Origin: Natrinema versiforme
Lineage (GTDB): Archaea; Halobacteriota; Halobacteria; Halobacteriales; Natrialbaceae
Reading direction: 5' to 3'
NCBI RefSeq assembly: GCF_005576615.1
Contig: NZ_CP040330.1
Span: forward strand, 620,001-684,000
Length of the DNA: 64,000 nucleotides
In this document: piece by piece, positions 1-64,000 of the stretch
How positions within the stretch are numbered: position 1 is the first letter of the stretch
Layout: every line of letters starts with the position of its first letter
The notes under the pieces: model-generated
Told to the model about the DNA's origin: nothing
The model's database searches: none
The model's input: the letters and a program-made list of their open reading frames with translations, nothing else
Made by a program: the position numbers and the translations under genes

Positions 1-580
1 CGAGGTAGATGTCGGCGACGTTTCGCAGCGGTCGCAACGCGTCATCGCGGACGCTCGTCGGATCGACGGTCAGCACGACGGACTTGTCCCGCATGGTCAC
101 CTGCCGCAGGAACGTGACGAGCCGCTGGATGACGTGGTCCTCGTCGCCCTCGTTGATGACCGCCTCGTAGTTCGGATCGTTCCGCAGGAGCGACGACAGC
201 GTGTCCACGAAGACGACGTCTGCCTTCCAGAGCGTCTCCGCGCCCGCGAGCCGACCCAGCAGTTGTCGTTCCTGCCCTTCGTTGCGGGTGTCGACGTTCG
301 CGTGCAAGAATAGCAACTGCTCGTCCAACAGCAGGTCGACCACGTCGTAGGATAACGAATTCATCTGCTGGACGAACTCCCACGATTTCAGCTCCGTCGA
401 GACGTACGTGACGTAGGCGTCCTCGGTCGCCATCCCGTAGGAAAAGCGCTGGGAGAGCGCGCTCTTGCCCGCGCCGTCTTGGCCTTCGATGAGGACGATA
501 CTCCCTGCTGGGATTCCGCCGCCGATGGCGTTGTTCACGCGGTCGCGATCGGTCAGTCCGATGGAGTGATACGCTGTCAT
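1..580 (-). CDS. arlH: Archaellum motor regulatory ATPase ArlH (FlaH), C-terminus cut by window edge
   Basis: ArlH is the RecA/KaiC-like cytoplasmic ATP-binding protein that works with the motor ATPase ArlI at the base of the archaellum. The visible 193 residues hold a P-loop, GQDGAGKS, at residues 33-40 and a Walker B strand, VVFVDT, at about 122-127. The ATG at 580 overlaps the arlG stop as ATGA, so the two genes are translationally coupled in the minus-strand order arlCE-arlF-arlG-arlH. The gene runs off the left edge; arlI and arlJ are expected beyond it but are not visible. Identification is firm from motifs and operon context. Confidence 0.93.
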   Translation of the reverse strand, partial: MTAYHSIGLTDRDRVNNAIGGGIPAGSIVLIEGQDGAGKSALSQRFSYGMATEDAYVTYVSTELKSWEFVQQMNSLSYDVVDLLLDEQLLFLHANVDTRNEGQERQLLGRLAGAETLWKADVVFVDTLSSLLRNDPNYEAVINEGDEDHVIQRLVTFLRQVTMRDKSVVLTVDPTSVRDDALRPLRNVADIYL

Positions 581-1041
581 GAGACGTAGAATTCGAACAC
601 CTCTTCCGCACCGTTGACGGTCACCTGCACCCGGTGTTCCGCGCCCGTCGCGAGCGACTGGTCGATCTCGAGTTCGGCGACTGTGCCCCGTCGCCACGGC
701 CCGCCGTCGTCTTGCACCGTGACCGTCATCGCCTCGTCCGAGATGTACGAGCCGTTGACCAGCACGTCGAGACCGGTTCCGTCGTCGGCAAGGGTCTTCT
801 GGCCGGTGTTTTTCACGAGGAGCGTGACGTTCTCCGCGCCGTCCGAGTTGTACACCGCATCGCTCCCCGGATCGCTGATGATCTCGATGTCGGTATCGAT
901 CTTGTCCGTCACGTCGGCACTCTGGGTATCGACCGAGTTGCTGAGTTCGTTGACGTTGGTCACCAGCGTCCCGGCGACGCCGGCCGCGACCAACATCGCG
1001 GCGATGAACAGGATCAGCGTCGAGACGGAATCGCCCGCCAT
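577..1041 (-). CDS. arlG: Archaellum protein ArlG (FlaG)
   Basis: A 154-residue protein with one N-terminal hydrophobic helix (about residues 7-27) and a beta-rich extracytoplasmic domain, the layout of ArlG, a stator/filament-like subunit that binds ArlF outside the membrane. I chose the ATG at 1041 because it sits directly before the hydrophobic helix and is preceded by GGTGGTGCGG, and because a longer start would run deep into arlF. It ends in a 4-base overlap with arlH and starts 2 bases after the arlF stop. Family assignment rests on size, topology and position between arlF and arlH. Confidence 0.88.
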   Translation of the reverse strand: MAGDSVSTLILFIAAMLVAAGVAGTLVTNVNELSNSVDTQSADVTDKIDTDIEIISDPGSDAVYNSDGAENVTLLVKNTGQKTLADDGTGLDVLVNGSYISDEAMTVTVQDDGGPWRRGTVAELEIDQSLATGAEHRVQVTVNGAEEVFEFYVS

Positions 1042-1043
1042 AG

Positions 1044-1475
1044 TTACCGCACCACCGTCTCGGCGATTCCGTGTTCGGTCACGAGCTTTACCCTGTTCGG
1101 GTCGGTCGAGACCGTGACGTTCAGTGTCTCTCCGGGCTGCCACAGTTCGCGGTCGGCGACTCCATCGACGCTCGTCTCGTAGGTGCTCCGGCTTTGATAA
1201 TCGCCGTCGATCAAGAGATCCGTCTCGGCGACCGAAAGCGTCGTCGAGCCGGTGTTATTCACGTGCATGATGAACTCCTCGTTCCCGCTCTGGTTGTAGC
1301 CCTGCGAGTCGATCTGGATCGCCGTGTTTCGCATCTCGAGGCGTCGATCGTCGCGGTCGTCGATCGCCGTTGACCGATTTTCGTGGGCCGTCTGGAACAC
1401 CGGGTAGGCGATCCCCGCGGCGACGAGGACGCCCACGACGATGATCGCCGTCGCCCCGCTGGTACTGAATCCCAC
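1044..1475 (-). CDS. arlF: Archaellum protein ArlF (FlaF)
   Basis: A 143-residue protein with an N-terminal membrane helix (about residues 8-27) and a beta-sandwich-like C-terminal part. ArlF binds the S-layer and anchors the archaellum stator. The best start is a GTG at 1475, with GGTGAT and GGAGG upstream on the minus strand. It lies 38 bases after arlCE and 2 bases before arlG, so it belongs to the same operon. A conserved-looking NNTGSTTLS segment resembles the ribbon repeat seen in ArlG (KNTGQKTL), consistent with the two being related. Confidence 0.87.
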   Translation of the reverse strand: MGFSTSGATAIIVVGVLVAAGIAYPVFQTAHENRSTAIDDRDDRRLEMRNTAIQIDSQGYNQSGNEEFIMHVNNTGSTTLSVAETDLLIDGDYQSRSTYETSVDGVADRELWQPGETLNVTVSTDPNRVKLVTEHGIAETVVR

Positions 1476-1513
1476 GTCGAATCACCGTCCTCCGTCGTCG
1501 GCTCGGATCACGG

Positions 1514-2608
1514 CTACGTCCCCGTCTCGGCGTCCGGTTCGATCTCCCGTTTGGTCTTGTGGATCTCCTGGAGCTTCATGATGTACGTGTAGCTGTCGGC
1601 GTGATCCTCGGCGGTCAGTTCGTCCGGCGTCGTCCCCGGATCGACGTGAATGTCGAGGTCCGGACCGCTGAGCATCGCCTCGAGGTGGTCCCTGACCTCC
1701 TCGTCGATCCAGCCGATCTCGCTGTAGTACGAAATCGCACGCAGCGTCGCGGCCGGGCCGGCCGTCCGGACCAGTTCGGTCAGCCACTCGAGGACGATGA
1801 TATCTGTCGCGTACGTGTCCGCGAGCGTCTCGAGGGTGACGTCGGAGCCACCCTCGTCGTTCCCATCGTCTTCGTCCGCGTCGTCCGCGTCCGACTCGTC
1901 GACGCTCTCGGTGGCTTGCACTTCGACGGTGGTGTCGTCGGCGTCGCTGTCCTCGTCGAACGCGATCGTCTCACCACTGCCGTCACCGTCGGACTGGGCC
2001 GCCGCGTCCTCGATGACGTCTTTGAGGTCGTCGAAGGACACCGTCTCCTCCGCGCTCTTCGTACCGCCGTCCGCGACGCCGACGCCGCTCCGGGTCGGCT
2101 CCTCGGGCGGCGACTCGTCTTCGCCGAAGACGCCGAATCCGTTCCGTTCCTCGCCGGCTCCCGTAAACGGGTTCACGTCGTCGGTCAACATGTCGTAGAC
2201 CCCGAGCAGCTGGCGGACCGTGTCGTTCATCTCCTCGACGCGATCCGCGACCTGCTGCTGGGAGTCCTGGACCGTGCCCAACTCCGAACTCTTGTCCTCG
2301 AGTTGCTCCTCGAGTTCGTCGAGCCGGTAGTAGAGATCGTCGAGTTCCTCCTCGTCGGTCGACGAGGCGCCGCGGCCGAACAGTCCGCCGCCACCGCCAC
2401 CGCTGCCGCCCGAATCGGGCTCGGACTCGACGCGTTCGTCACTGTCCGCCCCGTCCGTCGACTCCCTTGTCTGCGCGTCGGCCGCCGTCTCCTCGAACGG
2501 GTCGTCCTGCTGTTGGCGCTGTTGTTCGCGCTCGCGCCCGCGGCGGCCGCCGCTATCGCTGAGGAAGTCTTCGATGAAGTCGCGGAGGGAATCGAGTCCG
2601 AACTCCAT
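1514..2608 (-). CDS. arlCE: Fused archaellum switch protein ArlCE (FlaCE)
   Basis: ArlC/D/E form the cytoplasmic ring around the archaellum motor and, in euryarchaea, receive the chemotaxis switch signal through CheF. This 364-residue protein joins an ArlC-like coiled coil (about residues 88-150, ending near VNPFTG) to a C-terminal ArlD/E domain (about 256-364, with the YYSEIGWI core). A long acidic linker rich in Asp, Glu, Ser and Gly connects them. The first 85 residues are also low complexity, with a glycine run near 68-76. The start at 2608 has GGAGGG just upstream and follows a short reading frame that stops at 2609. Confidence 0.9.
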   Translation of the reverse strand: MEFGLDSLRDFIEDFLSDSGGRRGREREQQRQQQDDPFEETAADAQTRESTDGADSDERVESEPDSGGSGGGGGGLFGRGASSTDEEELDDLYYRLDELEEQLEDKSSELGTVQDSQQQVADRVEEMNDTVRQLLGVYDMLTDDVNPFTGAGEERNGFGVFGEDESPPEEPTRSGVGVADGGTKSAEETVSFDDLKDVIEDAAAQSDGDGSGETIAFDEDSDADDTTVEVQATESVDESDADDADEDDGNDEGGSDVTLETLADTYATDIIVLEWLTELVRTAGPAATLRAISYYSEIGWIDEEVRDHLEAMLSGPDLDIHVDPGTTPDELTAEDHADSYTYIMKLQEIHKTKREIEPDAETGT

Positions 2609-2692
2609 CTACTCCCTCCGCGAGCGCGTGCTTCGACGGCTCGCCGCGCTCGAGCGCTCTCGGCGGCGATCCTCGTCGGACGATACGGTCAT
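2609..2692 (-). CDS. Possible 27-residue leader protein before arlCE
   Basis: An ATG at 2692 preceded by GGGTGAG at a normal spacing opens a frame of 27 residues that stops with TAG immediately before the arlCE ATG. The peptide is very rich in Arg and Ser (MTVSSDEDRRRERSS at its start), unusual in an acidic haloarchaeal proteome. It could be a real micro-protein, a translational coupler for arlCE, or chance. No family is recognised. Confidence 0.35.
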   Translation of the reverse strand: MTVSSDEDRRRERSSAASRRSTRSRRE

Positions 2693-3048
2693 GCTACTCA
2701 CCCGTAGTTGCGGTGTTCCTATAGATGTGCGCTCGAGTTCGCGCCGTGTTTCGAGACGTGAGTCGAGTCTCGATACGCGGTCTGAGGTGATACGGAGCTT
2801 GATAGTCCGACTGAGCGATGTGTCCGCTGGGGTGCATCCCCAGATACTGTGATGCCGAACCACTCGCCACACTCCGGCCTTCGACGGGACACGACTCGTG
2901 GCCCGTCGCCACGCCCACCGCGGGAGCGACGGGAGCAGCCCGTCGAGCCGGGGACCGACGCCCCCGCGGGCGTCTCGAGGTTTCACGGTGGCACCAATTG
3001 CCACGACGGAACCGACCGGGCGAGGACGGCACTCAGGGTGTACACATA
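2693..3048. other. Divergent intergenic region between arl operon and archaellin gene
   Basis: About 356 bases that should carry the promoters of the arl accessory operon (minus) and the archaellin gene (plus). Visible structure includes a hairpin CTGGGG-tgcat-CCCCAG at about 2827-2843 and a shorter GTGGC/GCCAC inverted pair at 2988-3004, some 45 bases before the archaellin start. I see no clear TATA box at the usual distance for archaellin and no convincing gene. Confidence 0.5.
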
Positions 3049-3675
3049 ATGTTCGAAAAACTTACAGACGCAGACGAGCGCGGTCAGGTCGGTATCGGTA
3101 CCCTGATCGTGTTCATCGCAATGGTGCTCGTCGCAGCGATCGCAGCGGGCGTACTGATTAACACGGCCGGACTCCTCCAGAGTCAGGCCTCGAGTACGGG
3201 GTCCGACACGCAACAGGAGGTCGCAAACCAGATTTCGGTAGTTGACGCGGTCGGGACTACTGGTACGGGTAGTGTCGACGTTGACGATGATGGTACTGAC
3301 GAAACCGTTGATGTCGTTACCGATCTCAGTATTACAATCAAGAAATCTGCAGGTTCCGAGGAGATCGATCTTACATCGGCAACGATCCAGTATACGAGTG
3401 ATTCGACGGCCAAGACGCTGACTTACGCGACTGCTACTAGTGGTACTGAGTTCGCAACGTCCCTAGAGAGTACGTCTGGGCAGGAAGACGCGCTCGTTAA
3501 CAGCGACGAGCGAGTGTCCGTTCAGCTCGACCTCGCTGCGATCGAATCGAACGGTGCTGGCCTCTTGACCGGCTCCGACGCGACGATCAAGTTTGTCGAC
3601 CAGTCCGGTGCGACATCCGTCTATGGGGTCAGTGTCCCGAACACGTTCGGTGACAAGGACTACGTCATCGTCTAA
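3049..3675 (+). CDS. arlA: Archaellin (flagellin), archaellum filament subunit
   Basis: A 208-residue class III prepilin-type protein. The short charged leader ends DERG at residues 9-12, followed by the processing site and a hydrophobic stretch beginning [19 protein letters not shown], the signature of archaellins cut by the preflagellin peptidase and assembled into the filament. The rest is a Thr/Ser/Asp-rich surface domain. Start at 3049 is fixed by the leader. The central part of the gene is visibly poorer in GC than its neighbours, as often seen in variable filament domains. It is divergent from the arl accessory genes. The symbol is generic; the paralogue number cannot be assigned. Confidence 0.95.
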
Positions 3676-3701
3676 TTAGGGATCGATTCCCTCCGATTTT
3701 T

Positions 3702-4220
3702 ATGGAACGAGAACACCAGTGCGTCGTCGTAACCGCGCTTTGCATACTACTCGTTACGCTCGCGGCCGGACCGCTGGTTCCTGCGATCAACGCCACTGAC
3801 TCCGCTGACGAATCGGTGGAACTCTATACCTCGTTCGCCGGGAATGAAGAGGGTGTTTCTGTCGATAGACAGCTGTTCGTCTCTCCCACACAGGTTCCCG
3901 CTCAAAATATCTCGCTCGAGCAAACGAACACCAACTCGCACCGACTCGAGATCCCCGACGCGCTGGTCTACGTCGAAACCGGTTCGGAACCGGTCGCGGT
4001 GACCTACCGCGTTTCGGTTCCCGAACTGGATTACAGCGAGAACGCGACCAGTAGTATTTCCCCGGGAACAGAACGATCGGTTCCGCTCTCGATTCCCGAC
4101 GGGTCGGTCGGGGATACCGAGAACTCGAGCGTCGAGGCCACAGTAACGGTCACCGCGGAGTCCGACAACATGGCCTTTCCCGTGATCGAAGAAACCGTCG
4201 CCCTCGAGGTGCCCGAATGA
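3702..4220 (+). CDS. Secreted or membrane-anchored protein of unknown function, archaellin-linked
   Basis: A 172-residue protein that starts with a hydrophobic segment (about residues 8-27) followed by an acidic, Ser/Thr/Val-rich region with predicted beta character and several N-glycosylation sequons (for example NIS, NAT, NSS). This looks like an exported protein with an immunoglobulin-like or similar beta domain. It begins 26 bases after archaellin and its stop overlaps the next start as ATGA. I do not recognise the family. The tight packing behind archaellin suggests a role at the cell surface, possibly in archaellum assembly or glycosylation; that is inference from position only. Confidence 0.75.
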   Translation: MEREHQCVVVTALCILLVTLAAGPLVPAINATDSADESVELYTSFAGNEEGVSVDRQLFVSPTQVPAQNISLEQTNTNSHRLEIPDALVYVETGSEPVAVTYRVSVPELDYSENATSSISPGTERSVPLSIPDGSVGDTENSSVEATVTVTAESDNMAFPVIEETVALEVPE

Positions 4221-6253
4221 GTACCGCTCACCGAGTTCGCGAGGAGCTAACTGGTCTCGAGGTCGACCGAACGCTACTCGTTCGGCTACTGTTCGGTGAC
4301 CGAACCGGACTCACCCTCTACCTCGGGGCGCTCGTACTGTTCGCGCTCTACTGGCGCGTCGACATTTTCATCGTCGACACGTTCGCCATCGGGAACGCGC
4401 TCGTCGCCGTTTCGGAGGGCCACCTGCACATCTCGCAGGTCGTCTACGGGCCGGCGGATCCGTCGACACCCGGTATGAACATCGTGGACGGCCGGCTCTA
4501 CGCGCGAAACTACGGCCACGTCGTCTTCGCACTCCCGTTCCTCTGGGGGCTCGAGGCGATCGCGCTCGTCGCCGATGTGCGGATCGCCATCGCGGCGCTG
4601 TGGAGTTTGCTGGTGCTCGCTTTCTGCGTCCAGCTTGGTCACCTGCTCGGACGCGGCCGTCTCGCGACGCTGGCCGGCTGTGCGCTCGCGTTCGGCCTCT
4701 TTCAGGCGAACCTCGCGACGGCGACCGAGCTGCCGCCCCGGCTGTTTCCGCTGCTCGCGCTGCAGGTGAGCACGATGGTCGCGGCCGGATTCGTACCGGT
4801 CGTCCTCTACCGGTTGTTCGAACACGCACACGGTCGACGGGTCGCGACGACGGCCGGGATCACGGGTGTCGTGCTCGTCCCGATCGGGTTCTGGGCGTCC
4901 ATCCCGAAACGTCACGCGCTGACGGCGCTGCTCGCCCTGATCGCGCTGTACGGTTTCTATCGGAGCCGCGCAGCCATCGCGGACGGCGACGAGGGAGTCA
5001 CGTTCCGAGCGCTCTCCTACGCGGCCGTCGGCGGGACGGCGTGGATTCACGCTCCCGAAGCGCTCGCGTTGCTCACCGTGCTCGTCCCCGCGGATCTGTT
5101 GACGGCCCGCTCGAGGGATCCGCGGACCCTCGGACTCATCGGCGGCGTGTTCGCCCTCTCGCTGGTGCCGTTTTTCGCGACGAATACGCTCATCACGGGC
5201 AATCCGGTCAAGCCGCCGCGATTGCTGTCGACCTACACCGGCGGCGACGTGCTGGTCGATACCGTCGGAACGGACGCGGGCGGTGCCGAATCGGGCGGCG
5301 AGGCCGCTACGGGAGACACCGGTGGAACCGCGTCCGGCGATAGCGGCTCGAGCGGTGGCGGTACTGACTCACAATCGAGCGGTGGCGGAACGGGACCGAC
5401 CTCGAGCAGCGGCTCGACTACCGGCCCGACGAGCGTCTTCACGCGACTCGTCGGTGGGGCAGTCGCGATGGTGTCGGCGGGAATCGACGGTGCGCTGAAC
5501 GCGCTGGACGTGTTCGGCGGACTCCTCAACACCGGCGTCGACTCGCTGGACACCGATCGGCTCTCCCACGTTTTTCTCCGGAGCGGGCGCATTCCGGGCG
5601 TCGACTACAGTCAGACCGGCGGTCAGACCGTCGAGCTCACGATCCTCGAGTCCGCGCCGGTTCTGGGGGCGCTCGTCGCGGCCCCCCTCGCGGTCGCCCG
5701 GCACGCGGTGAGTCGCCGCGAGATTCGTCAGCGACTCCGTGACCCGCTCACGCAGACGGACGTCTTCGCCGCCTGCTACGTCTGCCTCTTCAGTCTCCTG
5801 TACCTCTCGCGGCTCCCACTGCACTCGACGATCACGGTTCGATATCTCGCACCCATCGTCCCGTTCCTGCTGTACGGCGTGTTCCGCCTCGAGCCGGTTC
5901 GCCGGGTCGCCGATCGGGAGTGGCGACCGTTCGCGCTGGCGACGTGCGGGTTCACGGCCGTCGGAATCGCGGCCGCGATCGCCGCGTTCAACGCCAACCT
6001 AGCCGTCGGGAGCATCGTGCAGACGCACGCGGTCGTCAATCTCTGCGTCGCCGGCGTCCTCGCGTCGTGGGTCGTCGTCGCGACGCGAACCGATAGGGGA
6101 GACCGCGTCGGGGCGCTCGCGCTCGCACTGGCCGTCGCGGCGATGGCGGTGTTCCTGCTCCTCTCGGGGCTCGAGTACTTCGGCAGCGGCCGACAGTTCG
6201 CGCTTCCGATCGCGGAACTCATCGCGCAATACATTCCGATCAGAAACCCATGA
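4217..6253 (+). CDS. Large polytopic membrane protein, possible GT-C-like enzyme, archaellin-linked
   Basis: A 678-residue protein with roughly 11-13 membrane helices. The first large external loop, around residues 70-105, contains a DGRLYARNYGH segment reminiscent of the donor-site loop of GT-C glycosyltransferases such as PMT/ArnT-like proteins, though I cannot see a decisive Asp/Glu pair. A long Gly/Ser/Thr linker fills about residues 348-410, an unusual low-complexity insert inside a membrane protein. It overlaps its neighbours by ATGA on both sides, so three genes form one coupled unit behind archaellin. A GT-C glycosyltransferase is the leading guess, but it could equally be an uncharacterised archaellum-cluster membrane protein. 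Confidence 0.72.
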   Translation: MSTAHRVREELTGLEVDRTLLVRLLFGDRTGLTLYLGALVLFALYWRVDIFIVDTFAIGNALVAVSEGHLHISQVVYGPADPSTPGMNIVDGRLYARNYGHVVFALPFLWGLEAIALVADVRIAIAALWSLLVLAFCVQLGHLLGRGRLATLAGCALAFGLFQANLATATELPPRLFPLLALQVSTMVAAGFVPVVLYRLFEHAHGRRVATTAGITGVVLVPIGFWASIPKRHALTALLALIALYGFYRSRAAIADGDEGVTFRALSYAAVGGTAWIHAPEALALLTVLVPADLLTARSRDPRTLGLIGGVFALSLVPFFATNTLITGNPVKPPRLLSTYTGGDVLVDTVGTDAGGAESGGEAATGDTGGTASGDSGSSGGGTDSQSSGGGTGPTSSSGSTTGPTSVFTRLVGGAVAMVSAGIDGALNALDVFGGLLNTGVDSLDTDRLSHVFLRSGRIPGVDYSQTGGQTVELTILESAPVLGALVAAPLAVARHAVSRREIRQRLRDPLTQTDVFAACYVCLFSLLYLSRLPLHSTITVRYLAPIVPFLLYGVFRLEPVRRVADREWRPFALATCGFTAVGIAAAIAAFNANLAVGSIVQTHAVVNLCVAGVLASWVVVATRTDRGDRVGALALALAVAAMAVFLLLSGLEYFGSGRQFALPIAELIAQYIPIRNP

Positions 6254-6657
6254 CTGACACACGAGACACCGACACGGACACGGTCCTCGAGCCGGACGAC
6301 CTCTCGCTCGAGGGTGATCACGTTCGCGAACTCGCCGAGAACCAGTACGTAATCAGGGCGGAGACTGACGAACTGAATACGCGTCAGTCGCCCGAGAGCG
6401 ACGCGGCGGACGCACCGACGGAGCCGTCGGTCGACGCTCGAGGCGACGGCGGGACGCTCGCCGATGCGCCCGAGCCCCACGGCGTCGATATCTCGCTGAA
6501 GACCGACGGGGCGGTCGCACACCACCGCGCGACGTCACACGACGTCCGCGAGGTGTTCGTCGATCTCCTGACGTGGTACGCCGGCCAGCTCGACGAGGAC
6601 ATGTCGCCCAGCGAGGCACTGCAGGTGATGCTGGCCGCGTCCGATCTCGAGGTCTGA
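6250..6657 (+). CDS. Acidic soluble protein of unknown function, third gene of archaellin-linked operon
   Basis: A 135-residue, strongly acidic cytoplasmic protein. The N-terminal part (EPDDLSLEGDHVRELAENQYV, split by an acidic linker) looks like a short conserved haloarchaeal domain, and the C-terminal third forms two amphipathic helices (VFVDLLTWYAGQLDEDMSP). No enzyme motif is visible. It starts in an ATGA overlap with the membrane protein upstream, which argues that its product acts with it. Some haloarchaeal annotations call such genes flagella cluster proteins; I cannot verify that here. Confidence 0.72.
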   Translation: MTDTRDTDTDTVLEPDDLSLEGDHVRELAENQYVIRAETDELNTRQSPESDAADAPTEPSVDARGDGGTLADAPEPHGVDISLKTDGAVAHHRATSHDVREVFVDLLTWYAGQLDEDMSPSEALQVMLAASDLEV

Positions 6658-6756
6658 ACTACTGGGGACGCCACGGCGTGTACGCCGTTCGGTCGGCGGC
6701 CGATCGAACGGCTGCGAATAACTCCCTTTTTCCACCTCGAGCGCGAATCCGCCGTC

Positions 6757-7182
6757 ATGAGCAACCCACGTGCGGAGTTTCTGGCGGGCGACCGCCTCGA
6801 GGACGTCGCGCTGTTTCTGGCCGATTCCTACGTCTCCGACGAGCGACTCGAGCGGTTCGGCGACCGGGTCGACGACGGCACGCTGATCGTCGTCGACGGC
6901 GAGCGCGGGCGGGGCGCCTTTCAGGCGGCGACCGGCACCGGCGCGATGGAGTTCGCGAAATCCGCGATGAGCAACGAGGGGGAGATCGACGACGATCTGA
7001 CGGGCGGGCAGTGTCCGGATGCGGACGACGACGAGAGCCACGCGGTCCAGTTCGTCTTCGCGTTCGCCGAAGCGCAAAACGAGGAGGTCGGCGGCATCTA
7101 CGCCGACGGGGATGTCATCCACGCCTACGCCCAGTGTACGTGCGGGACGGCGTTCTCGGATCGGTGGACCGCGGGCGACTGA
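6757..7182 (+). CDS. Conserved haloarchaeal protein (DUF5807-like)
   Basis: A 141-residue soluble protein starting MSNPRAEFLAGDRLEDVALF. It contains an acidic middle, a DDDLTGG-CP segment and a C-terminal YAQCTCG motif, so it has two nearby cysteines that could bind a metal. The overall pattern matches a small haloarchaeal family I remember as DUF5807; function unknown. A T-rich stretch at about 6722-6734 is a plausible promoter, indicating a transcription unit separate from the archaellin cluster. Confidence 0.75.
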   Translation: MSNPRAEFLAGDRLEDVALFLADSYVSDERLERFGDRVDDGTLIVVDGERGRGAFQAATGTGAMEFAKSAMSNEGEIDDDLTGGQCPDADDDESHAVQFVFAFAEAQNEEVGGIYADGDVIHAYAQCTCGTAFSDRWTAGD

Positions 7183-7345
7183 CTCTGCCGTCGCCGCCAC
7201 TGAACGGACGCGTTCGTCTACCACGGGGTTCCGCTCGAGTCCCGGTCTCTCGTTCCGCACTCGAGCACCGATCCACCGGTTCGGTTCCTGACACCGTCAC
7301 CTGTCGGCCGTCTCCTTTTGCTCGAGGACGGCCTATCGAGGGTGA

Positions 7346-8041
7346 ATGAGCTCGACCGGAACCCCGACCGAGACCGGCCGCGGGTTCGGTCTCTCGAGCC
7401 GCGAGGCGCGCGTGATCGGCGGCGCGAGCGTCCTGATGGCGCTCAACGTGGTGGTGATGTACGGCCTCGTGAGCACGCCGCTCTCGAACGTCAACGACTA
7501 CCTGTTTCGGTTCCCGATCATCGGTGCGATCGCCTACGGCGCAGCGATCATGGCCGGCCAGTTGGTCGCCGAGCGGGGCGTCGAGGGCGGCGATACGGGC
7601 ATCGCGTTCGTCGGGATGGTGATTCTCCAGTTGGCGTTCGGAATCTTCGGGGCCGGGGTGCTCCGGTTTGCGCCCCGCGAATCTCAGTTGCCGATTCTCG
7701 CCGTCACCGCGGTCGTGGTCGCCGTGTTGACCGCCGTCATCGCGGCCTACGTCTACGCGCGCTCGAAGTCGTTCGAGCACTGGGGTTCCTACGCCAACTA
7801 CGCGTTTATCGGCGGTCTCGTCGCGATTCTGCTCGGGACGTTTTACGCGCCGGTGTTGCTCCTCGGGTTCGTCCTCGTCTTTCTGGGATTCCTGCTCCGA
7901 CTGGGCTGGGAGATCTGGAAGGTCCGCGACCAGCGGACCGAGTCGGTCGCGCTCCAGACGATCGGCGTCTACATCGCCGTCGCCGGCGTCTTCGTTCACG
8001 TCTTGCAACTCGTCATGCGATACTTCGCGTCTCGGCAGTGA
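7346..8041 (+). CDS. Polytopic membrane protein, function unknown
   Basis: A 231-residue protein with about seven hydrophobic helices separated by short loops and with a 20-residue soluble N-terminus. No catalytic or transport motif is recognised. It stands alone between convergent and codirectional neighbours. The start ATG at 7346 gives the only length in which the hydrophilic N-terminus leads directly into helix one. Confidence 0.7.
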   Translation: MSSTGTPTETGRGFGLSSREARVIGGASVLMALNVVVMYGLVSTPLSNVNDYLFRFPIIGAIAYGAAIMAGQLVAERGVEGGDTGIAFVGMVILQLAFGIFGAGVLRFAPRESQLPILAVTAVVVAVLTAVIAAYVYARSKSFEHWGSYANYAFIGGLVAILLGTFYAPVLLLGFVLVFLGFLLRLGWEIWKVRDQRTESVALQTIGVYIAVAGVFVHVLQLVMRYFASRQ

Positions 8042-8379
8042 TTCGTCAGGCCAACTGACTGTCGGCGGATTTCTGCAGGAGGCTATATTCCGAGATATCT
8101 GACGGGATGCGTGCGCTGCTATCGTGGCAACAGGGAATCGCCGCGCCCTCCCCAACCGACTCGCTCAGTCACTCCGTTCCCGCGCTCGTCCACTGGAAGA
8201 CCCGCTGCGTCTTCCATGCAGTCGCTCGTTCCACTCGCGACGACCTCGCACGGCTTCGGACCGCGGCTCACAGTCGTTCGTTGCGGTCCAGCGCGCGCCA
8301 CCGCACATCGGTTGACCAGTCCGAAGTGATACAGAGCGCCCTATATCGATCGTTTAATAGTTATGACAAAACGAGTCGA
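8042..8379. other. Intergenic region without convincing gene
   Basis: About 338 bases between a membrane protein gene and the end of the DHH phosphoesterase gene. Short open frames exist on both strands but have serine- and arginine-rich translations typical of non-coding GC-rich DNA. The left end has a TATATTCC-like stretch near 8085 and the right end an AT-rich TCGTTTAATAG near 8349-8359. Nothing else is recognised. Confidence 0.5.
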
Positions 8380-9660
8380 TCAGTCGTCGCTTGCGTCCGC
8401 GTCGTCCGCTTCCGCCGCTTGTTCTTCGGCTGCCTCGTCGACGACGTCGCGGAACGCGTCGAGGATGACCCGTTTCGTCACAGCCCCGCGGGTCGTCCAG
8501 TGGTTCGCGTAGTCGAGCATGTCGTCGTAGATGTCGGGTTTACAGCCCGCGGCCTTGGGGTGGCCGCCGCCGTTTACCTTCCCCGCGACCTCGTGGCACA
8601 GTTCGAATTCGTCGGTGCCGCGGATCGAGGCCGACCCGGCGGGTTTGACGATCACCGAGGCGTCGGCACCCTGCTCGCGCATGGCTTCCGCGACCTCGTT
8701 TTGCGAACAGCGGCCGTAGGTGATCCCGACCGTGTAGCCGCCGATCTCGCGGAGTTCCGCTCGGCCGACCGCCTGGTCGATGAGCGCCTCCTTCTCGACG
8801 CGGCGCTCGGCGATGTAGTCCGTGACCCACTCGGGGAGGTCGACGCCGTACTCGCGGACGACCTCGACGTACTCGGCGGGGTCGGTCCAGTAAGCGTAGT
8901 CCGCCAAATCGTCGCTGCGCGGGTCCTCGCGCAGCCAGAGATCGTGATCCCGCGTGACCGCCGCGAGTTCCTCGTACATCGGGTCGAACTCGTACTCGAG
9001 CGAGCGATAGACCACGTCGGCGGAACACTCCTCGTCGGAGTCGCCGATCACGAGGTCGACGCCGGTCTCGCGGACCGCCCGCGCCACGTCGTCGCCCCAC
9101 TGGTGGTGGTCGTACCACGCGATCGAGTCCGCGGTCTCGAGCGCGGCCGCGAGCTCGTCCTCGACGTACTCGTATCGGTCCGGCGCGAGGTCGCAGACGA
9201 AGATGTCGATCCCTTCGTCGCCGTACTCGGCGACGCGAGCCAGCGCGTCTTCCACGTCGTGGGGGCTCGCGGGAACGAGCGCGACGGTGTGCGGCGTCGG
9301 TTCCGGTTCCTCGAGCGGCTCGTCGGCGTCTCCGGCCGCGATGACGACGTTCTCCTCGTCGGCGTCGTCGGTCGCGTCCGCGACCGATTCCGGCCGGTCC
9401 GCATCGTCTCCGTCACCGTCCTCGTCGGGGTCCGGAATGTTCTGCACGTCGTCGTAGGCCTCTCGAAGGAGGGCGACACAGGCCAGTCCGTCGGCGTCCG
9501 GGTCCGCGATGACCGCGACCTCGGCCCCCTCGAGTGCGGCCTCGGTCTGCTGGTCTTCGAGGTCGTCCTCGAGCGTATCTGGCAGGAAGAATCCGGTTCC
9601 CGGCAGTACCGACTTCCGGGCGAGCGACAGATCGCCGCTCTGGATAAGTTCGTCGTACAT
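8380..9660 (-). CDS. DHH/DHHA1 phosphoesterase, RecJ-like nuclease family
   Basis: A 426-residue protein of the DHH superfamily, whose members are metal-dependent phosphodiesterases or single-strand nucleases. The DPDADG motif lies at residues 53-58, the YDHH motif at 183-186, and the DHHA1 substrate-binding motif GGGHPKAAG at about 364-372. An acidic insertion of about 45 residues (76-122) interrupts the first domain, a haloarchaeal style of adaptation. The tail is acidic. Several RecJ/GAN-like paralogues are usual in haloarchaea; which one this is cannot be told from the sequence alone. Confidence 0.88.
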   Translation of the reverse strand: MYDELIQSGDLSLARKSVLPGTGFFLPDTLEDDLEDQQTEAALEGAEVAVIADPDADGLACVALLREAYDDVQNIPDPDEDGDGDDADRPESVADATDDADEENVVIAAGDADEPLEEPEPTPHTVALVPASPHDVEDALARVAEYGDEGIDIFVCDLAPDRYEYVEDELAAALETADSIAWYDHHQWGDDVARAVRETGVDLVIGDSDEECSADVVYRSLEYEFDPMYEELAAVTRDHDLWLREDPRSDDLADYAYWTDPAEYVEVVREYGVDLPEWVTDYIAERRVEKEALIDQAVGRAELREIGGYTVGITYGRCSQNEVAEAMREQGADASVIVKPAGSASIRGTDEFELCHEVAGKVNGGGHPKAAGCKPDIYDDMLDYANHWTTRGAVTKRVILDAFRDVVDEAAEEQAAEADDADASDD

Positions 9661-9732
9661 GGGACGTACTGGGTGACCGGCGGGGAAGTAACCGCCGGTA
9701 TCGCGAGACGACGCGGCCGAACGCGTCCTTGA

Positions 9733-10206
9733 TCAGGCGTTCGCGGGGATCTCGTCGCCGTCTTCGCCGTCGCCATCGCCCGCCGGCTCGAGTTGGCGGA
9801 CCGTCAGGACGGGCACGGGCGAGGTGCGGACGATCCGCTCGGCGACGCTGCCGAGCAGCAGGCGGTTCTCGCCGTGGCGACCGCGGGTCCCCGTCGCGAT
9901 CACGTCGGCGTCGATCTCCCGGGCGTACTCGCAGATTTCGACGGCGGGCCGGCCCTCGCGGGTGGCGGTCGTCACGTCCCGCTCTGCCCGCTCCTCGACG
10001 GTAGCGAGCGCGGCGTCGGCTGTCGTCTCGAGGGCGGTGCGGAGTTCGGCCCGGAGCTGCTCGGGCGAGGCGTCGACCTCGCTGGCGTCGATCACCGAGA
10101 GCGCGTGGACCTCGGCGTCGAATCGGTCGGCGAGATCGAGCGCGATGTCGACGGCCCGTTTCACGCTGTCGGAGCCGTCGGTGGCGACCACGACCGTATC
10201 GAACAT
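9733..10206 (-). CDS. UspA-family universal stress protein with complete ATP motif
   Basis: A 157-residue Usp-fold protein starting MFDTVVVATDGSD. The ATP-binding signature G-x2-G-x9-G-S is present as GTRGRHGENRLLLGS, so this copy is predicted to bind ATP. The C-terminus adds a short acidic tail. It is transcribed divergently from a second Usp gene at 10321, with 114 bases between them. The start at 10206 is fixed by the typical Usp beginning. Confidence 0.92.
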   Translation of the reverse strand: MFDTVVVATDGSDSVKRAVDIALDLADRFDAEVHALSVIDASEVDASPEQLRAELRTALETTADAALATVEERAERDVTTATREGRPAVEICEYAREIDADVIATGTRGRHGENRLLLGSVAERIVRTSPVPVLTVRQLEPAGDGDGEDGDEIPANA

Positions 10207-10320
10207 GACCGGGGATTGCGCTCGTACCCGCTTAAACGTCCCCGTTCTGCGGGGGCCGGTGACGACCGCACGCGGGAGCCGTGGGGTGGCTTTTTTGTGA
10301 CGGGCCACCCACTGCCGCGT

Positions 10321-10779
10321 ATGGACGCCAGCGAGCCGTTTACCGTCGACACAGTTCTCGCACCGGTCGACGGGAGCGACGAGTCCGCCACCGCCGTCGA
10401 GTACGCCGTCGCCGTCGCCGACCGGTACGACGCCTCCGTCCACGCGCTGTTCGTCCTCGGACGCGGCGTCGTCCGGGGACTGGACGCCGGGACGGTCGAC
10501 GAAACCGACATCGCGGAGAACACGCAGGGCTTTTTCGACGACATCAGCACCATCGCCGACGACGCCGGCGTTCCGCTCTCGACCGCGGTCGACGACGGCT
10601 TCTCGCAGACGCGGAAGACGCGCCACCCCGGGAACGTCGTCCTCGACACGGCCGACGATATCGACGCCGACTTCATCGTCCTCCCCCGGGAACCCGTGAC
10701 GCGAGCCGAGGCGGAGGTCCTCGAGAAGGCCGCCGAGTACGTCCTCTCGTACGCGAGCCAGCCGGTGCTGTCGGTCTGA
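10321..10779 (+). CDS. UspA-fold protein lacking the ATP-binding signature
   Basis: A 152-residue protein with the Usp start FTVDTVLAPVDGSDESATAVEYA. In the place of the usual G-x2-G-x9-G-S/T loop it has LPREPVTRAEAEVLEKAA, so it probably belongs to the non-ATP-binding Usp subgroup. A CTTTTTTGTG stretch at about 10290-10299 lies 22-31 bases before the ATG and may be the TATA box of a leaderless transcript. It is divergent from the ATP-type Usp gene. Confidence 0.88.
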   Translation: MDASEPFTVDTVLAPVDGSDESATAVEYAVAVADRYDASVHALFVLGRGVVRGLDAGTVDETDIAENTQGFFDDISTIADDAGVPLSTAVDDGFSQTRKTRHPGNVVLDTADDIDADFIVLPREPVTRAEAEVLEKAAEYVLSYASQPVLSV

Positions 10780-10811
10780 TTCCGGTCGGATGAAACTACT
10801 ACAGCGGGCGT

Positions 10812-11414
10812 TCAGCGGTCGTTGTCGCCGTTGCCATCGTCGCCATCGCCCTCGAGCAAGATCGCCATCTCCTGTTCGAAGCTCTCGGTGCCGGTCGATT
10901 CGAAGCCGACTCGCTCGTAGAGCGCGATCGCCGGGTTGTTCCAGCGCTCGACGGTCAGCCACACGCGCTCGATGCCGACATCGCTTGCGTGGCCGAGGAG
11001 GTTCTCGAGCAGCGTCGTCCCGATACCGGCCCGCTGGTAGGCCTGCAGGACGAAGATCGCCAGCTCCCACTCGATGTCTCTCCTGTGCTCGATCGCGGAC
11101 GGATCGTCGGTGTCGGGGACGAGCATCGCGTGGGCGATCACGTCGCCGTCGTGGCGGGCGACGACGTTAACGCTATCCTCGCCGATCGTCTCGAGCCAGT
11201 TGCGGATGCGCTCCTCGCCGGTCGGCGGGATTCCCTGTGCGCGGTCGGTCGGGTCGAACTCGGTGTACATCTCGACGACGTCCGCGAGCGCCTCGTCGGC
11301 GAACGCCTCGGGTGCCCGAATCTCGACCGATCGCCCCTCGCGGTCCTCGACCGTCGTCGGCGGCGAGGGGAACGGCCCGGACGGGTCGTCCGGATACTGA
11401 CGCGATCCGGACAT
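10812..11414 (-). CDS. GNAT-family N-acetyltransferase
   Basis: A 200-residue acetyltransferase of the GNAT fold. The acetyl-CoA pyrophosphate-binding motif A is QRAGIGTTLL at about residues 125-135, followed by the usual VERWNNPAIALYERVGF strand-helix. The substrate is not predictable. It lies 2 bases after a Usp-like gene and is probably cotranscribed with it. The C-terminal tail is acidic and low complexity. Confidence 0.87.
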   Translation of the reverse strand: MSGSRQYPDDPSGPFPSPPTTVEDREGRSVEIRAPEAFADEALADVVEMYTEFDPTDRAQGIPPTGEERIRNWLETIGEDSVNVVARHDGDVIAHAMLVPDTDDPSAIEHRRDIEWELAIFVLQAYQRAGIGTTLLENLLGHASDVGIERVWLTVERWNNPAIALYERVGFESTGTESFEQEMAILLEGDGDDGNGDNDR

Positions 11415-11416
11415 CG

Positions 11417-11788
11417 TTATCGCACCAGTTTGACCGTCGTCGGCGCGTTCAACAGGACGAACTCGGTGATCGGGCCGAGCTGAATCTTCCCCATCGGGCT
11501 CAGGGTGCCGCCGCCGATGACCAACTGGTCGTACTCGCCCTGCTCGGCGTAATTGACGAGCGCGCTTCCGGGATCGCCCTCGAGTTTCTCGACCGCGACG
11601 TCGGTGATGTCACCCTCCTCGAGGGCGTCGACGGCTTGCTGATACATTTCGTCCTGCGAGCGTTTCGACTCGGGTTTATCGAGGACGACGATCGTCAGGT
11701 CGTCACCGACCTCGCGCGTCCGCTCGATGGTCCGTCGGAGCGTCTTCACCGACTCGTCGCTGCCGCCCAGACCCAGCAACACGTTCAT
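11417..11788 (-). CDS. Usp-like small alpha/beta protein
   Basis: A 123-residue protein beginning MNVLLGLGGSDESVKTLRR, a Usp-type nucleotide-binding fold. The glycine loop is changed to GGGTLSPMGKIQLGP, which lacks the final Ser/Thr of ATP-binding Usp proteins. I chose the ATG at 11788 over upstream in-frame codons because translation there starts at the first beta strand. It forms an operon with the GNAT gene (2-base gap), suggesting a stress-related role. Confidence 0.82.
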   Translation of the reverse strand: MNVLLGLGGSDESVKTLRRTIERTREVGDDLTIVVLDKPESKRSQDEMYQQAVDALEEGDITDVAVEKLEGDPGSALVNYAEQGEYDQLVIGGGTLSPMGKIQLGPITEFVLLNAPTTVKLVR

Positions 11789-11934
11789 ACTGGTGACTGT
11801 GAGCCGATACACGAAAACGGTTGTGCCGGTTTCCGTCGCTGAACCGCCACCGCGGGACCGCTCGGGATGGAACGCGGTCACATACGTTGCGCGGGACGAC
11901 GCTGTTAAGAACGTGTAGCGAGTACGCTCACGGA

Positions 11935-13404
11935 ATGAGTGACGCGGCGCTCGATGTCGTGGAATTTCTGCTCACGACGAGCGTGTATTCGGACGACCGG
12001 ACGCTGGACGAGAACGACCTCCCGCCGTCGTTCCGCCGGGTCTACTGGACCGGCGGCGTCGACGAGGACGGGGACGACGGAGACGGCGGCGGAAGCGGGC
12101 GCAAACCCGCCGGGATCAGTCGCCCGCTGTCGGTGACGACGACGACCGCCCGCGAGGCGACCGGCGTCGACCGCCCGTGGGAGGCCGTCTCCGACCTCAT
12201 GTTCACCGAGCGCGACGAGTTCTCGGGAACGATCACCCTCGCCCAGCGGGGGATGGCCGAGGAGTGGTTCGCCGAGCGCGTCGACGACGAGCGCCTGCTC
12301 GAGAACCCGACGCTCGCGAAACACTTCGCGAATCACGACGACTACGACTTCGCGGTCACCCACGAGGAGGCCCGCGAGCGAAACCGGCCGATTCAGGCCG
12401 ACCGCGTCTGGATCGACGGCCTCCTCGAGGAGTACTTCGACGAGGAGGAAGACGAGGAGATGCTCGACCTCGTCGAGGTTCGTGCGCCCGAGGAAGTCGA
12501 CATGTCGCTGGACGACCTCGTGCTCACCGAGGACCAGCAGAACGAACTCAACAAGATCTCGAAGGCGATCGAACACCGGGATTACCTCGCGAACATCGGC
12601 CTGCGAGAGATCGGGAAACTGCTGTTCGTCGGGCCGCCGGGCACCGGGAAGACCTCCACGGCACAGGCGCTGGCACAGGACATGGACCTGCCGTTCGTCG
12701 AGGTGAAACTCTCGATGATCACGAGCCAGTACCTCGGCGAGACGGCCAAAAACGTCGACAAGACCTTCGAGGTCGCAAAGCGACTCTCGCCGTGTATCCT
12801 CTTCATCGACGAGTTCGACTTCGTTGCGAAGACGCGGCGCAGCGACGAACACGCCGCGCTCAAACGGGCCGTCAACACCCTCCTCAAGAGCATCGACAAC
12901 ATCTCGCTCATCGAGGACGATGTCCTGCTCATCGGCGCGACCAACCACCCCGACCAACTCGACGACGCCGCGTGGCGGCGCTTCGACGAAATCATCAACT
13001 TCCCCAAGCCCGACCGCGGCATGCGGGCGGACATCCTCGGCCTGATCACCCGCACGATGGATATCGACGAGTTCGATCCGCAACTCATCGCCGAGGTCAC
13101 CGAGGGCCTGACCGGCAGCGACCTCCGAATGGTGCTCCGGGAAGCGGTGCTCGAGGCGCTGACCGAGGACCGGACGACGCTGACACAGGAGGACCTCATG
13201 AACGCCGTCGAGGAGTTCGAGGAGCGGGACACGCTGAAGAACATGGACATGATGGAGGGCGATCACGACGCGCTCGTCGCGGGCGGCGACCTCGGCGATG
13301 CAGCCAGCGACGGCGGCGAGCCGAGTGATGCGAGGCGATCCTCGTCGGACCACGGGTCCGACGGCGGTCACTCGCACGATCACGATCACGACCACGATCA
13401 CTGA
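11935..13404 (+). CDS. AAA-family ATPase with His/Asp-rich tail
   Basis: A 489-residue ATPase. The single AAA module has Walker A GPPGTGKT near residue 233, Walker B LFIDEFD near 289, a sensor 1 GATNHPD near 331 and a C-terminal helical lid. The N-terminal 215 residues are a separate domain without a known motif, so the target is unknown; the module itself resembles proteasome-activating and FtsH-type AAA domains but no protease domain or substrate loop is seen. The last residues, HSHDHDHDHDH, form a probable metal-binding tail. It stands alone, with start ATG at 11935. Confidence 0.9.
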   Translation: MSDAALDVVEFLLTTSVYSDDRTLDENDLPPSFRRVYWTGGVDEDGDDGDGGGSGRKPAGISRPLSVTTTTAREATGVDRPWEAVSDLMFTERDEFSGTITLAQRGMAEEWFAERVDDERLLENPTLAKHFANHDDYDFAVTHEEARERNRPIQADRVWIDGLLEEYFDEEEDEEMLDLVEVRAPEEVDMSLDDLVLTEDQQNELNKISKAIEHRDYLANIGLREIGKLLFVGPPGTGKTSTAQALAQDMDLPFVEVKLSMITSQYLGETAKNVDKTFEVAKRLSPCILFIDEFDFVAKTRRSDEHAALKRAVNTLLKSIDNISLIEDDVLLIGATNHPDQLDDAAWRRFDEIINFPKPDRGMRADILGLITRTMDIDEFDPQLIAEVTEGLTGSDLRMVLREAVLEALTEDRTTLTQEDLMNAVEEFEERDTLKNMDMMEGDHDALVAGGDLGDAASDGGEPSDARRSSSDHGSDGGHSHDHDHDHDH

Positions 13405-13528
13405 CGTTGCTTCGGAGCGGGTCTCGAGACGGCGCTATCGGTCTTTTTACGAAACAGGGCCTCGAGCGATGACACCAGCAAACCGTCCCAGTAGAAGCCG
13501 GCCGGACTGGGACTTCGGCACACGATTC

Positions 13529-13783
13529 CTATCGAAATCGGTGGGAGAGCATCGTTGCGATCGCGATAACTGGAACGAGAGCGAGGATGCTCGCTGTCTC
13601 AACGGCCGTGTATTCGCCCGACAGATGAACTGACGCGGCGATACCCACCAGGACTCCCGAGACGGAGAGTCCCAGAACGCGAGGGTCCGTCCGGAGGGAC
13701 GAATCGACGGACGTCGTCATTCGTGTCTCGCGGGGGTGCTGCTGGGACTCCTCTGAGTGGCCGTCTGCGCGGTCATCCGCCAT
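13529..13783 (-). CDS. Small membrane protein, function unknown
   Basis: An 84-residue protein with about 30 hydrophilic residues followed by two hydrophobic helices (around LGLSVSGVLVGIAASVHL and TASILALVPVIAIATML). The ATG at 13783 is preferred because the upstream in-frame extension contains an implausible cysteine-rich piece; an AT-rich stretch sits just upstream. No family is recognised. Confidence 0.6.
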   Translation of the reverse strand: MADDRADGHSEESQQHPRETRMTTSVDSSLRTDPRVLGLSVSGVLVGIAASVHLSGEYTAVETASILALVPVIAIATMLSHRFR

Positions 13784-14042
13784 ACTATTACAACTGTGAC
13801 ACGTCCTATAAGTTCCCACGCCTCGCCGTTTCCGCTGCGTATTGATTGTGACCGCCGACAGAGATAGGCGCTCTCTGCACTCGAGGGAGGTTGGTCCTCA
13901 GTTCATCCGTCGTACGAACGGCCAGTTCGGAGGTATCGAGGTCGAACGAGTCTCGCGATCGGCCCTCGACCCGATGACTGCCCGGTTGCCATGCCAATAC
14001 AGGCGTCAGGTAGCACCGTCTCGAGGCGGTAGCCCAACTGCT

Positions 14043-15059
14043 ATGAGTCCCAATCCGGATCTGAAACCGCTCGAGGAACAGACGATCGTGATCACCGGCG
14101 CGTCGTCGGGGATCGGCCTGACGACGGCGCGGACGGCCGCGGACCGCGGGGCGCGAGTGGTCCTCGCGGCCCGCAGCGAGGACGCGTTGCGGGAGGCGAC
14201 CGAGGAGATCCGCGACGACGGCGGCGAGGCCGAGTACGTCGTCGCCGACGTGGGCGACCGGGACGATGTCCGCGAAATCGCCGACACGGCCGCGGAAACC
14301 TACGGCGGCTTCGATACGTGGGTCAACGGCGCGGGCATCTCCATCTACGGCAAGCTAACCGAGGTTCCGGTCGAGGACATGCGCGAGCAGTTCGAGACCA
14401 ACGTCTGGGGAGTGCTGTACGGCTCGCTCGAGGCCGCCGAGCGCCTGAAGCAGAAAGACAGCGGCGGTGCGATCATCAATATCGGGAGCATCGTCTCCGA
14501 TCGCGCGATCATCCTGCAGGGCAGCTATTCGGCGTCCAAACAGGCGGTCAAGGGCTTTACCGACTCGCTGCGCATGGAACTCGAGCGAGACGATGAACCC
14601 GTGTCCGTGACGCTCGTCAAACCGAGCGCGATCGACACGCCGTTCGCGGAGCACGCGAAGAACTACATGGAGACGGAAGCCTCGCTGCCGGCCCCCGTCT
14701 ACGCGCCGGAGACGGTCGCGCGGACGATCCTCGACGCCGCGGCCGATCCCCAGCGCGAGGTGACCGTCGGCGGCGGCGGGAAGAACATGGTCGCGATGGG
14801 GCGGACCCTCTCGAGCGCGATGGACACCCTCATGGAGACGGTGTTCGTCGACCAACAGCGGAAGGCGGAGCCGCCGACCGAATCGGACGGGCTCGAGGAT
14901 CCGACCGGCAACCTCGAGGAACGCGGCGGCTACGAGGGCCACGTCGCCGAGTCGAGTCTCTACACGCGGCTCCGCCAGCGACGGGTCTCGCCCGCGGTCG
15001 TCGCCGGCCTCGCGGCGACCGCCCTGTACGTGGGGTACAGGGCGATCCGCGGCCGGTGA
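14043..15059 (+). CDS. Short-chain dehydrogenase/reductase with C-terminal membrane helix
   Basis: A 338-residue SDR-family oxidoreductase. The dinucleotide-binding TGASSGIG lies at residues 18-25, the catalytic YxxxK is YSASK at about 162-166, and the usual N-x-G substrate strand is VNGAGIS. After the core (about 1-260) comes an extension ending in a hydrophobic helix (VVAGLAATALYVGYRAI), suggesting membrane attachment; this resembles SDRs acting on lipids or hydrophobic ketones. The substrate is not predictable. Confidence 0.88.
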   Translation: MSPNPDLKPLEEQTIVITGASSGIGLTTARTAADRGARVVLAARSEDALREATEEIRDDGGEAEYVVADVGDRDDVREIADTAAETYGGFDTWVNGAGISIYGKLTEVPVEDMREQFETNVWGVLYGSLEAAERLKQKDSGGAIINIGSIVSDRAIILQGSYSASKQAVKGFTDSLRMELERDDEPVSVTLVKPSAIDTPFAEHAKNYMETEASLPAPVYAPETVARTILDAAADPQREVTVGGGGKNMVAMGRTLSSAMDTLMETVFVDQQRKAEPPTESDGLEDPTGNLEERGGYEGHVAESSLYTRLRQRRVSPAVVAGLAATALYVGYRAIRGR

Positions 15060-15182
15060 CCGCGACGGCTGGGACCTGCGTCGCGAACGCGACCGCGACG
15101 GCGGGCCGATGGTCCGTGACGGAGCGGGGACCGGTCGTCCCGCGGGGAATATCCTTTATGTGACGGCTGCCAACCACCCTCT

Positions 15183-15512
15183 ATGAGCGATAGCGCGCCA
15201 GAGGGGTCCGCCGCGGACGCGTTCGCCGACCGGGCGCAGGCGGCCCACGGCGACTCGATCTGCCGGCTCGTCGTCTTCGGGGACGCCGCCCGTGGCGACG
15301 ACCGCGGCGTCCACGCGTCGGTGGAGGTACTGCTGGTCCTCGAGGACGCGACCGAGGACGTCGAACGCGAACTCGAGGCGCTCGGCGAGACCGTCGGGCT
15401 CGAACACGGCGTCGTCTTCTCGGTTCACGTCCTGCCGATCGACCGGTTCGAATCGCAGACGGACCACCCGTTCATCCGGACGGCGCTCGAGGAAGGGACC
15501 TCGTATGTGTAG
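15183..15512 (+). CDS. Degenerate nucleotidyltransferase-like small protein
   Basis: A 109-residue protein with a beta-strand and loop pattern, LVVFGDAARGDDRGVHASVEVLLVL, that looks like the active-site segment of minimal nucleotidyltransferases (GSxARG...DIDL). The first GD/GS is present, but the usual paired Asp residues of DxD are replaced by SVE, so catalysis is doubtful. A TATA-like CCTTTATG at 15152-15159 gives a leaderless start at 15183. It may form a unit with the MBL-fold gene 97 bases downstream. Confidence 0.65.
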   Translation: MSDSAPEGSAADAFADRAQAAHGDSICRLVVFGDAARGDDRGVHASVEVLLVLEDATEDVERELEALGETVGLEHGVVFSVHVLPIDRFESQTDHPFIRTALEEGTSYV

Positions 15513-15608
15513 GCGACGGCGGGTCGAACGCGCCGACAGCGCCGACCACGCCGACCGCGGCCCGACGGCCGCTCGGTCGCCCACGTCAACCGGAGGTGTC
15601 ACCGCCCG

Positions 15609-16433
15609 ATGCGGGTGACCTTGCTGGGTACGGGCGACACGACCGGGACGCCGACCGTCGGCTGTGACTGTGACACCTGCGAGGCCGCCCGCGAGCGCGG
15701 CGTCGAACGCACGCGGTTCTCGGTCCACGTCGAGAACGAGCGGACCGACGAATCGCTGCTGATCGATTTCAGCCCCGACTTTCGCTCCCAGTTCCTCCGC
15801 GACGAGGTACCCCTGCCCGACGCCGCCGTCATCACCCACATCCACTTCGACCACCTCGACGGACTGGGCAACGTCTTCCGCGTGCTCGACTCCCTCGAGG
15901 TCTACGCGGCCGACGAGACCGACCCCGAGACCGGAAAGAGCGTCGCCGAGACGGTCCGGGACGACTATCACTACCTCGAGCCCCTGACCGTGGTGCCGAC
16001 GACGCCCCTCGAGACGGTCCGCATCTGCGGGCTCGACGTGACGTTGGTCCCGGTCGATCACCCGCCGCTGGTCTGTTACGGGCTCGTCGTCGAGGACCCG
16101 GTGACGGGTGCGAAACTGTCGGTAACCGGCGATACGAGCTACGAGATTCCCGCCGCGTCCCGTGATGTCCTCGCCGACGCAGACCTCCTGCTCGCCGACG
16201 CCATCGTCCCCGCGAGCCTCTGTGAGCACCACCCCATCGGCGGTCGCCACGAGGACGCCGAGGGAACCCCGCGGACGTTCGGTACGAAGCACATGACTCG
16301 AGAGGGAGCCCTCGCGATGGCGGAGAAACTGAACGCCGATCGGACGCGGCTGGTCCACCTCGCCCACTTCTACCCCGCTGAGGAGGCCTTCGCGGAGCCG
16401 CTCGCGGTCGACGGCGAGACGTACGTGCTGTAG
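15609..16433 (+). CDS. MBL-fold metal hydrolase, PhnP-like
   Basis: A 274-residue metallo-beta-lactamase-fold protein. The metal-binding motif is HIHFDHLDG at about residues 77-85, with further ligands in VPVDHPP and VTGDTSY. A CDCDTCEAA cysteine cluster near the N-terminus matches the zinc site typical of PhnP-type phosphodiesterases. PhnP hydrolyses cyclic ribose phosphates in bacteria; archaeal relatives are presumed phosphodiesterases but their substrate is not known. Confidence 0.87.
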   Translation: MRVTLLGTGDTTGTPTVGCDCDTCEAARERGVERTRFSVHVENERTDESLLIDFSPDFRSQFLRDEVPLPDAAVITHIHFDHLDGLGNVFRVLDSLEVYAADETDPETGKSVAETVRDDYHYLEPLTVVPTTPLETVRICGLDVTLVPVDHPPLVCYGLVVEDPVTGAKLSVTGDTSYEIPAASRDVLADADLLLADAIVPASLCEHHPIGGRHEDAEGTPRTFGTKHMTREGALAMAEKLNADRTRLVHLAHFYPAEEAFAEPLAVDGETYVL

Positions 16434-16489
16434 GCGACCGACTGCGCCGTCGTTCGACCGCTCGAGGGAAACGAGCGGCCGACCCCCGA

Positions 16490-17518
16490 TCAGCCGAACT
16501 GATCGAGTCCGGACTGTCGTCGTCGCTTGCCGCTCGGCTCGGCCTCCCACGCGGTCCGGCGATCGCGTTCGGCCTCGAGATCGACCGCGGGCTCGGTCTC
16601 GGCCCCCGGATCGGCCTCGTACCCCGGACACGAGGGGCCACACTCCGAACCGGCGTCGACCACCCGGTCCTTCCACTCGCAGTAGGGCAGCGTCGCACCG
16701 CTCGCGTCCTCGGGGCGACAGGCCCCGCAGTCCGGAAACGCGTACGTTCGCCAGCCCTTGCCGTAGGCCCGTTCGGCCAGCCGCCGGCGCGCTCGCGCCT
16801 TCGCGTCGGCGGAGACGGTCGCGATCTCGGTGCGGCCGGGGTGGGATTCGAGGGGTTCGATGCCGCGCTCGTCGACGGCCAGCGGCGTCGGCTCCCGAAC
16901 CACCTCGATCTCGAGCGCACTCGTCGGTGCCGTCTCGGCCGTCGGGTCGCCGCCGTCGCGGTGGACTCGCCAGACGCCGACTTCGTCGGGAATTCGGTTC
17001 AGGTGTGCGCGCGTGACGTAACTCTCGGTCGCGAGCACGATCTCGTCGACCAGCGCGAGGCTCGCGTCGGTTCGCAACTGGGCCTCGAGGTCGCCCGGCC
17101 GCCCGAGGTCGGGCTTGTTCTCGATCCCGACGATGCGGTCGTACCAGTCGGGGTAGCGGGCGACCTGCCGGACGTACTCGCGTCCGCCGACCGCGCCGGC
17201 GCTGTGATCGCGCTCGAAGAAGCCGATCTCGAGGGCCCGCTCCGTGGCGCTGCGGGCGCGCTCGGGGTGGCAGTCGAAGGCGTCCTTCCAGTAGCGGGCC
17301 CGCCCGGTACCGACGGCGGACTCGATCGCGGCGTCGGGGATCGACTCGCTCGCGATCGCGACGCGGTCGTCGAACTCGGGACCGGGCTCGATACAGACCG
17401 CGTCGAGAATCCGCCCGCCGGGATCGGCGACGCCGCCGCCGAGTTGCCGGGCGACGATCCCGTCGCGTCGCTCCTCGAGACGGGCGCACAACTCGAGTTC
17501 GAACGCGAACTCCGACAC
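16490..17518 (-). CDS. Conserved haloarchaeal protein (DUF5787-like), possible nuclease fold
   Basis: A 342-residue soluble protein with a central VGIENKPDLGRPGDLEAQL segment. The E-x-K within IENK is the kind of pattern found in PD-(D/E)xK nucleases, so a nuclease-like fold is possible but unproven. The C-terminal part contains several cysteines (FPDCGACRPED, YCEWKD, CGPSCPGY) that could bind zinc or an Fe-S cluster. It matches a haloarchaeal family I recall as DUF5787. It is divergent from aif2g. Confidence 0.75.
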   Translation of the reverse strand: MSEFAFELELCARLEERRDGIVARQLGGGVADPGGRILDAVCIEPGPEFDDRVAIASESIPDAAIESAVGTGRARYWKDAFDCHPERARSATERALEIGFFERDHSAGAVGGREYVRQVARYPDWYDRIVGIENKPDLGRPGDLEAQLRTDASLALVDEIVLATESYVTRAHLNRIPDEVGVWRVHRDGGDPTAETAPTSALEIEVVREPTPLAVDERGIEPLESHPGRTEIATVSADAKARARRRLAERAYGKGWRTYAFPDCGACRPEDASGATLPYCEWKDRVVDAGSECGPSCPGYEADPGAETEPAVDLEAERDRRTAWEAEPSGKRRRQSGLDQFG

Positions 17519-17680
17519 GGGTTCAGTGAGGGGCGGACTCGAGATAAGTCGCCGGGTTCGGCGGCTCGCAGTCGGCCGTGCGTGGGAACCTCACTGTCAC
17601 TTCGCCGCCGGCGGAAGGGATAGCTCGCAACCTTTATCAAGCGCACAGCGGAATCACTACCCAAGATTACTCATCGTCTT

Positions 17681-18913
17681 ATGGTAGGAAATCGACAACC
17701 GGAGGTGAACATCGGGCTCGTCGGCCACGTAGACCACGGCAAGACGACGCTGGTGCAAGCCCTCAGCGGTTCGTGGACGGACCAGCACTCAGAGGAGATG
17801 AAACGCGGTATCTCCATCCGACTCGGCTACGCGGACGCGACGTTCCGCCACTGCGACGGGCTGGACGAACCCGAGTGTTACACCGTCGAGGAGGAGTGTG
17901 CGGACGGCTCGCCGAGCGAGCCGCTCCGGACCGTGTCGTTCGTCGACGCCCCGGGTCACGAGACTCTGATGGCGACGATGCTCTCGGGCGCGTCGCTGAT
18001 GGACGGGGCCGTGTTGGTGGTCAGCGCCAACGAGCCCGTCCCCCAGCCCCAGACCGAAGAGCACCTGATGGCGCTCGACATCATCGGGATCGACAACATC
18101 GTCATCGCCCAGAACAAGGTCGACCTCGTCGACCCCGAGACCGCCCGCGACAACCACGAGCAGATCACGGAGTTCGTCGAGGGCACGGTCGCGGAAGACG
18201 CCCCGATCGTCCCCGTCTCCGCGGGTCAGGAGGTCAACCTCGACCTGCTCATTCAGGCCATCGAGGAGGAGATTCCGACCCCGGACCGGGACCCCGACGC
18301 GGACCCCCGGATGCACGTCGCCCGCAGTTTCGACATCAACAAACCCGGCACGACTGCGAAGGACCTCGCCGGCGGCGTCCTCGGCGGCAGTCTCGTCCGG
18401 GGCGAACTCGAGGTCGGCGACGATATCGAGATCCGACCCGGCCGCGAGGTCGAGGAGGGCGGCAAGACCGAGTACGTCCCGATCGAGACGAGCATCCGCT
18501 CGCTCCAGGCCGGCGGCGAGACCGTCGACACCGTCACGCCGGGCGGCCTGCTCGGCGTCGGGACCGGGCTCGACCCCTCGCTCACCAAGGGCGACGCGCT
18601 GGCCGGCCGGATGGCCGGTCCGCCGGGGACGCTCCCGCCGACGTGGAACGAGTTCACCATGGACGTCGACCTGCTCGAGCGGGTCGTCGGCGCGGAACAG
18701 GGCGAGACGGTCGACGAGATCAGCACGGGCGAACCGCTGATGATGACCGTCGGTACGGCGACGACCGTCGGCTCGGTCACCAGCGCCCGAAGCGGCGAGT
18801 GCGAGGTCAAACTCAAACGGCCCGTCGCCGCCGATCCGGGAACGAAAATCGCGATCAACCGCCGCATCGGCGCGCGCTGGCGGCTGATCGGCCTGGGAAC
18901 GCTTACGGACTGA
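17681..18913 (+). CDS. eif2g: Translation initiation factor aIF2 subunit gamma
   Basis: A 410-residue GTPase that carries initiator methionyl-tRNA to the small ribosomal subunit as part of the aIF2 heterotrimer. The G1 motif GHVDHGKT is at residues 15-22, G3 DAPGHE near 88-93 and G4 NKVD near 144-147; beta-barrel domains II and III follow. In place of the usual zinc knuckle there is a CDGLDEPEC...C cluster at about residues 60-75. A TTTATC box at 17633-17638 lies upstream. It heads an operon with a PIN-domain gene, rpo7, spt4 and dephospho-CoA kinase, a conserved archaeal arrangement. Confidence 0.97.
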
Positions 18914-18917
18914 GGCG

Positions 18918-19310
18918 ATGAGCACGCGGACGCGGGTCGCCCTCGATACGAGCGCGCTCATGATGCCGGTCGAACTCGACGTGCGGCTGTTCGAGGAACT
19001 CGACCGGCTCCTCGACGACTACGAGCCGACGATTCCACAGGCCGTCCTCGAGGAACTCCGGCGGCTATCGGAGAAGGGCGGCACGGAGGGGACGGCCGCG
19101 ACCGTCGGCCACGATCTGGCGACCGAACGCTGTCTCGTCGTCGACACGGAGGCATCGTACGCGGACGACGCGCTGGTCGAACTCGCCCGCGAGGGCGCGG
19201 TCGACTACGTCGTGACGAACGACCGTCCGTTGGGCGACCGGGTGCTCGAAGCGAGCAGACCGGTAATTGCATTACGCGGGAGAAACAAGTTAGCGATCAC
19301 TCAACCATAG
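18918..19310 (+). CDS. PIN-domain ribonuclease-like protein (FCF1-like)
   Basis: A 130-residue PIN-domain protein. Conserved acidic residues are visible at VALDTSAL (Asp 10), in PQAVLEEL and in VVTNDRPLGDR near residue 102, so a metal-dependent endonuclease site is plausible. Its location 4 bases after aif2g and directly before rpo7 is a conserved archaeal neighbourhood, which favours an rRNA-processing or translation-linked role over a toxin role; no antitoxin gene is adjacent. Confidence 0.88.
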   Translation: MSTRTRVALDTSALMMPVELDVRLFEELDRLLDDYEPTIPQAVLEELRRLSEKGGTEGTAATVGHDLATERCLVVDTEASYADDALVELAREGAVDYVVTNDRPLGDRVLEASRPVIALRGRNKLAITQP

Positions 19311-19880
19311 ATGTACAAACGGGTCAGATTGAAGGATACGGTAGAAGTGCCACCGGAAGAGCTCGGCGACGTGTCGCCGGATCGAGTCAAGCGACTGCTC
19401 CAGGACAAACTCGAGGGGCGAATGGACGAGGAGGTCGGTAGCGTCGTCTCCGTCACCGAAGTCCACGATATCGGCGAGGGAACGGTGCTGCCGAACCGGC
19501 CGGGCGTCTACTACGAGGCCGAGTTCGACGCGGTGACGTTCGATCCGGAGATGCAGGAAGTCGTCGACGGCACCGTCGTCGAAGTCGTCGAATTCGGCGC
19601 CTTCGTCGGCATCGGCCCCGTCGACGGGCTGCTCCACGTCTCGCAGATCAGCGACGAGTATCTCGCCTTCGACGGCGAGAACCAGCGGCTCTCCTCGAAC
19701 GAGTCCGACCGCGCGCTCGGCGTCGACGACGCCGTTCGGACTCGTATCGTCACCAAGAGCATCGACGAGCGCAACCCCCGGGACTCGAAGATCGGGCTCA
19801 CCGCCAAACAGCCCGGCCTCGGCAAACACGGCTGGCTCGAGGAAGAGCGCGAGAAACGCGAAGCGACCGCAGGTGAATAA
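19311..19880 (+). CDS. rpo7: DNA-directed RNA polymerase subunit Rpo7 (RpoE1)
   Basis: A 189-residue stalk subunit of archaeal RNA polymerase that pairs with Rpo4 and binds nascent RNA. The N-terminal RNP-like domain (MYKRVRLKDTVEVPP) is followed by an S1 domain from about residue 80 (GTVVEVVEFGAFVGIGP, then DGLLHVSQI). It begins immediately after the PIN gene stop and is 2 bases from spt4. Length and motifs are normal. Confidence 0.96.
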   Translation: MYKRVRLKDTVEVPPEELGDVSPDRVKRLLQDKLEGRMDEEVGSVVSVTEVHDIGEGTVLPNRPGVYYEAEFDAVTFDPEMQEVVDGTVVEVVEFGAFVGIGPVDGLLHVSQISDEYLAFDGENQRLSSNESDRALGVDDAVRTRIVTKSIDERNPRDSKIGLTAKQPGLGKHGWLEEEREKREATAGE

Positions 19881-19882
19881 CC

Positions 19883-20080
19883 ATGGCATCCGACCGTCTC
19901 GTCTGTCGCGAGTGTCACCGGGTCAACGAACCCGACAACGAGACCTGTGACGCCTGCAACTCCTCGTCGCTGACCGAGGACTGGGCGGGCTACGTCATCA
20001 TCGCCCACCCCGAGGAAAGCGAAATCGCGACGGAGATGCAGATCACCGAACCGGGCGCGTACGCCCTGAAGGTCCGCTGA
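19883..20080 (+). CDS. spt4: Transcription elongation factor Spt4 (RpoE2)
   Basis: A 65-residue zinc-ribbon protein with cysteines at 8, 11, 22 and 25 (CREC and CDAC). Spt4 forms a complex with Spt5 that keeps RNA polymerase processive. The small size, the ITEPGAYALKVR end and the place directly after rpo7 are diagnostic. Confidence 0.95.
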   Translation: MASDRLVCRECHRVNEPDNETCDACNSSSLTEDWAGYVIIAHPEESEIATEMQITEPGAYALKVR

Positions 20081-20085
20081 CGCAC

Positions 20086-20673
20086 GTGACCCGCGACGAC
20101 GACCGAGACGCGGCGTCCGCCGCCGACGACCAGCTACTGGTTTTACCCGACGACCTGCGCCACGAACTCAAGGAGCCGATGGGACCCATCGAGACCGACG
20201 CCGACCGGCTTCTCGAGACCGTCGACGGCCCCCTCATCGCCGTCGGCGACGTCGTCACCTACCACCTGCTCGAGGCGGGCCACCGGCCCGACGTCGCACT
20301 GGTCGACGGTCGCACGAAACGCAGCGCGGTCGACGAGGAGATCCGCGAGGCAGTGACGTCGGGCGCGAGCATCGAAGTCAGAAACCCCCCTGCGGAGCTT
20401 TCGGCACCGGTCGTTCGGGCGCTCCGACGTGCTCTCGCGGCCGACGAGCCGACGACGATTCTGGTCGACGGCGAGGAGGATCTGGTCGCGCTTCCGGCCA
20501 TCGTCGCCGCGCCCGAGGGCGCGAGCGTGGTCTACGGCCAGCCCGACGAGGGGATGGTCCACGTGAAAGTCGCCGACGACCACCGGACCGAGATGCGCGC
20601 GCTCCTCGAGCGCTTCGAGGGCGACACCGAGCGGTTCTGGGCCCTGCTCGAGGGCTCGGACGACGGCGAGTAA
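20086..20673 (+). CDS. GTP-dependent dephospho-CoA kinase
   Basis: A 195-residue protein of the archaeal family (formerly DUF359) that phosphorylates dephospho-CoA with GTP, the last step of coenzyme A synthesis. Recognisable segments are GPLIAVGDVVTYHLLEAG, VALVDGRTKRS and the ILVDGEEDLVALPAI active-site strand. The start is a GTG at 20086, 5 bases after spt4, and it closes the operon headed by aif2g. The N-terminus carries a short acidic extension. Confidence 0.92.
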   Translation: MTRDDDRDAASAADDQLLVLPDDLRHELKEPMGPIETDADRLLETVDGPLIAVGDVVTYHLLEAGHRPDVALVDGRTKRSAVDEEIREAVTSGASIEVRNPPAELSAPVVRALRRALAADEPTTILVDGEEDLVALPAIVAAPEGASVVYGQPDEGMVHVKVADDHRTEMRALLERFEGDTERFWALLEGSDDGE

Positions 20674-20770
20674 GTCCTCGTTCTCTCCGGTATCCGCTGT
20701 GGACGTCTCGAAGTCAGTCCTCGAGAGTCTCACCCGGATGTGATTCGTTTACCGTAATAGACTCGAGACA

Positions 20771-20777
20771 TTTATCA
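20771..20777 (+). promoter_or_regulatory. TATA-like box upstream of small membrane protein gene
   Basis: TTTATCA at 20771-20777 sits 24-30 bases before the ATG at 20801, the spacing expected when transcription starts at or next to the start codon. Confidence 0.5.
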
Positions 20778-20800
20778 CCCGATCTGTTGGTTAAATTGTC

Positions 20801-21148
20801 ATGAACCGTGCCCTCCCGATCGCGGTCACCGTCGGCGTGAGTATCGGTGTGGCAGTCGCGATGATGGGACAGCCAGCGTGGGTCGTCGTCATCAGTGTGA
20901 GCGCGCTGTATACCGGCTGGTCGTATTTCGTCGCCCGGGATCCGGGCCTGCTCTCGCTCGAGGGGCTCGCGTTCGAGGACACGAGGGACTCGATTGGGTA
21001 CGCGGTCGGTCTCTTCGGCGCGAGCGTGTTCGGTGTCGGCATCTACGGCATCGATGCCGTCGTTTTCGTCGGCTACCTCGGTGTGATCGGCTTTCTCCTC
21101 ACCGCGAGCGCCGCACACAGGCACGAGCAGGCGGCTCCTCGGAGCTAG
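20801..21148 (+). CDS. Small membrane protein, function unknown
   Basis: A 115-residue protein with about four hydrophobic helices and a short charged loop (ARDPGLLSLEGLAFEDTRDS) between helices two and three. No family is recognised. It is convergent with the FAH-family gene and has its own promoter. Confidence 0.65.
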   Translation: MNRALPIAVTVGVSIGVAVAMMGQPAWVVVISVSALYTGWSYFVARDPGLLSLEGLAFEDTRDSIGYAVGLFGASVFGVGIYGIDAVVFVGYLGVIGFLLTASAAHRHEQAAPRS

Positions 21149-21172
21149 CGACTCGGCACTCTTGGCGATCGG

Positions 21173-22168
21173 TCACTCGATAACGGTGTGCTCGAGCGTA
21201 CCGATCCCCTCGACCTCGAGCGCGACGGTATCGCCGTCCTCGAGCCACTGGCCTAACTCGAGCCCGCAGCCCTCGCCGACCGTGCCGCTGCCGATAACGT
21301 CGCCGGGATGGAGCGTCTCGGACTGCGAGACGTGCTCGATGATGTCGGCGAAGGAGTGGTACATCTCGTCGACGATGCCGGTAGACCAGACCTCGCCGTC
21401 GATCCGAGCGGTCATCGGGGCGGAGAGCACGTCGATGTCCTCGCGGGGGACGAGGTACGGGCCGAGCCCGTTCGCGAAGTCCTTGCCCTTCGCCGGCCCG
21501 AGACGGCCCTCCATCTCCTCGCCCTGGATGTCGCGGGCGCTGAAATCGTTGAACACGGTGTAGCCGGCGATGTGCTTCTCGGCTTCTTCTGCGGGAATGT
21601 CACGGCCGCGCTCGCCGATCACTGCAGCGATCTCGAGTTCGTAGTCCATGATCTCCGAGTAGTCGGGCCACTGGACCGTCTCGCCGGGCGCGACCACGCC
21701 GTCGGCGTTGCCCTTGTAGTAGACCGGCAGGTCGTACCAGACGTCCGCGATCTCGCCGTCCATGCTGTTTTCCACGTGCTCCTCGATCGCCATGCAGTCC
21801 CGCAGCGAGTTGGGCCGCGGCAGCGGCGCGAGCAGCCGGTACTCACCGGGCTCGTACCGGAGTTTGGCACCGCCGGGACCGCGCTCGGCGTCCGTCTCGG
21901 CCGCGTACTCGAGCGCCTCTCTGGCGTCCGCGATCGCCCGGTCGCCGCGCTCGAGGAAGGCGATCATCTCCGGCGGGACGTGCGAGCGAGCCAGATCCGC
22001 GGGCGCGGGTTCGCCCTCGGCCTCGAGAGTCGCCCCGTAGGCGGCGGTGAGATCGACGAGGGCGGCCTCGTCCGCGGGGGTATCGTCGGTGTCGGTCGAC
22101 TCGTCGACGGCCCCGATGCGCTCGACGGGGCCGACGGGGGTGTCGACCGCGAACGTCGCGAGCTTCAC
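21173..22168 (-). CDS. Fumarylacetoacetate hydrolase family protein
   Basis: A 331-residue FAH-family enzyme. The family carries out metal-dependent C-C bond hydrolysis, decarboxylation or isomerisation of oxo-acids. The core includes NSLRDCMAIEEHVENSM, the metal-ligand strand DYELEIAAVIG and the motif FNDFSARDIQ. Its length fits members of aromatic-acid catabolism, but the neighbours do not identify the substrate. The start is a GTG at 22168 overlapping the stop of a 56-residue reading frame upstream (GTGA), suggesting coupled translation. Confidence 0.88.
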   Translation of the reverse strand: MKLATFAVDTPVGPVERIGAVDESTDTDDTPADEAALVDLTAAYGATLEAEGEPAPADLARSHVPPEMIAFLERGDRAIADAREALEYAAETDAERGPGGAKLRYEPGEYRLLAPLPRPNSLRDCMAIEEHVENSMDGEIADVWYDLPVYYKGNADGVVAPGETVQWPDYSEIMDYELEIAAVIGERGRDIPAEEAEKHIAGYTVFNDFSARDIQGEEMEGRLGPAKGKDFANGLGPYLVPREDIDVLSAPMTARIDGEVWSTGIVDEMYHSFADIIEHVSQSETLHPGDVIGSGTVGEGCGLELGQWLEDGDTVALEVEGIGTLEHTVIE

Positions 22169-22335
22169 GCCGTCTCACCGCCGGTTTTGGCGTCGGCCCC
22201 GTCGAGCCGTTTCGTGCTCGTCTCGTGGCCGAACGCACCGATGCTCGGCGGCGTCGGTTCGCTCGCTGCGCCGTCCTCGAGACCAATGGTGCGGTCGATC
22301 GGGGTGGTCTCGTCGGGTGCTACCAGTTCGCTCAT
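22165..22335 (-). CDS. Possible 56-residue protein coupled to FAH-family gene
   Basis: From the ATG at 22335 to a TGA that overlaps the GTG start of the FAH-family gene by 4 bases. The peptide begins MSELVAPDETTPIDRTIGLE, is acidic and polar, and has haloarchaeal composition (Asp, Glu, Thr rich), unlike the arginine-rich translations of non-coding frames. No motif is recognised. Confidence 0.5.
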   Translation of the reverse strand: MSELVAPDETTPIDRTIGLEDGAASEPTPPSIGAFGHETSTKRLDGADAKTGGETA

Positions 22336-22422
22336 GGGGGTCACGACCAGCGGGATCCATTTAGTACTGCCTCCGCGAATATCTCGAGAAACTATTTACC
22401 GGCCGCCGTGAACGTGCCGGGT

Positions 22423-23508
22423 ATGTACGATTTCGTCGTCGTCGGCGTCGGACCGCCGGGTGCGCGTTTTGCCCGCCGGGCCGCCGAGGAAGGCCACGAC
22501 GTGCTCGCCCTCGAGAAGGGCACCGTCGGCGAGCCGCTCGCCTGTTCGGGCCACGTGAGTACTGATCTCTGGGCATTCACGGGCGAGGGCGCTCGCGAGG
22601 AACTGTTCCAGAACGAGGTCTACGGCGCGCGGTTCCACGTCGGCGGTCCCGACAGCGACGCCTACCCGTTCTACAAGCGCGAGGTCGCGTCGAACGTCAT
22701 CGACCGCGTGGGACTGGATCGCCACCTCGCCGACCTCGCACGCGAGGCGGGCGCCGATGTCCGCGAGGAACACACCGTTACCGAGGTCACCGAACACCGC
22801 GACCGTGTCGACGTCGTCGCGAACGGCCCCGACGGCACCGTCGAGTTCGAGGCGAAGATGCTCGCTGGCTGTGACGGTCCGCGCTCGAGGGTCCGCGACG
22901 AACTCGAGTTGCCACAGCCCGAGGAGTTGCTCCACGGCGTGCTCGCCTTCTCCGAGGAGGACGATCACGAGGACTTCGTCGACGTCCACCTCACGCCGCC
23001 GACGTTCTTCGCGTGGCGCATCCCCCGCGGCGAGGCCGGCGTCGAGTACGGCCTCGCGGCGCCGCCGGGCGTGCAGGTGACCAAACACTTCGAGGAGCTG
23101 ATCGACGGCTACGAGATCGACGTCTCTCACCGCTGTTCCGGCGCGATCCCGATCGGGCCGCCGGACCGCGTGACGACCCGCCGGGCGTTTCTCATCGGCG
23201 ACGCGGCCGCCCAGACCAAGCCGTTTACCGGCGGCGGGATCCTCTATGGCATGACCAGCGCGGACCACGCCGCCCGCGAGATCGACCCCGATCGACCGAC
23301 CACGCTCGCGGCCTACGAGCGCGCGTGGCGCGACGACTTAGAGCGCGAACAGGAACTGGGCCGCTGGATCCGGCGGGCCTACTCGCTGCCCGAGCCCGTC
23401 CAGCGGGTCGGGCTGGGTGCGCTGTCGGGCGAGATCGGCGTTCACATGGACCGACCGACGTCGCTCGTCTCGCTCGAACACCTCAAGGCGCTGCTCTCGC
23501 GGCCGTAA
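22423..23508 (+). CDS. FAD-dependent geranylgeranyl reductase family protein
   Basis: A 361-residue flavoprotein. The N-terminal Rossmann motif is VVVGVGPPGARFA at about residues 5-17, and the second FAD motif is RRAFLIGDAAAQTKPFTGGGI. The PFTGGGI segment is typical of geranylgeranyl reductases that saturate isoprenoid chains of archaeal membrane lipids or quinones. Several paralogues occur in haloarchaea; which isoprenoid is the substrate cannot be read here. Confidence 0.88.
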   Translation: MYDFVVVGVGPPGARFARRAAEEGHDVLALEKGTVGEPLACSGHVSTDLWAFTGEGAREELFQNEVYGARFHVGGPDSDAYPFYKREVASNVIDRVGLDRHLADLAREAGADVREEHTVTEVTEHRDRVDVVANGPDGTVEFEAKMLAGCDGPRSRVRDELELPQPEELLHGVLAFSEEDDHEDFVDVHLTPPTFFAWRIPRGEAGVEYGLAAPPGVQVTKHFEELIDGYEIDVSHRCSGAIPIGPPDRVTTRRAFLIGDAAAQTKPFTGGGILYGMTSADHAAREIDPDRPTTLAAYERAWRDDLEREQELGRWIRRAYSLPEPVQRVGLGALSGEIGVHMDRPTSLVSLEHLKALLSRP

Positions 23509-23512
23509 GCCG

Positions 23513-24076
23513 TCACTCCCTGATTTCTATCACGGCCGTTCCCATCCCGATCATCCCGATCACGAATCCGACCAGTCCGCCGAGGATGGGAACGAGTCCG
23601 ACCAGCGCGGCGACGATGATCGCGACGGCCAAGGCGGCCGGCCACGCGTCGGCCGCGAGTCGACCGACCGCGAGGTAGCCGAGTTCGCCGGCGACGATCA
23701 GGACGAAGACGTAGCCGAGGAGCAACGGAATCGCGAGGACGAGACCGATGACCGTGATCGCCAGCAAGACCGACGCACCGATGACGCCGATCAGGCTCGC
23801 GAGCCCGTAGACGAACGCCGCACCGGGCGATTCGAGCGCGCGGTCGGTCCGGCGTCGCGTTCCGTCCGGCGAGACGATGATCAGGAGTCCGCCGATGACG
23901 AGCGTGACCGCGGCGGGGCCGATCGCGTCGACGTACCACGGATACTGGGTCGCCGTCTCGACGCCGGTCCTGGCTCCGTCGGTGGTGCGCTGAGCGATCG
24001 CCGGCACCGGACCGGCCGCGAGAAACAGGATCGCCGCGAGGACGCCAGAGCGGAGACGCGGGGCTCGAGTGGGCAT
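23513..24076 (-). CDS. Membrane protein with N-terminal signal, function unknown
   Basis: A 187-residue protein. The N-terminus looks like a cleavable signal peptide (LRSGVLAAILFLAAGPVPAIA, cut after about residue 28), followed by about four hydrophobic helices. It has no recognised motif. Its stop lies 4 bases from the stop of the convergent reductase gene. Confidence 0.65.
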   Translation of the reverse strand: MPTRAPRLRSGVLAAILFLAAGPVPAIAQRTTDGARTGVETATQYPWYVDAIGPAAVTLVIGGLLIIVSPDGTRRRTDRALESPGAAFVYGLASLIGVIGASVLLAITVIGLVLAIPLLLGYVFVLIVAGELGYLAVGRLAADAWPAALAVAIIVAALVGLVPILGGLVGFVIGMIGMGTAVIEIRE

Positions 24077-24250
24077 ATTTCGCCCCTCACACGAAGATGA
24101 TAAATAAGTGTCGGGTAATAGACGTTCGTCGGATCGAGCACGCTGCCTGCGTCGACGGCTTTCCCGTTCGTTCGCCCGATCGACGGCTATGGTCTCGAGC
24201 CGCCCGCTCGATCGGGCTGGGGAGCGACACTGCGTTCGCCGGCGACGTTC

Positions 24251-24661
24251 TCAGGCCTCGCCGCTCCCGACGATCCCGCAGGCGATCGCCTCGGGTTCGA
24301 CCAGCGTCTCCCCCTCGACGGCGTCGGGATGCAACAGGAGGATCGTGTCGTCGGGCATCTCGTCTTCGACGCGGACTCTCCGGCCGAGTACCTCCTCGAG
24401 TTCGTCGACGTCGTCGATGTCGAACTCGCGCTCGCAGAGGAGTTCGGCGTTAGTCCGCGAGAGGACGAAGACGAGTTCGCCCGGCTCGAGGTGTTCGCTC
24501 TCGGCGGCCTCGAGCAAGTTCTCGAGCGTGTCCGAGGAGACGCCCTCGAGCGAGCGGATCGTCACCCGTTCGGTGTCCGAGCCCGGCGCTTGCTGTGACT
24601 GCGTGCGGACGCGGGCGGCCAGTTCCTCGAAGTCGGTTTCATCGTCGAGACGCGAGGGCAT
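24251..24661 (-). CDS. Conserved soluble acidic protein, function unknown
   Basis: A 136-residue acidic protein starting MPSRLDDETDFEELAARV. It shows predicted alpha/beta segments (IRSLEGVSSDTLENLLEAAE; GELVFVLSRTNAELL) and no catalytic motif. Haloarchaeal composition supports coding. No family is recalled. Confidence 0.65.
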   Translation of the reverse strand: MPSRLDDETDFEELAARVRTQSQQAPGSDTERVTIRSLEGVSSDTLENLLEAAESEHLEPGELVFVLSRTNAELLCEREFDIDDVDELEEVLGRRVRVEDEMPDDTILLLHPDAVEGETLVEPEAIACGIVGSGEA

Positions 24662-24852
24662 GCGTCGTGCTCTGCGGTCGTCGGGCTTTAGGTTGTGGCC
24701 GGCCAGTTCCGGCGGTCGGTCGCGGCGGTTTCCGTCTGGAATGCCCGTTGAGCGAATTCGGGATCGGATCGATCCCGCCACGGTGTCACCGAGTCCGACA
24801 ATCACTCCCAGCGCAACAGCGGTTTTTACGCGTCGGCGGTGTACGACGCTCG

Positions 24853-25512
24853 ATGTCGACGATAGCCGACCTCCGGCTTCCGGCGACGGAGACCGCGCTA
24901 GCGACCACCTTCGAACGCGCGCCAGCGGCCACGTTCGAACTCGAGTCGTCGGTCTCGAAGACGCGCCCGTCGCTGTGGGTGTCCGGCGTCGAGCGCGAGA
25001 CGGCCGACGCCGCCTTCGCGGCCGACCCCTCGGTCGAGGACGCCGAACTCCTCGTCGAAACGGGATCGCGGCTGCTGTACGACGTGACCTTCGCCGAGGG
25101 CGCGGGGACGAACCGGCTCTGGGACGACCTGCTCGCGGACGGCGGCTCGCTGCTCGAGGCCCGGGCAAGCGACGGCTGGTGGCAGGTGACGGTGCGCTAC
25201 CGCGATCGCGAGACGCTCTGTGACGCCTACGATCGGTTAGTCGACTGCGGCGTCAACGTCGATCTCCGACGGGTGACCGACGTGACCGACGTCGACGACC
25301 ACGAGACGCGGCTGACCCCGGAACAGCAGGAAGCCCTCGAGGCAGCCCTCGAGTATGGCTACTTCGAAATCCCGCGCGGGATCTCGATGGAGGAACTGGC
25401 CGAGGAGCTGGGGATTTCCCATCAGGCGCTCTCCGAGCGGTTCCGCCGGGCCTACGAGACGCTGGTCGACGCCGAACTCGAGCCCGCGGGCGAGCAGTTC
25501 CGGTTCGACTGA
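24853..25512 (+). CDS. Bacterio-opsin-activator-type HTH regulator (Bat-like)
   Basis: A 219-residue protein. The C-terminal 50 residues form the HTH_10 domain of Bat-like haloarchaeal regulators (LTPEQQEALEAALEYGYF then ISHQALSERFRRA). The N-terminal domain resembles the small ligand- or signal-binding module placed before this HTH in other family members. Start ATG at 24853 lies about 27 bases after TTTTTACG, a possible TATA box. The target genes are not evident. Confidence 0.85.
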   Translation: MSTIADLRLPATETALATTFERAPAATFELESSVSKTRPSLWVSGVERETADAAFAADPSVEDAELLVETGSRLLYDVTFAEGAGTNRLWDDLLADGGSLLEARASDGWWQVTVRYRDRETLCDAYDRLVDCGVNVDLRRVTDVTDVDDHETRLTPEQQEALEAALEYGYFEIPRGISMEELAEELGISHQALSERFRRAYETLVDAELEPAGEQFRFD

Positions 25513-25593
25513 TGGCCGTCTCGACCGGTGATTGCCCGCAGGGAGGCGGAACACGACACAATCGTTATTTGGGTGGCTTACGTTCGGCTCCAC

Positions 25594-25875
25594 ATGGCTG
25601 ACCTGCTTTCCGACGAGGAGATCGAGGAGCAACTCCCCGACGACTGGGACCGCGAGGACGACGAAATCGTCCGGACCTACGAGTTCGACGACTACCTCCG
25701 CGGCGTCAACTTCGCCCAGATGGTCGGCGAAATCGCCGAGGCGCAGTTTCACCACCCCGAGATCATCATTCGGTACGCCGGCGTCGAGATCCGACTGACC
25801 TCCCACGAGGAGGGCGGTATCACCGAGGACGACATCGAGATGGCGGAGCTGATCGAGTCCGAGCGCAACGCCTGA
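25594..25875 (+). CDS. Pterin-4a-carbinolamine dehydratase-like protein
   Basis: A 93-residue protein with the core motif FHHPEIIIRYAGVEIRL and the ending TSHEEGGITEDDIEMAELI. The HHP motif and the T-H-E-x-G-G-I/L-T-x-x-D pattern are diagnostic for pterin dehydratases, which recycle tetrahydrobiopterin carbinolamine or act in molybdopterin-related routes in prokaryotes. The start at 25594 gives the family length. Confidence 0.88.
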   Translation: MADLLSDEEIEEQLPDDWDREDDEIVRTYEFDDYLRGVNFAQMVGEIAEAQFHHPEIIIRYAGVEIRLTSHEEGGITEDDIEMAELIESERNA

Positions 25876-25955
25876 TCCGGACACCAGTCCGTACGAGCGG
25901 ACTCAAGATCGACACCATCACCGAAATCGATCCGGGCCGACCCGTCGATACCACG

Positions 25956-26348
25956 ATGGATGCCAACTACACCTTCCGCGTTCGTTTCCGTATCGAACCC
26001 GCAGAAGCGTTCGTCTCCCTCGAGCCGGGCAGCGCCGAGACGACGGTCACGCTCTTTCGCGACGCGCCGGAGCCGGGCACCGAGGGCTGGCTCTTCTTCC
26101 GAAACACGCTCTGGCGCGGCGAGGTGTCCGACGAGGAGTACGCCCGTCGACTCGCCGCGGAGTGGCTCGGCGTCCCCGAGCGGACCGTCGAGGCCGTCGA
26201 CTTCCGCGAACTCCAGACCGACGAGGCCTATCTCGAGGCCCTCGAGTCGGCAATCGCGGCGGACCTCGAGCTATTCAAGGCCGAGAGCGTCTCCGAGGTA
26301 CTCTCGAAGTATCTGGGCTCGAGCATCCGCGTGACCGATTCGTCGTGA
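25956..26348 (+). CDS. LWR-salt protein
   Basis: A 130-residue protein with the LWR motif (TLWRGEV at about residues 50-56), the hallmark of a small family confined to haloarchaea. Function unknown. It ends with VTDSS and is convergent with the VOC-family gene. Confidence 0.85.
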   Translation: MDANYTFRVRFRIEPAEAFVSLEPGSAETTVTLFRDAPEPGTEGWLFFRNTLWRGEVSDEEYARRLAAEWLGVPERTVEAVDFRELQTDEAYLEALESAIAADLELFKAESVSEVLSKYLGSSIRVTDSS

Positions 26349-26391
26349 GGGTTCGAGGACCCGGCTCGAGCCCGGGCTCGGGCCCTCGTCG

Positions 26392-26820
26392 TCACTCGAC
26401 GTCGTCGTGAGTCAGTAGCTGCCGGGACCGCTCGCCGTCGGGCTCGTCGTAGGTGACGACCTCGAGGAGGTTGCCGTCCGGATCGAGGAAGTAGAACCCC
26501 TCGAACGCCCCCCAGTCGTACGGCCCCTGTTTCGGGAACTGTTCGTCGAGGTCGGCCACCAGCGCGTCGTAGCTCCCGCGGTCGGTCTCGAACGCGAGAT
26601 GAGCTTTGTCGAGCGGGTGCTCGAGTCCGCGGTCGCCCCAGTTCTCGGCACGGCCGGTTTCGGCGAGCGTGACGACGGTCTCGCCGGCCCGGAACATCGC
26701 GTGTGCGCCCCGAAAATCCGCGGGCGGTCTGACCAGTTCGAGTTCGAGAGTGTCGCGGTAGAACTCGTAGCAGGGCTCGAGGGCGTCGACATCGACGTTG
26801 ATGTGATCGACGGCATCCAT
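26392..26820 (-). CDS. VOC-family (glyoxalase/dioxygenase-fold) protein
   Basis: A 142-residue protein of the vicinal oxygen chelate fold with two beta-alpha-beta modules. Characteristic segments are DHINVDVDALEPCYEFYRD at the start and FYFLDPDGNLLEVVTY near the end, including the Glu metal ligand. The substrate is unknown. I chose the ATG at 26820 because the family begins with MDxVDHI. Confidence 0.86.
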   Translation of the reverse strand: MDAVDHINVDVDALEPCYEFYRDTLELELVRPPADFRGAHAMFRAGETVVTLAETGRAENWGDRGLEHPLDKAHLAFETDRGSYDALVADLDEQFPKQGPYDWGAFEGFYFLDPDGNLLEVVTYDEPDGERSRQLLTHDDVE

Positions 26821-26941
26821 GCGAGCATCTACCACGGGCGGCCCCAATATACTATCCGTAGCGGCCGCTCCGAGTCGGCCTGCAAACCGGCCGTTCCCGC
26901 TCGGGACGGCTTTTCGGCGGCCGACACGCGTGTCGGCCGCG

Positions 26942-27304
26942 TCAGTCCTGATCGACCGCAGACGGCGTTCGCCGCCAGTCGGGTTCCTCCCGCGGCGGTG
27001 CGAGGACGCCGATGCCGACCGCGTCCTCGTCGGTCCGGTTTTCGGCCCCGTGGCGCTCGTCGCTCGAGAACATGTACGCGTCGCCGGCCGTGAGCGGGTA
27101 CTCCTCGCCTTCGACGATGGCGGTGAGTTCCCCCTCGAGGACGAAGCCGATCTGTTCGTTCGCGTGCGTATGAGACGGTAGCGTGGCCCCCGATTCGATT
27201 TTCCAGTAGACCATGCCTGCTTGCTCCCCAGCAGGAAGGTCCGCGAGGGAGACCCCGTCGGCGACCTCCTCGAACTCCGCGTGGCCCGTCGATATCCGTT
27301 TCAT
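26942..27304 (-). CDS. Cupin-domain protein
   Basis: A 120-residue single-domain cupin. The metal-binding motif is HTHANEQIG (His 45, His 47, Glu 50) with a second-motif His in SSDERHGAE. Small cupins may be enzymes or ligand-binding regulators. The gene faces away from the first binding-protein-fold gene, and the 84-base gap between them carries a palindrome, so a shared control site is plausible. Confidence 0.85.
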   Translation of the reverse strand: MKRISTGHAEFEEVADGVSLADLPAGEQAGMVYWKIESGATLPSHTHANEQIGFVLEGELTAIVEGEEYPLTAGDAYMFSSDERHGAENRTDEDAVGIGVLAPPREEPDWRRTPSAVDQD

Positions 27305-27338
27305 GGGAACGGGGCTCACTCACCACGTCTGCACTGAT

Positions 27339-27360
27339 AAACGTATCATGAAAACGTTTT
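27339..27360. promoter_or_regulatory. Palindrome over the promoter between cupin and binding-protein-fold genes
   Basis: AAAACGTTTT at 27351-27360 is a perfect 10-base palindrome, and an AAACGT at 27339-27344 pairs with the ACGTTT at 27354-27359. The CGTTTTAA end sits about 28 bases before the start codon at 27388 and could be its TATA region, so a bound repressor would cover the promoter. TTTATCA on the other strand (27335-27341) may serve the cupin gene. Confidence 0.4.
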
Positions 27361-27387
27361 AAGCCGCTCTCCGGTGTGCATTGTTCC

Positions 27388-28281
27388 ATGTTAGCAGACC
27401 AATCGGTCCGGCTGTTCCACCTCCCGTTCTCGTTCATGCTGCCACAGACGGTGGCGGCCGAACGGGGCTACTACCGCGAGGAGGGACTCGCGGTCGACCT
27501 GGTCGAGCGAGACAGACGCGACGTCTCGGTCAAATACATCCCCGCGGAGGAGACGTTGACGGGCGACTACGACGTGGATCTCTACCCCATCTGCAAGTGG
27601 GAGAGCATCCGCCGGACGTGGGACATGGACGACGGCCGGGTCGTCGCGAACGGCACCTTCGCGAACCTCCCGTATACCGTCTTCACTCGCCCCGATTCCG
27701 CGATCGAGTCGCCAGCCGATCTCGCGGATGTGCCGGTCGGGGTCAATCTGCGGACCGGCCAAGAGTACACCGCCCGCAAAGCGCTCGAGGACCACGTCTC
27801 CCCCGACGAGATCGACCTCGTCGGCTGCGGGATGCCGACCGACCGACTCCGAGCGCTTCACGAGGGACGCGTCGACGCCGTGACGCTCATCGACCCCCAC
27901 AGCACCCTCGCGGACCACCTCGGGTTCCGACGCCTCCTCGAGTACGACAACCACATGGGCATCGTCGGGAGCGAGGACATCGACCGGGACCTGCTCGAGG
28001 CGTTCCTGCGCGCTTACGGCCGTGCGGTCGCGGACATCAACGCGAACCCCGACGCCTTCCGCGGGACGTACCTCGAAATGCTCGAGGCCGACGCCGCGGT
28101 CGCGCCCGACCTGTTCGACGATGTCGACGTCGCGGCCGTCCGCGAGGAGATCACCGTGCCGCGGTACGAGGTCCCCGACCCCGTCGACCGCGAGGAACTC
28201 GACGACCACCTCGACTGGATGCGTGACCGCGGACTGATCGACGAGAACGCGGCGATCGACGACATCGTCGCGCCGCTGTAA
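27388..28281 (+). CDS. Periplasmic-binding-protein-fold protein (NMT1/THI5/SBP type) without signal peptide, copy 1
   Basis: A 297-residue protein of the type 2 substrate-binding fold, as in taurine/sulfonate/nitrate binding proteins and NMT1/THI5 proteins. The N-terminus (VRLFHLPFSFMLPQTVAAERGYY) enters the first strand directly; there is no signal peptide, Tat motif or lipobox, so the protein should be cytosolic. No transporter genes are adjacent. It is first of three such genes. Related cytosolic enzymes with this fold exist (4,5-dihydroxyphthalate decarboxylase, MqnA/MqnD, THI5), so an enzyme is possible; the substrate cannot be named. Confidence 0.82.
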   Translation: MLADQSVRLFHLPFSFMLPQTVAAERGYYREEGLAVDLVERDRRDVSVKYIPAEETLTGDYDVDLYPICKWESIRRTWDMDDGRVVANGTFANLPYTVFTRPDSAIESPADLADVPVGVNLRTGQEYTARKALEDHVSPDEIDLVGCGMPTDRLRALHEGRVDAVTLIDPHSTLADHLGFRRLLEYDNHMGIVGSEDIDRDLLEAFLRAYGRAVADINANPDAFRGTYLEMLEADAAVAPDLFDDVDVAAVREEITVPRYEVPDPVDREELDDHLDWMRDRGLIDENAAIDDIVAPL

Positions 28282-28322
28282 GCGGTTCCGGCGATTCACA
28301 CCAACTACCCCACACACCCACT

Positions 28323-29339
28323 ATGACCGAAATCGACATCAGTTCACAACAGGCCGCGATCGACGAGTATCAGGGCGACCCCGGCGACCGCCCCGTCCTG
28401 CGGGCCCGATTCGAACACAACGGCAGCCCGCGGTACATGCTCTACACGATCAAGCGGTTCGGCTACGATCACGACCACGGCTTTCACCTCGACCTGCGAC
28501 TCGTCTCCGACGAGTTAGACGAGGGCCGGGAGACCGTCGAGGCGAAACTGCAGGACGGTGACGCCGACCTGATCGACATCGACTACATCTCGACGGCCCG
28601 CGAGCGCGCCGACGGCGCGCCGATCGTCGCCTTCCACCCCTACGGCCAGACCGTCGGCGGCCTCGTCGTCCCCGAGGACTCCGGGATCGAGGGCCTCGCG
28701 GACCTCTCCGGCCACCGGATCGGCGTCGTCAGACGCCTCGACAAGAACTGGATCCTCGTCCGGGCGGCCTGCCGGGAGGCCCACGGCTTCGACCCCGACG
28801 AGACAGCCACGCCGGTCGAAGCCGGCTCGAAGGTCGAACTCACGCGGCTGCTCGAGGACGGTGAGGTCGACGCCATCTTGCAGTTCTGGCAGATCGTTCC
28901 GGAGATCGTCGAGACCGGGCCGTACCGCGAGGTGCTGCCGATGTCGACGCTGGTCGATCGCCTCGCCGGCACCGAAGCCGACGCCGATCGCCCGATCCCC
29001 GTCTCGACGTTCCTGACGAGCGAGACGTACCTGACCGATCACCCCGATGCGGTCCGCGGGTTCCGCGGCGCGTTTCAGGATGCCGTCGAGCGATTACAGC
29101 GCGACGACGGCCTCTGGGACGAGATCGGCGAGCGGCTCATGTACGAGGACGATCCCGAGGTCGTCCGAGCCGTCCGCGACCGGTGGCGCGCGATGGTCGT
29201 CGCCGACTGGGACGAGACCACTGTCGAGGGAATGGAACGGCTGTTCGACCACCTCGAATCGGTCGCCGGCGCGGATGCACTCGGCGTCGAGGAGCTCCCC
29301 GAGGGGCTGTTCCGACCCGAACTCGAGGTGGAGGCATGA
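28323..29339 (+). CDS. Periplasmic-binding-protein-fold protein without signal peptide, copy 2
   Basis: A 338-residue paralogue of the preceding gene, with a similar order of segments (GADLIDIDY-like strand, then IEGLADLSGHRIGVVRRLDKNW and DGEVDAILQFWQ). The N-terminus is hydrophilic (MTEIDISSQQAAIDEY), again without a secretion signal. It follows copy 1 by 41 bases and overlaps copy 3 by ATGA, so all three are likely one transcript and could be subunits of one complex. Confidence 0.82.
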   Translation: MTEIDISSQQAAIDEYQGDPGDRPVLRARFEHNGSPRYMLYTIKRFGYDHDHGFHLDLRLVSDELDEGRETVEAKLQDGDADLIDIDYISTARERADGAPIVAFHPYGQTVGGLVVPEDSGIEGLADLSGHRIGVVRRLDKNWILVRAACREAHGFDPDETATPVEAGSKVELTRLLEDGEVDAILQFWQIVPEIVETGPYREVLPMSTLVDRLAGTEADADRPIPVSTFLTSETYLTDHPDAVRGFRGAFQDAVERLQRDDGLWDEIGERLMYEDDPEVVRAVRDRWRAMVVADWDETTVEGMERLFDHLESVAGADALGVEELPEGLFRPELEVEA

Positions 29340-30316
29340 CGGACGCCCCCCTCTCGTTTCAGCTCAACTGGGAGCCGAACGGGTTTCAGTCGCCGTACTT
29401 CCTCGCCCGCGAGGCGGGCTTCTACGAGGACGAAGACCTCGAGGTCGAGTTCGTCGAGGGCCACGGCTCGCCCTACGCGGCCAAACGCGCCGCCCGCGGC
29501 GATGCGGATATCGCGCTCGCCGGCGCGAGCGCCGTCTTGGCGAAACAGAGCGAGGGGTTCGAGCCGCTCGCGGTCGCGGCGGTGACCCAGAAGACGCCGG
29601 CGGCCGTCTACACGCTGCGGGACGTCTTCGGCGAGGAGCTTACCGAACCCGCACAACTCGCCGGCCGAACCGTCGCGCCCTCCGCGACGAAGACGCGGAT
29701 CCTCACGGCCCAGTTACTCGAGGACGCGGGCATCCGCGACGAGGTCGACCTCCTCGAGGTCGATCCGCACACGCACCACCGCGTCCAGCACAAGGTGATC
29801 GACGGGACGGTCGACGCCGCGGTCGGCGTGGTCACCAACGGGATCGAAATCGGGCGAGAGCACGACCGGACGCCCGACGAACTCCCGATCGGCGAGTATC
29901 TCGACATCTACGGGATGACGCTCGTCACCGGTCCCGAGTTCGCCGACGAACGACCCGAGACGATCCGATCGTTCCTCCGGGCGACCGCCCGCGGCTGGGC
30001 CGCCGCGACCCGCGATCCGGAGCGCGCGATCGACGTACTGGTCGACCGCAACGCCACGCTCGAGCGCAACCGGGAGATCGAGCGACTGAAGTTCGAGACC
30101 GCCGCCCATCAACTCCAGTTCACGCCGTACGTCCGGGACCACGGCTGGGGCGCACAGGACGGGGATCGCTGGCGGCGACTCGGCGAGACGCTCTCGGAGA
30201 CGGCGCTGCTCGAGGGGGAGATCGACCCGGACGCGGTCTGGACCGACGAGTTCCGGCCCGCCGACGAGGCGCTCGTCGCGGAGTACGCCGACCGCGTTCG
30301 GCCGACGGCGGAGTAA
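29336..30316 (+). CDS. Periplasmic-binding-protein-fold protein without signal peptide, copy 3 (closest to NMT1/THI5)
   Basis: A 326-residue protein that starts MTDAPLSFQLNWEPNGFQSPYF, the standard opening of mature NMT1/THI5/TauA-type binding proteins, followed by LAREAGFYEDEDLEVE and ARGDADIALAGASAV. In exported relatives this opening follows a signal peptide; here the ATG lies immediately before it. It overlaps copy 2 by ATGA. Of the three copies it is the one that looks most like a conventional binding protein. Confidence 0.84.
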   Translation: MTDAPLSFQLNWEPNGFQSPYFLAREAGFYEDEDLEVEFVEGHGSPYAAKRAARGDADIALAGASAVLAKQSEGFEPLAVAAVTQKTPAAVYTLRDVFGEELTEPAQLAGRTVAPSATKTRILTAQLLEDAGIRDEVDLLEVDPHTHHRVQHKVIDGTVDAAVGVVTNGIEIGREHDRTPDELPIGEYLDIYGMTLVTGPEFADERPETIRSFLRATARGWAAATRDPERAIDVLVDRNATLERNREIERLKFETAAHQLQFTPYVRDHGWGAQDGDRWRRLGETLSETALLEGEIDPDAVWTDEFRPADEALVAEYADRVRPTAE

Positions 30317-30353
30317 TCGCGGCGAGGGACGTCCCCGCTCCGCTACCGGTCGA

Positions 30354-30854
30354 TCACCGATCGTCTCGGGACCGGTCGGGAGCCGCCGTCGCGTCGCTCT
30401 CACCGGACCCGTCGTCGCGATCGGGGTCGGCGCGGGTGCAGCCGCGCTCGTCGAAGGTTGCACACGCGTCGAGCAGCGTTTTGACCGGCGCCGACGGGTG
30501 GTCGAGGCGAAGCGTTCCGGTCCGCCGATCGTACGAGACGACGCCGGCGTCCGCCAGCATCGGGAGCTCGACGTGGACGAGCGATATCTCAACGGTCTCG
30601 CGGCGACGTTCGGACACCTCCTTCGGGGACGTGCGATCTAACCGAGCGGCGACGCGTCTAGCGAGACCACCGACGTCCGCGACGTCGTCCTCGCGGAGAC
30701 AATAGAGGACGCAGCGTCGGCGCCGCTCGCTCAACACCCGTACGAACTCGTCGAGGGCGGGGACGCCGCCGTCGGTTACCGTCGCGGAGGCCGCGTCGCC
30801 CTCGATAGCTGCGTCGCGCCCGCTCCGCTCGGAGCCGCCGTTCCCTTCGACCAT
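30354..30854 (-). CDS. Small HTH regulator (DUF7344-like winged helix)
   Basis: A 166-residue protein with a central winged-helix domain (LSERRRRCVLYCLREDD... then ISLVHVELPMLADAGVVSYD), a haloarchaeal pattern I associate with DUF7344. The tails are acidic and low complexity. The ATG at 30854 is preferred over an upstream GTG because a TATATATTT box lies about 26-34 bases upstream on this strand, which would give a leaderless transcript. It is convergent with the third binding-protein-fold gene, 37 bases apart. Confidence 0.8.
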   Translation of the reverse strand: MVEGNGGSERSGRDAAIEGDAASATVTDGGVPALDEFVRVLSERRRRCVLYCLREDDVADVGGLARRVAARLDRTSPKEVSERRRETVEISLVHVELPMLADAGVVSYDRRTGTLRLDHPSAPVKTLLDACATFDERGCTRADPDRDDGSGESDATAAPDRSRDDR

Positions 30855-30879
30855 GATATCACTCGAGAGTACCACGGAG

Positions 30880-30888
30880 TTATATATT
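30880..30888 (-). promoter_or_regulatory. TATA box of the DUF7344-like gene
   Basis: The strand opposite 30880-30888 reads AAATATATA, 26-34 bases upstream of the ATG at 30854, and marks that codon as the likely start of a leaderless mRNA. Confidence 0.6.
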
Positions 30889-31060
30889 TGGGATGGTACG
30901 ACACCACATTTATCTGTGATCTAACGATAATACCAGTAAATTTTGCAACGGCCGCACATTCGTCACGCCGATAATTCGCATACGTCGCCTGTCGCATCGA
31001 GATTGCGTGTCGGTTGCGGCGATAAGCATTTACTGCCGACGGCCGTAGTCGTGCGTCCGA

Positions 31061-31696
31061 ATGGCCCTCGAGCGCAACTATGACTTCTGGCTGCTCGACC
31101 TCGACGGCACCCTCGTCGACGTCGAGTGGTCCTACACTCGCGACGTGTTCGACCGGGTCGGCGACCGGGTCGGCCGCGAGTTCACTGACCGGGAGGCAGA
31201 TATCCTCTGGAGCGGCCTCACCGGCTCTCGCGACCGCCAACTCGAGGAGTGGGGTGTCGACCCCGTCGAGTTCTGGGAGGCCTTCCACGACGAGGAAGAC
31301 CCCATGGTCCGAGCCGAACAGACTTATCTCCACGAGGACGCGGCGTTCGTCGCCGACCTCGAGGTGCCGGTCGGCCTGGTCACGCACTGTCAGGAGTTCC
31401 TCGCCGAACCCGTCCTGGACCACCTCGGGATCGGCGACTGGTTCGACGCGCGCCTGTGCTGTACCGAGGAGACGGGCTGGAAGCCCGATCCGGGGCCCGT
31501 CCAGTCGGTCATGTCCGAACTGGGCGTCGGTCACAACGGCCACCGAGGCGTGCTTGCGGGCGACGGCGCCTGCGACGTCGGCGCGGCGTGGAACGCCGGC
31601 CTCGACGCGATCCACGTCGAACGGGTCGGCCACGAGCGGCGTGGCCAGTGCGTGCTCGGCGACTACCGCGTCCAGTCGTTCGCGGAACTGTACTGA
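31061..31696 (+). CDS. HAD-family hydrolase
   Basis: A 211-residue haloacid dehalogenase-superfamily phosphatase. Motif I is DLDGTLVD at residues 13-20, motif II is VTHC near 108, and the Lys of motif III is in GWKPDPGP. The final acidic motif is GDGACDVGAA. The cap helices indicate a subfamily I enzyme, but the substrate is unknown. A TAAGCATTTA stretch about 30 bases upstream may be the promoter. Confidence 0.88.
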   Translation: MALERNYDFWLLDLDGTLVDVEWSYTRDVFDRVGDRVGREFTDREADILWSGLTGSRDRQLEEWGVDPVEFWEAFHDEEDPMVRAEQTYLHEDAAFVADLEVPVGLVTHCQEFLAEPVLDHLGIGDWFDARLCCTEETGWKPDPGPVQSVMSELGVGHNGHRGVLAGDGACDVGAAWNAGLDAIHVERVGHERRGQCVLGDYRVQSFAELY

Positions 31697-31796
31697 GCGA
31701 TCGCCGCTCGAGAGCGCCGGCAGCGGAACCGGCCCGAGTCCGACCCGACGATATTTCAAGGCCAGTACCCTTTTCGATCGACGGCGGACCGTCCGT

Positions 31797-32279
31797 ATGG
31801 AACTCGACGGCACGGACCACGCGATCCTCTACCTCCTGCAGGCGGAGAGTCGCGCGGATTTCACCCACGACGAGATCGCCGAGCGGATCGATGTCTCCTC
31901 GAGCACCGTCAGCAACCGCATCCAGCGGCTGGAAGACGAGGGGGTCCTCGAGAAGTTCGATCCGGTAATCAACTACGAAAAGGCGGGTGCGCCCCACCAC
32001 ATTTTGTTCGTCTGTACGGCTCCAATCCCCGAGCGCAGGGACCTCTGCGAGCGGACGATCGAGCTGTCGAACGTCGTCCACGCTCGCGAACTGCTGACCG
32101 GATCGCAGAACCTGCACGTCGAAGTCGTCGGTATGCAGGCCGGAGACGTCGAGTCGACCGCCGAAGAATTGGACGGCCTCGGCCTCGAGATCGAACGCTC
32201 CGAGATGCTCAGAACGGAGTACAGCCGCCCCTACGATCACTTCGGCTACGAACTCGTCGACGAACCGGACTCGGGATGA
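31797..32279 (+). CDS. Lrp/AsnC-family transcription regulator
   Basis: A 160-residue regulator with an N-terminal HTH (DGTDHAILYLLQAESRADF; then SSSTVSNRIQRLEDEGVLEKF, residues about 4-57) and a C-terminal ligand-sensing alpha/beta domain. The binding ligand, usually an amino acid, cannot be predicted. Its neighbours are unrelated, so it may act at a distance. Confidence 0.87.
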   Translation: MELDGTDHAILYLLQAESRADFTHDEIAERIDVSSSTVSNRIQRLEDEGVLEKFDPVINYEKAGAPHHILFVCTAPIPERRDLCERTIELSNVVHARELLTGSQNLHVEVVGMQAGDVESTAEELDGLGLEIERSEMLRTEYSRPYDHFGYELVDEPDSG

Positions 32280-32425
32280 GAACGGCCGATAAATACTTGC
32301 GGAGATGGCTCGGAGCAGATTATTCCTTCCTTTTGTGGACCGCAGCCAGAACCGATCTTTCCTGCTGGCCAGCAGCAACAAGATATACCACTATTCTTAT
32401 GTATTTCACCGGCCTTACTCGGATA

Positions 32426-32734
32426 ATGGATTCTCAGCCCTCGAACCGAACCGCCGACGATGCACAGGCTCCGGTGTCGGTCCGCGTCGTCGAAGCGGTC
32501 GCGGAACGCGAAGGGATCGATCCGCTCGAACTTTCGCCACCGCTTCACGACGCGATCGATCCGACCGCGCTGGACGACCTCTTTGAATCGAACCGATCCC
32601 GGCAGCGGGACGCCGGTTCCGTTTCGTTCACCTACTGTGGATACAGCGTTCGCGTCGAGAGCGACGGCCGGGTCGACCTCGAGACCGAGACCGAAAGGGA
32701 TTCAGGAGTCCGGTCGGAGACGAATTCACGATGA
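32426..32734 (+). CDS. HalOD1 output-domain protein
   Basis: A 102-residue protein whose SVRVVEAVAEREGIDPLELSPPLHDAID segment and FTYCGYSVRVESDGRV strand pair match the HalOD1 domain, an output module of haloarchaeal signal-transduction proteins. It stands alone here without a receiver domain. Its stop overlaps the next start (ATGA), pointing to joint action with the zinc-finger-like protein downstream. Confidence 0.8.
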   Translation: MDSQPSNRTADDAQAPVSVRVVEAVAEREGIDPLELSPPLHDAIDPTALDDLFESNRSRQRDAGSVSFTYCGYSVRVESDGRVDLETETERDSGVRSETNSR

Positions 32735-32928
32735 AGTACTGTCTCGACTGCGACTGGAGTCTGAACGCGACCGACGAACCGTCCCAGCGGGACCGCTCGC
32801 AGGCGGCCATCGACCACCACGTCGACACGGGACACACGATCGACTCGAGCGAATCGATCGTCCGTCCGACCGCGCCAGATGTCGCCGGTGAGGTCCTCGT
32901 TCGCGATCTGGTTCCCTCGAGCGACTGA
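32731..32928 (+). CDS. Small zinc-finger-like protein
   Basis: A 65-residue protein with CLDC at residues 4-7 and HHVDTGH at about 29-35, a C2H2-like set of metal ligands. It is translationally coupled to the HalOD1 protein by a 4-base overlap. Such small zinc-finger proteins are common in haloarchaea and few have known functions. Confidence 0.75.
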   Translation: MKYCLDCDWSLNATDEPSQRDRSQAAIDHHVDTGHTIDSSESIVRPTAPDVAGEVLVRDLVPSSD

Positions 32929-32975
32929 GCGGTCGATCGCGCGTCTCGGAGCGACAGTCCCTGACAGCGACCCCG

Positions 32976-33239
32976 TTACCCGTAGTGTTCCTCGAGGTAG
33001 TCGACGATGTCCTCGCTCTCGTAGAGTTGTTCCTCGCGGTCGGTATCGACGAGGAACGGGATCGCATCCTCGCCGCCGAGGTCAGTCATCGCCCGCTGGG
33101 CCCACTCGTTGAGCACGTCACCGCCCTCGTGGCCGGGCCGTCGCGGGTTGTGAATCACGTACGAGACGCCGAGGTCCGTCAGTTTCTCGCGGACATCGCT
33201 GCTGTGCGGACAGCTCTCCGCCTGATAGAGTTCGAGCAT
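32976..33239 (-). CDS. Glutaredoxin/GST N-terminal-domain protein
   Basis: An 87-residue thioredoxin-fold protein. The redox-site position is CPHS at residues 10-13, a monothiol-type variant. IPFLVDTD supplies the cis-Pro and YESEDIVDYLEEHYG the glutathione-binding-style helix. Haloarchaea use gamma-glutamylcysteine or related thiols rather than glutathione, so the physiological partner is uncertain. Confidence 0.85.
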   Translation of the reverse strand: MLELYQAESCPHSSDVREKLTDLGVSYVIHNPRRPGHEGGDVLNEWAQRAMTDLGGEDAIPFLVDTDREEQLYESEDIVDYLEEHYG

Positions 33240-33383
33240 GAGACGGTCGACCACGCCGCGTCGTGTAAACGTTGGCCGCGCACCGTCCGGCGGCTGCGAT
33301 TGGTTGCCAATTCACCGTATTCATCCATTCTTACCATTCTATCGACAGGAAAGCTTATGCCGGGATACTCGGGTTATCGGAGC

Positions 33384-33716
33384 ATGGCACGCGATACACC
33401 GGTACAGAACCGGACCGCCACGGCCGCAACTGACAGTACACTTCCAAATCTCGTAACAATCGTTGGACGAGGCGTCCCCTCGAACTACGAGATTGCCGTC
33501 GACGGCGACCTCGAGATGCTCGCCGCCGATCCCGTCGCCGAGGGAACCGTCGTCGCCGGCGGCGTCGCCGAGGGCGCGATAGACGTCGGCGTCCAGCGCT
33601 TCCGCTTTTCCGGCCAGATGGCGAACGTTCGTCTCGTCGACTGGAACGGGAACGAAGCGCCCGACTCCGCGAGCGTCCCGACGGTCCACGTCGAGTACGG
33701 CGCACCGGACCGGTAA
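33384..33716 (+). CDS. Conserved haloarchaeal protein, function unknown
   Basis: A 110-residue protein with a beta-rich core (LVTIVGRGVPSNYEIAVDGDLEML; GAIDVGVQRFRFSGQMANVRL). I chose the ATG at 33384 over the one at 33357 because AAAGCTTAT at 33350-33358 lies about 26-34 bases before it and looks like a TATA box. Function unknown. Confidence 0.65.
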   Translation: MARDTPVQNRTATAATDSTLPNLVTIVGRGVPSNYEIAVDGDLEMLAADPVAEGTVVAGGVAEGAIDVGVQRFRFSGQMANVRLVDWNGNEAPDSASVPTVHVEYGAPDR

Positions 33717-33868
33717 CAGTTCGACACGGCCGACTCCGGGTAGGGGTTTCTGCAGTTCCGTACGACTCGATCGCTCACTCTAGAGCGCCAGTAGTGCGAC
33801 CGCTACAGAGGAACTGGTGGTCTCGAGTCACGACGATTCGAAAAGCCGCTCGCTCGCCCGCCGATCGC

Positions 33869-35215
33869 TCAGTCGTCGTCGGTCGCGCCGATTCCCGAAT
33901 CGGGGTTCGCGGTGATGGCCGACGGCGGCGCGAGCGGGCCGTCATCGGCGTCGAACTCCGGATTGAATAGTTGCAGGGCGGTGTGGATGGTACTCCAGTC
34001 GTCCTCCGCCGCCGCCTCGCGTAGGCTCTTGGTCGGCGGGGCGAGCAACTGGTTGACCAGCGCGTCGGCCATCGCTTCGACGACCTCGCGTTGCTCCTCG
34101 GTAGTTTCCTCCCCGAGGTTCGAGAGCGCGGTCTCGACCTCTCGCTCCTTGATCCGCTCGGCGGACTCATACATCGCCGCGATCGCCTCGTCGGCGCGGG
34201 CCCGTTTGTACTGCTCGGTCAGCAGGTCGAACTCCGCGTCGATCATCGCCTCGACCTCGCGGGCCGCGTCGGCCCGCTGCTCGCGGGTCTCCTCGGTGAT
34301 CGACTCGAGGTCGTCCAGATCGAAGACACGAACCGACGGCAGCGCGTCGGCCGCCGGGGACACGTCCCGCGGCTGGCCGAGGTCAACGACCACCTGCTCG
34401 GTCTCTGAGTCCCCCGCCTCGTCGGTCTCTCCCTCGAGTTGACGGGGGCCGAGGATCGGGTTCTCGCTTCCGGTCGCTGTGACGACGACATCGGCGCGGC
34501 TCGCGACGGTATCGAGCGCCTCGAGCGGCGCGGCCGTGGCGTTCGTCTCGTCCTCGATGTCGCTGACGAGGTGGTCGGCGTGGGCGACGGTCCGGTTGGC
34601 GACGACGAGTTCGTCGACCCCGGCGGCCGCGAGGCTGCGCGCAGCGAGTTGTCCCATCTCGCCGGCACCGACGACCAGCGCGGTCGCCCCCTCGAGGGCG
34701 ATTTCGGCGGCTGCTCGGCGCGTCGCGGCCGAGCCCAGCGAGACGACGCCCTCGTTGATACCGGTCTCGGTGCGGGCACGCTCGCCGACGTGGATCGCCT
34801 TCGTGACGGCGGCCTCGAGCATCGAGCCGATGCCGCCGGCGTCGCGGGCGTCCTCGTAGGCGGTCCGGACCTGCCCGATGATCTGGTCCTCGCCGAGGAT
34901 CACCGACTCGAGTCCGGCGGCCACCCGAAGCAGGTGCTGCAGGCTCTCGTCGTGGTCGGTCGTGACGACGGCGTCGTCGTCGACCCCGGCGAAAAGTTCC
35001 TCGAGGGCGGCCCGACCGATGGCGTGGTCGGGAGCGACGACGTACGCCTCGACTCGGTTACACGTCGAGAGGACGTACGCCTCCTCGATATCGGGAACGG
35101 TCAGGAGTTCGTCTACGGCAGCCCCCTGACTGTCGGGACTGGCGACGGCCAGTTGGTCGACGCTACCGCTCTCGTGGGTCACTCGTGCAGCGGTCACGAC
35201 CCCGGTCGACATCAT
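33869..35215 (-). CDS. hemA: Glutamyl-tRNA reductase
   Basis: A 448-residue enzyme that reduces glutamyl-tRNA to glutamate-1-semialdehyde, the first committed step of tetrapyrrole synthesis. The catalytic cysteine is in LSTCNRVEAY (Cys 52), the NADPH-binding strand is LVVGAGEMGQL, and the C-terminal helix allows dimer formation. It overlaps sirC by 4 bases (ATGA). An acidic insertion around residue 275 is a haloarchaeal feature. Confidence 0.95.
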   Translation of the reverse strand: MMSTGVVTAARVTHESGSVDQLAVASPDSQGAAVDELLTVPDIEEAYVLSTCNRVEAYVVAPDHAIGRAALEELFAGVDDDAVVTTDHDESLQHLLRVAAGLESVILGEDQIIGQVRTAYEDARDAGGIGSMLEAAVTKAIHVGERARTETGINEGVVSLGSAATRRAAAEIALEGATALVVGAGEMGQLAARSLAAAGVDELVVANRTVAHADHLVSDIEDETNATAAPLEALDTVASRADVVVTATGSENPILGPRQLEGETDEAGDSETEQVVVDLGQPRDVSPAADALPSVRVFDLDDLESITEETREQRADAAREVEAMIDAEFDLLTEQYKRARADEAIAAMYESAERIKEREVETALSNLGEETTEEQREVVEAMADALVNQLLAPPTKSLREAAAEDDWSTIHTALQLFNPEFDADDGPLAPPSAITANPDSGIGATDDD

Positions 35216-35868
35216 GGCCGATCACCCCCAGTCGATAGTTCCTCGCCGAGCACGTCCTCAATCACTTGACGGTAGTTAGAAGTACCCGTACGTAAAGCTG
35301 TCCAAACCTCCGGAGAATTGACGACATCCGTGACGATCTCTCGTCGTCGGCCCGCCGATACGTCCCGCGATTTGAGTTCCTCGCGCAGCCCCCCGCAGGC
35401 TCGAGCCATCTCACCGGCCCCGTCGACCGTCTCCTCGAGTTCCTGTCGCAGGTACTTGCTCAGCGCGGGTGCCGTGCCGCCGGTCGCGACCGCGACGGTA
35501 ACGGGGTCCTCGCGCACGGTCGCGGGAACGACGACGCTGTCGGACTCGCGCTCGCCCGACCGATCCGCCCGGTTGACGAGCACCCCCTGATCACGGGCCG
35601 CGTCGGCGACGGCTCGGTTGATCGCCTCGTCGTCCGTCGCGGCGACGACCAGGGCGGGCGCGGTCCGCTCGAGCCACGCCGGAACGTCGTCGGCGGCGGG
35701 CCCGGCCCGGATCAGTTCGGCGTCGCCGAAGTCCCGATCGGTAAACGCCGGGCTGAGGACGATCACCCGCGCCTCGCGGGCGAATCGGCGTGCCTTCCGG
35801 GCCCCGACGGGTCCGCCGCCGAAGATCAGCACCGTCTCGTTCGTGAAATCGTGGAGAAGTGGAATCAT
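35212..35868 (-). CDS. sirC: Precorrin-2 dehydrogenase/sirohydrochlorin ferrochelatase (SirC/Met8-like)
   Basis: A 218-residue Met8/CysG-N-type protein that oxidises precorrin-2 and may insert iron, on the route to siroheme. The nucleotide-binding loop is LIFGGGPVGARKARRF near residues 14-29, followed by VNRADRSGERESDSVV and TGGTAPALSKYLR. It lies between ahbAB and hemA in the same operon. Whether the ferrochelatase activity is retained cannot be told by eye. Confidence 0.92.
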   Translation of the reverse strand: MIPLLHDFTNETVLIFGGGPVGARKARRFAREARVIVLSPAFTDRDFGDAELIRAGPAADDVPAWLERTAPALVVAATDDEAINRAVADAARDQGVLVNRADRSGERESDSVVVPATVREDPVTVAVATGGTAPALSKYLRQELEETVDGAGEMARACGGLREELKSRDVSAGRRREIVTDVVNSPEVWTALRTGTSNYRQVIEDVLGEELSTGGDRP

Positions 35869-35896
35869 TGGAGATACTCTGGCACGTCCGGCGGCG

Positions 35897-36979
35897 CTAC
35901 TGCGCTCTGGTGTTCGCGTCGGCTCGCTCTGCCATCCGTATACCGGTCTTCTTCAATATTTGCGTCGAGTGCAAGGTGTCCCAGTCGTCGGGAGTTACGT
36001 CCCAATATTCCTCCATCCGTTCCCGAACCTGTTCGACTCGCTGGCGGCTCTCTTCCTCGCTGCGGCCGTGGGTCATCGCGAAGAAGTTGTACGGCCAGAC
36101 GCCCTCGTGGCGCGGCCGCCGGTAACAGTGGGTGACGAACGGTAAGGCGGCGACCTCCGGGCCGACCTCGGGAACGACATCGTCCGGGACGTTCCAGACC
36201 GTCATCCCGTTTTCCGTGTACCCCAGCGCGTAGTGGTTCGGCACGACGCCGATCCGGCGGATCTTCCCCTCGCGTTCGAACCGCGTGATCGTCTCGAGCA
36301 CCCAGTCGATCTCCTGCCCGATCGCATCGGCGATGTCCGCATACGGCGTTTCTGTCAGGGGGACTCCGTCCTGAATCTCGAGGACGAGGTCCCGCTCGGC
36401 CGGCGACAGCACGGCGGCGTCGGTCGGCGCGATGTCGGGGCCGAGCGCCGAGCAGTCGACGCCGGCGGCCTCGATATCGCCCCCGCCGTCGAGTGGGCCG
36501 TCGACGTAGAACTTGGCCTCGACGCGGAACTCCTGTCGTTTGGGCAGGTTGTACGTCGCTTGGCCCGTCTCGTCCTCGATCTCGGCGAGCACCGTCTCGA
36601 CGCGGTCCTCGTCGGCGACGCTCACGACGAACCAGACGTTCAGGTGCGGGTGCTCGCGCTCGTAGTTGTGGGCCACCTCGCGCCGGTCGTTGACCGCCTC
36701 GACGATCTCGTCGAACCGATCGTCGGGGGCGTGCATGGCGACCAGCGTCGCCGCGCCGCCGATCTCTTGGGCGTTGACGAGGGCCCCGAACCGCGAGAGC
36801 ACGCCGCGCTCGTCGAGGTCCCGAACCGTCTCGAGCAGTTCCGTCGCATCGATGTCGACCCCGCGGTCGCGCATGGCCGCCGCGGCGTCCTCGAACGGCC
36901 GTTCCACGACGGGAAACCCGCCCTGAAAGGCGTTGACGACCGCCCGTTCGCGCTCGGTGAGGTCGACGTCCGTAGTCAT
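35897..36979 (-). CDS. ahbAB: Fused siroheme decarboxylase AhbA-AhbB
   Basis: A 360-residue protein formed by two Lrp-like modules in tandem (about residues 1-165 and 185-360), each with an HTH-like start (ERERAVVNAFQGGFPVVERPF and AERDLVLEIQDGVPLTETPYADIADAIG) and a ferredoxin-like domain. AhbA and AhbB decarboxylate siroheme to didecarboxysiroheme in the archaeal alternative heme pathway; in many archaea they are separate proteins. The gene heads the operon ahbAB-sirC-hemA. The radical-SAM partners AhbC and AhbD are not in this window. Confidence 0.9.
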   Translation of the reverse strand: MTTDVDLTERERAVVNAFQGGFPVVERPFEDAAAAMRDRGVDIDATELLETVRDLDERGVLSRFGALVNAQEIGGAATLVAMHAPDDRFDEIVEAVNDRREVAHNYEREHPHLNVWFVVSVADEDRVETVLAEIEDETGQATYNLPKRQEFRVEAKFYVDGPLDGGGDIEAAGVDCSALGPDIAPTDAAVLSPAERDLVLEIQDGVPLTETPYADIADAIGQEIDWVLETITRFEREGKIRRIGVVPNHYALGYTENGMTVWNVPDDVVPEVGPEVAALPFVTHCYRRPRHEGVWPYNFFAMTHGRSEEESRQRVEQVRERMEEYWDVTPDDWDTLHSTQILKKTGIRMAERADANTRAQ

Positions 36980-37098
36980 ACGAAATACTCGGGACTGACG
37001 GTGTATAAGCGAATTGGAACCGCACCCGGCGAGAGCTATCTGACTGTCCGATCGGTCGCAGGCTCTCCCGAAAATACCGGCCCGCTCGACCCGTTATA

Positions 37099-37174
37099 GT
37101 CGCTCTTGAAAATCAATGCACACCCGATCGCAGGATAGCGTTGCGATCGGTGTGTAACTCGTTTCAAGAGCGAC
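37099..37174. repeat. Long two-tier inverted repeat upstream of ahbAB
   Basis: Outer arms GTCGCTCTTGAAA (37099-37111) and TTTCAAGAGCGAC (37162-37174) are perfectly complementary over 13 bases. Nested within them, CACACCCGATCGCA (37119-37132) pairs with TGCGATCGGTGTG (37142-37154), with one bulged C. The whole can fold as a nearly 76-base hairpin with a 9-base apex. It lies between the end of a DUF5778-like gene (37181) and the start of ahbAB (36979), both on the minus strand. It could be a terminator for the upstream gene, a regulatory RNA structure for the heme operon, or a short MITE-like element. Confidence 0.8.
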
Positions 37175-37180
37175 GATAGT

Positions 37181-37585
37181 TCACTCGCCCTCGACGCCCA
37201 TTACGTCGAAGCCCAGATCGCGAACGTCCTCGAGGATCGCCTCGTGGTCCGCGCTCGCCTTGTAGTAGATGACGATATCGAAACTGCCCTCCCGCAGCAG
37301 TTGCTGGCACTCCCAGACGAACTCCTCGTCCTCGAGGGTTAGCCCCTGATGCTGATTCGAGGAGAAGTCGGGATCGTCGTTGCCCGAATAGACGTAGCAG
37401 TCTTTCGGGTCGTACCCGGAGTGTTCGGCGATGATGTCGCCGACGTCGATCGTTGCCTGCATCATCTTGACGTCTTCCTGCCCGTCGTAATCGGTTCGGA
37501 CGACCGCCCCGTTGAGGGCGATGTCCCCGGGCTCGAGCAGTGCCTTGGTCCGCCGGTAGAGGTCGTCGTCGATCGCGTCTGGCAT
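37181..37585 (-). CDS. Conserved haloarchaeal protein (DUF5778-like)
   Basis: A 134-residue soluble protein. It starts MPDAIDDDLYRRTKALLEPG and contains YVYSGNDDPDFSSNQHQG and IVIYYKASADHEAIL. Function unknown; the pattern fits a haloarchaeal family I recall as DUF5778. The ATG at 37585 is preferred over an in-frame extension without coding character. Divergent from the first cis-prenyltransferase gene. Confidence 0.72.
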   Translation of the reverse strand: MPDAIDDDLYRRTKALLEPGDIALNGAVVRTDYDGQEDVKMMQATIDVGDIIAEHSGYDPKDCYVYSGNDDPDFSSNQHQGLTLEDEEFVWECQQLLREGSFDIVIYYKASADHEAILEDVRDLGFDVMGVEGE

Positions 37586-37721
37586 TGGCGGCCGTTCGCA
37601 GTCCGGACGGATAGCCGTCACGATTCCCCCGTCCGGCGGCCCCGACAAAAGACGGGACCGATTCTCACTGCGGATGGGTCACACGCAAGACACATAGTGT
37701 TCAATGACCTTTTGTCGGGTA

Positions 37722-38654
37722 ATGAAGCGGTGGCTCCGTCAGCGCGTCGACACGGCCTACGAGCGGCTGCTCTCTCGGGAGATCTCCGGCGCACCGACGC
37801 ACGTCGCGGTGATTCAGGACGGGAACCGACGGTACGCCCGCAGTCAGGGCGGCGACGCCCACGAGGGCCACCGTGCAGGAGCCGAAACGACCGAACGGGT
37901 CCTCGAGTGGTGTCAGGACATCGGCGTCGAGGAGCTGACGCTGTACACGTTCTCGACGGAGAACTTCGACCGCCCCGACGAGCAAAACGAGGCGCTGTTC
38001 GACCTGCTCTGCGAGAAGCTCCACGAGTTCGCGGACGCCGACCGCGTCCACGACAACGGGGTCTGTATTCGCGCGATCGGCGAGACGCAACTGCTGCCCG
38101 AACGGGTCCAAAACGCCATCGAGTACGCCGAACGCCGCACGCAGGACTACGACCAGTTCGTGCTCAACATCGCGCTCGCGTACGGCGGTCGCTCGCGACT
38201 GCTCGAGGCCACCCGCGGGGTCGCCGCCGACGTCGAGGCGGGCGACCTCGACCCCGACGCGATCGATATCGAGGACATCGAACGCCGGCTGTACGACCAG
38301 CCGATCCGGGACGTGGACCTGATTATTCGCCCCGCCGGCGAGGAGCGGACCTCGAACTTCCTGCCGTGGCACGCCAACGGCAACGAGGCCGCCGTCTTCT
38401 TCTGTACGCCCTACTGGCCGGAGTTCTCGAAAGCCGACTTCCTGCGCGGTATCCGGACCTACGAACACCGACAGGAGTCGTGGCGGCGGACCCGCGCCCG
38501 GCGCGCGTTGGCCCTGCTCGGAGCCGTCAGTGAGCCCGAACTCTCCGAGGCTCGCTCGATCGTCGACCGGTTTCGCGACTCGCTGCCCTCCTCGGAACGA
38601 CCCGACGCTGGAGAACTCGAGGCGAACGACTCGAACAGCCGAATCGCGGACTGA
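37722..38654 (+). CDS. uppS: cis-Prenyltransferase (UppS family), paralogue with intact catalytic N-terminus
   Basis: A 310-residue cis-prenyltransferase that would make long-chain polyprenyl diphosphate, the lipid carrier for N-glycosylation and surface polymers. The catalytic Asp motif HVAVIQDGNRRYA lies near residues 27-39 and the FSTENF-RP substrate segment is normal. The C-terminal motif, usually R-x-S-N-F-L-L-W-Q, is changed: RTSNFLPWHANGNEAAVFF. The ATG at 37722 gives the usual start MKRWLRQRVD. A second, differently degenerate paralogue lies 1.1 kb downstream. Confidence 0.9.
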   Translation: MKRWLRQRVDTAYERLLSREISGAPTHVAVIQDGNRRYARSQGGDAHEGHRAGAETTERVLEWCQDIGVEELTLYTFSTENFDRPDEQNEALFDLLCEKLHEFADADRVHDNGVCIRAIGETQLLPERVQNAIEYAERRTQDYDQFVLNIALAYGGRSRLLEATRGVAADVEAGDLDPDAIDIEDIERRLYDQPIRDVDLIIRPAGEERTSNFLPWHANGNEAAVFFCTPYWPEFSKADFLRGIRTYEHRQESWRRTRARRALALLGAVSEPELSEARSIVDRFRDSLPSSERPDAGELEANDSNSRIAD

Positions 38655-38704
38655 TCGGGCCGCGGTGTCGGTGTGGTCGCCGTCTCCCACCCCACCCAAA
38701 GACC

Positions 38705-38710
38705 TTTATT
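38705..38710 (+). promoter_or_regulatory. TATA-like box of second DUF7344-like gene
   Basis: TTTATT at 38705-38710 lies 26-31 bases before the ATG at 38736, consistent with leaderless transcription. Confidence 0.5.
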
Positions 38711-38735
38711 TGTCATTCGAACAACGATACGTACG

Positions 38736-39125
38736 ATGTCGGCACCGACCAGCGCCCCAGCCATCGACGTCGAGCGGTTCGTTCGCCTCACGGATGTCCC
38801 GCTCGATGAGGCGTACGCGCTCCTCGCGAACCCCCGAACCCGTCTCACGCTCCACGTCCTCTCGGCGTGTGAACCACCGCTCTCGGTCGACAGGCTGACC
38901 GACGCCGTCGCCGGTCGAGACGACGCCGACGAACGCGCCGTCCGCCTTTCGCTCAACCACGTCGTCCTCCCGAAACTCGAGGCCCACGATGTCCTCGAGT
39001 ACGACTGCGACGCGGACACCGTCCGGCTCGACAGGCCGGTCGTCGCCGCCGCTGATCCGGTCGCAGACCTCGCTGGCATTCCCGAATCGAGTTCGAACGA
39101 CCCGCCGCGCGACTCGGCCGATTAG
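38736..39125 (+). CDS. Small HTH regulator (DUF7344-like)
   Basis: A 129-residue winged-helix protein. Its core, LLANPRTRLTLHVLS followed by RLSLNHVVLPKLEAHDVLEYD, matches the other DUF7344-like proteins in this window (30354 and 59275). The tail overlaps the end of the convergent cis-prenyltransferase-like gene by 4 bases, which share the sequence TTAG as opposing stops. Confidence 0.8.
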   Translation: MSAPTSAPAIDVERFVRLTDVPLDEAYALLANPRTRLTLHVLSACEPPLSVDRLTDAVAGRDDADERAVRLSLNHVVLPKLEAHDVLEYDCDADTVRLDRPVVAAADPVADLAGIPESSSNDPPRDSAD

Positions 39126-39754
39126 CGACCGAAGCGCCGCGACCGGTTGCAGTACTCGCGGACCGCCCGCAGAAAGTCCCGCTTGCGGAAGTCCCGCCAG
39201 TTCACGTCCGTGAAGTACAGCTCCGAGTAGACCGACTGCCAGATCATGAAATCCGAGAGCCGCTCCGCACCGGTCTTGATCACCAGATCCGGCTCCGACG
39301 GAAAGACGAGGTGGTCCTCGACGCGCTCGTCGTCGATCTCGTCGGGCTCGAGGTCGCCGTCGTCGACGCGCTCGGCGAGGGTTCGGACCGCGCTGGTGAA
39401 CTCGTGTTTGCCGCCGAGCCCGATCCCGATCCGGATCGGCGCGTCGGCCCGTGCCTTGTCCTCCGGGCCGCGGACGGCGACCGGTCGCGGCGCATCGATA
39501 GTCTCGAGTTCGCGCTGCAGGGCCGGCACCGCCGCCGCGTCGAGGACGCTCACGTAGACCGTAATTTGCGAGGCGTACTCGACCGCCCACTCGAAGAAGT
39601 CGGTGAGCGTCTCGTAGGCACCCCGCTCTAACAGGTCGCGTTCGGTGATCACGAGCGCGACGTGGTCGGGCGGGTCGGCCTCGTGGCGGCGGATCCGGAG
39701 GGCCAGATACCGTTCGTACAGTCCCACGCCAGCGACTTTCACGGCCGGTGGCAT
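39122..39754 (-). CDS. cis-Prenyltransferase paralogue lacking the catalytic DGN motif (NgBR-like)
   Basis: A 210-residue UppS-family protein. The segment where catalysis normally occurs reads HVALVITERDLLE, so the Asp-Gly-Asn motif is gone, and the FSTEN-type segment is also absent. The C-terminal half keeps a canonical interface and substrate motif, LVIKTGAERLSDFMIWQSVYSELYF. This division resembles the eukaryotic NgBR/Nus1 subunit, which is inactive alone but activates its catalytic partner. The gene shortens the usual family length. Confidence 0.85.
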   Translation of the reverse strand: MPPAVKVAGVGLYERYLALRIRRHEADPPDHVALVITERDLLERGAYETLTDFFEWAVEYASQITVYVSVLDAAAVPALQRELETIDAPRPVAVRGPEDKARADAPIRIGIGLGGKHEFTSAVRTLAERVDDGDLEPDEIDDERVEDHLVFPSEPDLVIKTGAERLSDFMIWQSVYSELYFTDVNWRDFRKRDFLRAVREYCNRSRRFGR

Positions 39755-39886
39755 ACCGGTTACGGGTCGTCGCCACCGATACCCGTACGGCGAACCACCC
39801 CCGTTTCACGCATCTGAGCGGGTGCTACCCGACTCGAGACGGGTTCACGAAGCTTCAAGTGAACGCCACAGAAAGGGTCCGATATC

Positions 39887-41212
39887 GTGACAGCACCCGT
39901 TCGGCGAGCCGGCGTGTTCGCGGCCCTCTGTACCCTCTCGCTCGCGGTTCCGCTCTTCGATCCGCGGGCGGCGGCCGCGCTTGCCGGCGTCGTCCTGCTG
40001 GGTGCCTACGTGATCACCGGCGGACCGCTGTTCGATCTCCTCGCGTATCCGGGCGATTACGAGGATTCGCGCCTCTACGGTCTCATCACGTTCGTCCTCG
40101 CGGGGGTCGCGCTCGGCCTCATGGCGACCGCGGCGTCGATGCCGGTCGCCGTCTTCGTCGGCACGATACTGCTGGTCGGGTACGGCAACCTCGGCGAGCA
40201 ACTCGTCCGACTCCGTACCGACGACTCGGTCGTCCGCGTCGCCTGCTTCTGTCTCGCTGCGATCGGGGCCGCCGTCGTCGGGCAGTCCGTCACCTACTCG
40301 GTCACCGGTGAGACCGCCGCGTCGGCACTGCCGGTCGTCGTCTTTCTGGCCGCCAGCGGGGCCCTGCTCGCCGCCCTCCTCCGCGATGTCCTGTTGCGGT
40401 CCGACGACCCGATCGTCGTCCTCTCGGTCGGCCTCCTCCTCTGGCTGCTCGCGGAACTCGAGCCGGCTATCAATAGCGGCGAAATCGCCGTCGCGCTCGC
40501 GATCACGGTCGCGTTCGGCTACGCCTCCTACGCGCTCGAGACGGCCTCCATCGCGGGGATGCTCACCGGCGTGTTGCTGGGGCTGTTGACGATCGTCCTC
40601 GGCGGCTACGGCTGGTTCGCCGTCCTCATCTCCTTTTTCGCCATCGGCGGCCTCTCGACGAAGTTCCGCTACGATCGGAAGGAGGACCTCGGCGTCGCCG
40701 AAGACAACAACGGGGCCCGGGGCAGCGGCAACGTCCTCGGCAACGCCGCCGTCGCGCTCGCCGCGGTCCTCGGCTACGCCGCCAGCGACGCCGGCTTCCT
40801 GCCCCGCGAGCCCGAACTGTTCCTCTTCGCCTTCGCCGGTTCCATCGCGACTGCGATGAGCGACACCCTCTCGAGCGAGATCGGCAGCGTCTTCGAGACG
40901 CCGCGGCTGATCACCACCCTCGAGCCGGTCGATCCCGGGACCGACGGCGGCGTCACGTGGCAGGGCGAACTCGCCGGTGTCATCGGTGCGGCCGTCGTCG
41001 CCGGCATCGCCTCCGGACTTTTTCCCGAGATCGGACTCCTCGGTGCGGCGGTCATCGCCGTCGCCGGCATCGTCGGGATGACCGTCGACAGCCTGCTCGG
41101 CGCGACCCTCGAGGGATCGCTGCTCGGGAACCAAAGCGTGAACTTCCTCGCGACGCTGTCCGGCGCGCTCGTCTGTGCGTTGCTGGTGCTCTCGTTTGCG
41201 ATGCTCGGCTGA
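39887..41212 (+). CDS. DUF92-family membrane protein, VTE6-like
   Basis: A 441-residue protein with about 11-12 membrane helices, starting at a GTG at 39887. Landmarks are the KFRYDRKEDLGVAEDNNGARGSGNVLGN loop, broken here for length as KFRYDRKEDLG and NNGARGSGNVLGN, and the DTLSSEIG motif. The family includes plant VTE6, which phosphorylates phytyl phosphate; archaeal members may act on isoprenoid phosphates. The nearby UppS genes support a prenyl-lipid role. The N-terminal half is longer than in the minimal DUF92 proteins. Confidence 0.83.
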   Translation: MTAPVRRAGVFAALCTLSLAVPLFDPRAAAALAGVVLLGAYVITGGPLFDLLAYPGDYEDSRLYGLITFVLAGVALGLMATAASMPVAVFVGTILLVGYGNLGEQLVRLRTDDSVVRVACFCLAAIGAAVVGQSVTYSVTGETAASALPVVVFLAASGALLAALLRDVLLRSDDPIVVLSVGLLLWLLAELEPAINSGEIAVALAITVAFGYASYALETASIAGMLTGVLLGLLTIVLGGYGWFAVLISFFAIGGLSTKFRYDRKEDLGVAEDNNGARGSGNVLGNAAVALAAVLGYAASDAGFLPREPELFLFAFAGSIATAMSDTLSSEIGSVFETPRLITTLEPVDPGTDGGVTWQGELAGVIGAAVVAGIASGLFPEIGLLGAAVIAVAGIVGMTVDSLLGATLEGSLLGNQSVNFLATLSGALVCALLVLSFAMLG

Positions 41213-41260
41213 GTACGGGAGCGGGGCGACAAAACTCGAGTTCGAACGGTCGATCGCGAC

Positions 41261-41464
41261 TCAGTCGTCGGCGGCGGGAAACGACGGTTCCGAGGAGCGG
41301 TCGTCCGGCGTTCCGTCGGACCGCCCGCGTCGCGCGTCGGGACCGGGCGGATCGAACTGTTCGTCGGTTCGCGACTGGCCGGCCGCGGCAGTGCCCGTCA
41401 CCCAGAGCGTCATGAGTGCCCAGACTCCGAGGAGCGCGACCGCAGCCATCGGCGGAGGTGTCAT
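41261..41464 (-). CDS. Small single-helix membrane protein
   Basis: A 67-residue protein with a hydrophobic helix (PMAAVALLGVWALMTLWVTG, residues about 5-24) followed by a polar acidic tail. It precedes dnaG by its end at 41261 on the same strand but is not clearly in its operon. Function unknown. Confidence 0.55.
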   Translation of the reverse strand: MTPPPMAAVALLGVWALMTLWVTGTAAAGQSRTDEQFDPPGPDARRGRSDGTPDDRSSEPSFPAADD

Positions 41465-41535
41465 CGTGCGTCGCTCGGTACCGACGGTATATCAACGGCT
41501 CGGACCGGTACCGGCGACTGGGAATCGGTCGTCGA

Positions 41536-43032
41536 TCAGTTCCCGTTCGGCGGCCGTTCCGCGACGTCGTCGATCGCGTGGATTCGAACCCCAGTCGGGC
41601 GCTTGGTGAACTGCCCGAGCGAGCGCGCGACGATTCGTTCGACGCCGCGGTCGGCGGCCAGATCGAGCAGTCGCTGGTCGAGGACCGTATCGAGCACGAC
41701 CGTCGTCGGCACCGGCTCGAGCACCTCGAGCTCGTCGTAGACATCGGCCGCGTCGGCTTCACCGATCGCCTCGCCGTCGGCGTCGAGGAATCGAACGCGG
41801 CCGGTCTCCGACCGGATGATCGCAGTCGCGTGCCCGTAGACGGTTTCGGGCCCGGTCTCCGCGTCGGCCGCGGATGCGGATTCGGCCCGTGCCCCTGCGC
41901 TGGTCTCGTCAGCGTCGCCCGCTCCCGTTTCGCGCCCGTCGGCGGACTGCGCCGAGCCCCCCGCCGGCTCCGCGTCCGTTCGTTCGGTCTTCGCTCTCGC
42001 CGGCGTTCCGTCGGCGGCATCGGGATCCGTCGCGGCCTCGCTCGAGTCGGCCACCGCGTCAGTCGCATCATTCGCTTCACTCGAGGCTGTCTCGGACCCT
42101 GCGCGGCCGTCTCGATCACCGTCGGGCTCGTCGGCGACCGCCGGAGACGTGGGCTCGCCCTCCGACGGCCGCGGTGCCGGCGTCGTGCTGCCGTCCGTGG
42201 CCGCGACCGCCTCCCGAGGTTCGTTCAGTTCCGAGACGGTCTCGTAGGGGACCTTGTTCCGGAGCGCGGCGAACAGTTCGTGGTGATCCAACTCCTCTAC
42301 CGAGCTGTCGGCGGGGGCGAACGCGACGTAATCGATGTCGCCGACCTGGGAGAGTTCCTCGAGGATCAGATCGCCGCCGCGGTCGCCGTCGAGGAAGGCC
42401 GTGACGGTGCGGTGGCGGGTGAGTTCGGCCACCGCGTCGGGGACGTTCGTCCCCTCGACGGCGATGGCGTTTTTGATGCCGTATTTCAGCAGCGTGAGCA
42501 CGTCGGAGCGGCCCTCGACGACGATGATGGCGTCGCTGTCGGTGACGCGGGGACCTGCGGGCAGCCCTTCGTATTCGGTGATGTCCTCGACGCGGACCTG
42601 CTGGCGGACCTCCGCGAGGATCTCGTCGGAGGACATGATCGTGTCGTCGAACCCCGTCCGGAGGAGTTCCTTCGCGCGGTCGACGACTTCCTTGCGTTTG
42701 GCCGCTCGGACGTCCTCGATCTCGTCGACCTCGAGGTCGGCCCGACAGGGACCGACCCGGGTGATCGTCTCGAGGGAGGCGGCGAGGGTCGCCGTTTCGA
42801 CTTTATCGAGGCTGGTCGCGATCGTTACGCGGCCGTGTGACTGGCCGCCGGTACTTGCGATTTCGACGTCTATGCGGCCGACTTTGCCGGACTGGCGGAG
42901 GTCGCGGAGATCGAGGTCGTCGCCGAGCAGGCCTTCGGTCTGACCGAAGATCGCACCGACGACATCGCTCCGCTCGACGATCCCGTCAGCCGTGACGGAG
43001 GCGTGAATGAGGTATTTCGACGTGTCTTCCAT
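41536..43032 (-). CDS. dnaG: Archaeal DnaG-type primase/exosome-associated protein
   Basis: A 498-residue archaeal DnaG. The N-terminal domain is followed by a Toprim domain from about residue 170 (DAIIVVEGRSDVLTLLKYG, then FLDGDRGGD), and a C-terminal domain that in archaea contacts the RNA exosome. Between residues about 283 and 410 lies a long acidic Ala/Asp/Glu/Thr-rich insertion of low complexity. The archaeal protein functions in RNA degradation and possibly in priming. Start ATG at 43032 begins MEDTSKYLIHASVTADG; a TTTATATA-type box on the opposite strand at 43083-43092 is likely its promoter. Confidence 0.93.
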   Translation of the reverse strand: MEDTSKYLIHASVTADGIVERSDVVGAIFGQTEGLLGDDLDLRDLRQSGKVGRIDVEIASTGGQSHGRVTIATSLDKVETATLAASLETITRVGPCRADLEVDEIEDVRAAKRKEVVDRAKELLRTGFDDTIMSSDEILAEVRQQVRVEDITEYEGLPAGPRVTDSDAIIVVEGRSDVLTLLKYGIKNAIAVEGTNVPDAVAELTRHRTVTAFLDGDRGGDLILEELSQVGDIDYVAFAPADSSVEELDHHELFAALRNKVPYETVSELNEPREAVAATDGSTTPAPRPSEGEPTSPAVADEPDGDRDGRAGSETASSEANDATDAVADSSEAATDPDAADGTPARAKTERTDAEPAGGSAQSADGRETGAGDADETSAGARAESASAADAETGPETVYGHATAIIRSETGRVRFLDADGEAIGEADAADVYDELEVLEPVPTTVVLDTVLDQRLLDLAADRGVERIVARSLGQFTKRPTGVRIHAIDDVAERPPNGN

Positions 43033-43284
43033 TGGAGATCTGTCCCCGGGAGGGGCGGTGACGCGGAGAGCGTACAGAGACCGATTTATATAGAATTTCG
43101 TTCGTGAGGGGCAAATAGCTGTTGACCTCCGCAGGAGTTGGTCAGCCGCGGCGTCCGCTGCCAGCAAACCTCGAGAGGCCGGGGCGCCGCGACGAGCGAG
43201 TGCCCGCTCTCGTGACAACAGAAAAGCGCCATACACACCCCGGCCGATTCGGTCGGCCACTGCGAATCGAACCGCCGCTCGAGG

Positions 43285-44142
43285 TCAGTACGACGGCCGG
43301 TACCAGTACCAGTATGCCGTGATCGCGAGCAGGACGACTAACCCGCCGAGGAAGAAGAGCAACCCCGGCGGGACGGAGCCGAATACCGTCTCGATCGCCT
43401 CCGCGCCGCCGTCGGTCGCGTTCTGGAGCGTCTCGTTGTCGGCGTCGAATCCGGAATCTGCGCCCCCGCCTCCGGCGTCGCCGTTGCTGGCGCTTTCGGA
43501 CCCGTTCTGATCGGACGTACCGATGTCCGCGGCACTGAGATCGTCGCCTTCGTCCGCCGCTCCGGCACCAGCATCGCCCCCATCCGTCGTCTCGGTACCA
43601 GCGTCGCCCGCCGTCTCGTCGGTCGTCCTCCCACCGCTCGAGTCGTCGGTCGTCCCGGCCGGCTGTGTCCCCCCGTCCGCCGTCGACCCCGTTCCGGACG
43701 GAGCGAGCCACTGGGTCATCGCGTACTGAACCAGTAGACTGCCGCCCGCCAGCGCGCCGACGCCGCCGATAAACCGGGACAGCGCCTCCTTCAACTGCGT
43801 CGCCCGCGACTCGTCGCTCGTCACGATCAGCGGCCCGTCGGTCGTCGCGTAGACGCTCATCTCGTTGCCACGCGAGGAGTACCACGTGTCGACGACCTCG
43901 ACGAGCCCCGCGTCCTCGAGGTTCTCGAGGTGGTAGCGAACGTTCTGGATCGAGGAGTCGACCGCGTCGGCGATGTCGCTGGGGGTACCGGGTTCGTCGT
44001 CGAGTTGGGAGTAGATCTGCCGGGCCGTCGTCGAGGAGAGCGCGCCGAACACCGCGTCGGCGTCCTCGCCCTCGAGGTCGACGACGCGCGGTTGGCCCTC
44101 TTCGGCGGCCGTATCGGAGCGAAAGGGGAAGAGACGGGCCAT
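43285..44142 (-). CDS. Membrane-tethered winged-helix regulator
   Basis: A 285-residue protein. Residues about 25-100 form an ArsR-like winged helix (FGALSSTTARQIYSQL; then SSIQNVRYHLENLEDAGLVEV). A hydrophobic segment follows at about 120-140, then a long Gly/Asp/Thr/Ser linker, and a last helix near 258-278 (PPGLLFFLGGLVVLLAITAYWYW). The domain order suggests a cytoplasmic DNA-binding head anchored by two helices with an external loop between them, which may sense surface signals. It is divergent from the DUF3311/SSS pair. Confidence 0.83.
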   Translation of the reverse strand: MARLFPFRSDTAAEEGQPRVVDLEGEDADAVFGALSSTTARQIYSQLDDEPGTPSDIADAVDSSIQNVRYHLENLEDAGLVEVVDTWYSSRGNEMSVYATTDGPLIVTSDESRATQLKEALSRFIGGVGALAGGSLLVQYAMTQWLAPSGTGSTADGGTQPAGTTDDSSGGRTTDETAGDAGTETTDGGDAGAGAADEGDDLSAADIGTSDQNGSESASNGDAGGGGADSGFDADNETLQNATDGGAEAIETVFGSVPPGLLFFLGGLVVLLAITAYWYWYRPSY

Positions 44143-44319
44143 ACGAGGTTCGCTTCCTATTCGATGACAAACACATATACTCTTTTTCCTCGGTGAAAGA
44201 GCGATTTCAGCTACCGAAAACCGCACCACGAAGCCGGGGGCAGTAGTTCGATGAATATATCTCTTCGATAGCGTTGTTCGAACAGTAAAGGTTACCCATG
44301 TCGGGACAAACCGTCGCAC

Positions 44320-44607
44320 ATGCGACGGACCGAACTGGGGGGCTGGATCGCCGTCGGAATCGTCCTCGCCGCGCTTGCGATTCCGTGGTTCCTGTGGGGA
44401 TCGGCGACCGTCGTCGCCGGCTTGCCGATCTGGCTCTGGTGGCACATTGGCTGGATGGTGCTCGCGTCGGCCGTCTTCTGGGTATTCACCCAGCGCGCAT
44501 GGGGAATCGGCATCGAAACCGGTGGACGCGATACCGACTCGCTCGAGGGGAACAGGACCCGAACTGAACGCGCTCGAGACGGCCGGCCCGGAGGTGACTC
44601 GCCGTGA
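44320..44607 (+). CDS. DUF3311-family small membrane subunit
   Basis: A 95-residue protein with two hydrophobic helices (GWIAVGIVLAALAIPWFLW and IGWMVLASAVFWVF), matching DUF3311 proteins that accompany SSS-family symporters. The overlap with the symporter start (GTGA at 44604-44607) makes translational coupling near certain. Confidence 0.85.
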   Translation: MRRTELGGWIAVGIVLAALAIPWFLWGSATVVAGLPIWLWWHIGWMVLASAVFWVFTQRAWGIGIETGGRDTDSLEGNRTRTERARDGRPGGDSP

Positions 44608-46091
44608 ACGCGGTCACGCTCCAGCTCTCGATTATCGTGGGCTACCTGCTGATCGCCCTCGCTGTCGGGCTGGTCGCCTACCGGCTGACCGACCGCATTG
44701 CCGAGGACTTCTACCTCGCGAGCCGGACGCTCGGGACGGTCGTCCTGCTGTTTACTACCTTCGCGACACTCCTGTCGGCGTTTACCTTCTTCGCCGGGCC
44801 GAACATCGCCTACGCGCAGGGTCCCGAGTGGGTGCTCGTCATGGGCCTGATGGACGGGATCATCTTCGCGATTCTCTGGTACGTCGTCGGCTACAAGCAG
44901 TGGCTGCTCGGCCGGCAGTTCGGCTACGTCACCCTCGGCGAAATGCTGGGCGACCGCTTCGGCTCCGGGTGGCTCCGCGGCCTCGTCGCCGGTGTCAGCC
45001 TGCTGTGGCTCTTCCCCTACGTCATGCTCCAGCAGGTCGGGGCCGGCACCGCGCTCGAGGCCCTGACCGACGGCGCTGTTCCGTACGCCGCCGGCGCGGG
45101 ACTGATCACCGCGTTCATGATCCTCTACGTCGTCGTCGCCGGGATGCGCGGGATCGCGTGGACCGACACGCTGCAGGGGGCGTTCATGCTCGTCACGACG
45201 TGGGTCGCCGTGCTGTGGGTGCTCGCGGCCGTCGGCGGTCCCGGCGCTGCGACGGACGCGCTCGCGTCGAACCCCGAAACCGGTGGCTTCCTCTCGCTGG
45301 GGAGCGACTACTACACGGTCCCGTGGATGCTCTCGACGGCGATCACGATCGGCTTCGGCGTCGCGATGTTCCCGCAGGTCAACCAGCGGTTCTTCGCCGC
45401 CGGATCGGAAGCCGTGTTCAAGCGCTCGTTCGCCCTCTGGCCGATCCTCTGTGTCCTGCTGTTCGTCCCCTCGTTCATGCTCGGCGCGTGGGCCGCCGGC
45501 CTCAAGGTCGCGGTTCCCGAGGGTGCGAACGTCCTGCCGCTGGTCCTCGCGGAGTACACGCCGACCTGGTTCGCCGCGCTCGTCATCGCCGGCGCGATGG
45601 CCGCGATGATGTCCTCCTCGGACTCGATGCTGCTCTCGGGGTCGTCGTACTTCACGCGGGACCTCTTCCGGCCGATCGCCGCGTTCTTCGGCGTCCGACT
45701 CTCCGAACGCCAGGAGGATCTGATCGCCCGCGGCGGCGTCGTGGTCTTCGCGAGCGCGGCGTTTCTCGCCAGCTTGGGGCGGCCCGCGACGCTGTTCGAA
45801 CTCGGCGACGCGGCCTTTAGCGGTTTCGCCCAACTCGCGTTGCCGGTCCTGCTCGCGCTCTACTGGCGCAGGATTACGCGAGCCGGCATCACCGCCGGCG
45901 TGGTGGCGAGTCAGGCCTTCTACGTCTCGAGTCTCTTCCTCAGCGTCGTTCCCGGTTCCTACGGGGGCTGGTCGGCCGGCATCGTCGGGATGGGGCTCGG
46001 TCTCGTCGTCACCGTCGTCGCCTCCCTGCTGACCTCGCCGGCGGCCGCCGAACGGCGTGCGATCTACTTCGATCGACTTGGCGCGGACTGA
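44604..46091 (+). CDS. Sodium:solute symporter (SSS family)
   Basis: A 495-residue transporter with about 13 helices and the SSS landmarks GRQFGYVTLGEMLGDRFG and AMAAMMSSSDSMLLSGSSYFTRD. The substrate is not readable from sequence; related proteins carry pantothenate, proline or organic acids. It starts with GTG at 44604 inside the stop of the DUF3311 gene, and is followed by two hairpins. Confidence 0.9.
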   Translation: MNAVTLQLSIIVGYLLIALAVGLVAYRLTDRIAEDFYLASRTLGTVVLLFTTFATLLSAFTFFAGPNIAYAQGPEWVLVMGLMDGIIFAILWYVVGYKQWLLGRQFGYVTLGEMLGDRFGSGWLRGLVAGVSLLWLFPYVMLQQVGAGTALEALTDGAVPYAAGAGLITAFMILYVVVAGMRGIAWTDTLQGAFMLVTTWVAVLWVLAAVGGPGAATDALASNPETGGFLSLGSDYYTVPWMLSTAITIGFGVAMFPQVNQRFFAAGSEAVFKRSFALWPILCVLLFVPSFMLGAWAAGLKVAVPEGANVLPLVLAEYTPTWFAALVIAGAMAAMMSSSDSMLLSGSSYFTRDLFRPIAAFFGVRLSERQEDLIARGGVVVFASAAFLASLGRPATLFELGDAAFSGFAQLALPVLLALYWRRITRAGITAGVVASQAFYVSSLFLSVVPGSYGGWSAGIVGMGLGLVVTVVASLLTSPAAAERRAIYFDRLGAD

Positions 46092-46096
46092 GACGG

Positions 46097-46148
46097 ATCG
46101 CTGTAGCGATTTCCCGGCACAATCCCGACCGCTCTGGGGTTGTGCCGG
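46097..46148 (+). terminator. Two consecutive hairpins after the symporter gene
   Basis: ATCGCT-gt-AGCGAT at 46097-46110 is followed by a 13-base-pair stem, CCGGCACAATCCC (46114-46126) with GGGGTTGTGCCGG (46136-46148), allowing one G-U pair. They begin 6 bases after the symporter stop. No U tract follows, so this may be an RNA-processing or stability structure rather than a true terminator. Confidence 0.5.
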
Positions 46149-46223
46149 CAACGACTTCTCGCAGCCCGGATGACGCTGTCGCAACCGCCACGCCGAAAGG
46201 CCCCGGCCGCATACGCACCGTCG

Positions 46224-46886
46224 ATGGCCATCGATCTGCCGCCCGCGGTCGCCGACACGTGGGACCGCCTCGGCACCCGAACCGATCAGACCAGCATCTC
46301 GCTCGCGACGGTGACCGCCGAAACGACGATCTTCGAACACCGATCGACCGCCGACGCGCTCGAGTCGCTCCGGAGCGGCGGCGACATCCCGGCGCGGTCG
46401 CTGTTCACCGTCGATCTCAGCGTGTCGCCGTCGCTGTCTACCATCGGCCTCGACGCCGCCGACGCGCTCGAGACGGCCGCGCCGAAGGTCCGCGACCAGT
46501 TCATCGAGACGCTCGAGGACGACGACATCGCTGTCGGCGGTGAACGCGCGAGCGAGTACATCGATCGGCCGGACGGGGCGGTCGGACACCTTACTGTCCT
46601 CGAGGCTGCGTATCCGATCGACGCCGAGAACACGGCCGACGGTGACAGCGGCGACGGCGCACGCGCCGGGAGCGAGACGATCGACGCCGAAGCGCACGTC
46701 GCCGTCTGGCCCGCCGCCGACGCGTACGTGATGGCCGGCGGGGTGCTCCCGCTCGAGGCACCCGACGGCGCGGACCTGCTCGGGGCCGCCCTCGACGTCG
46801 ATCCGGCCCGCGACCGAGAGGCGATCGTCGACCTGTTCCGGGGGCTCGACCTCGAGGCCGCGGACGACAGTGCGACCGAGGAGTGA
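46224..46886 (+). CDS. Conserved haloarchaeal protein, function unknown
   Basis: A 220-residue acidic protein without membrane helices, starting MAIDLPPAVADTWDRLGTRTD. An internal low-complexity acidic stretch occupies about residues 140-155. No motif is recognised. The ATG at 46224 is chosen because upstream in-frame sequence contains the symporter hairpin. Confidence 0.7.
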   Translation: MAIDLPPAVADTWDRLGTRTDQTSISLATVTAETTIFEHRSTADALESLRSGGDIPARSLFTVDLSVSPSLSTIGLDAADALETAAPKVRDQFIETLEDDDIAVGGERASEYIDRPDGAVGHLTVLEAAYPIDAENTADGDSGDGARAGSETIDAEAHVAVWPAADAYVMAGGVLPLEAPDGADLLGAALDVDPARDREAIVDLFRGLDLEAADDSATEE

Positions 46887-46920
46887 CGGGGTCGGATTCG
46901 AACCGGACATCAGAATGTCG

Positions 46921-46930
46921 AAATAATTAA
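46921..46930 (+). promoter_or_regulatory. TATA-like AT tract before 75-residue membrane protein
   Basis: AAATAATTAA at 46921-46930 sits 25-34 bases before the ATG at 46955, the spacing for a leaderless haloarchaeal transcript. Confidence 0.55.
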
Positions 46931-46954
46931 TGGAGCGGCCGTGTACCACCACGT

Positions 46955-47182
46955 ATGGGATACTATAGTGGCCCAGACTACTCGCGGCTCGCGAAGCGGG
47001 GGTTCTTCCTCGGACTCACCCTTTTCGTCATCGGCGCGGGCAGCGAGTTGGTCGGACACGCGTTCTTCGGATCGCTCCCCCAGTGGGAGAACACGCTGTT
47101 TTACGCGCTGACGATGATCGGCTTTGCCATCGGCTTTGCCTCGCCGTTCGTCTTCGGCATCATCATGCCGCTGACCGAATAG
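46955..47182 (+). CDS. Small two-helix membrane protein, function unknown
   Basis: A 75-residue protein beginning MGYYSGPDYSRLAKRGF with two hydrophobic helices separated by FFGSLPQWENTLF. The sequence looks well conserved in type among haloarchaea, but I cannot give a function. Confidence 0.72.
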   Translation: MGYYSGPDYSRLAKRGFFLGLTLFVIGAGSELVGHAFFGSLPQWENTLFYALTMIGFAIGFASPFVFGIIMPLTE

Positions 47183-47231
47183 CCGGCCGACGACTCGGTG
47201 GTTTTGTAACCGCCCCGCCTAACTGTCGACC

Positions 47232-48149
47232 ATGCAAACCCACATCGTTCCGGTCGGCTTCGACTACGACCGGCTGATCGCGCCGCTCGTGCGCGATCAG
47301 ATCGATGTCGACAGCGTCATCTTGCTCGAGGGGGCCGTCGGAAGCGAGGCCAACGTGGAGTACTCTCGCCATCTCTCGAAGAAACTCGAGACGGACTTCG
47401 AGAACCTGCTGGGGGCCGAGACCGAGCGGTTCGTCCTCGAGGACGTCTACGACTACGACGATGCCTTCGAGCAGGCCTACGAACTCATCACCGCGGAACT
47501 CGACGCCGGCAACGAGGTCTGGGTCAACGTCGCCGCGATGCCCCGAACCGTGAGCTTCGCGTTTGCCAACGCCGCCCACTCCCTGATGGTCGAACGCCAG
47601 GAGGACCGCGAGGGGATCCACACCTACTACACCGCCCCCGAGAAGTACCTCGAGACCGAACTCGCCGAGGAACTCAGGGAGCAGATCGCGCTGCTCGAGG
47701 ATCTCCGGGAGACGGAGGAGGGGATCGAGAACGATCGAGTCGGGACCCGCCTCGAGAGCGCCCGCGACCTGTTAGCCGAGTTCGACGAGCGCGGGACGAC
47801 GATCGGCGCGAAGGAGATCGACGGCAAGCACATTGTCGAGCTGCCGGTCGCCTCCTTCTCGAACGTCAAACCGTTCGAGGAACTCATCCTGTACAAACTC
47901 GGCGAGGACGGCGAGTTCGACTCCGTCTCGGAACTGGCCGAATCGCTGGCCCGCGAACTGAACGAGGAGTACACCGACAGCTTCCGGTCGAAGGTCATCT
48001 ACAACGTCGATCGGCTGGGTCCGGGCGGCAAGGGCTACATCGAGCGCGAGGAACACGGCAAGTCCTATCGAACTCGCCTGTCGCGGATCGGCGAGCTGTG
48101 GGTACGTGCCCACTCCAACGACGAGTCGGAGTCCACGGACCAGCCGTGA
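47232..48149 (+). CDS. CARF-like regulator of the HFX_2341/DUF6293 type
   Basis: A 305-residue protein. The N-terminal part (about 1-150) starts MQTHIVPVGFDYDRLIAPLV and has the Rossmann-like pattern, with the VWVNVAAMPRTVSFAFANAA loop, seen in CARF-type nucleotide-sensing domains. The C-terminal part has a winged-helix segment (FEELILYKLGEDGEFDSVSEL, then RSKVIYNVDRLG). I associate this family with haloarchaeal regulators named HFX_2341/DUF6293. CARF domains sense cyclic oligoadenylates in CRISPR systems, but no CRISPR genes are nearby, so the ligand is open. Confidence 0.8.
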   Translation: MQTHIVPVGFDYDRLIAPLVRDQIDVDSVILLEGAVGSEANVEYSRHLSKKLETDFENLLGAETERFVLEDVYDYDDAFEQAYELITAELDAGNEVWVNVAAMPRTVSFAFANAAHSLMVERQEDREGIHTYYTAPEKYLETELAEELREQIALLEDLRETEEGIENDRVGTRLESARDLLAEFDERGTTIGAKEIDGKHIVELPVASFSNVKPFEELILYKLGEDGEFDSVSELAESLARELNEEYTDSFRSKVIYNVDRLGPGGKGYIEREEHGKSYRTRLSRIGELWVRAHSNDESESTDQP

Positions 48150-48293
48150 CCACGGGTCGTCCGTCGCTCGACTCGGCCGATCGGTCCGCGCGCGGTTCTC
48201 CTTCCAGTCCGACACTCTCTCGAGCGAGCGGAAGCCCTGCGCGGTCGGACGACCCGCGTTGAATGGCCGGAAAACGGCTGGGACGCGCTGCGA

Positions 48294-49163
48294 TCAGACG
48301 TCGTCCAGCAGGTCGTACAGCGCGCGCTCGGTGTCGATCGTCAGGAGGTGGGCGCGGTACTCGGCAGTCGCCTGCACGTCCGAAACGAACGCCTCGTCGT
48401 CGACCGTGGTTCCGGCCTCGGCCGCCGCCGCGGTGATCGTCTCCTCGGAAACCGCCGCTCCCTCGAGTTCGTCCTCGACGGCCGGCAGTCTCGTCGGCGT
48501 CGTCGTCGCGCCGGTGACGGCGACCCGAGCCTCCTCGATCGCCTCGCCGTCGGTGCGGAGCCAGACGCCGACGCCGACCATCGCGTAGCCCGAGAGCGGA
48601 TCGCGACGCTTGCGGTAGGCGCTCACGGCGTCGTCGTCGGTCGGGAGCCGAACGGCAGTGACGATCTCGTCGTCGTCGACCGCCGTCTCGAACGGCCCTT
48701 CGAAGAGATCGGTCGCGTCGATCGTCCGCTCGCCGTCCGCCCCGCGCACCTCGAGCGCCCCGTCGAGTGCGAGCAGGGCGGCCGGCGGGTCCGAGCGCGC
48801 GTCGCCGTGGGCGAGGTTGCCGCCGATCGTGCCGCCGTTTCGGACCTGCGGGTCGCCCAACTCGGCCGCGGCGTCGGCGAGCGCGGCCGCGTGCTGCCGG
48901 ACGGGTTCGGACTCGGCGATCTCGGCGTGCGTGGCGAGCGCGCCGACCGAGACGGCGGTTCCGTCGTCCGCCGCTTCGATCGCATCGAGCCCGCTCAGTT
49001 GGCCGATATCGACGAGCGCCGGCGGCGATTCGTCTCCCGTCTTCATCCGCGGCAACAGCCCGTGCGCGCCGGCGACCAGTTCGGCCCCGTCGTGGTCGCC
49101 GAGTAACTCGAGGGCGTCGTCGACGCTGTCCGCTCGGTAGTAGTCGAAATCGTTCACGTACAT
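48294..49163 (-). CDS. coxM: Molybdenum hydroxylase FAD subunit (CoxM-like)
   Basis: A 289-residue FAD-binding subunit of the xanthine oxidase/CODH family. FAD-binding segments are LVAGAHGLLPRMK near residue 29-41 and GGTIGGNLAHGDARSDPPAALLAL near 107-130. It is the last gene of coxS-coxL-coxM and its start overlaps the coxL stop by one base (TGATG). The ATG at 49163 begins MYVNDFDYYR, the usual start for the family. Confidence 0.92.
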   Translation of the reverse strand: MYVNDFDYYRADSVDDALELLGDHDGAELVAGAHGLLPRMKTGDESPPALVDIGQLSGLDAIEAADDGTAVSVGALATHAEIAESEPVRQHAAALADAAAELGDPQVRNGGTIGGNLAHGDARSDPPAALLALDGALEVRGADGERTIDATDLFEGPFETAVDDDEIVTAVRLPTDDDAVSAYRKRRDPLSGYAMVGVGVWLRTDGEAIEEARVAVTGATTTPTRLPAVEDELEGAAVSEETITAAAAEAGTTVDDEAFVSDVQATAEYRAHLLTIDTERALYDLLDDV

Positions 49164-51550
49164 CAGCGATCGCCCTCCGTGGCTCGCCAGACCGATTCCG
49201 GCGTGATCGGCATGTCGAGGTGGTCGACGCCGAACGGCTCGAGCGCGTCTGCGACGGCCGACACGATGGTCGGTGTCGCCGCGATCGTCGCCGACTCGCC
49301 GACGCCCTTCACGCCGAGGGGGTTGTGCGGGCTCGGCGTCACCGTGCTGTCCGTTTCGAAATCGGGCAACTGCGTCGAGTGGGGGACGGCGTACTCGTCC
49401 ATCCGACGGGTTTGGAGATGCTCGTCGTCGTCGTACGCTGCGCCCTCGTAGAGCGCGGCACCGATCCCCTGCGCGATCCCCCCGTGGACCTGTCCCTCGA
49501 CGATCATCGGATTGATGATCTCCCCGCAGTCGTCGACCGCGACGTAGCGTCGGATCTCGATATCGCCCGTTTCGGGATCGACCTCGACGACTGCGACGTG
49601 GGTCCCGAAGGGGTAGGTGAAGTTCTCCGGATCGTAGAAGTTGGTCTCCTCGAGGCCGGGGTCCATTCCCTCGGGCAAGTCGTGTCCGAGATACGCCTCG
49701 TGAGCGATCGTCTGGATGTGGAGCGACCGATCCGGTGCGCCGGCGACGCGGAATTCGCCGTCCTCGAACTCGATGTCGTCGACGCTCGCCTCGAGTTGAT
49801 GGGCGGCGATCCGACGGGCCTTCTCGCGGACCTCGCGGGCGCCCCGGGCGATGGAGCCGCCGCCGACCGACGCGCTCCGGCTGCCGTAGGTCCCCATTCC
49901 CTGCGGGATCCGATCGGTGTCCCCCTCGACGACGTCGACGTCGTCGACGGAGACGCCGAGTTCCTCGGCGGCGATCTGGGCGTACGTCGTTCGATGGCCC
50001 TGCCCCTGATCCGCCGTCCCCGCGAGGACCGTCACCGATCCCGTCGAGTCGAACCGGACGATCGAACTCTCCCAGCCGCCGGCCTGCGCGCCGAGATCCC
50101 CCGCGAGTCCGGACGGCGAGAGCCCCGCGGATTCGACGAAGTTGCCGATGCCGATACCGATGTATCGGTCCTCGTCTCGAAGCTCGCGCTGGCGCTCGCG
50201 CAAGTCGTCGTAGTCGACGTGCTCGAGCGCCAGATCCATCGCACGTTCGTACTCGCCGCTGTCGTAGACCAGCGCCGCGGCGGACTCGTAGGGGAACTCG
50301 TCGGGGGGGACGAGGTTCCGCCGCCGCAGTTCGGCCGGGTCCATCTCGAGTTCCCGGGCCCCGGCGTCGACGAGTCGCTCGATCACGTAGATCCCCTCGG
50401 CCCGGCCCGCGCCGCGATAGGCGTCGACGGGCGTCGTGTTCGTGAACGCACCGACGACGCGGCAGTGGATCGCCGGAATCGCGTACTGGCCCGAGAGGAC
50501 GGTCGCGTAGAGATAGGACGGCGTCGCGGTCCCGAACTGCGAGAGCTGCGCACCGAGTCCGGCGTGCGTTTCGACGCGAACCCCGCGGATCGTCCCGTCG
50601 TCGTCGAGTGCGATCTCGCCGGTCGTCACGTGATCTCGCCCGTGACAGTCGGTCAGGTAGCTCTCCGAGCGCGTCGCCTGCCACTTCACCGGCCGGCCGA
50701 GTTGCATCGAACACCAGGCCGTGACGGCCTCGTCCGGGTAGTGGTAGATCTTGCTGCCGAAGCCGCCGCCGACCTCGGGAGCGATCACCTGAATCTTGTT
50801 CTCCGGAAGGCCCAGCGTCCCCGCCGAGAGCAGCATTCGATGGAGATGCGGGTTCTGACTCGTCATCCATAGGCGCAACTTCCCCGTCGCGTCCTCCCAG
50901 TCGGCGAGGGCGGCTCGCGGCTCCATCGCGTTCGGAATGATGCGCGGCTGTCGGAGGTCGACGGTCGCGACCCGATCGGCGTCGGCGAACGCTTCGTCGG
51001 TGGCCTCCTCCTCACCCAGTTCGAAGTCGAAGGCCACGTTGTCCGCGGCCTCCTCGTGAACCGGCGGCACGTCGCGCTCGACCGCCTCGACCGGATCGGT
51101 CACGTGCTCGAGCGGTTCGTACTCGACCGCGATCCGCTCGAGCGCATCGTGGGCGACGTGTGGCGTCTCCGCGACGACGGCGGCGACGGCGGTCCCCTCG
51201 TGGCGAACCTTGTCCGTGGCGAGCATGCGATATTGCGGCTGCACGAGGCCGGGGAGGTCCCACGCGGTCGGAATCGTGTTCGGAACGCCGCTTTCGACGA
51301 CGTCCTCGCCCGTGTACACCGCGACGACGCCATCCATCGCGGCCGCGTCGCTGGTGTCTATCCGCTCGATTCTCGCGTGGGCGTGATCGGACCGGCGGAT
51401 AGCCAGATGCGTCGTTCCGCGCAGGGAGATGTCGTCGGTGTAGTCCCCGGACCCGGTCAGCAGCGGAACGTCCTCGCCGCGTTCGATGGCGGAGCCGAAG
51501 GCGCCACCGCTGTCGGCGCCGGACTCACCGCTCGAATCGGCGTCGCTCAT
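49163..51550 (-). CDS. coxL: Molybdenum hydroxylase large subunit (CoxL-like, AYRGAGR type)
   Basis: A 795-residue molybdopterin-cytosine-dinucleotide subunit. The active-site loop reads AYRGAGR at about residues 378-384; true aerobic CO dehydrogenases (form I) have AYxCSFR instead, so this is a form II or other hydroxylase, not a proven CODH. The catalytic Glu lies in GVKGVGES near residue 750. Other family segments are VAPEVGGGFGSK and GTADQGQGHRTTYAQIAAEELG. It overlaps coxS by ATGA. The substrate, perhaps a purine or N-heterocycle, is not evident. Confidence 0.92.
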   Translation of the reverse strand: MSDADSSGESGADSGGAFGSAIERGEDVPLLTGSGDYTDDISLRGTTHLAIRRSDHAHARIERIDTSDAAAMDGVVAVYTGEDVVESGVPNTIPTAWDLPGLVQPQYRMLATDKVRHEGTAVAAVVAETPHVAHDALERIAVEYEPLEHVTDPVEAVERDVPPVHEEAADNVAFDFELGEEEATDEAFADADRVATVDLRQPRIIPNAMEPRAALADWEDATGKLRLWMTSQNPHLHRMLLSAGTLGLPENKIQVIAPEVGGGFGSKIYHYPDEAVTAWCSMQLGRPVKWQATRSESYLTDCHGRDHVTTGEIALDDDGTIRGVRVETHAGLGAQLSQFGTATPSYLYATVLSGQYAIPAIHCRVVGAFTNTTPVDAYRGAGRAEGIYVIERLVDAGARELEMDPAELRRRNLVPPDEFPYESAAALVYDSGEYERAMDLALEHVDYDDLRERQRELRDEDRYIGIGIGNFVESAGLSPSGLAGDLGAQAGGWESSIVRFDSTGSVTVLAGTADQGQGHRTTYAQIAAEELGVSVDDVDVVEGDTDRIPQGMGTYGSRSASVGGGSIARGAREVREKARRIAAHQLEASVDDIEFEDGEFRVAGAPDRSLHIQTIAHEAYLGHDLPEGMDPGLEETNFYDPENFTYPFGTHVAVVEVDPETGDIEIRRYVAVDDCGEIINPMIVEGQVHGGIAQGIGAALYEGAAYDDDEHLQTRRMDEYAVPHSTQLPDFETDSTVTPSPHNPLGVKGVGESATIAATPTIVSAVADALEPFGVDHLDMPITPESVWRATEGDR

Positions 51551-52026
51551 CGGTGCTCACCCGACTGTTCGGCCGCGGCCTCGATCGCGTCGACGATGTT
51601 CTGGTAGCCGGTACACCGACAGAGGTTGCCCTCGATCGCCTCTCGAATTTCCTCGCGGGACGGGTCGTCGGCCTCCCGCAAGAACGTGTCGGCGCTCATG
51701 AGCATCCCCGGCGTACAGTAGCCACACTGGAGCCCGTGCTGTTCCTGAAACTGCTTCTGCAGGGCCGAGAGATCGCCGTCGTCGGCGAGTCCTTCGACGG
51801 TCTCGATCTCCGAGCCGTCGGCCTGCACGGCCAAGCGAGTACAGGACTTGATCGTCTCGCCGTTCTCTCTGACGGTACAGGCGCCACACCGCCCCGTCTC
51901 ACAGCCGACGTTCGCCCCGGTATACCCGAGTTCCTCTCGAAGCGCCGTCACGAGCAACGTCCGCGGTCGGACGGTCAGGTCGTGCTGTTCTCCGTTCACT
52001 GTTACCGATATACCGTGTGTCGTCAT
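51547..52026 (-). CDS. coxS: Molybdenum hydroxylase iron-sulfur subunit (CoxS-like)
   Basis: A 159-residue subunit with two [2Fe-2S] clusters. Cysteines are at 42, 47, 50 and 62 (plant-ferredoxin type) and at 101, 104, 136 and 138 (alpha-helical type, GLQCGYC and LCRCTGYQN). It is the first gene of the minus-strand operon coxS-coxL-coxM. Length and cysteine spacing are normal. Confidence 0.94.
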   Translation of the reverse strand: MTTHGISVTVNGEQHDLTVRPRTLLVTALREELGYTGANVGCETGRCGACTVRENGETIKSCTRLAVQADGSEIETVEGLADDGDLSALQKQFQEQHGLQCGYCTPGMLMSADTFLREADDPSREEIREAIEGNLCRCTGYQNIVDAIEAAAEQSGEHR

Positions 52027-52533
52027 TCATTTTCCTCCGGTTTGTAGCGTCACTCGAGTCAGCGGACTGTTCACGATACCCGTGATACAATCCCACACGA
52101 CATAGTCACCACATTACGGTAAATAGGTTCGCAACGGAATTCCGCCGCTGACCCGTACTGGTCCACGGGTGACGCCTCTCCGTCGCCGATTTCCGACCCG
52201 AGTTTTCGAGGCGGGTTTCCCGTCATTCGGACGCGGATGCCGTCAGTCCGGGTCATCGGACGGCTCGTCGATATCGCGGACGAGACCCGGGCCGCCGGTC
52301 GCGACGAGTGCCGCGCGAGGAATCGTGACCGGCCGCCAGTGCCCGCTGTGAGTGCGACCCCGGCACCGATATCTCGGCCTGCTCGTTCGACCGACCGTTC
52401 GCCTCGGTGACTATTTCTCGAGGAAGATTTACCGTCTGGAACACCGTGGAACGAGACGAACTCCCAATGGATCTGCGAACCAATAACTATCGATGGCTCG
52501 GAGCGGACCGATGCCGGTTCACCGCGAGCGCGC
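52027..52533. other. Divergent intergenic region between cox structural and maturation genes
   Basis: About 507 bases between the coxS start (minus) and the coxD start (plus), expected to hold both promoters. AT-richer stretches occur near 52100-52130 and 52418-52432 (ACTATTTCTCGAGGAAG). A short minus-strand frame ending at about 52242, reading HWRPVTIPRAALVATGG, looks faintly protein-like but is not supported by a start and good length. No gene is called. Confidence 0.45.
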
Positions 52534-53487
52534 ATGACTGAGCCGACTGCCACCCCGTTCGCGGAGTATACCGAGGCGGATCTCAGACGGGTCTTCGACC
52601 GAACGGGGTACGTCGCCGAGGACGACATCCTGATCCCGGTGTTGCTCGCGCTCCGGCTCGGGAAGCCGCTGCTCATCGAGGGCGAACCCGGGAGCGGGAA
52701 GACGGAGTTAGGAAAGGTGCTCGCGGACGGGCTCGAGACCGACCTCGTTCGGTTACAGTGCTACGAGGGGTTGGCGGCCGAGAACACGCTCTACGAGTGG
52801 AACTACACGAAACAGCTGCTCTCGGTGCAGGCCGGTGAGCGCGGGGTCACCGACGACGGTTCGGTGTTCGACGAGGAGTATCTGCTCGAGCGGCCCCTGC
52901 TCCGGGCGCTCTCGGGCGACCGCGACCGCCCCGCCGTCCTCCTCATCGACGAAGTGGACCGCGCCGATCGGGAGTTCGAGGCGCTGTTGCTCGAGTTCCT
53001 CTCCGATTTCCAGGTCTCGGTACCGGAACTGGGGACGATCGAGGCGTCGGTTCCCCCGATCGTCCTGCTCACGTCGAACCGAACGCGCGGCCTCAGCGAC
53101 GCGCTCAAGCGGCGCTGTCTGTACCTCCACGTGGAACCGCCGTCGTTCGAAAAGGAACGAGAGATCGTCCAGCGGAAAGTGCCGGAGCTGGACGGCGCGA
53201 CCGCCGCGGAGATCTGTGGCGTCGTCCAGCGGCTCCGCGAGGAGCCCCTGCTGAAACGGCCGGGGATCGCGGAGACGTTGGACTGGTCTCGCGCGCTCCT
53301 CGAGCTTCGATCCGCGAGCGAGGACGGGAGTAGCGAACCCGCGGCGTCGCTTTCGCCGCAGCTGATCGATCGGACCCTGTCGTGTCTGTTGAAGGAGGTC
53401 GAAGACGCGTCCCGTATCGACGACGAGCTCCTCGAGACCCTCGCCCGGGCGGCCCGCGACGCTCGGGAGCGGACGGAGGCGCAGTGA
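52534..53487 (+). CDS. coxD: MoxR-type AAA ATPase, CoxD-like maturation factor
   Basis: A 317-residue AAA ATPase of the MoxR family. Walker A is GEPGSGKT at residues 50-57 and Walker B LLIDEVD near 135. In carboxydotrophs CoxD helps to introduce the copper-sulfur part of the active site; in other molybdenum hydroxylase loci similar ATPases assist maturation with a VWA partner. The next gene starts in a GTGA overlap. The assignment as CoxD is by context. Confidence 0.88.
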   Translation: MTEPTATPFAEYTEADLRRVFDRTGYVAEDDILIPVLLALRLGKPLLIEGEPGSGKTELGKVLADGLETDLVRLQCYEGLAAENTLYEWNYTKQLLSVQAGERGVTDDGSVFDEEYLLERPLLRALSGDRDRPAVLLIDEVDRADREFEALLLEFLSDFQVSVPELGTIEASVPPIVLLTSNRTRGLSDALKRRCLYLHVEPPSFEKEREIVQRKVPELDGATAAEICGVVQRLREEPLLKRPGIAETLDWSRALLELRSASEDGSSEPAASLSPQLIDRTLSCLLKEVEDASRIDDELLETLARAARDARERTEAQ

Positions 53488-54797
53488 CCGATCCCCCCGA
53501 GTCCGCCGGTCTCGAGATCGTCCGGGACCACGTCGTAGACGAGGTAGTGAGGCTCGCCGACGCGCTCCGGGCCGAGGGCGCGACCGTCCCGCCGACGGCG
53601 AGCGTGACGGCCGCTCGAGCCCTCGCAGCGCTCACCGAGTACGACGAGCCGACGGTCCGTGTCGCCCTTCGGGCGGCGCTGATCTCTCGACGGCCGGACA
53701 TCGCCGCGTTCGAACGCTGCTTTCCGGCCTTCTGGGCCAGGTTCACCGGCGAGGGTACCGCCGAATCGCCTCCGGCCCGCGACGGGGCGACGCAGCCCTT
53801 CGCGGTGCCACGGGGCGGTGCCTCGAGTCGGGACGGGGGTGGCGATACCGCGGACTCGCTCGAGCGGACCGAACGCGCCCGGTCGTCCGTGACGGAATCG
53901 AACGCGTCCGTCGGCGGAGACGACGAACCCGACACCGAAACGGACCGAAGGCACGGGTTCCACGCGCTGTCCACGCGGACCGGTCGCTCGGAACCGCTCG
54001 CCGTCGACGCCGTCACGGCGACGGCCGCGGACGTTCGGGAGCCGCTCGAGCGGATCGGTCGCGTACTGGGACGGAAACGGGGGCGACGCTTCACGGATGC
54101 GCCGACGGGCTCCGAACTGAACGTCCGCCGGACGCTGCGCCGGAGCTTCGGGACCGGCGGAACAGTTCTCGACGTCGAGCGATACGACTACGATCGAACG
54201 GCGGTGAACGCCGTCGTCCTCGTCGACGTGAGCCGTTCGGTCCTCGACAGCGTCGATCGCGGGTTTCTGCTGGGCGTCCTTCGGCAGCTGCACGCCGACT
54301 GGCGATCGGTCCGCATCTTCTTCTTCGATACCAGTCTGCGAGAGGTCACGGCGCAGTTCGACGAACCGTCGTCCGAACGCGCGATCGCGGCCCTCGAGCG
54401 GGCCGAGACCGAGTGGGGCGGTGGCACCAAGATCGGGCACGCGCTCTCGACGCTTCGGAACGACTATCCCGAGGTCGTCGACCGAGAGACGGCCGTGTTC
54501 GTGATCAGTGACGGCCTCGAGGTCGGCGAACTCGATCGGCTCGAACGGGGGATGAACTGGCTCTCGGCGCGAGCGGACGCGGTCCTCTGGCTCAATCCCT
54601 TGGCGGCCGACGCCGAATACGAGCCCGCCTGCCGCGGCATGGCGGTCGCCGCTCCGTTCGTCGACGGACTGTTCGGGTTCGCCCGGCCGACAGACCTCGA
54701 GGAGATCGCCAGACAGCTCTCGCTTCGCGGCGTTCACGGTCGGATCGGCTACGAGTACGACGGGCGCGGCGACGCGAACGCGGACCGGCCGTCCTGA
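53484..54797 (+). CDS. coxE: VWA-domain protein, CoxE-like
   Basis: A 437-residue protein. The C-terminal half has a von Willebrand A domain with MIDAS motif DVSRS at residues 248-252, and the middle carries the DUF58/CoxE-like segment (GTGGTVLDVERYDYDR). The N-terminal 200 residues are variable and include an acidic stretch. MoxR ATPases pair with VWA proteins as chaperone-like systems. It overlaps coxD by 4 bases, GTG start at 53484. Confidence 0.87.
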   Translation: MTDPPESAGLEIVRDHVVDEVVRLADALRAEGATVPPTASVTAARALAALTEYDEPTVRVALRAALISRRPDIAAFERCFPAFWARFTGEGTAESPPARDGATQPFAVPRGGASSRDGGGDTADSLERTERARSSVTESNASVGGDDEPDTETDRRHGFHALSTRTGRSEPLAVDAVTATAADVREPLERIGRVLGRKRGRRFTDAPTGSELNVRRTLRRSFGTGGTVLDVERYDYDRTAVNAVVLVDVSRSVLDSVDRGFLLGVLRQLHADWRSVRIFFFDTSLREVTAQFDEPSSERAIAALERAETEWGGGTKIGHALSTLRNDYPEVVDRETAVFVISDGLEVGELDRLERGMNWLSARADAVLWLNPLAADAEYEPACRGMAVAAPFVDGLFGFARPTDLEEIARQLSLRGVHGRIGYEYDGRGDANADRPS

Positions 54798-54806
54798 CCA
54801 CGAGAA

Positions 54807-54844
54807 AGTATAATTATACGAGCGGCCAAGTCATGATATGACTT
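54807..54844 (+). promoter_or_regulatory. TATA box and inverted repeat at the xdhC start
   Basis: AGTATAATTATA at 54807-54818 lies 20-31 bases before the ATG at 54838, so transcription should start near the codon. AAGTCAT (54828-54834) and ATGACTT (54838-54844) form a perfect 7-base inverted repeat with a 3-base spacer across the start codon, a possible operator or early RNA hairpin. Confidence 0.55.
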
Positions 54845-56001
54845 CGCAAGACTGGAGCGTGCCCGAGACGGAAGTCCTCGGCGCGGTCCGCGAGGCGTGT
54901 ACGTCGGATCGGCGAGCGGTTCTCGCGACGATCGTCCGCGTGGAGGGAAGCGCGTACCGCCGGCCGGGGACGAAAATGCTGATCGACGGCGACGGGGACG
55001 GCGTCGGGAGCCTCACCGCGGGCTGCCTCGAGGACGAAGTTCGCTCGCTCGCGGCGTCCGTCCTCGAGTCCGGGCGGCCTCGGCTCGAGCGATTCGACTT
55101 GAGCGGAGACGACGACGTGTGGGGACTCGGTATCGGCTGTAACGGCGTGATCGATATCTTCCTCGAACCACTCACCGACACACTCGAACCACCGCTGAGC
55201 GTAGTCGACGACGGCGGTGACTGTACGGTCGTCACGGTCCTCGAGAGCGAGGACGCGGCGTTCGCCCGCGGCGATCGTGCGTACTACCACGCCGACGCCG
55301 GCGAGTTCCGTGAGCTATCCGGGACGTGGCCCGACGACGTGACGGCCCGGCTCGAGGAGTCCGCATCGGCGCTCGCGCCGGCCGGCACCGCGGAGACGGT
55401 CACGATCGACAGGGGCGGTTCGGCGGTGACGCTCTTTCTCGACGGAATCGCCGCGCCGCCGGAGCTCGTGGTCTTCGGGTCGGGACACGATGTCGCCCCG
55501 GTCGTCCGGTTGGCGACGCTGGCCGACTTTCGGGTGATCGTCGTCGGCTTCCGCGGGGCCGTCGCGACGAGCGACCGGTTCCCCGCCGCGGATCGCACCG
55601 TCTCGACGGCGCCCGCACGCATCCGCGAGACGCTCGAGTTGGACGAGCGGACGTACGCCGTCGTCATGAGTCACAACTTCGTGGACGATCGGCTCGCCCT
55701 CGACGAACTCGTGCGGTCGCCGGTCCCCTACGTCGGTCTGATGGGACCGAGCAAGCGCTTCGAGGAAATGCTCGAGGCGTTCGCCGAGGAGGATCGAACG
55801 TTCACGGAGGCGGAACTCGCGTCCGTCTACACGCCGATCGGACTGGATCTGGGGAGCGAGACACCGCATCAGATCGCGATGAGCATCGTCTCCGAGGCCC
55901 TCGCCGTCCACAACGACCGCTCGCCGGCCCATCTCAGGGACCGGGACGGCGCGCTCCACGACCGAGCCGATATCGAACTCGACGACCCGCCACAGCAGTG
56001 A
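54838..56001 (+). CDS. xdhC: XdhC/CoxF-family molybdenum cofactor insertion protein
   Basis: A 387-residue protein of the XdhC/CoxI family, which binds molybdenum cofactor, helps to sulfurate it and inserts it into xanthine dehydrogenase-type enzymes. The N-terminal part has GSAYRRPGTKMLI and SLTAGCLEDEVRS; the C-terminal Rossmann part has VFGSGHDVAPVVRLA from about residue 211. It supports a sulfido-type molybdenum hydroxylase for the neighbouring coxL product. Its own TATA box lies inside the coxDE-xdhC block. Confidence 0.9.
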   Translation: MTSQDWSVPETEVLGAVREACTSDRRAVLATIVRVEGSAYRRPGTKMLIDGDGDGVGSLTAGCLEDEVRSLAASVLESGRPRLERFDLSGDDDVWGLGIGCNGVIDIFLEPLTDTLEPPLSVVDDGGDCTVVTVLESEDAAFARGDRAYYHADAGEFRELSGTWPDDVTARLEESASALAPAGTAETVTIDRGGSAVTLFLDGIAAPPELVVFGSGHDVAPVVRLATLADFRVIVVGFRGAVATSDRFPAADRTVSTAPARIRETLELDERTYAVVMSHNFVDDRLALDELVRSPVPYVGLMGPSKRFEEMLEAFAEEDRTFTEAELASVYTPIGLDLGSETPHQIAMSIVSEALAVHNDRSPAHLRDRDGALHDRADIELDDPPQQ

Positions 56002-56396
56002 CCGACGCCCGCGAGGCCGCCGTCGGGTCGCCGCGATCGGTGCCGTCGCGGCGCGGGTGTGTGGCTTCGTGTGCTTTCCGACAGTCTGGTCCTCGTCCCG
56101 CGCGTGAGTACCCGTCTACGGCCCGGTCGCGGTCGCTGAGACGCGAAACACCTAACCCGGTCGCCGCTCGATAACGAACACATGGCGACGCCCGTCACGG
56201 CTGCGTTCGGTTCGTTCGACGGTCCGCGCGCCGGCGTTTTCGTAGGGGCGCACTAGCCCCGCGTTCACCACCCCGTTTCGACGGATGTATTGTCGCCGAC
56301 CGGTATTCACCGAGCAACGGACCACTCTATGGACGACAGTCAACCGCACTTCCGGCGATCGACGCACCGACCACGCCCGCGACGGGCGGTGAGACC
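56002..56396. other. Intergenic region, possible gene remnant
   Basis: About 395 bases between xdhC and valS. On the minus strand from about 56290 to the TAG at 56152 the translation VRPYENAGARTVERTERSRDG then RRHVFVIERRPG looks somewhat like the end of a GNAT or methyltransferase gene, but there is no corresponding upstream domain. No functional gene is called. Confidence 0.35.
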
Positions 56397-59063
56397 ATGA
56401 GCACGGACACGCCCGAACACGCCGACGACGAGCCCAGCCTCGAGGGCGGCTACGATCCCGACGCCGTCGAATCGCGCTGGCAGCAGCGCTGGATCGACGA
56501 GGACGTTTACGCCTACGAGGGCGACGAAAAGCGGGATCCGAACACCGTTTACTCGATCGACACGCCGCCGCCGACGGTCTCGGGCAGCCTGCACATGGGC
56601 CACCTCTACGGCTCGACGCTGCAGGACTTCGCGGCCCGGTTCCAGCGGATGCACGACGGCGACGTGCTCTTTCCCTTCGGCTACGACGACAACGGGATCG
56701 CCAGCGAGCGCCTGACCGAGTCGGAACTGGACATCCGCCATCAGGACTACGAGCGCCGGGAGTTCCAGGAACTCTGCCGCGAGGTCTGTCAGGAGTACGA
56801 GGACGACTTCACCCGCAAGATGCAGAACCTCGGAACCTCGATCGACTGGAACAACACGTACAAGACGATCGAACCTCGCGTCCAGCGGATCTCCCAGCTC
56901 TCCTTCCTCGACCTCCACGAGAAGGGACGCGAGTATCGGAAGAAGGCACCCGCGATCTGGTGTCCCGACTGCGAGACGGCCATCTCGCAGGTCGAGATGG
57001 AAGACGACGAGCGCGGCTCGCACTTTAACGACATCGCGTTCGAACTCGTCGGCGAGGACGCCCCGCGCGAGGAGTTCGTCATCTCGACGACGCGACCGGA
57101 ACTCATCCCGGCCTGCGTCTCCGTCTTCGTCCACCCGGACGACGAGGAGAATCAGGACCTCGTCGGCGAGACCGCTCGGATTCCGATCTTCGGCCACGAG
57201 GTGTCGATCATCGAGGACGAGCGCGTCGACATGGAGAAGGGAAGCGGCGTCGTGATGTGCTGTACCTTCGGCGACCAGAACGACATCGAGTGGTACCAAG
57301 CCCACGACCTCCCGCTGCGCGTGGCCATCGACGAGTCCGCGACGATGACCGACCTCGCCGGCCCCTACGAGGGCATGTCCACCGAGGAGGCCCGCGAGGC
57401 CATCGTCGAGGACTTAGACGACGAGGGCTACCTCCGCGACCGCCGGGAGATCACCCACGCCGTGCAGGTCCACGAACGCTGTGACACCGCCGTCGAGTAC
57501 CGCGTCTCCAAGCAGTGGTACGTCGAAATCCTCGACCACAAGGAGGAGTACCTCGAGGCCGGCCGGGAGATGGACTGGTACCCCGAGAAGATGTTCGCCC
57601 GCTACGAGCACTGGATCGAGGGCCTCGAGTGGGACTGGCTAATCTCGCGCCAGCGTGACTCGGGCATTCCGTTCCCGGTCTGGTACTGCGGGGACTGTGA
57701 TCACCCGATCATGGCCGACCGTGAGGACCTGCCGGTCGATCCGCTCTCGGACGAGCCCCCCGTCTCGGCCTGTCCGGAGTGCGGCCACGACGAGTTCGAG
57801 GCCGAAGAGGACGTCTTCGACACGTGGGCGACCTCCTCGCTGACCCCGCTGATCAACGCCGGCTGGGACTGGGACGCCGAGAGCGAGGCGTTCACGATGG
57901 ACAACCCCGAACTCTACCCGTTCGACCTGCGCCCGCAGGGCCACGACATCATCTCGTTCTGGCTGTTTCACACCATCGTCAAGTGCTACGAGCACACCGG
58001 CGAGGTGCCCTTCGACGCGACGATGATCAACGGCCACGTGTTAGACGAGAACCGCGAGAAGATGTCCAAATCGCGGGGGAACGTCGTCGCACCCGACGAG
58101 GTGCTCGCGGACTACCCCGTCGACGCCGTCCGGTTCTGGGCCGCAAGCGCCGCGGTCGGCGACGACTTCCCGTATCAGGAGAAGGACCTCCGGGCCGGCG
58201 AGAAGCTCCTGCGCAAGCTCTGGAACGCCTCGAAACTCGTCGACACGCTCGCGCCCGCCGATCCCGACGAGCCCGCCGACCTCGAGGCGATCGACCGCTG
58301 GCTCCTCGCCGAGCTAGACGACGCCGTCGCGGACCTCACCGCCCACCTCGAGGACTACGAGTTCGCGAAGGCCCGCGACCGGCTGCGGACCTTCTTCTGG
58401 AACACGTTCTGTGACGACTACCTCGAGATCGCCAAGACCCGAGAGGACAACCCCTCGACGCAGTACGCGCTGCGGACCGCCCACCGCACGTTCCTCGAGC
58501 TGTGGGCACCGTTCCTGCCCCACGCGACGGAGGAGATCTGGCAGGCCGTCTACAGCGACGACTCCGAGACCCTCGAGAACGACAGCATCCACGTCCATGA
58601 CTGGCCCAGCCCACAGGGCTACGATGCTGACCTCGAGGCCGGCGAGACCGCCATGGAAGTCATCTCGGCGCTGCGTCGCTACAAGAGCGAAAACCAGCTA
58701 CCGCTGAACGCCGACCTCGAGTCGGTCGCCGTCTACGGCCCCATCGAGGGCTTCGAGGACGCGATCCAGCACGTGATGCACGTGCGGGAACTCGACGTGC
58801 TCGCGGAGCCGCCGGAGATCACGACCGAGGTCGCCGAAATCGACCTCGACTACTCCACGCTCGGCCCGAAGTTCGGCTCGAAGGTCGGCGAGATCGACGC
58901 CGGCATCGAGAGCGGCGAGTACGAAATTGACGACGACGCCGGCGTGCTGCGCGTCGCCGGCGAGGAACTCGAAGAGGAGTTGTTCGAGGTCGAACTCGAG
59001 CGCACCTACTCGGGCGAGGGCGAGATGGTCGAAACGGAGTCGGCCGTCGTCATCCTCGAGTAA
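56397..59063 (+). CDS. valS: Valyl-tRNA synthetase
   Basis: An 888-residue class I aminoacyl-tRNA synthetase. The HIGH motif is HMGH at residues 66-69 in TPPPTVSGSLHMGHLYGS, and KMSKS is at about 555-559 (KMSKSRGNV). Editing-domain and zinc-ligand segments (CPDCET, CGDCDH, CPECGHD) are present. The length is normal for archaeal ValS. The start ATG at 56397 is the closest to the conserved GGYDPDAVESRWQ opening. Confidence 0.96.
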   Translation: MSTDTPEHADDEPSLEGGYDPDAVESRWQQRWIDEDVYAYEGDEKRDPNTVYSIDTPPPTVSGSLHMGHLYGSTLQDFAARFQRMHDGDVLFPFGYDDNGIASERLTESELDIRHQDYERREFQELCREVCQEYEDDFTRKMQNLGTSIDWNNTYKTIEPRVQRISQLSFLDLHEKGREYRKKAPAIWCPDCETAISQVEMEDDERGSHFNDIAFELVGEDAPREEFVISTTRPELIPACVSVFVHPDDEENQDLVGETARIPIFGHEVSIIEDERVDMEKGSGVVMCCTFGDQNDIEWYQAHDLPLRVAIDESATMTDLAGPYEGMSTEEAREAIVEDLDDEGYLRDRREITHAVQVHERCDTAVEYRVSKQWYVEILDHKEEYLEAGREMDWYPEKMFARYEHWIEGLEWDWLISRQRDSGIPFPVWYCGDCDHPIMADREDLPVDPLSDEPPVSACPECGHDEFEAEEDVFDTWATSSLTPLINAGWDWDAESEAFTMDNPELYPFDLRPQGHDIISFWLFHTIVKCYEHTGEVPFDATMINGHVLDENREKMSKSRGNVVAPDEVLADYPVDAVRFWAASAAVGDDFPYQEKDLRAGEKLLRKLWNASKLVDTLAPADPDEPADLEAIDRWLLAELDDAVADLTAHLEDYEFAKARDRLRTFFWNTFCDDYLEIAKTREDNPSTQYALRTAHRTFLELWAPFLPHATEEIWQAVYSDDSETLENDSIHVHDWPSPQGYDADLEAGETAMEVISALRRYKSENQLPLNADLESVAVYGPIEGFEDAIQHVMHVRELDVLAEPPEITTEVAEIDLDYSTLGPKFGSKVGEIDAGIESGEYEIDDDAGVLRVAGEELEEELFEVELERTYSGEGEMVETESAVVILE

Positions 59064-59274
59064 CACCGCAGCGCGCTCTCGCTGTCGTTCCACGAATTCT
59101 GACTATCCCGTTCTCGCGTCCGTCTCTCCGTGTTGAACGTCACGAAATACGGCCGAAAACCCCGCCAGTAACAGAATAGTTATGACGACACCGGACAATC
59201 GTGACGCGTGCTCTGCTGAAGTCGGAACGAGCCGCCATGTCGTTCGCCGCCGTGTAAGCCGAGTACAGAGCACC

Positions 59275-59628
59275 ATGAAGACAGATACCTCAGACGCCAA
59301 CCCCGTCGGAACCGATCGGCCCCTTCCCCCGAACACGATTTTCGAGCTCTTGCTCGAGGAACAGCGCCGATACGCACTGTACTACCTCTCCGAGAAAGTG
59401 GGGGCAGTCAGCCTCGAGGATCTCATCGACCGAATCGCCGATCGGGAGGGACAGTCGACTCGCGAGCGGATCGACCGGATCACCGTCGAATTCCACCACA
59501 ACCACCTGCGGAAGCTGATCGACGCGGACGTCCTGCGGTACGACGCGGACGCCGGCACGGTCGAGCGCCGGGCCGCCGCCCGCTCGCTGGATCCGTACCT
59601 CGAACTCGCGTCCGTCGACGGCCTGTAG
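59275..59628 (+). CDS. Small HTH regulator (DUF7344-like)
   Basis: A 117-residue winged-helix protein. LLLEEQRRYALYYLSEKVGAV followed by EFHHNHLRKLIDADVLRYD is the pattern of the haloarchaeal DUF7344-like regulators also seen at 30354 and 38736. An in-frame ATG at 59182 would add 31 residues, but they lack coding character; a GAATAGTTATG stretch near 59172 supports transcription starting around 59200. Confidence 0.8.
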   Translation: MKTDTSDANPVGTDRPLPPNTIFELLLEEQRRYALYYLSEKVGAVSLEDLIDRIADREGQSTRERIDRITVEFHHNHLRKLIDADVLRYDADAGTVERRAAARSLDPYLELASVDGL

Positions 59629-59653
59629 ATGACCGCCGTTGCTCGAGTCGGGG

Positions 59654-60358
59654 CTACGCCCGACTCCGGGCGGCTTCGCACTTTTTGACCCGGATCGCGA
59701 GCGCGAGAAACACTGCGAGCAGTACGAAGGTGACTTCGCCCGCAGCGATCACGCCGAGCGCGTCGGCCTCGAGGAACATGGCGGTGTCCCGCGCAACGGG
59801 GATGATCGTGTGGTGTGGCTCGCCGACGATCGGAACGAAGTAGTCGACGATGAGGTTGCTCCAGTACCAGACGGCGGCGACGCCGACGGCCCACACCGGA
59901 AAGTCGCTGATCCGGTGGAGGACCAGCGCCTGGACGACCATCGCGAGGTGGCTCCAGAAGAGGAAGTGAAACATCACCGGCGAGAGGTACGCGTAGGAGT
60001 CGGCAAAGGCGAGCAGCGTCATCGGCGTCCACAGCCCGAGCACGAGGTTACCGAAAAACGCGAGCGCGGTGAGCCACGGCTGCTCGCGGCCCAGTTTCCA
60101 CGCGGCGATCGCCAGCGCGACGAACAGCGTCGCGAGCGGGCTGTCCGGCACCCACGGCCACAGCACAGTCGCGGTCCGAGTGAACTGCCCCGAGTAGTAC
60201 CAGAACCCGAAGGCCGTCCCCGCGAGGTTGATCGCCACGACCAGCCACGCGAACCGCAGCCCCAACTCCTCGAGCGTCGTCGGCACCGGCGCGAGATACG
60301 CTGGCAGCGACTCGTCGTCGGGCCGCTCGCAGTCCGCCGTCAGCGTCGACGCGGTCAT
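59654..60358 (-). CDS. DUF1405-family membrane protein
   Basis: A 234-residue protein with about six helices. Segments such as FAWLVVAINLAGTAFGFWYY and YAYLSPVMFHFLFWSHLAMV match the DUF1405 family of bacterial and archaeal membrane proteins of unknown function. It is divergent from the ADC-family gene. Confidence 0.8.
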   Translation of the reverse strand: MTASTLTADCERPDDESLPAYLAPVPTTLEELGLRFAWLVVAINLAGTAFGFWYYSGQFTRTATVLWPWVPDSPLATLFVALAIAAWKLGREQPWLTALAFFGNLVLGLWTPMTLLAFADSYAYLSPVMFHFLFWSHLAMVVQALVLHRISDFPVWAVGVAAVWYWSNLIVDYFVPIVGEPHHTIIPVARDTAMFLEADALGVIAAGEVTFVLLAVFLALAIRVKKCEAARSRA

Positions 60359-60452
60359 TGTCCGGCGCGACGGACGGAACCCGCAAAACAGTAGCGGTTA
60401 TCGCTGCGCACGGTCCCGTACTACTACGATCGACCCCGCCGTAGTGTCAGCC

Positions 60453-61211
60453 ATGACAGCAGTCGACGAACGGACGCGACGGCAACTCTCGACCGGCCAC
60501 GAGGTCGCGCTCCCGCTCGCGCTCTCGTTCGCGATGGGCGGCGTTACCGTTCCGGCGCGGCGCAGCCGGCTCGAGGCGGTCCTGCCCGACGGGCTCTCGT
60601 CGCTCGCGATCGCACCCGGTATCGGCTGCGTCACGCTCGTCGGGATCCAGTACCATCGCGTCGGCGGTGGCACTCGAGGTGCGACCGGACTCGAGCCCTA
60701 CGACGAGTTCGCCGTCATCGTCCCGGCGGTCCGCGGGAGCCAGACGAGCCTCCCGGGCGCACAGCTCGCCGACGGCGAGATCGGCGGCTACGTCCACTGG
60801 CTGCCGGTGACGACCGACCCGTCGGTCGCGCTCGGCCGAGAGATCTGGGGCTATCCCAAGGAGCGGGCCGCTATCACGGTAACCGACGGGCCGGACGGCG
60901 TCCGTACCGTCGTCGACGGCGGCCGCTACGGAGACGAATCGGTCCGCCTCGAGATCGCCCGCCCGCGACTCGAGCCGACCGCGCGCGACTGGACGATGGC
61001 CAGTTACACGACGAAAGACGGCGCGCTCCTGCGGACGACGGCCCGAATTCGGGGCGAGGTGGCGCTCGGCCTCGGGCCGTCGATCGGCACGCGACTCGAG
61101 GTCGCGCCGGAACTGGCCGAGGAACTCGGGCTGTGGCGACGACCCATCGCGCGGCTGTACGGGTCGTCCGTTCGTGCGCACCTGTTCGAGGGTGAGCGGG
61201 TGGATGGGTGA
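60453..61211 (+). CDS. Acetoacetate decarboxylase family protein
   Basis: A 252-residue protein with the ADC-like motif ALGREIWGYPKERAAI; the family's Schiff-base lysine lies in this region. Other strands are TGLEPYDEFAVIVPAV and DGALLRTTARIRGEV. ADC-fold proteins do decarboxylation, aldol or hydratase reactions; which one applies is unknown. Confidence 0.83.
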   Translation: MTAVDERTRRQLSTGHEVALPLALSFAMGGVTVPARRSRLEAVLPDGLSSLAIAPGIGCVTLVGIQYHRVGGGTRGATGLEPYDEFAVIVPAVRGSQTSLPGAQLADGEIGGYVHWLPVTTDPSVALGREIWGYPKERAAITVTDGPDGVRTVVDGGRYGDESVRLEIARPRLEPTARDWTMASYTTKDGALLRTTARIRGEVALGLGPSIGTRLEVAPELAEELGLWRRPIARLYGSSVRAHLFEGERVDG

Positions 61212-61331
61212 CGCGGCCGCTCGAGCGCTCGAGCGTCCCGCGAACGTCGCGGCTCCCGAACCATTTCGGCCCCTGCGGCCGAATCGGCCACAACGAACAC
61301 GCGTAAGTGGCGGGGCTCCAAACCGCGTAGT

Positions 61332-62240
61332 ATGACCGAGGAAACCGACCTCGAGGAACTCAGACGCGGGACCGATCTCGTCAAGCGCGGCTTCGCACGG
61401 ATGCAGAAAGGCGGCGTCATCATGGACGTCGTCGACCCCGAGCAGGCCCGCATCGCCGAGGAGGCCGGCGCGGTCGCGGTGATGGCGCTGGAAGCCGTCC
61501 CCGCGGACATTCGCAAACGCGGTGGCGTCGCCCGGATGGCCGACCCCGCGGACGTCGAGGAAATCGTCGATTCAGTCTCGATCCCCGTTATGGGCAAATC
61601 CCGAATCGGCCACACGAAGGAGGCCCAGATCCTCGAGGCCGTCGGGGTCGACATGATCGACGAGTCCGAAGTGCTCACCCCCGCCGACGACGCCTACCAC
61701 ATCGACAAGCGCGACTTCACCGCACCGTTCGTCTGCGGCGCGCGCAATCTCGGCGAAGCCCTGCGCCGGATCGACGAGGGCGCGGCAATGATCCGCACCA
61801 AGGGCGAGGCCGGCACCGGCGACGTGAACCAGGCCGTCCACCACCAGCGGACGATCAAGGGCGCGATCCGCGAACTCGAGGGGATGAAACACGAGGAACG
61901 GGAGGCCTACGCTCGAGAGATCGAGGCGCCCGCGGAACTGGTCCACGAGACAGCCGAGATGGGGCGACTGCCGGTCGTCAACTTCGCCGCGGGCGGGATC
62001 GCGACGCCCGCCGACGCCGCGCTCATGATGCACCACGAGTGCGACGGCATCTTCGTCGGCAGCGGGATCTTCGGCGCGGAGAACCCGCCGGAGATGGCCG
62101 AGGCGATCGTTGAGGCGACCAACAACTGGGACGACCCCGAGACCCTCGCCGAGATCTCGAAGAACCTCGGCAAGAGCATGAAAGGCGACGCGAACGTCGA
62201 TCTCCCCGAGGAAGAGAAGATGCAGGGCCGGGGCGTCTGA
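61332..62240 (+). CDS. pdxS: Pyridoxal 5'-phosphate synthase subunit PdxS
   Basis: A 302-residue TIM-barrel lyase that makes pyridoxal phosphate from ribose or ribulose 5-phosphate, glyceraldehyde 3-phosphate and ammonia. It includes [33 protein letters not shown] and [18 protein letters not shown]. The glutaminase partner PdxT is not in the neighbourhood, so it must be encoded elsewhere. Confidence 0.96.
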
Positions 62241-62349
62241 TCGGCGACTGACCGAATCCCAACCCGTACACTGACTTGCCGAACCGCCGACCGATCGGCA
62301 CGCACGCTCGTTTTGTGGCTCTCCCGTCCGGAGCGTGTGAATCTGACCG

Positions 62350-62712
62350 CTACGTGTCCGACTCCCACCACGTCTCGAGCGGCGGAATAATACCCGTTCG
62401 GAGAAGCGCGAGAAAGACCAGATACGTTAGCGTTGCACCACAGCACAGTGACAGCACCGGCACCGGCGCGACTCGAGCGCCGACGGCGGCTCCGCCGATC
62501 GCTACCGCAAGCGACGCGAGCTGGACCGGCCACCGTTCCCAGTAGTCCCGAACGAGCGCCGGGTCTCGAGCGGCGAGCAGTTCGAAGACGATCGTCCCCG
62601 TCCCGCCGACGGGCAGGAAGTAAATCGAGAGCGATGCATCGGTGAGGAAGGCGAGACCGAGGAACGCGGCGAGCGCGATCAGTGCGAGGAGGCCGTCGGT
62701 ACTCGTTCCCAT
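62350..62712 (-). CDS. Small polytopic membrane protein, function unknown
   Basis: A 120-residue protein with about four hydrophobic helices, beginning MGTSTDGLLALIALAAFLGL. No family motif is recognised. It lies 6 bases after thrB on the same strand and may be cotranscribed with it. Confidence 0.68.
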   Translation of the reverse strand: MGTSTDGLLALIALAAFLGLAFLTDASLSIYFLPVGGTGTIVFELLAARDPALVRDYWERWPVQLASLAVAIGGAAVGARVAPVPVLSLCCGATLTYLVFLALLRTGIIPPLETWWESDT

Positions 62713-62718
62713 CCGCGG

Positions 62719-63606
62719 CTACGAGTCGTCCCGGTACAGCGTCGCGCCCTGCCCGATCGCGGTCTGGTAGGCCCGGCTGTCGACGCCGGCTGCGTCGAAG
62801 CCGTCGACCATCGCCGAGGCGATCGCCCGCTGGTCCCGTCGGTGACAGACCGCGAGGATCCCCGGCCCGGCCCCGCTGACCGTCACGCCGGTCGCGCCCG
62901 CCTCGAGGGCGGCCTCGCGAACCCGGTCGTAGCCGGTGATGAGCCGGGTGCGTTCGGGCGTGACGATATCGTCGTTCATGCCGCTGCCGACGAGATCCGG
63001 ATCGTCTCGCGTCATGCCGACGGTCAGCGTGGCGGCGTTGCCGACGGTGGTGACGACGTCGTCCATCGGGGCCGAGTCGGGGACGACGCCGCGCGCGTCG
63101 CGCGTCGACACGGAGATATCGGGCAGGCAGGCGACGACGGAGACCGACGCGTCGACTTGCGTGACGCCGTCGTCGGTGACGACGGTAAAGCCGCCGAGCA
63201 GTGAGGGCGCGACGTTGTCCGCGTGGGCCTCGCCGGAGACGAGCGCCTCGCCCTCGGCCGCGACGGGGACGAGTTCTTCCCGTGAGCGGCCGCGGTCGTA
63301 GAGCGCGTTCAACGCGATGGCGGCGGCGGCCGCGCTCGCGGCCGACGACCCCAGTCCCGAGGACGGTCTGACGCCCTTGTCGATCCGGATGCGGGCCGGG
63401 GCGTCGAGCGCCTCCGCGACCGCACCGACGGTGTTCTTGGCGGGGTCTTCCGGGATGTACTCGCTGCCGGCACCGGTGATCGAAATCGTCGTTTCCGGGG
63501 CGCGTTCGACCCGGACCACGTCGGCGGGCGTTCCGAGAGCGACGCCGAAGACGTCGAAGCCACTCCCGAGGTTCGCACTCGTCGCAGGCGCCCGCACGGT
63601 GAGCAT
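62719..63606 (-). CDS. thrB: Homoserine kinase
   Basis: A 295-residue GHMP kinase that phosphorylates homoserine in threonine synthesis. The ATP-binding motif is PSSGLGSSAASAAAAA near residues 81-96; the N-terminal motif is VRAPATSANLGSGFDVFG and the C-terminal SGAGPGILAV. The ATG at 63606 gives the family start MLTVRAPAT. A CCTTTTTG box on this strand at 63630-63637 would place transcription close to the start. Confidence 0.94.
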   Translation of the reverse strand: MLTVRAPATSANLGSGFDVFGVALGTPADVVRVERAPETTISITGAGSEYIPEDPAKNTVGAVAEALDAPARIRIDKGVRPSSGLGSSAASAAAAAIALNALYDRGRSREELVPVAAEGEALVSGEAHADNVAPSLLGGFTVVTDDGVTQVDASVSVVACLPDISVSTRDARGVVPDSAPMDDVVTTVGNAATLTVGMTRDDPDLVGSGMNDDIVTPERTRLITGYDRVREAALEAGATGVTVSGAGPGILAVCHRRDQRAIASAMVDGFDAAGVDSRAYQTAIGQGATLYRDDS

Positions 63607-63642
63607 GCCGATTCCTTCCGAGACGGCAGTCAAAAAGGTAGC

Positions 63643-63710
63643 GAACGACGCCGACGACATCGCAGGAAAAGCGCCGACGGCATCGCAGAAAAAGCGCCGA
63701 CGGCATCGCA
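63643..63710 (-). repeat. Short tandem repeat upstream of thrB
   Basis: The sequence GAAAAGCGCCGACGGCATCGCA and its variants occur nearly three times in a row (about 63643-63665, 63666-63687 and 63688-63710) with a 22-23-base period; the first copy is the most divergent. It lies 37 bases or more upstream of thrB and between thrB and the last gene. No known function. Confidence 0.65.
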
Positions 63711-63782
63711 CGAAGAGTACCGCCGGCGACCCGAATCGGGACGAAGCCGCGGCGGTCCGTCTACTCGAGACCGTTCGCGGCG

Positions 63783-64000
63783 TTACTCGTCGTCTTCGGA
63801 CGTGCCGAAGGTGAACACGTCGTCGCTCTCGGACCCGCTCTCGTCGGCATCGGTCTCGGTGTCGTTGTCCTCGCTCCCGTCGTCGCTCGCGAGGTCGTCA
63901 TCGGTCGGCGAGCCGTCGCTATCGGTGCTCTCGTCGGCCGCAGCGGCCGACTCGGTGTCGGCAGCCTCGGCGTCGACCGGTTCGAGCGGCTGGCCGGCCG
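63783..64000 (-). CDS. Acidic C-terminal tail of a gene cut by the window edge
   Basis: The last 72 codons of a minus-strand gene ending SESDDVFTFGTSEDDE and a TAA at 63785-63783. The visible part is almost only Asp, Glu, Ser, Ala and Thr, a typical haloarchaeal low-complexity tail, so the protein cannot be identified from it. The start and functional domain lie beyond the window. Confidence 0.7.
   Translation of the reverse strand, partial: AGQPLEPVDAEAADTESAAAADESTDSDGSPTDDDLASDDGSEDNDTETDADESGSESDDVFTFGTSEDDE

Follow-up and report, generated by a model that had tools for sequence, protein, structure and literature searches.

The locus and its genes

In the archaellum gene region of Natrinema versiforme, an archaellin gene is followed at once by three genes that a first-pass annotation took for a single module dedicated to the archaellum, with a role in assembly, glycosylation or surface attachment. 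The question that this locus raises is whether the three genes belong together and what they do to the filament. The window analysed here is a stretch of 64,000 nucleotides, to which the following coordinates refer:

577..1143, minus strand: archaellin-like stator-type protein (PF01917, 82.9 bits)
1044..1475, minus strand: archaellin-like stator-type protein (PF01917, 42.7 bits)
1514..2608, minus strand: ArlC/ArlE fusion, heading the divergent archaellum genes (PF05377 and PF04659)
3049..3675, plus strand: archaellin, the proposed substrate, 208 aa (PF01917, 112 bits; no N-X-S/T sequon)
3702..4220, plus strand: P1, cassette gene 1, small protein, secreted or N-terminally anchored, 172 aa (hydrophobic N-terminus, four sequons)
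4217..4220, plus strand: ATGA overlap of the P1 stop and the P2 start, read in the sequence
4217..6253, plus strand: P2, cassette gene 2, polytopic membrane protein, probable remote GT-C, 678 aa
4376..4378, plus strand: Asp54 codon of P2, candidate for catalysis where the first outer loop starts (invariant, n=94)
5240..5440, plus strand: Gly/Ser/Thr-rich stretch of P2, about residues 342-408 (length varies within the family)
6250..6657, plus strand: P3 (DUF7500), a gene resident at archaellin loci and outside the cassette (PF24332, 83.1 bits, cut-off 27)
6757..7182, plus strand: DUF5807 protein, a resident neighbour by which the empty site of relatives is recognised (PF19123, 177 bits)

ORF positions and translations bore out the anatomy first described, that is, a gap of 26 bases between the archaellin stop and the P1 start, ATGA overlaps joining P1 to P2 and P2 to P3, and a secreted, a polytopic and an acidic protein in this order (P3 has 135 aa, 24% Asp+Glu and a pI of 4.05). 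The DGRLYARNYGH loop and the Gly/Ser/Thr-rich stretch of P2 were also present as claimed, and so were the N-glycosylation sequons of P1, which lie at residues 30, 69, 114 and 141. The two stator-type genes of the minus strand (1044..1475 and 577..1143) presumably encode ArlF/ArlG, judging from their position. After P3, positions 6757-8041 of the window hold the DUF5807 gene and a membrane protein gene with weak Bax1-I/DUF202 similarity, an arrangement also found in another Natrinema genome.

A two-gene cassette next to a resident gene

Comparison with other loci showed that the three genes are not one unit. P1 adjoins P2 in 93 of the 100 P2 loci, a count made with a P1 profile built from the same loci, and in 86 of these 93 the P1 gene has ATGA or GTGA at its end, so that their pairing goes beyond chance. 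P3 was found among the 100 P2 loci in archaellin contexts only (28/28), and it occurs likewise where P2 is missing (47 of 48 genomes, a mixed set). In Natrinema without P2 the order is archaellin-P3-DUF5807, while in the window it is archaellin-P1-P2-P3-DUF5807; similarly, family f4 genomes without P2 display archaellin-P3-CheY-CheC and the carriers of this family archaellin-P3-P1-P2-CheY-CheC. Since the empty sites of both Natrinema and f4 keep archaellin-P3, P1 and P2 form a two-gene cassette, for which at least two insertion sites exist, and P3 is a resident. The dedicated three-gene archaellum module has thus to be abandoned, because P3 is separable from P1-P2 and adjoins archaellin without it, and because P1-P2 is more often found behind type IV pilins. 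P3 itself is a member of DUF7500 (PF24332) and is independent of P1-P2. In Natrinema zhouii, P2 and P3 are separated by an additional gene (L005, 8583-9326); from its RR motif and a stretch resembling a lipobox, its product is a probable Tat lipoprotein.

P2 and P1 proteins

The first-pass annotation had also pointed to a GT-C-like loop in P2 and to glycosylation as one possible role, and a GT-C-like membrane protein of the glycosylation type found support in profile searches. Among 55 P2 members, 36 matched NF047440 (LA_3751/LA_3752 family putative glycosyltransferase; best 6e-10), 17 matched PMT_2 (PF13231; best 1.8e-5) and two matched Glyco_transf_22, while 0/20 Mrp antiporters, taken as a control for hydrophobicity, matched PMT_2. 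The P2 of the window departs from the NF047440 and PMT_2 profiles that its family resembles, being an insert-bearing protein of 678 aa whose NCBIfam match to NF047440 is weak and far below the cut-off (E 0.0036, score 16.2, cut-off 200); its Pfam search yielded no match, PMT_2 included. The residues invariant among 94 P2 sequences include D54, R232, H233, D293, R455, R542 and Q602. Asp54 occupies the beginning of the first outer loop, which we assume to be the position of the catalytic acidic residue of GT-C enzymes. The DGRLYARNYGH loop belongs to a conserved region in which G92, R97 and N98 are conserved at 90% or more, and the Gly/Ser/Thr stretch is variable across the family. Family-averaged hydropathy presented about a dozen peaks, with a basic N-terminus and a long loop (residues 46-106) following the first peak, as in a multi-spanning GT-C protein with a long first outer loop. 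On the basis of these profiles and conserved residues, we believe that P2 is very probably a remote member of the GT-C glycosyltransferase superfamily.

Structural comparison added little. AlphaFold models made from three-sequence alignments (window, L004 and L005) were too poor to be used, with pLDDT values of 32 and 34 for P2 and P1 (31.9 for P2), and the comparison of P2 with solved structures gave no meaningful match, the best ones being of low complexity. For P1, a weak fimbrial match (E 0.036) was not used, and family searches disclosed no accepted or curated family.

A GT-C ancestry would also be compatible with a P2 that has lost catalysis and acts with P1 as an assembly or quality-control factor for the subunit, as reported for TfpY of Pseudomonas. 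The coupling of P1-P2 to subunit genes and the presence of an extracytoplasmic partner, P1, in 93/100 loci would fit such a role. However, P1-P2 is present in some congeners and absent from others with intact archaellin loci, so that an assembly role would be dispensable, and the invariant polar residues D54, R232, H233 and D293 favour catalysis; we consider this explanation quite improbable.

Distribution and linkage to filament genes

The two named relatives are Natrinema species (P2 identity 81% and 78%), and Natrinema zhouii YPL30 and N. salsiterrestre S1CR25-10 are P2 carriers. P2 relatives were found in 62 of 293 Halobacteriales genomes (E 0.001), G044 and G272, with weak partial matches, being left out of the P2 set; within family f4, a profile search detected P2 in 84 of 146 genomes. 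Since archaellins are present in at least 215 of the 293 genomes and P2 in 62, the P1-P2 pair is accessory. Among the matches listed, 16 of the 62 P2 genomes had no archaellin match. P1-P2 relatives were also sought in viral contigs, plasmids and phages, where none was found.

The link to the archaellum that had been proposed holds in part. It is supported by 28 of the 102 P2 places, in which an archaellin precedes P2 on the same strand at a distance of 0.58-1.83 kb, while more loci lie behind pilins and some P2 genomes had no archaellin match. With a filament gene at most four genes upstream of P2 on the same strand as the definition, 67 of the 100 loci were linked, 28 to an archaellin and 39 to a type IV pilin, which rules out a P1-P2 family restricted to the archaellum. 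As for the remaining loci, four had a filament gene elsewhere in the stretch, 25 had none and four, in which no P2 gene was called, were dropped from the locus analysis. Pilin_N matches number roughly 2-15 per genome among the matches listed; the probability that P2 adjoins a filament gene by chance is therefore low, a few per cent at most by our own estimate.

The two contexts are also separated in the P2 tree (FastTree, which gave a long-branch warning), where archaellin-linked copies required two label changes (shuffled mean 24.3) and pilin-linked copies eleven (shuffled mean 31.0). Homologues are mostly away from archaellum genes when the family is taken as a whole, an outcome that the first-pass annotation had named as counting against its reading, but not in the subclade of the window's P2, in which 28 of 31 rows are archaellin-linked. 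Many genomes hold one archaellin-linked and one pilin-linked P2.

These data bear on the possibility that P2 is a GT-C enzyme acting on a lipid-linked glycan or a surface polysaccharide (e.g. the dolichol-linked glycan or the S-layer), its adjacency to filament genes reflecting co-expression of surface genes. Some P2 genes do sit with STT3-like, Bac_transf and NTP-transferase genes, and no filament gene is near 25 of the 100 loci (STT3-like genes occur in five of these 25 and sugar-transferase genes in six). Against it, 67/100 loci follow filament subunit genes directly, and a general enzyme would not need separate archaellin- and pilin-linked subclades, often both in one genome. For these reasons we regard a general surface-glycan enzyme as unlikely and retain a filament-linked one.

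Neighbours of the 39 pilin-linked P2 loci included DUF2298 (31), GT2 (24) and GtrA (18); these sugar-related genes, and the STT3-like and sugar-transferase genes mentioned above, also speak for a glycosyltransferase. A common set made up of DUF7344, a phosphoribosyltransferase gene, a GT2-GtrA pair and DUF2298 was observed at pilin-linked P1-P2 loci (L088, L110-L128 and others). In G201 (C9:18697-19257), three stop codons interrupt an archaellin-like frame, which is probably a pseudogene.

N-glycosylation sequons of filament subunits

The archaellins beside P2 (41 sequences from 27 loci, one of the 28 archaellin-linked loci lacking a usable archaellin) carry a mean of 0.34 sequons and 28 of them carry none, whereas 89 control archaellins, from genomes without an archaellin-linked P2, carry a mean of 3.34 with only eight at zero. 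By shuffling, 89 sequons were expected beside P2 and 14 were observed; the controls had 296 against 198 expected. Pilins presented the same pattern, with a mean of 0.54 sequons in those upstream of P2 (46 of 68 at zero) and of 2.76 in those of genomes without P2 (three of 33 at zero). When all the extracted genomes were considered, a mean of one sequon or less was found in 24 of 28 with P2 adjacent, in 18 of 25 with P2 elsewhere and in four of 49 without P2. No archaellin was extracted from G011, G167, G262, G259, G238, G274, G321, G357 and G358, which were left out of this combined count; with a looser archaellin pattern, G259 gave values of 1 and 0 sequons and G238 of 0 and 0. The same sites are altered in sister genomes, as in VNMT of G198 and VDIT of L041. 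Ser+Thr made up 22.6% of the archaellins of carriers and 19.8% of those of controls, with no clear difference in pilins (21.4% vs 20.8%).

N-glycosylation itself is probably intact in the carriers, because P1 is rich in sequons (184 observed vs 54 expected) and AglB is above cut-off in 28/28 of them. Like P2, AglB/STT3 belongs to the polytopic surface glycosylation enzymes of haloarchaea and is found in the same genomes; unlike it, P2 matches no STT3 profile (STT3 was absent from the nine Pfam families matched across the 55 members, 0/55), and the sequons of the filaments are lost rather than used. A depletion confined to the P2 locus was ruled out, since the carriers' pilins away from P2 are equally poor (0.58 vs 0.68, p 0.85). 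Sequon depletion is a genome-level effect.

Within genera, the contrasts were in the predicted direction in six of seven, with one tie (sign test p 0.03). Genus means differed as well (18 vs 19 genera, p 1.6e-5, with some genera in both sets and genera not independent), and the Mann-Whitney p values of the sequon contrasts assume independence of sequences, genomes or genera. Archaellin and pilin trees provided three supported independent pairs, too few for the tree test to reach significance. An additional sample of f4 genomes, picked before their archaellins were seen, gave a mixed result. As predicted, g41 genomes lacking P2 had 4-5 sequons, but three sequons each remain in the archaellins next to P2 in G371, G376 and G377, and the seven P2-adjacent archaellins of this sample had 14 sequons against 12 expected. 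In genus g80, 3-5 sequons were kept in four of five genomes. A strict loss of sequons is ruled out by these three genomes and g80. Exceptions of the opposite kind are G067, G051 and G036, with one archaellin sequon at most and no P2, and G106, a genome without P2 whose pilins have none.

It could be argued, then, that the depletion is unrelated to P2, in lineages that lost filament N-glycosylation in some other way and carry P1-P2 by chance, and this would be compatible with any reading of P2. The genome-wide nature of the effect, the exceptions in both directions and the small number of independent contrasts are all in line with it. In contrast, six within-genus contrasts were as predicted and none was opposite, archaellins and pilins are both depleted, and sequons abound in the P1 proteins of these genomes. 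We judge a coincidence rather unlikely.

Two further observations concern archaellins. Those of G067 and G051 (L169 and L176) lack any sequon and no P2 was found in these genomes, which may represent another route of losing N-glycosylation or an enzyme not seen here. Those of L254-L257 (G280, G162, G201 and G233) are unusually long, with 442-462 aa beyond the cleavage motif (over twice the normal length), and carry 0-1 sequons.

A proposed filament glycosylation pair

The reading that we propose, and to which we give an even chance, is that P1-P2 encodes a filament-dedicated GT-C glycosyltransferase (P2) and its small extracytoplasmic partner (P1), glycosylating archaellins or pilins, probably on Ser/Thr. 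In this scheme, P2 would take a sugar in its outer cavity from a polyprenyl-phosphate carrier, with Asp54 as the putative catalytic residue, and would pass it on to Ser/Thr residues of the archaellin, pilin-linked paralogues serving the pilin. Transfer would precede filament assembly, at a stage when the subunit is a protein of the membrane, and P1 may hold or position the subunit; action on a membrane-held subunit with P1 as the outer partner is suggested by analogy. The extra modification would make the filament N-glycans dispensable, and the N-sequons would then decay. That the filament subunit is the substrate seems to us slightly better than an even bet; the O-linkage, for which the loss of Asn sites speaks, falls slightly short of one.

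The nearest working model appears to be TfpW of Pseudomonas aeruginosa group IV, which is described as an arabinosyltransferase of the GT-C type that acts upon the type IV pilin associated with it (PMC11841053). TfpW is likewise a GT-C type membrane enzyme in the accessory set of a pilin gene, where subunit modification is proposed, and the same set holds a small accessory protein (TfpX; here P1). A comparable placement behind a filament subunit gene, within four genes, is that of 67/100 P2 loci. P2 differs in being archaeal, in apparently serving archaellins as well as pilins and in having a secreted partner, and the two are likened by description and gene context. In the literature searched, mainly titles and the beginnings of abstracts, we found no description of the P2 family, its archaellin-linked form, the P1 partner or the sequon pattern. 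GT-C modification of pilins is known in bacteria; within these limits, the family, the archaellin-linked form, P1 and the sequon pattern are apparently new.

Filament glycans are described as governing bundling and motility (PMC11239922) and perhaps virus attachment (PMC7347861). The window presents a sequon-free archaellin with a dedicated GT-C candidate at its locus, and the question becomes testable, since it involves a single gene pair and a single substrate, with clear-cut presence or absence among congeners. We suggest tentatively, with the odds somewhat against it, that P1-P2 supplies the O-glycosylation enzyme still missing for archaeal surface filaments. The pair would be mobile and matched to its substrate, with one version for archaellins and another for pilins, and its acquisition would switch the filaments of haloarchaea from AglB-dependent N- to O-glycosylation. 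If this is true, the switch would be visible as the loss of N-sequons in the subunits while the secreted P1 keeps its own.

Follow-up and report, generated by a model that had tools for sequence, protein, structure and literature searches.

Three adjacent genes of Natrinema versiforme, here called A, B, and C, are part of a conserved archaeal gene set that is tied to a PQQ-enzyme system. Our preferred interpretation, held with middling confidence, is that A, B, and C, together with a cupin and a protein of the VOC (glyoxalase/dioxygenase) superfamily, constitute a cytosolic cofactor-supply module for the PQQ-dependent (lanthanide-type) alcohol dehydrogenases of Halobacteria. The functional part of this interpretation is drawn from homology, synteny, and co-occurrence. 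Searches of the open-access literature turned up no paper that deals with the gene trio or with PQQ in Halobacteria.

In the window (the whole stretch of 64,000 nucleotides that was analyzed), gene A occupies positions 27388–28281, gene B 28323–29339, and gene C 29336–30316, all on the plus strand. The reading frames of 297, 338, and 326 codons and the ATGA overlap between B and C (29336–29339) lie where an earlier note, made from the window alone, had placed them. The type 2 binding-protein fold that it assigned to the three products is also borne out: A, B, and C each match Pfam NMT1 (PF09084; E values of 4e-14, 4e-11, and 4e-32, respectively), the AlphaFold models of A (pLDDT 90.4) and B (85.7) adopt this fold, and C matches the ThiY and THI5 chains by sequence. 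The solved folds nearest to the model of A are those of SsuA (Z 22.6), ThiY (19.7), and PqqT (18). Protein A carries the invariant motifs YP-x-CKWES and RTGQEYT, and C is devoid of cysteine. Pairwise similarity among the three is weak and, judged from their sequences, they are not recent duplicates. Chance open reading frames can be dismissed, since the trio genes are 60–95% identical across several families of Halobacteria.

No Sec or Tat signal or lipobox was found in A, B, or C or in the proteins of ∼60 homologous loci, a count that is approximate because it combines two collections in which some loci represent the same genome. Only 12 open codons precede A, the ATGA overlap sets the start of C, and the aligned N-termini of the ∼60 relatives begin directly at the fold, while lipoprotein homologs of C and homologs of PqqT, which served as controls, do display a hydrophobic signal. 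A missed upstream start that would add a signal is thus ruled out by in-frame stops, the ATGA overlaps, and the aligned N-termini, and the claim that the three proteins lack export signals stands. The companion claim that no transporter is encoded nearby holds for the window, where no ABC permease or ATPase was seen among the flanking genes (by Pfam for some, the rest read by eye), but not for all relatives: of the roughly 60, about ten encode an ABC importer next to the trio.

The annotation makes A, B, and C substrate-binding proteins of ABC transporters, a label to which the about ten loci with an adjoining importer lend some support. We assign a slim chance to the three being ordinary importer components exported by an unrecognized route: the adjoining importer has its own signal-bearing lipoprotein as substrate-binding protein, signals are missing from the trio across about 60 loci, and an importer of this kind is absent from at least 23 of the trio genomes. 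The label, applied to all three genes of the set, is probably wrong.

The trio belongs to a larger unit. A divergent cupin gene (26942–27304, minus strand, 120 aa) with a complete metal-binding motif (conserved residues H45, H47, E50, and H85) is conserved beside it, and the VOC gene (26392–26820, minus strand, 142 aa), which the earlier note had omitted, is part of the same conserved unit; its residues H6, H74, and E120 are invariant, and the metal-ligand sets of both proteins are complete. Natrinema has the VOC gene on the far side of the cupin gene; in the other genera VOC directly follows C, which gives the order cupin (divergent), A, B, C, VOC. Among 61 loci read with a simple and admittedly crude gene caller, A was recovered in 60, C in 57, VOC in 54, and cupin in 52, and the trio is conserved as a unit. 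Some loci depart from this arrangement. Tandem B genes (A-B-B′-C) occur in L059, L061, L067, L069, L071–L073, L147, and L150, which represent one genus (Haloplanus among the named records), and in the Halolamina loci L062, L070, and L143 A and B are present with no C beside them. In the window, a gene for a DUF7344 protein (Pfam; 30354–30854, minus strand) directly follows C; among the relatives read, it is not a conserved neighbor of the trio. Farther along the window, positions 48294–56001 carry genes whose translations resemble a three-subunit molybdenum hydroxylase of the CO-dehydrogenase/xanthine-dehydrogenase type, followed by MoxR-, CoxE-, and XdhC-like genes.

The region between A and the cupin gene (27305–27387, no strand) contains the dyad ATAAACGTATCATGAAAACGTTTTAA. 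Its general form, ATAAA-N15/16-TTTAW, was found in 63 of 71 regions upstream of A and 60 of 65 regions upstream of the cupin gene, and in none of 780 control genes; as the pattern was derived from part of the same regions, the controls rather than the hits are the test. The dyad fits a common divergent promoter/operator of A and cupin, and these counts support the joint control of the trio and the divergent cupin gene that had been proposed at the outset. Elsewhere it was found at three sites, all before the gene of the importer lipoprotein. A common operator for trio and dehydrogenase was also considered and rejected, as the dyad is absent upstream of the dehydrogenase operon.

The sole strong relative of B among solved structures is PqqT (E 5e-27 by sequence and 2e-31 by profile). 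The model of B superimposes on PqqT (PDB 9b1v; VIA-align) with a Z score of 33.3 and 2.2 Å over 295 residues, compared to a Z score of 23.1 for the next protein; PqqT has no closer known relative than B. PqqT has been crystallized with PQQ and with PQQ plus Gd3+, and a K142D change alters its lanthanide binding (PMC12828617). By alignment, and allowing for the numbering of 9b1u (29–326) versus 9ooz (2–299), this PQQ/metal-site residue Lys142 corresponds to Lys141 of B, and Phe188 of B corresponds to Tyr161 of PqqT. Residues K141, W143, F188, and W189 are invariant among 35 B proteins; the motifs in which they lie, DKNW (140–143) and FW (188–189), are described as invariant too, and DK-x-W and the second Trp are also kept in bacterial relatives of B. 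All six of the bacterial relatives inspected are encoded beside a PQQ methanol/ethanol dehydrogenase and ABC permease/ATPase genes, and the two that were read through have N-terminal signals. That B would hold PQQ or a near relative of it is the best supported part of our interpretation.

A survey of 391 genomes of Halobacteria (B at E ≤ 1e-100, dehydrogenase at E ≤ 1e-60) located B in 54 genomes, a dehydrogenase homolog in 68, and both in 52. A dehydrogenase is thus present in 52/54 genomes with the trio versus 16/337 without it, or in 45/54 versus 14/337 if only closer dehydrogenases (E ≤ 1e-145) are counted; Fisher's test affords a p value of about 1e-47 for the association, a figure that ignores relatedness. 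Within Natrinema, the dehydrogenase occurs in 12/12 genomes with the trio and 0/9 without. Of the exceptions, G045 has a dehydrogenase homolog in two frames that scores just below the threshold, and G153 has none, and its C gene carries an in-frame TGA. The distance between the trio and a PQQ β-propeller gene is about 10 kb or less on plasmids of Natrinema, Halomarina, and Halococcus; in the window genome trio and dehydrogenase are ∼2.1 Mb apart. In seven of the trio genomes the only dehydrogenase is a divergent one (36–45% identity), which lacks the vicinal cysteines (see below) in the copies read (L095, L116, and L117). A genome scan with A returned 37 loci, all from Halobacteria by title except one MAG titled only ‘Euryarchaeota’, and none of the trio outside Halobacteria; the scan was pattern based and may miss distant ones. 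Stand-alone relatives of A (27–32% identical) are found outside PQQ clusters in Alphaproteobacteria and Halococcus (L155:7959-8870, L156:7956-8870, and L157:7980-8897), those of Alphaproteobacteria being plasmid borne.

Protein C is 37–38% identical to the lipoprotein substrate-binding protein of the ABC importer in relatives. This C-related importer is encoded in all 16 dehydrogenase genomes without the trio, in 29 of the 52 that have both trio and dehydrogenase, and in just two genomes without dehydrogenase. Because every trio-less dehydrogenase genome has it and 23 trio genomes do not, the two seem to supply one and the same ligand, either as alternatives or jointly. The importer is accompanied by a 429-aa protein (L030:2692-3981 and homologs) that fuses a winged-helix (MarR-like) domain to an NMT1 domain and is about 30% identical to C; it likely uses the common fold to sense a ligand in the cytosol.

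The haloarchaeal dehydrogenase is most similar to PedH and XoxF. Among the 53 copies read, GGEYG, GNP, and W-D-Y-D are kept in nearly all, and a vicinal-cysteine motif (CC...NRG) is present in 48; we take the W-D-Y-D to match the aspartate pair of the lanthanide-type enzymes XoxF and PedH. None of the 53 has a signal peptide, and in many the stop-to-stop frame extends only about two codons beyond the alignment. The homolog of the window genome (G000:C2:2766497-2768203, equivalent to L094:8998-10707), which has the WDYD motif and no signal peptide, is preceded by a gene for a ∼290-aa protein and followed by one for a cupredoxin with a Tat signal. The protein that regularly precedes the dehydrogenase (∼300 aa) has no Pfam or NCBIfam match worth naming. 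The exported cupredoxin suggests that the dehydrogenase may act outside the membrane, possibly after export in folded form with a partner. PqqC is absent from the 16 genomes searched, with a positive control recovered, and homologs of PqqE score only below the cut-off; the classical route to PQQ is thus not in evidence from these, the two genes searched. The window genome itself has trio and dehydrogenase, with no C-related importer, no PqqC, and no PqqE above the cut-off, which raises the question of the cofactor source in an archaeon with PQQ-type dehydrogenases.

In the proposed module, B would do in the cytosol what PqqT does in the periplasm and hold PQQ or a quinone closely related to it; C would bind the ligand brought in by the related ABC importer, where one exists; and A, VOC, and cupin would handle the cofactor, modify it, or complete it ahead of its insertion into the signal-less dehydrogenase. 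Both the ligand and the step performed are our inference: the set may carry, insert, salvage, or make the cofactor, and a carrier or inserter and a maker are about equally likely. The observation that dehydrogenase genomes have trio or importer, always at least one, would speak for a source rather than just a carrier, and oxidative chemistry would be a fitting task for the two metalloproteins. A bolder version, which we consider rather doubtful, is a haloarchaeal synthesis of PQQ or a PQQ-like quinone that is unrelated to PqqA-E, with the three fold subunits, VOC, and a cupin oxygenase performing or scaffolding the chemistry; this would explain why trio genomes need no importer and why trio-less dehydrogenase genomes always have one. 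Several observations weigh against the module. Only B is PqqT-like, with C nearest to ThiY/THI5 and A close to no characterized protein; Halolamina has A and B without an adjacent C; the dehydrogenase operon lacks the dyad and is distant from the trio in the window genome; the dehydrogenases of seven trio genomes are divergent; and the cupredoxin hints at an enzyme outside the membrane.

The main rival places the five proteins on the substrate side. Trio, VOC, and cupin would convert an imported or internal compound to an alcohol for the PQQ dehydrogenase, whose aldehyde product would pass to a neighboring aldehyde oxidoreductase. Genes for AOR-like proteins, aldehyde dehydrogenases, or molybdenum hydroxylases adjoin many trio loci, with which such a role would also fit; the VOC and cupin metal sites are intact, and the fold has been recruited for the enzymes DszB, MqnA/D, and dihydroxyphthalate decarboxylase, all of which are among the fold matches. 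We nonetheless judge the substrate-side role unlikely, since only about one locus in three has an AOR-like gene nearby and the specific relative of B is a protein that binds a cofactor, with the Lys/Trp site conserved and bacterial kin in PQQ clusters. A small chance goes to A, B, and C being cytosolic ligand sensors that regulate the pathway: the winged-helix/NMT1 fusion illustrates that the fold is used for sensing here, but the three proteins have no DNA-binding domain, and three co-transcribed sensors plus two metalloproteins would be unusual. Least credible is a THI5-like thiamine-pyrimidine (HMP-P) synthase within the trio. C does match yeast THI5 (E 2e-10) and ThiY, but the gene distribution tracks the PQQ dehydrogenase, and the active-site residues, His66 and the cysteine motif, are absent from C, on which grounds a THI5-type synthase was rejected. 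The earlier note had proposed an undescribed cytosolic enzyme or sensor. That proposal is partly supported, by the absence of export signals, the conserved unit, and the joint control with the cupin gene, while no catalytic residues were identified and those of THI5 are missing from C; its reading was also incomplete, as the relation of B to PqqT and the association with PQQ dehydrogenases lie outside the coordinates that it covered.

If the cofactor-supply interpretation is correct, binding proteins of the extracytoplasmic kind have been relocated to the cytosol to handle a cofactor. A possible reason is that cytosolic enzymes, and those exported by Tat, can be loaded with their cofactor only in the cell interior. 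Among the closest known systems is PqqT of Methylobacterium extorquens (PDB 9b1u, 9b1v, and 9ooz), which is 27–29% identical to B. The two have in common the fold, the ligand-site Lys and Trp, and an association with PQQ dehydrogenases, but PqqT is periplasmic, whereas B lacks both a signal peptide and neighboring transporter genes and is accompanied by A, C, VOC, and cupin. In the PQQ ABC-import clusters of Alphaproteobacteria, with a substrate-binding protein, permease, and ATPase beside a XoxF/Ped-type dehydrogenase, the relative of B likewise adjoins a PQQ dehydrogenase; those systems are extracytoplasmic and have permease and ATPase but no trio. The cytosolic enzymes MqnA, MqnD, 4,5-dihydroxyphthalate decarboxylase, and DszB are built on the same fold as the trio but are weaker fold matches (Z 13–20), and no shared genes or motifs were found. 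THI5 (HMP-P synthase) and ThiY (formylaminopyrimidine-binding protein) also have this fold and C is the nearest of the three to them by sequence, yet C has neither a His at the position of THI5 His66 nor any cysteine, and no thiamine genes were seen near the trio.
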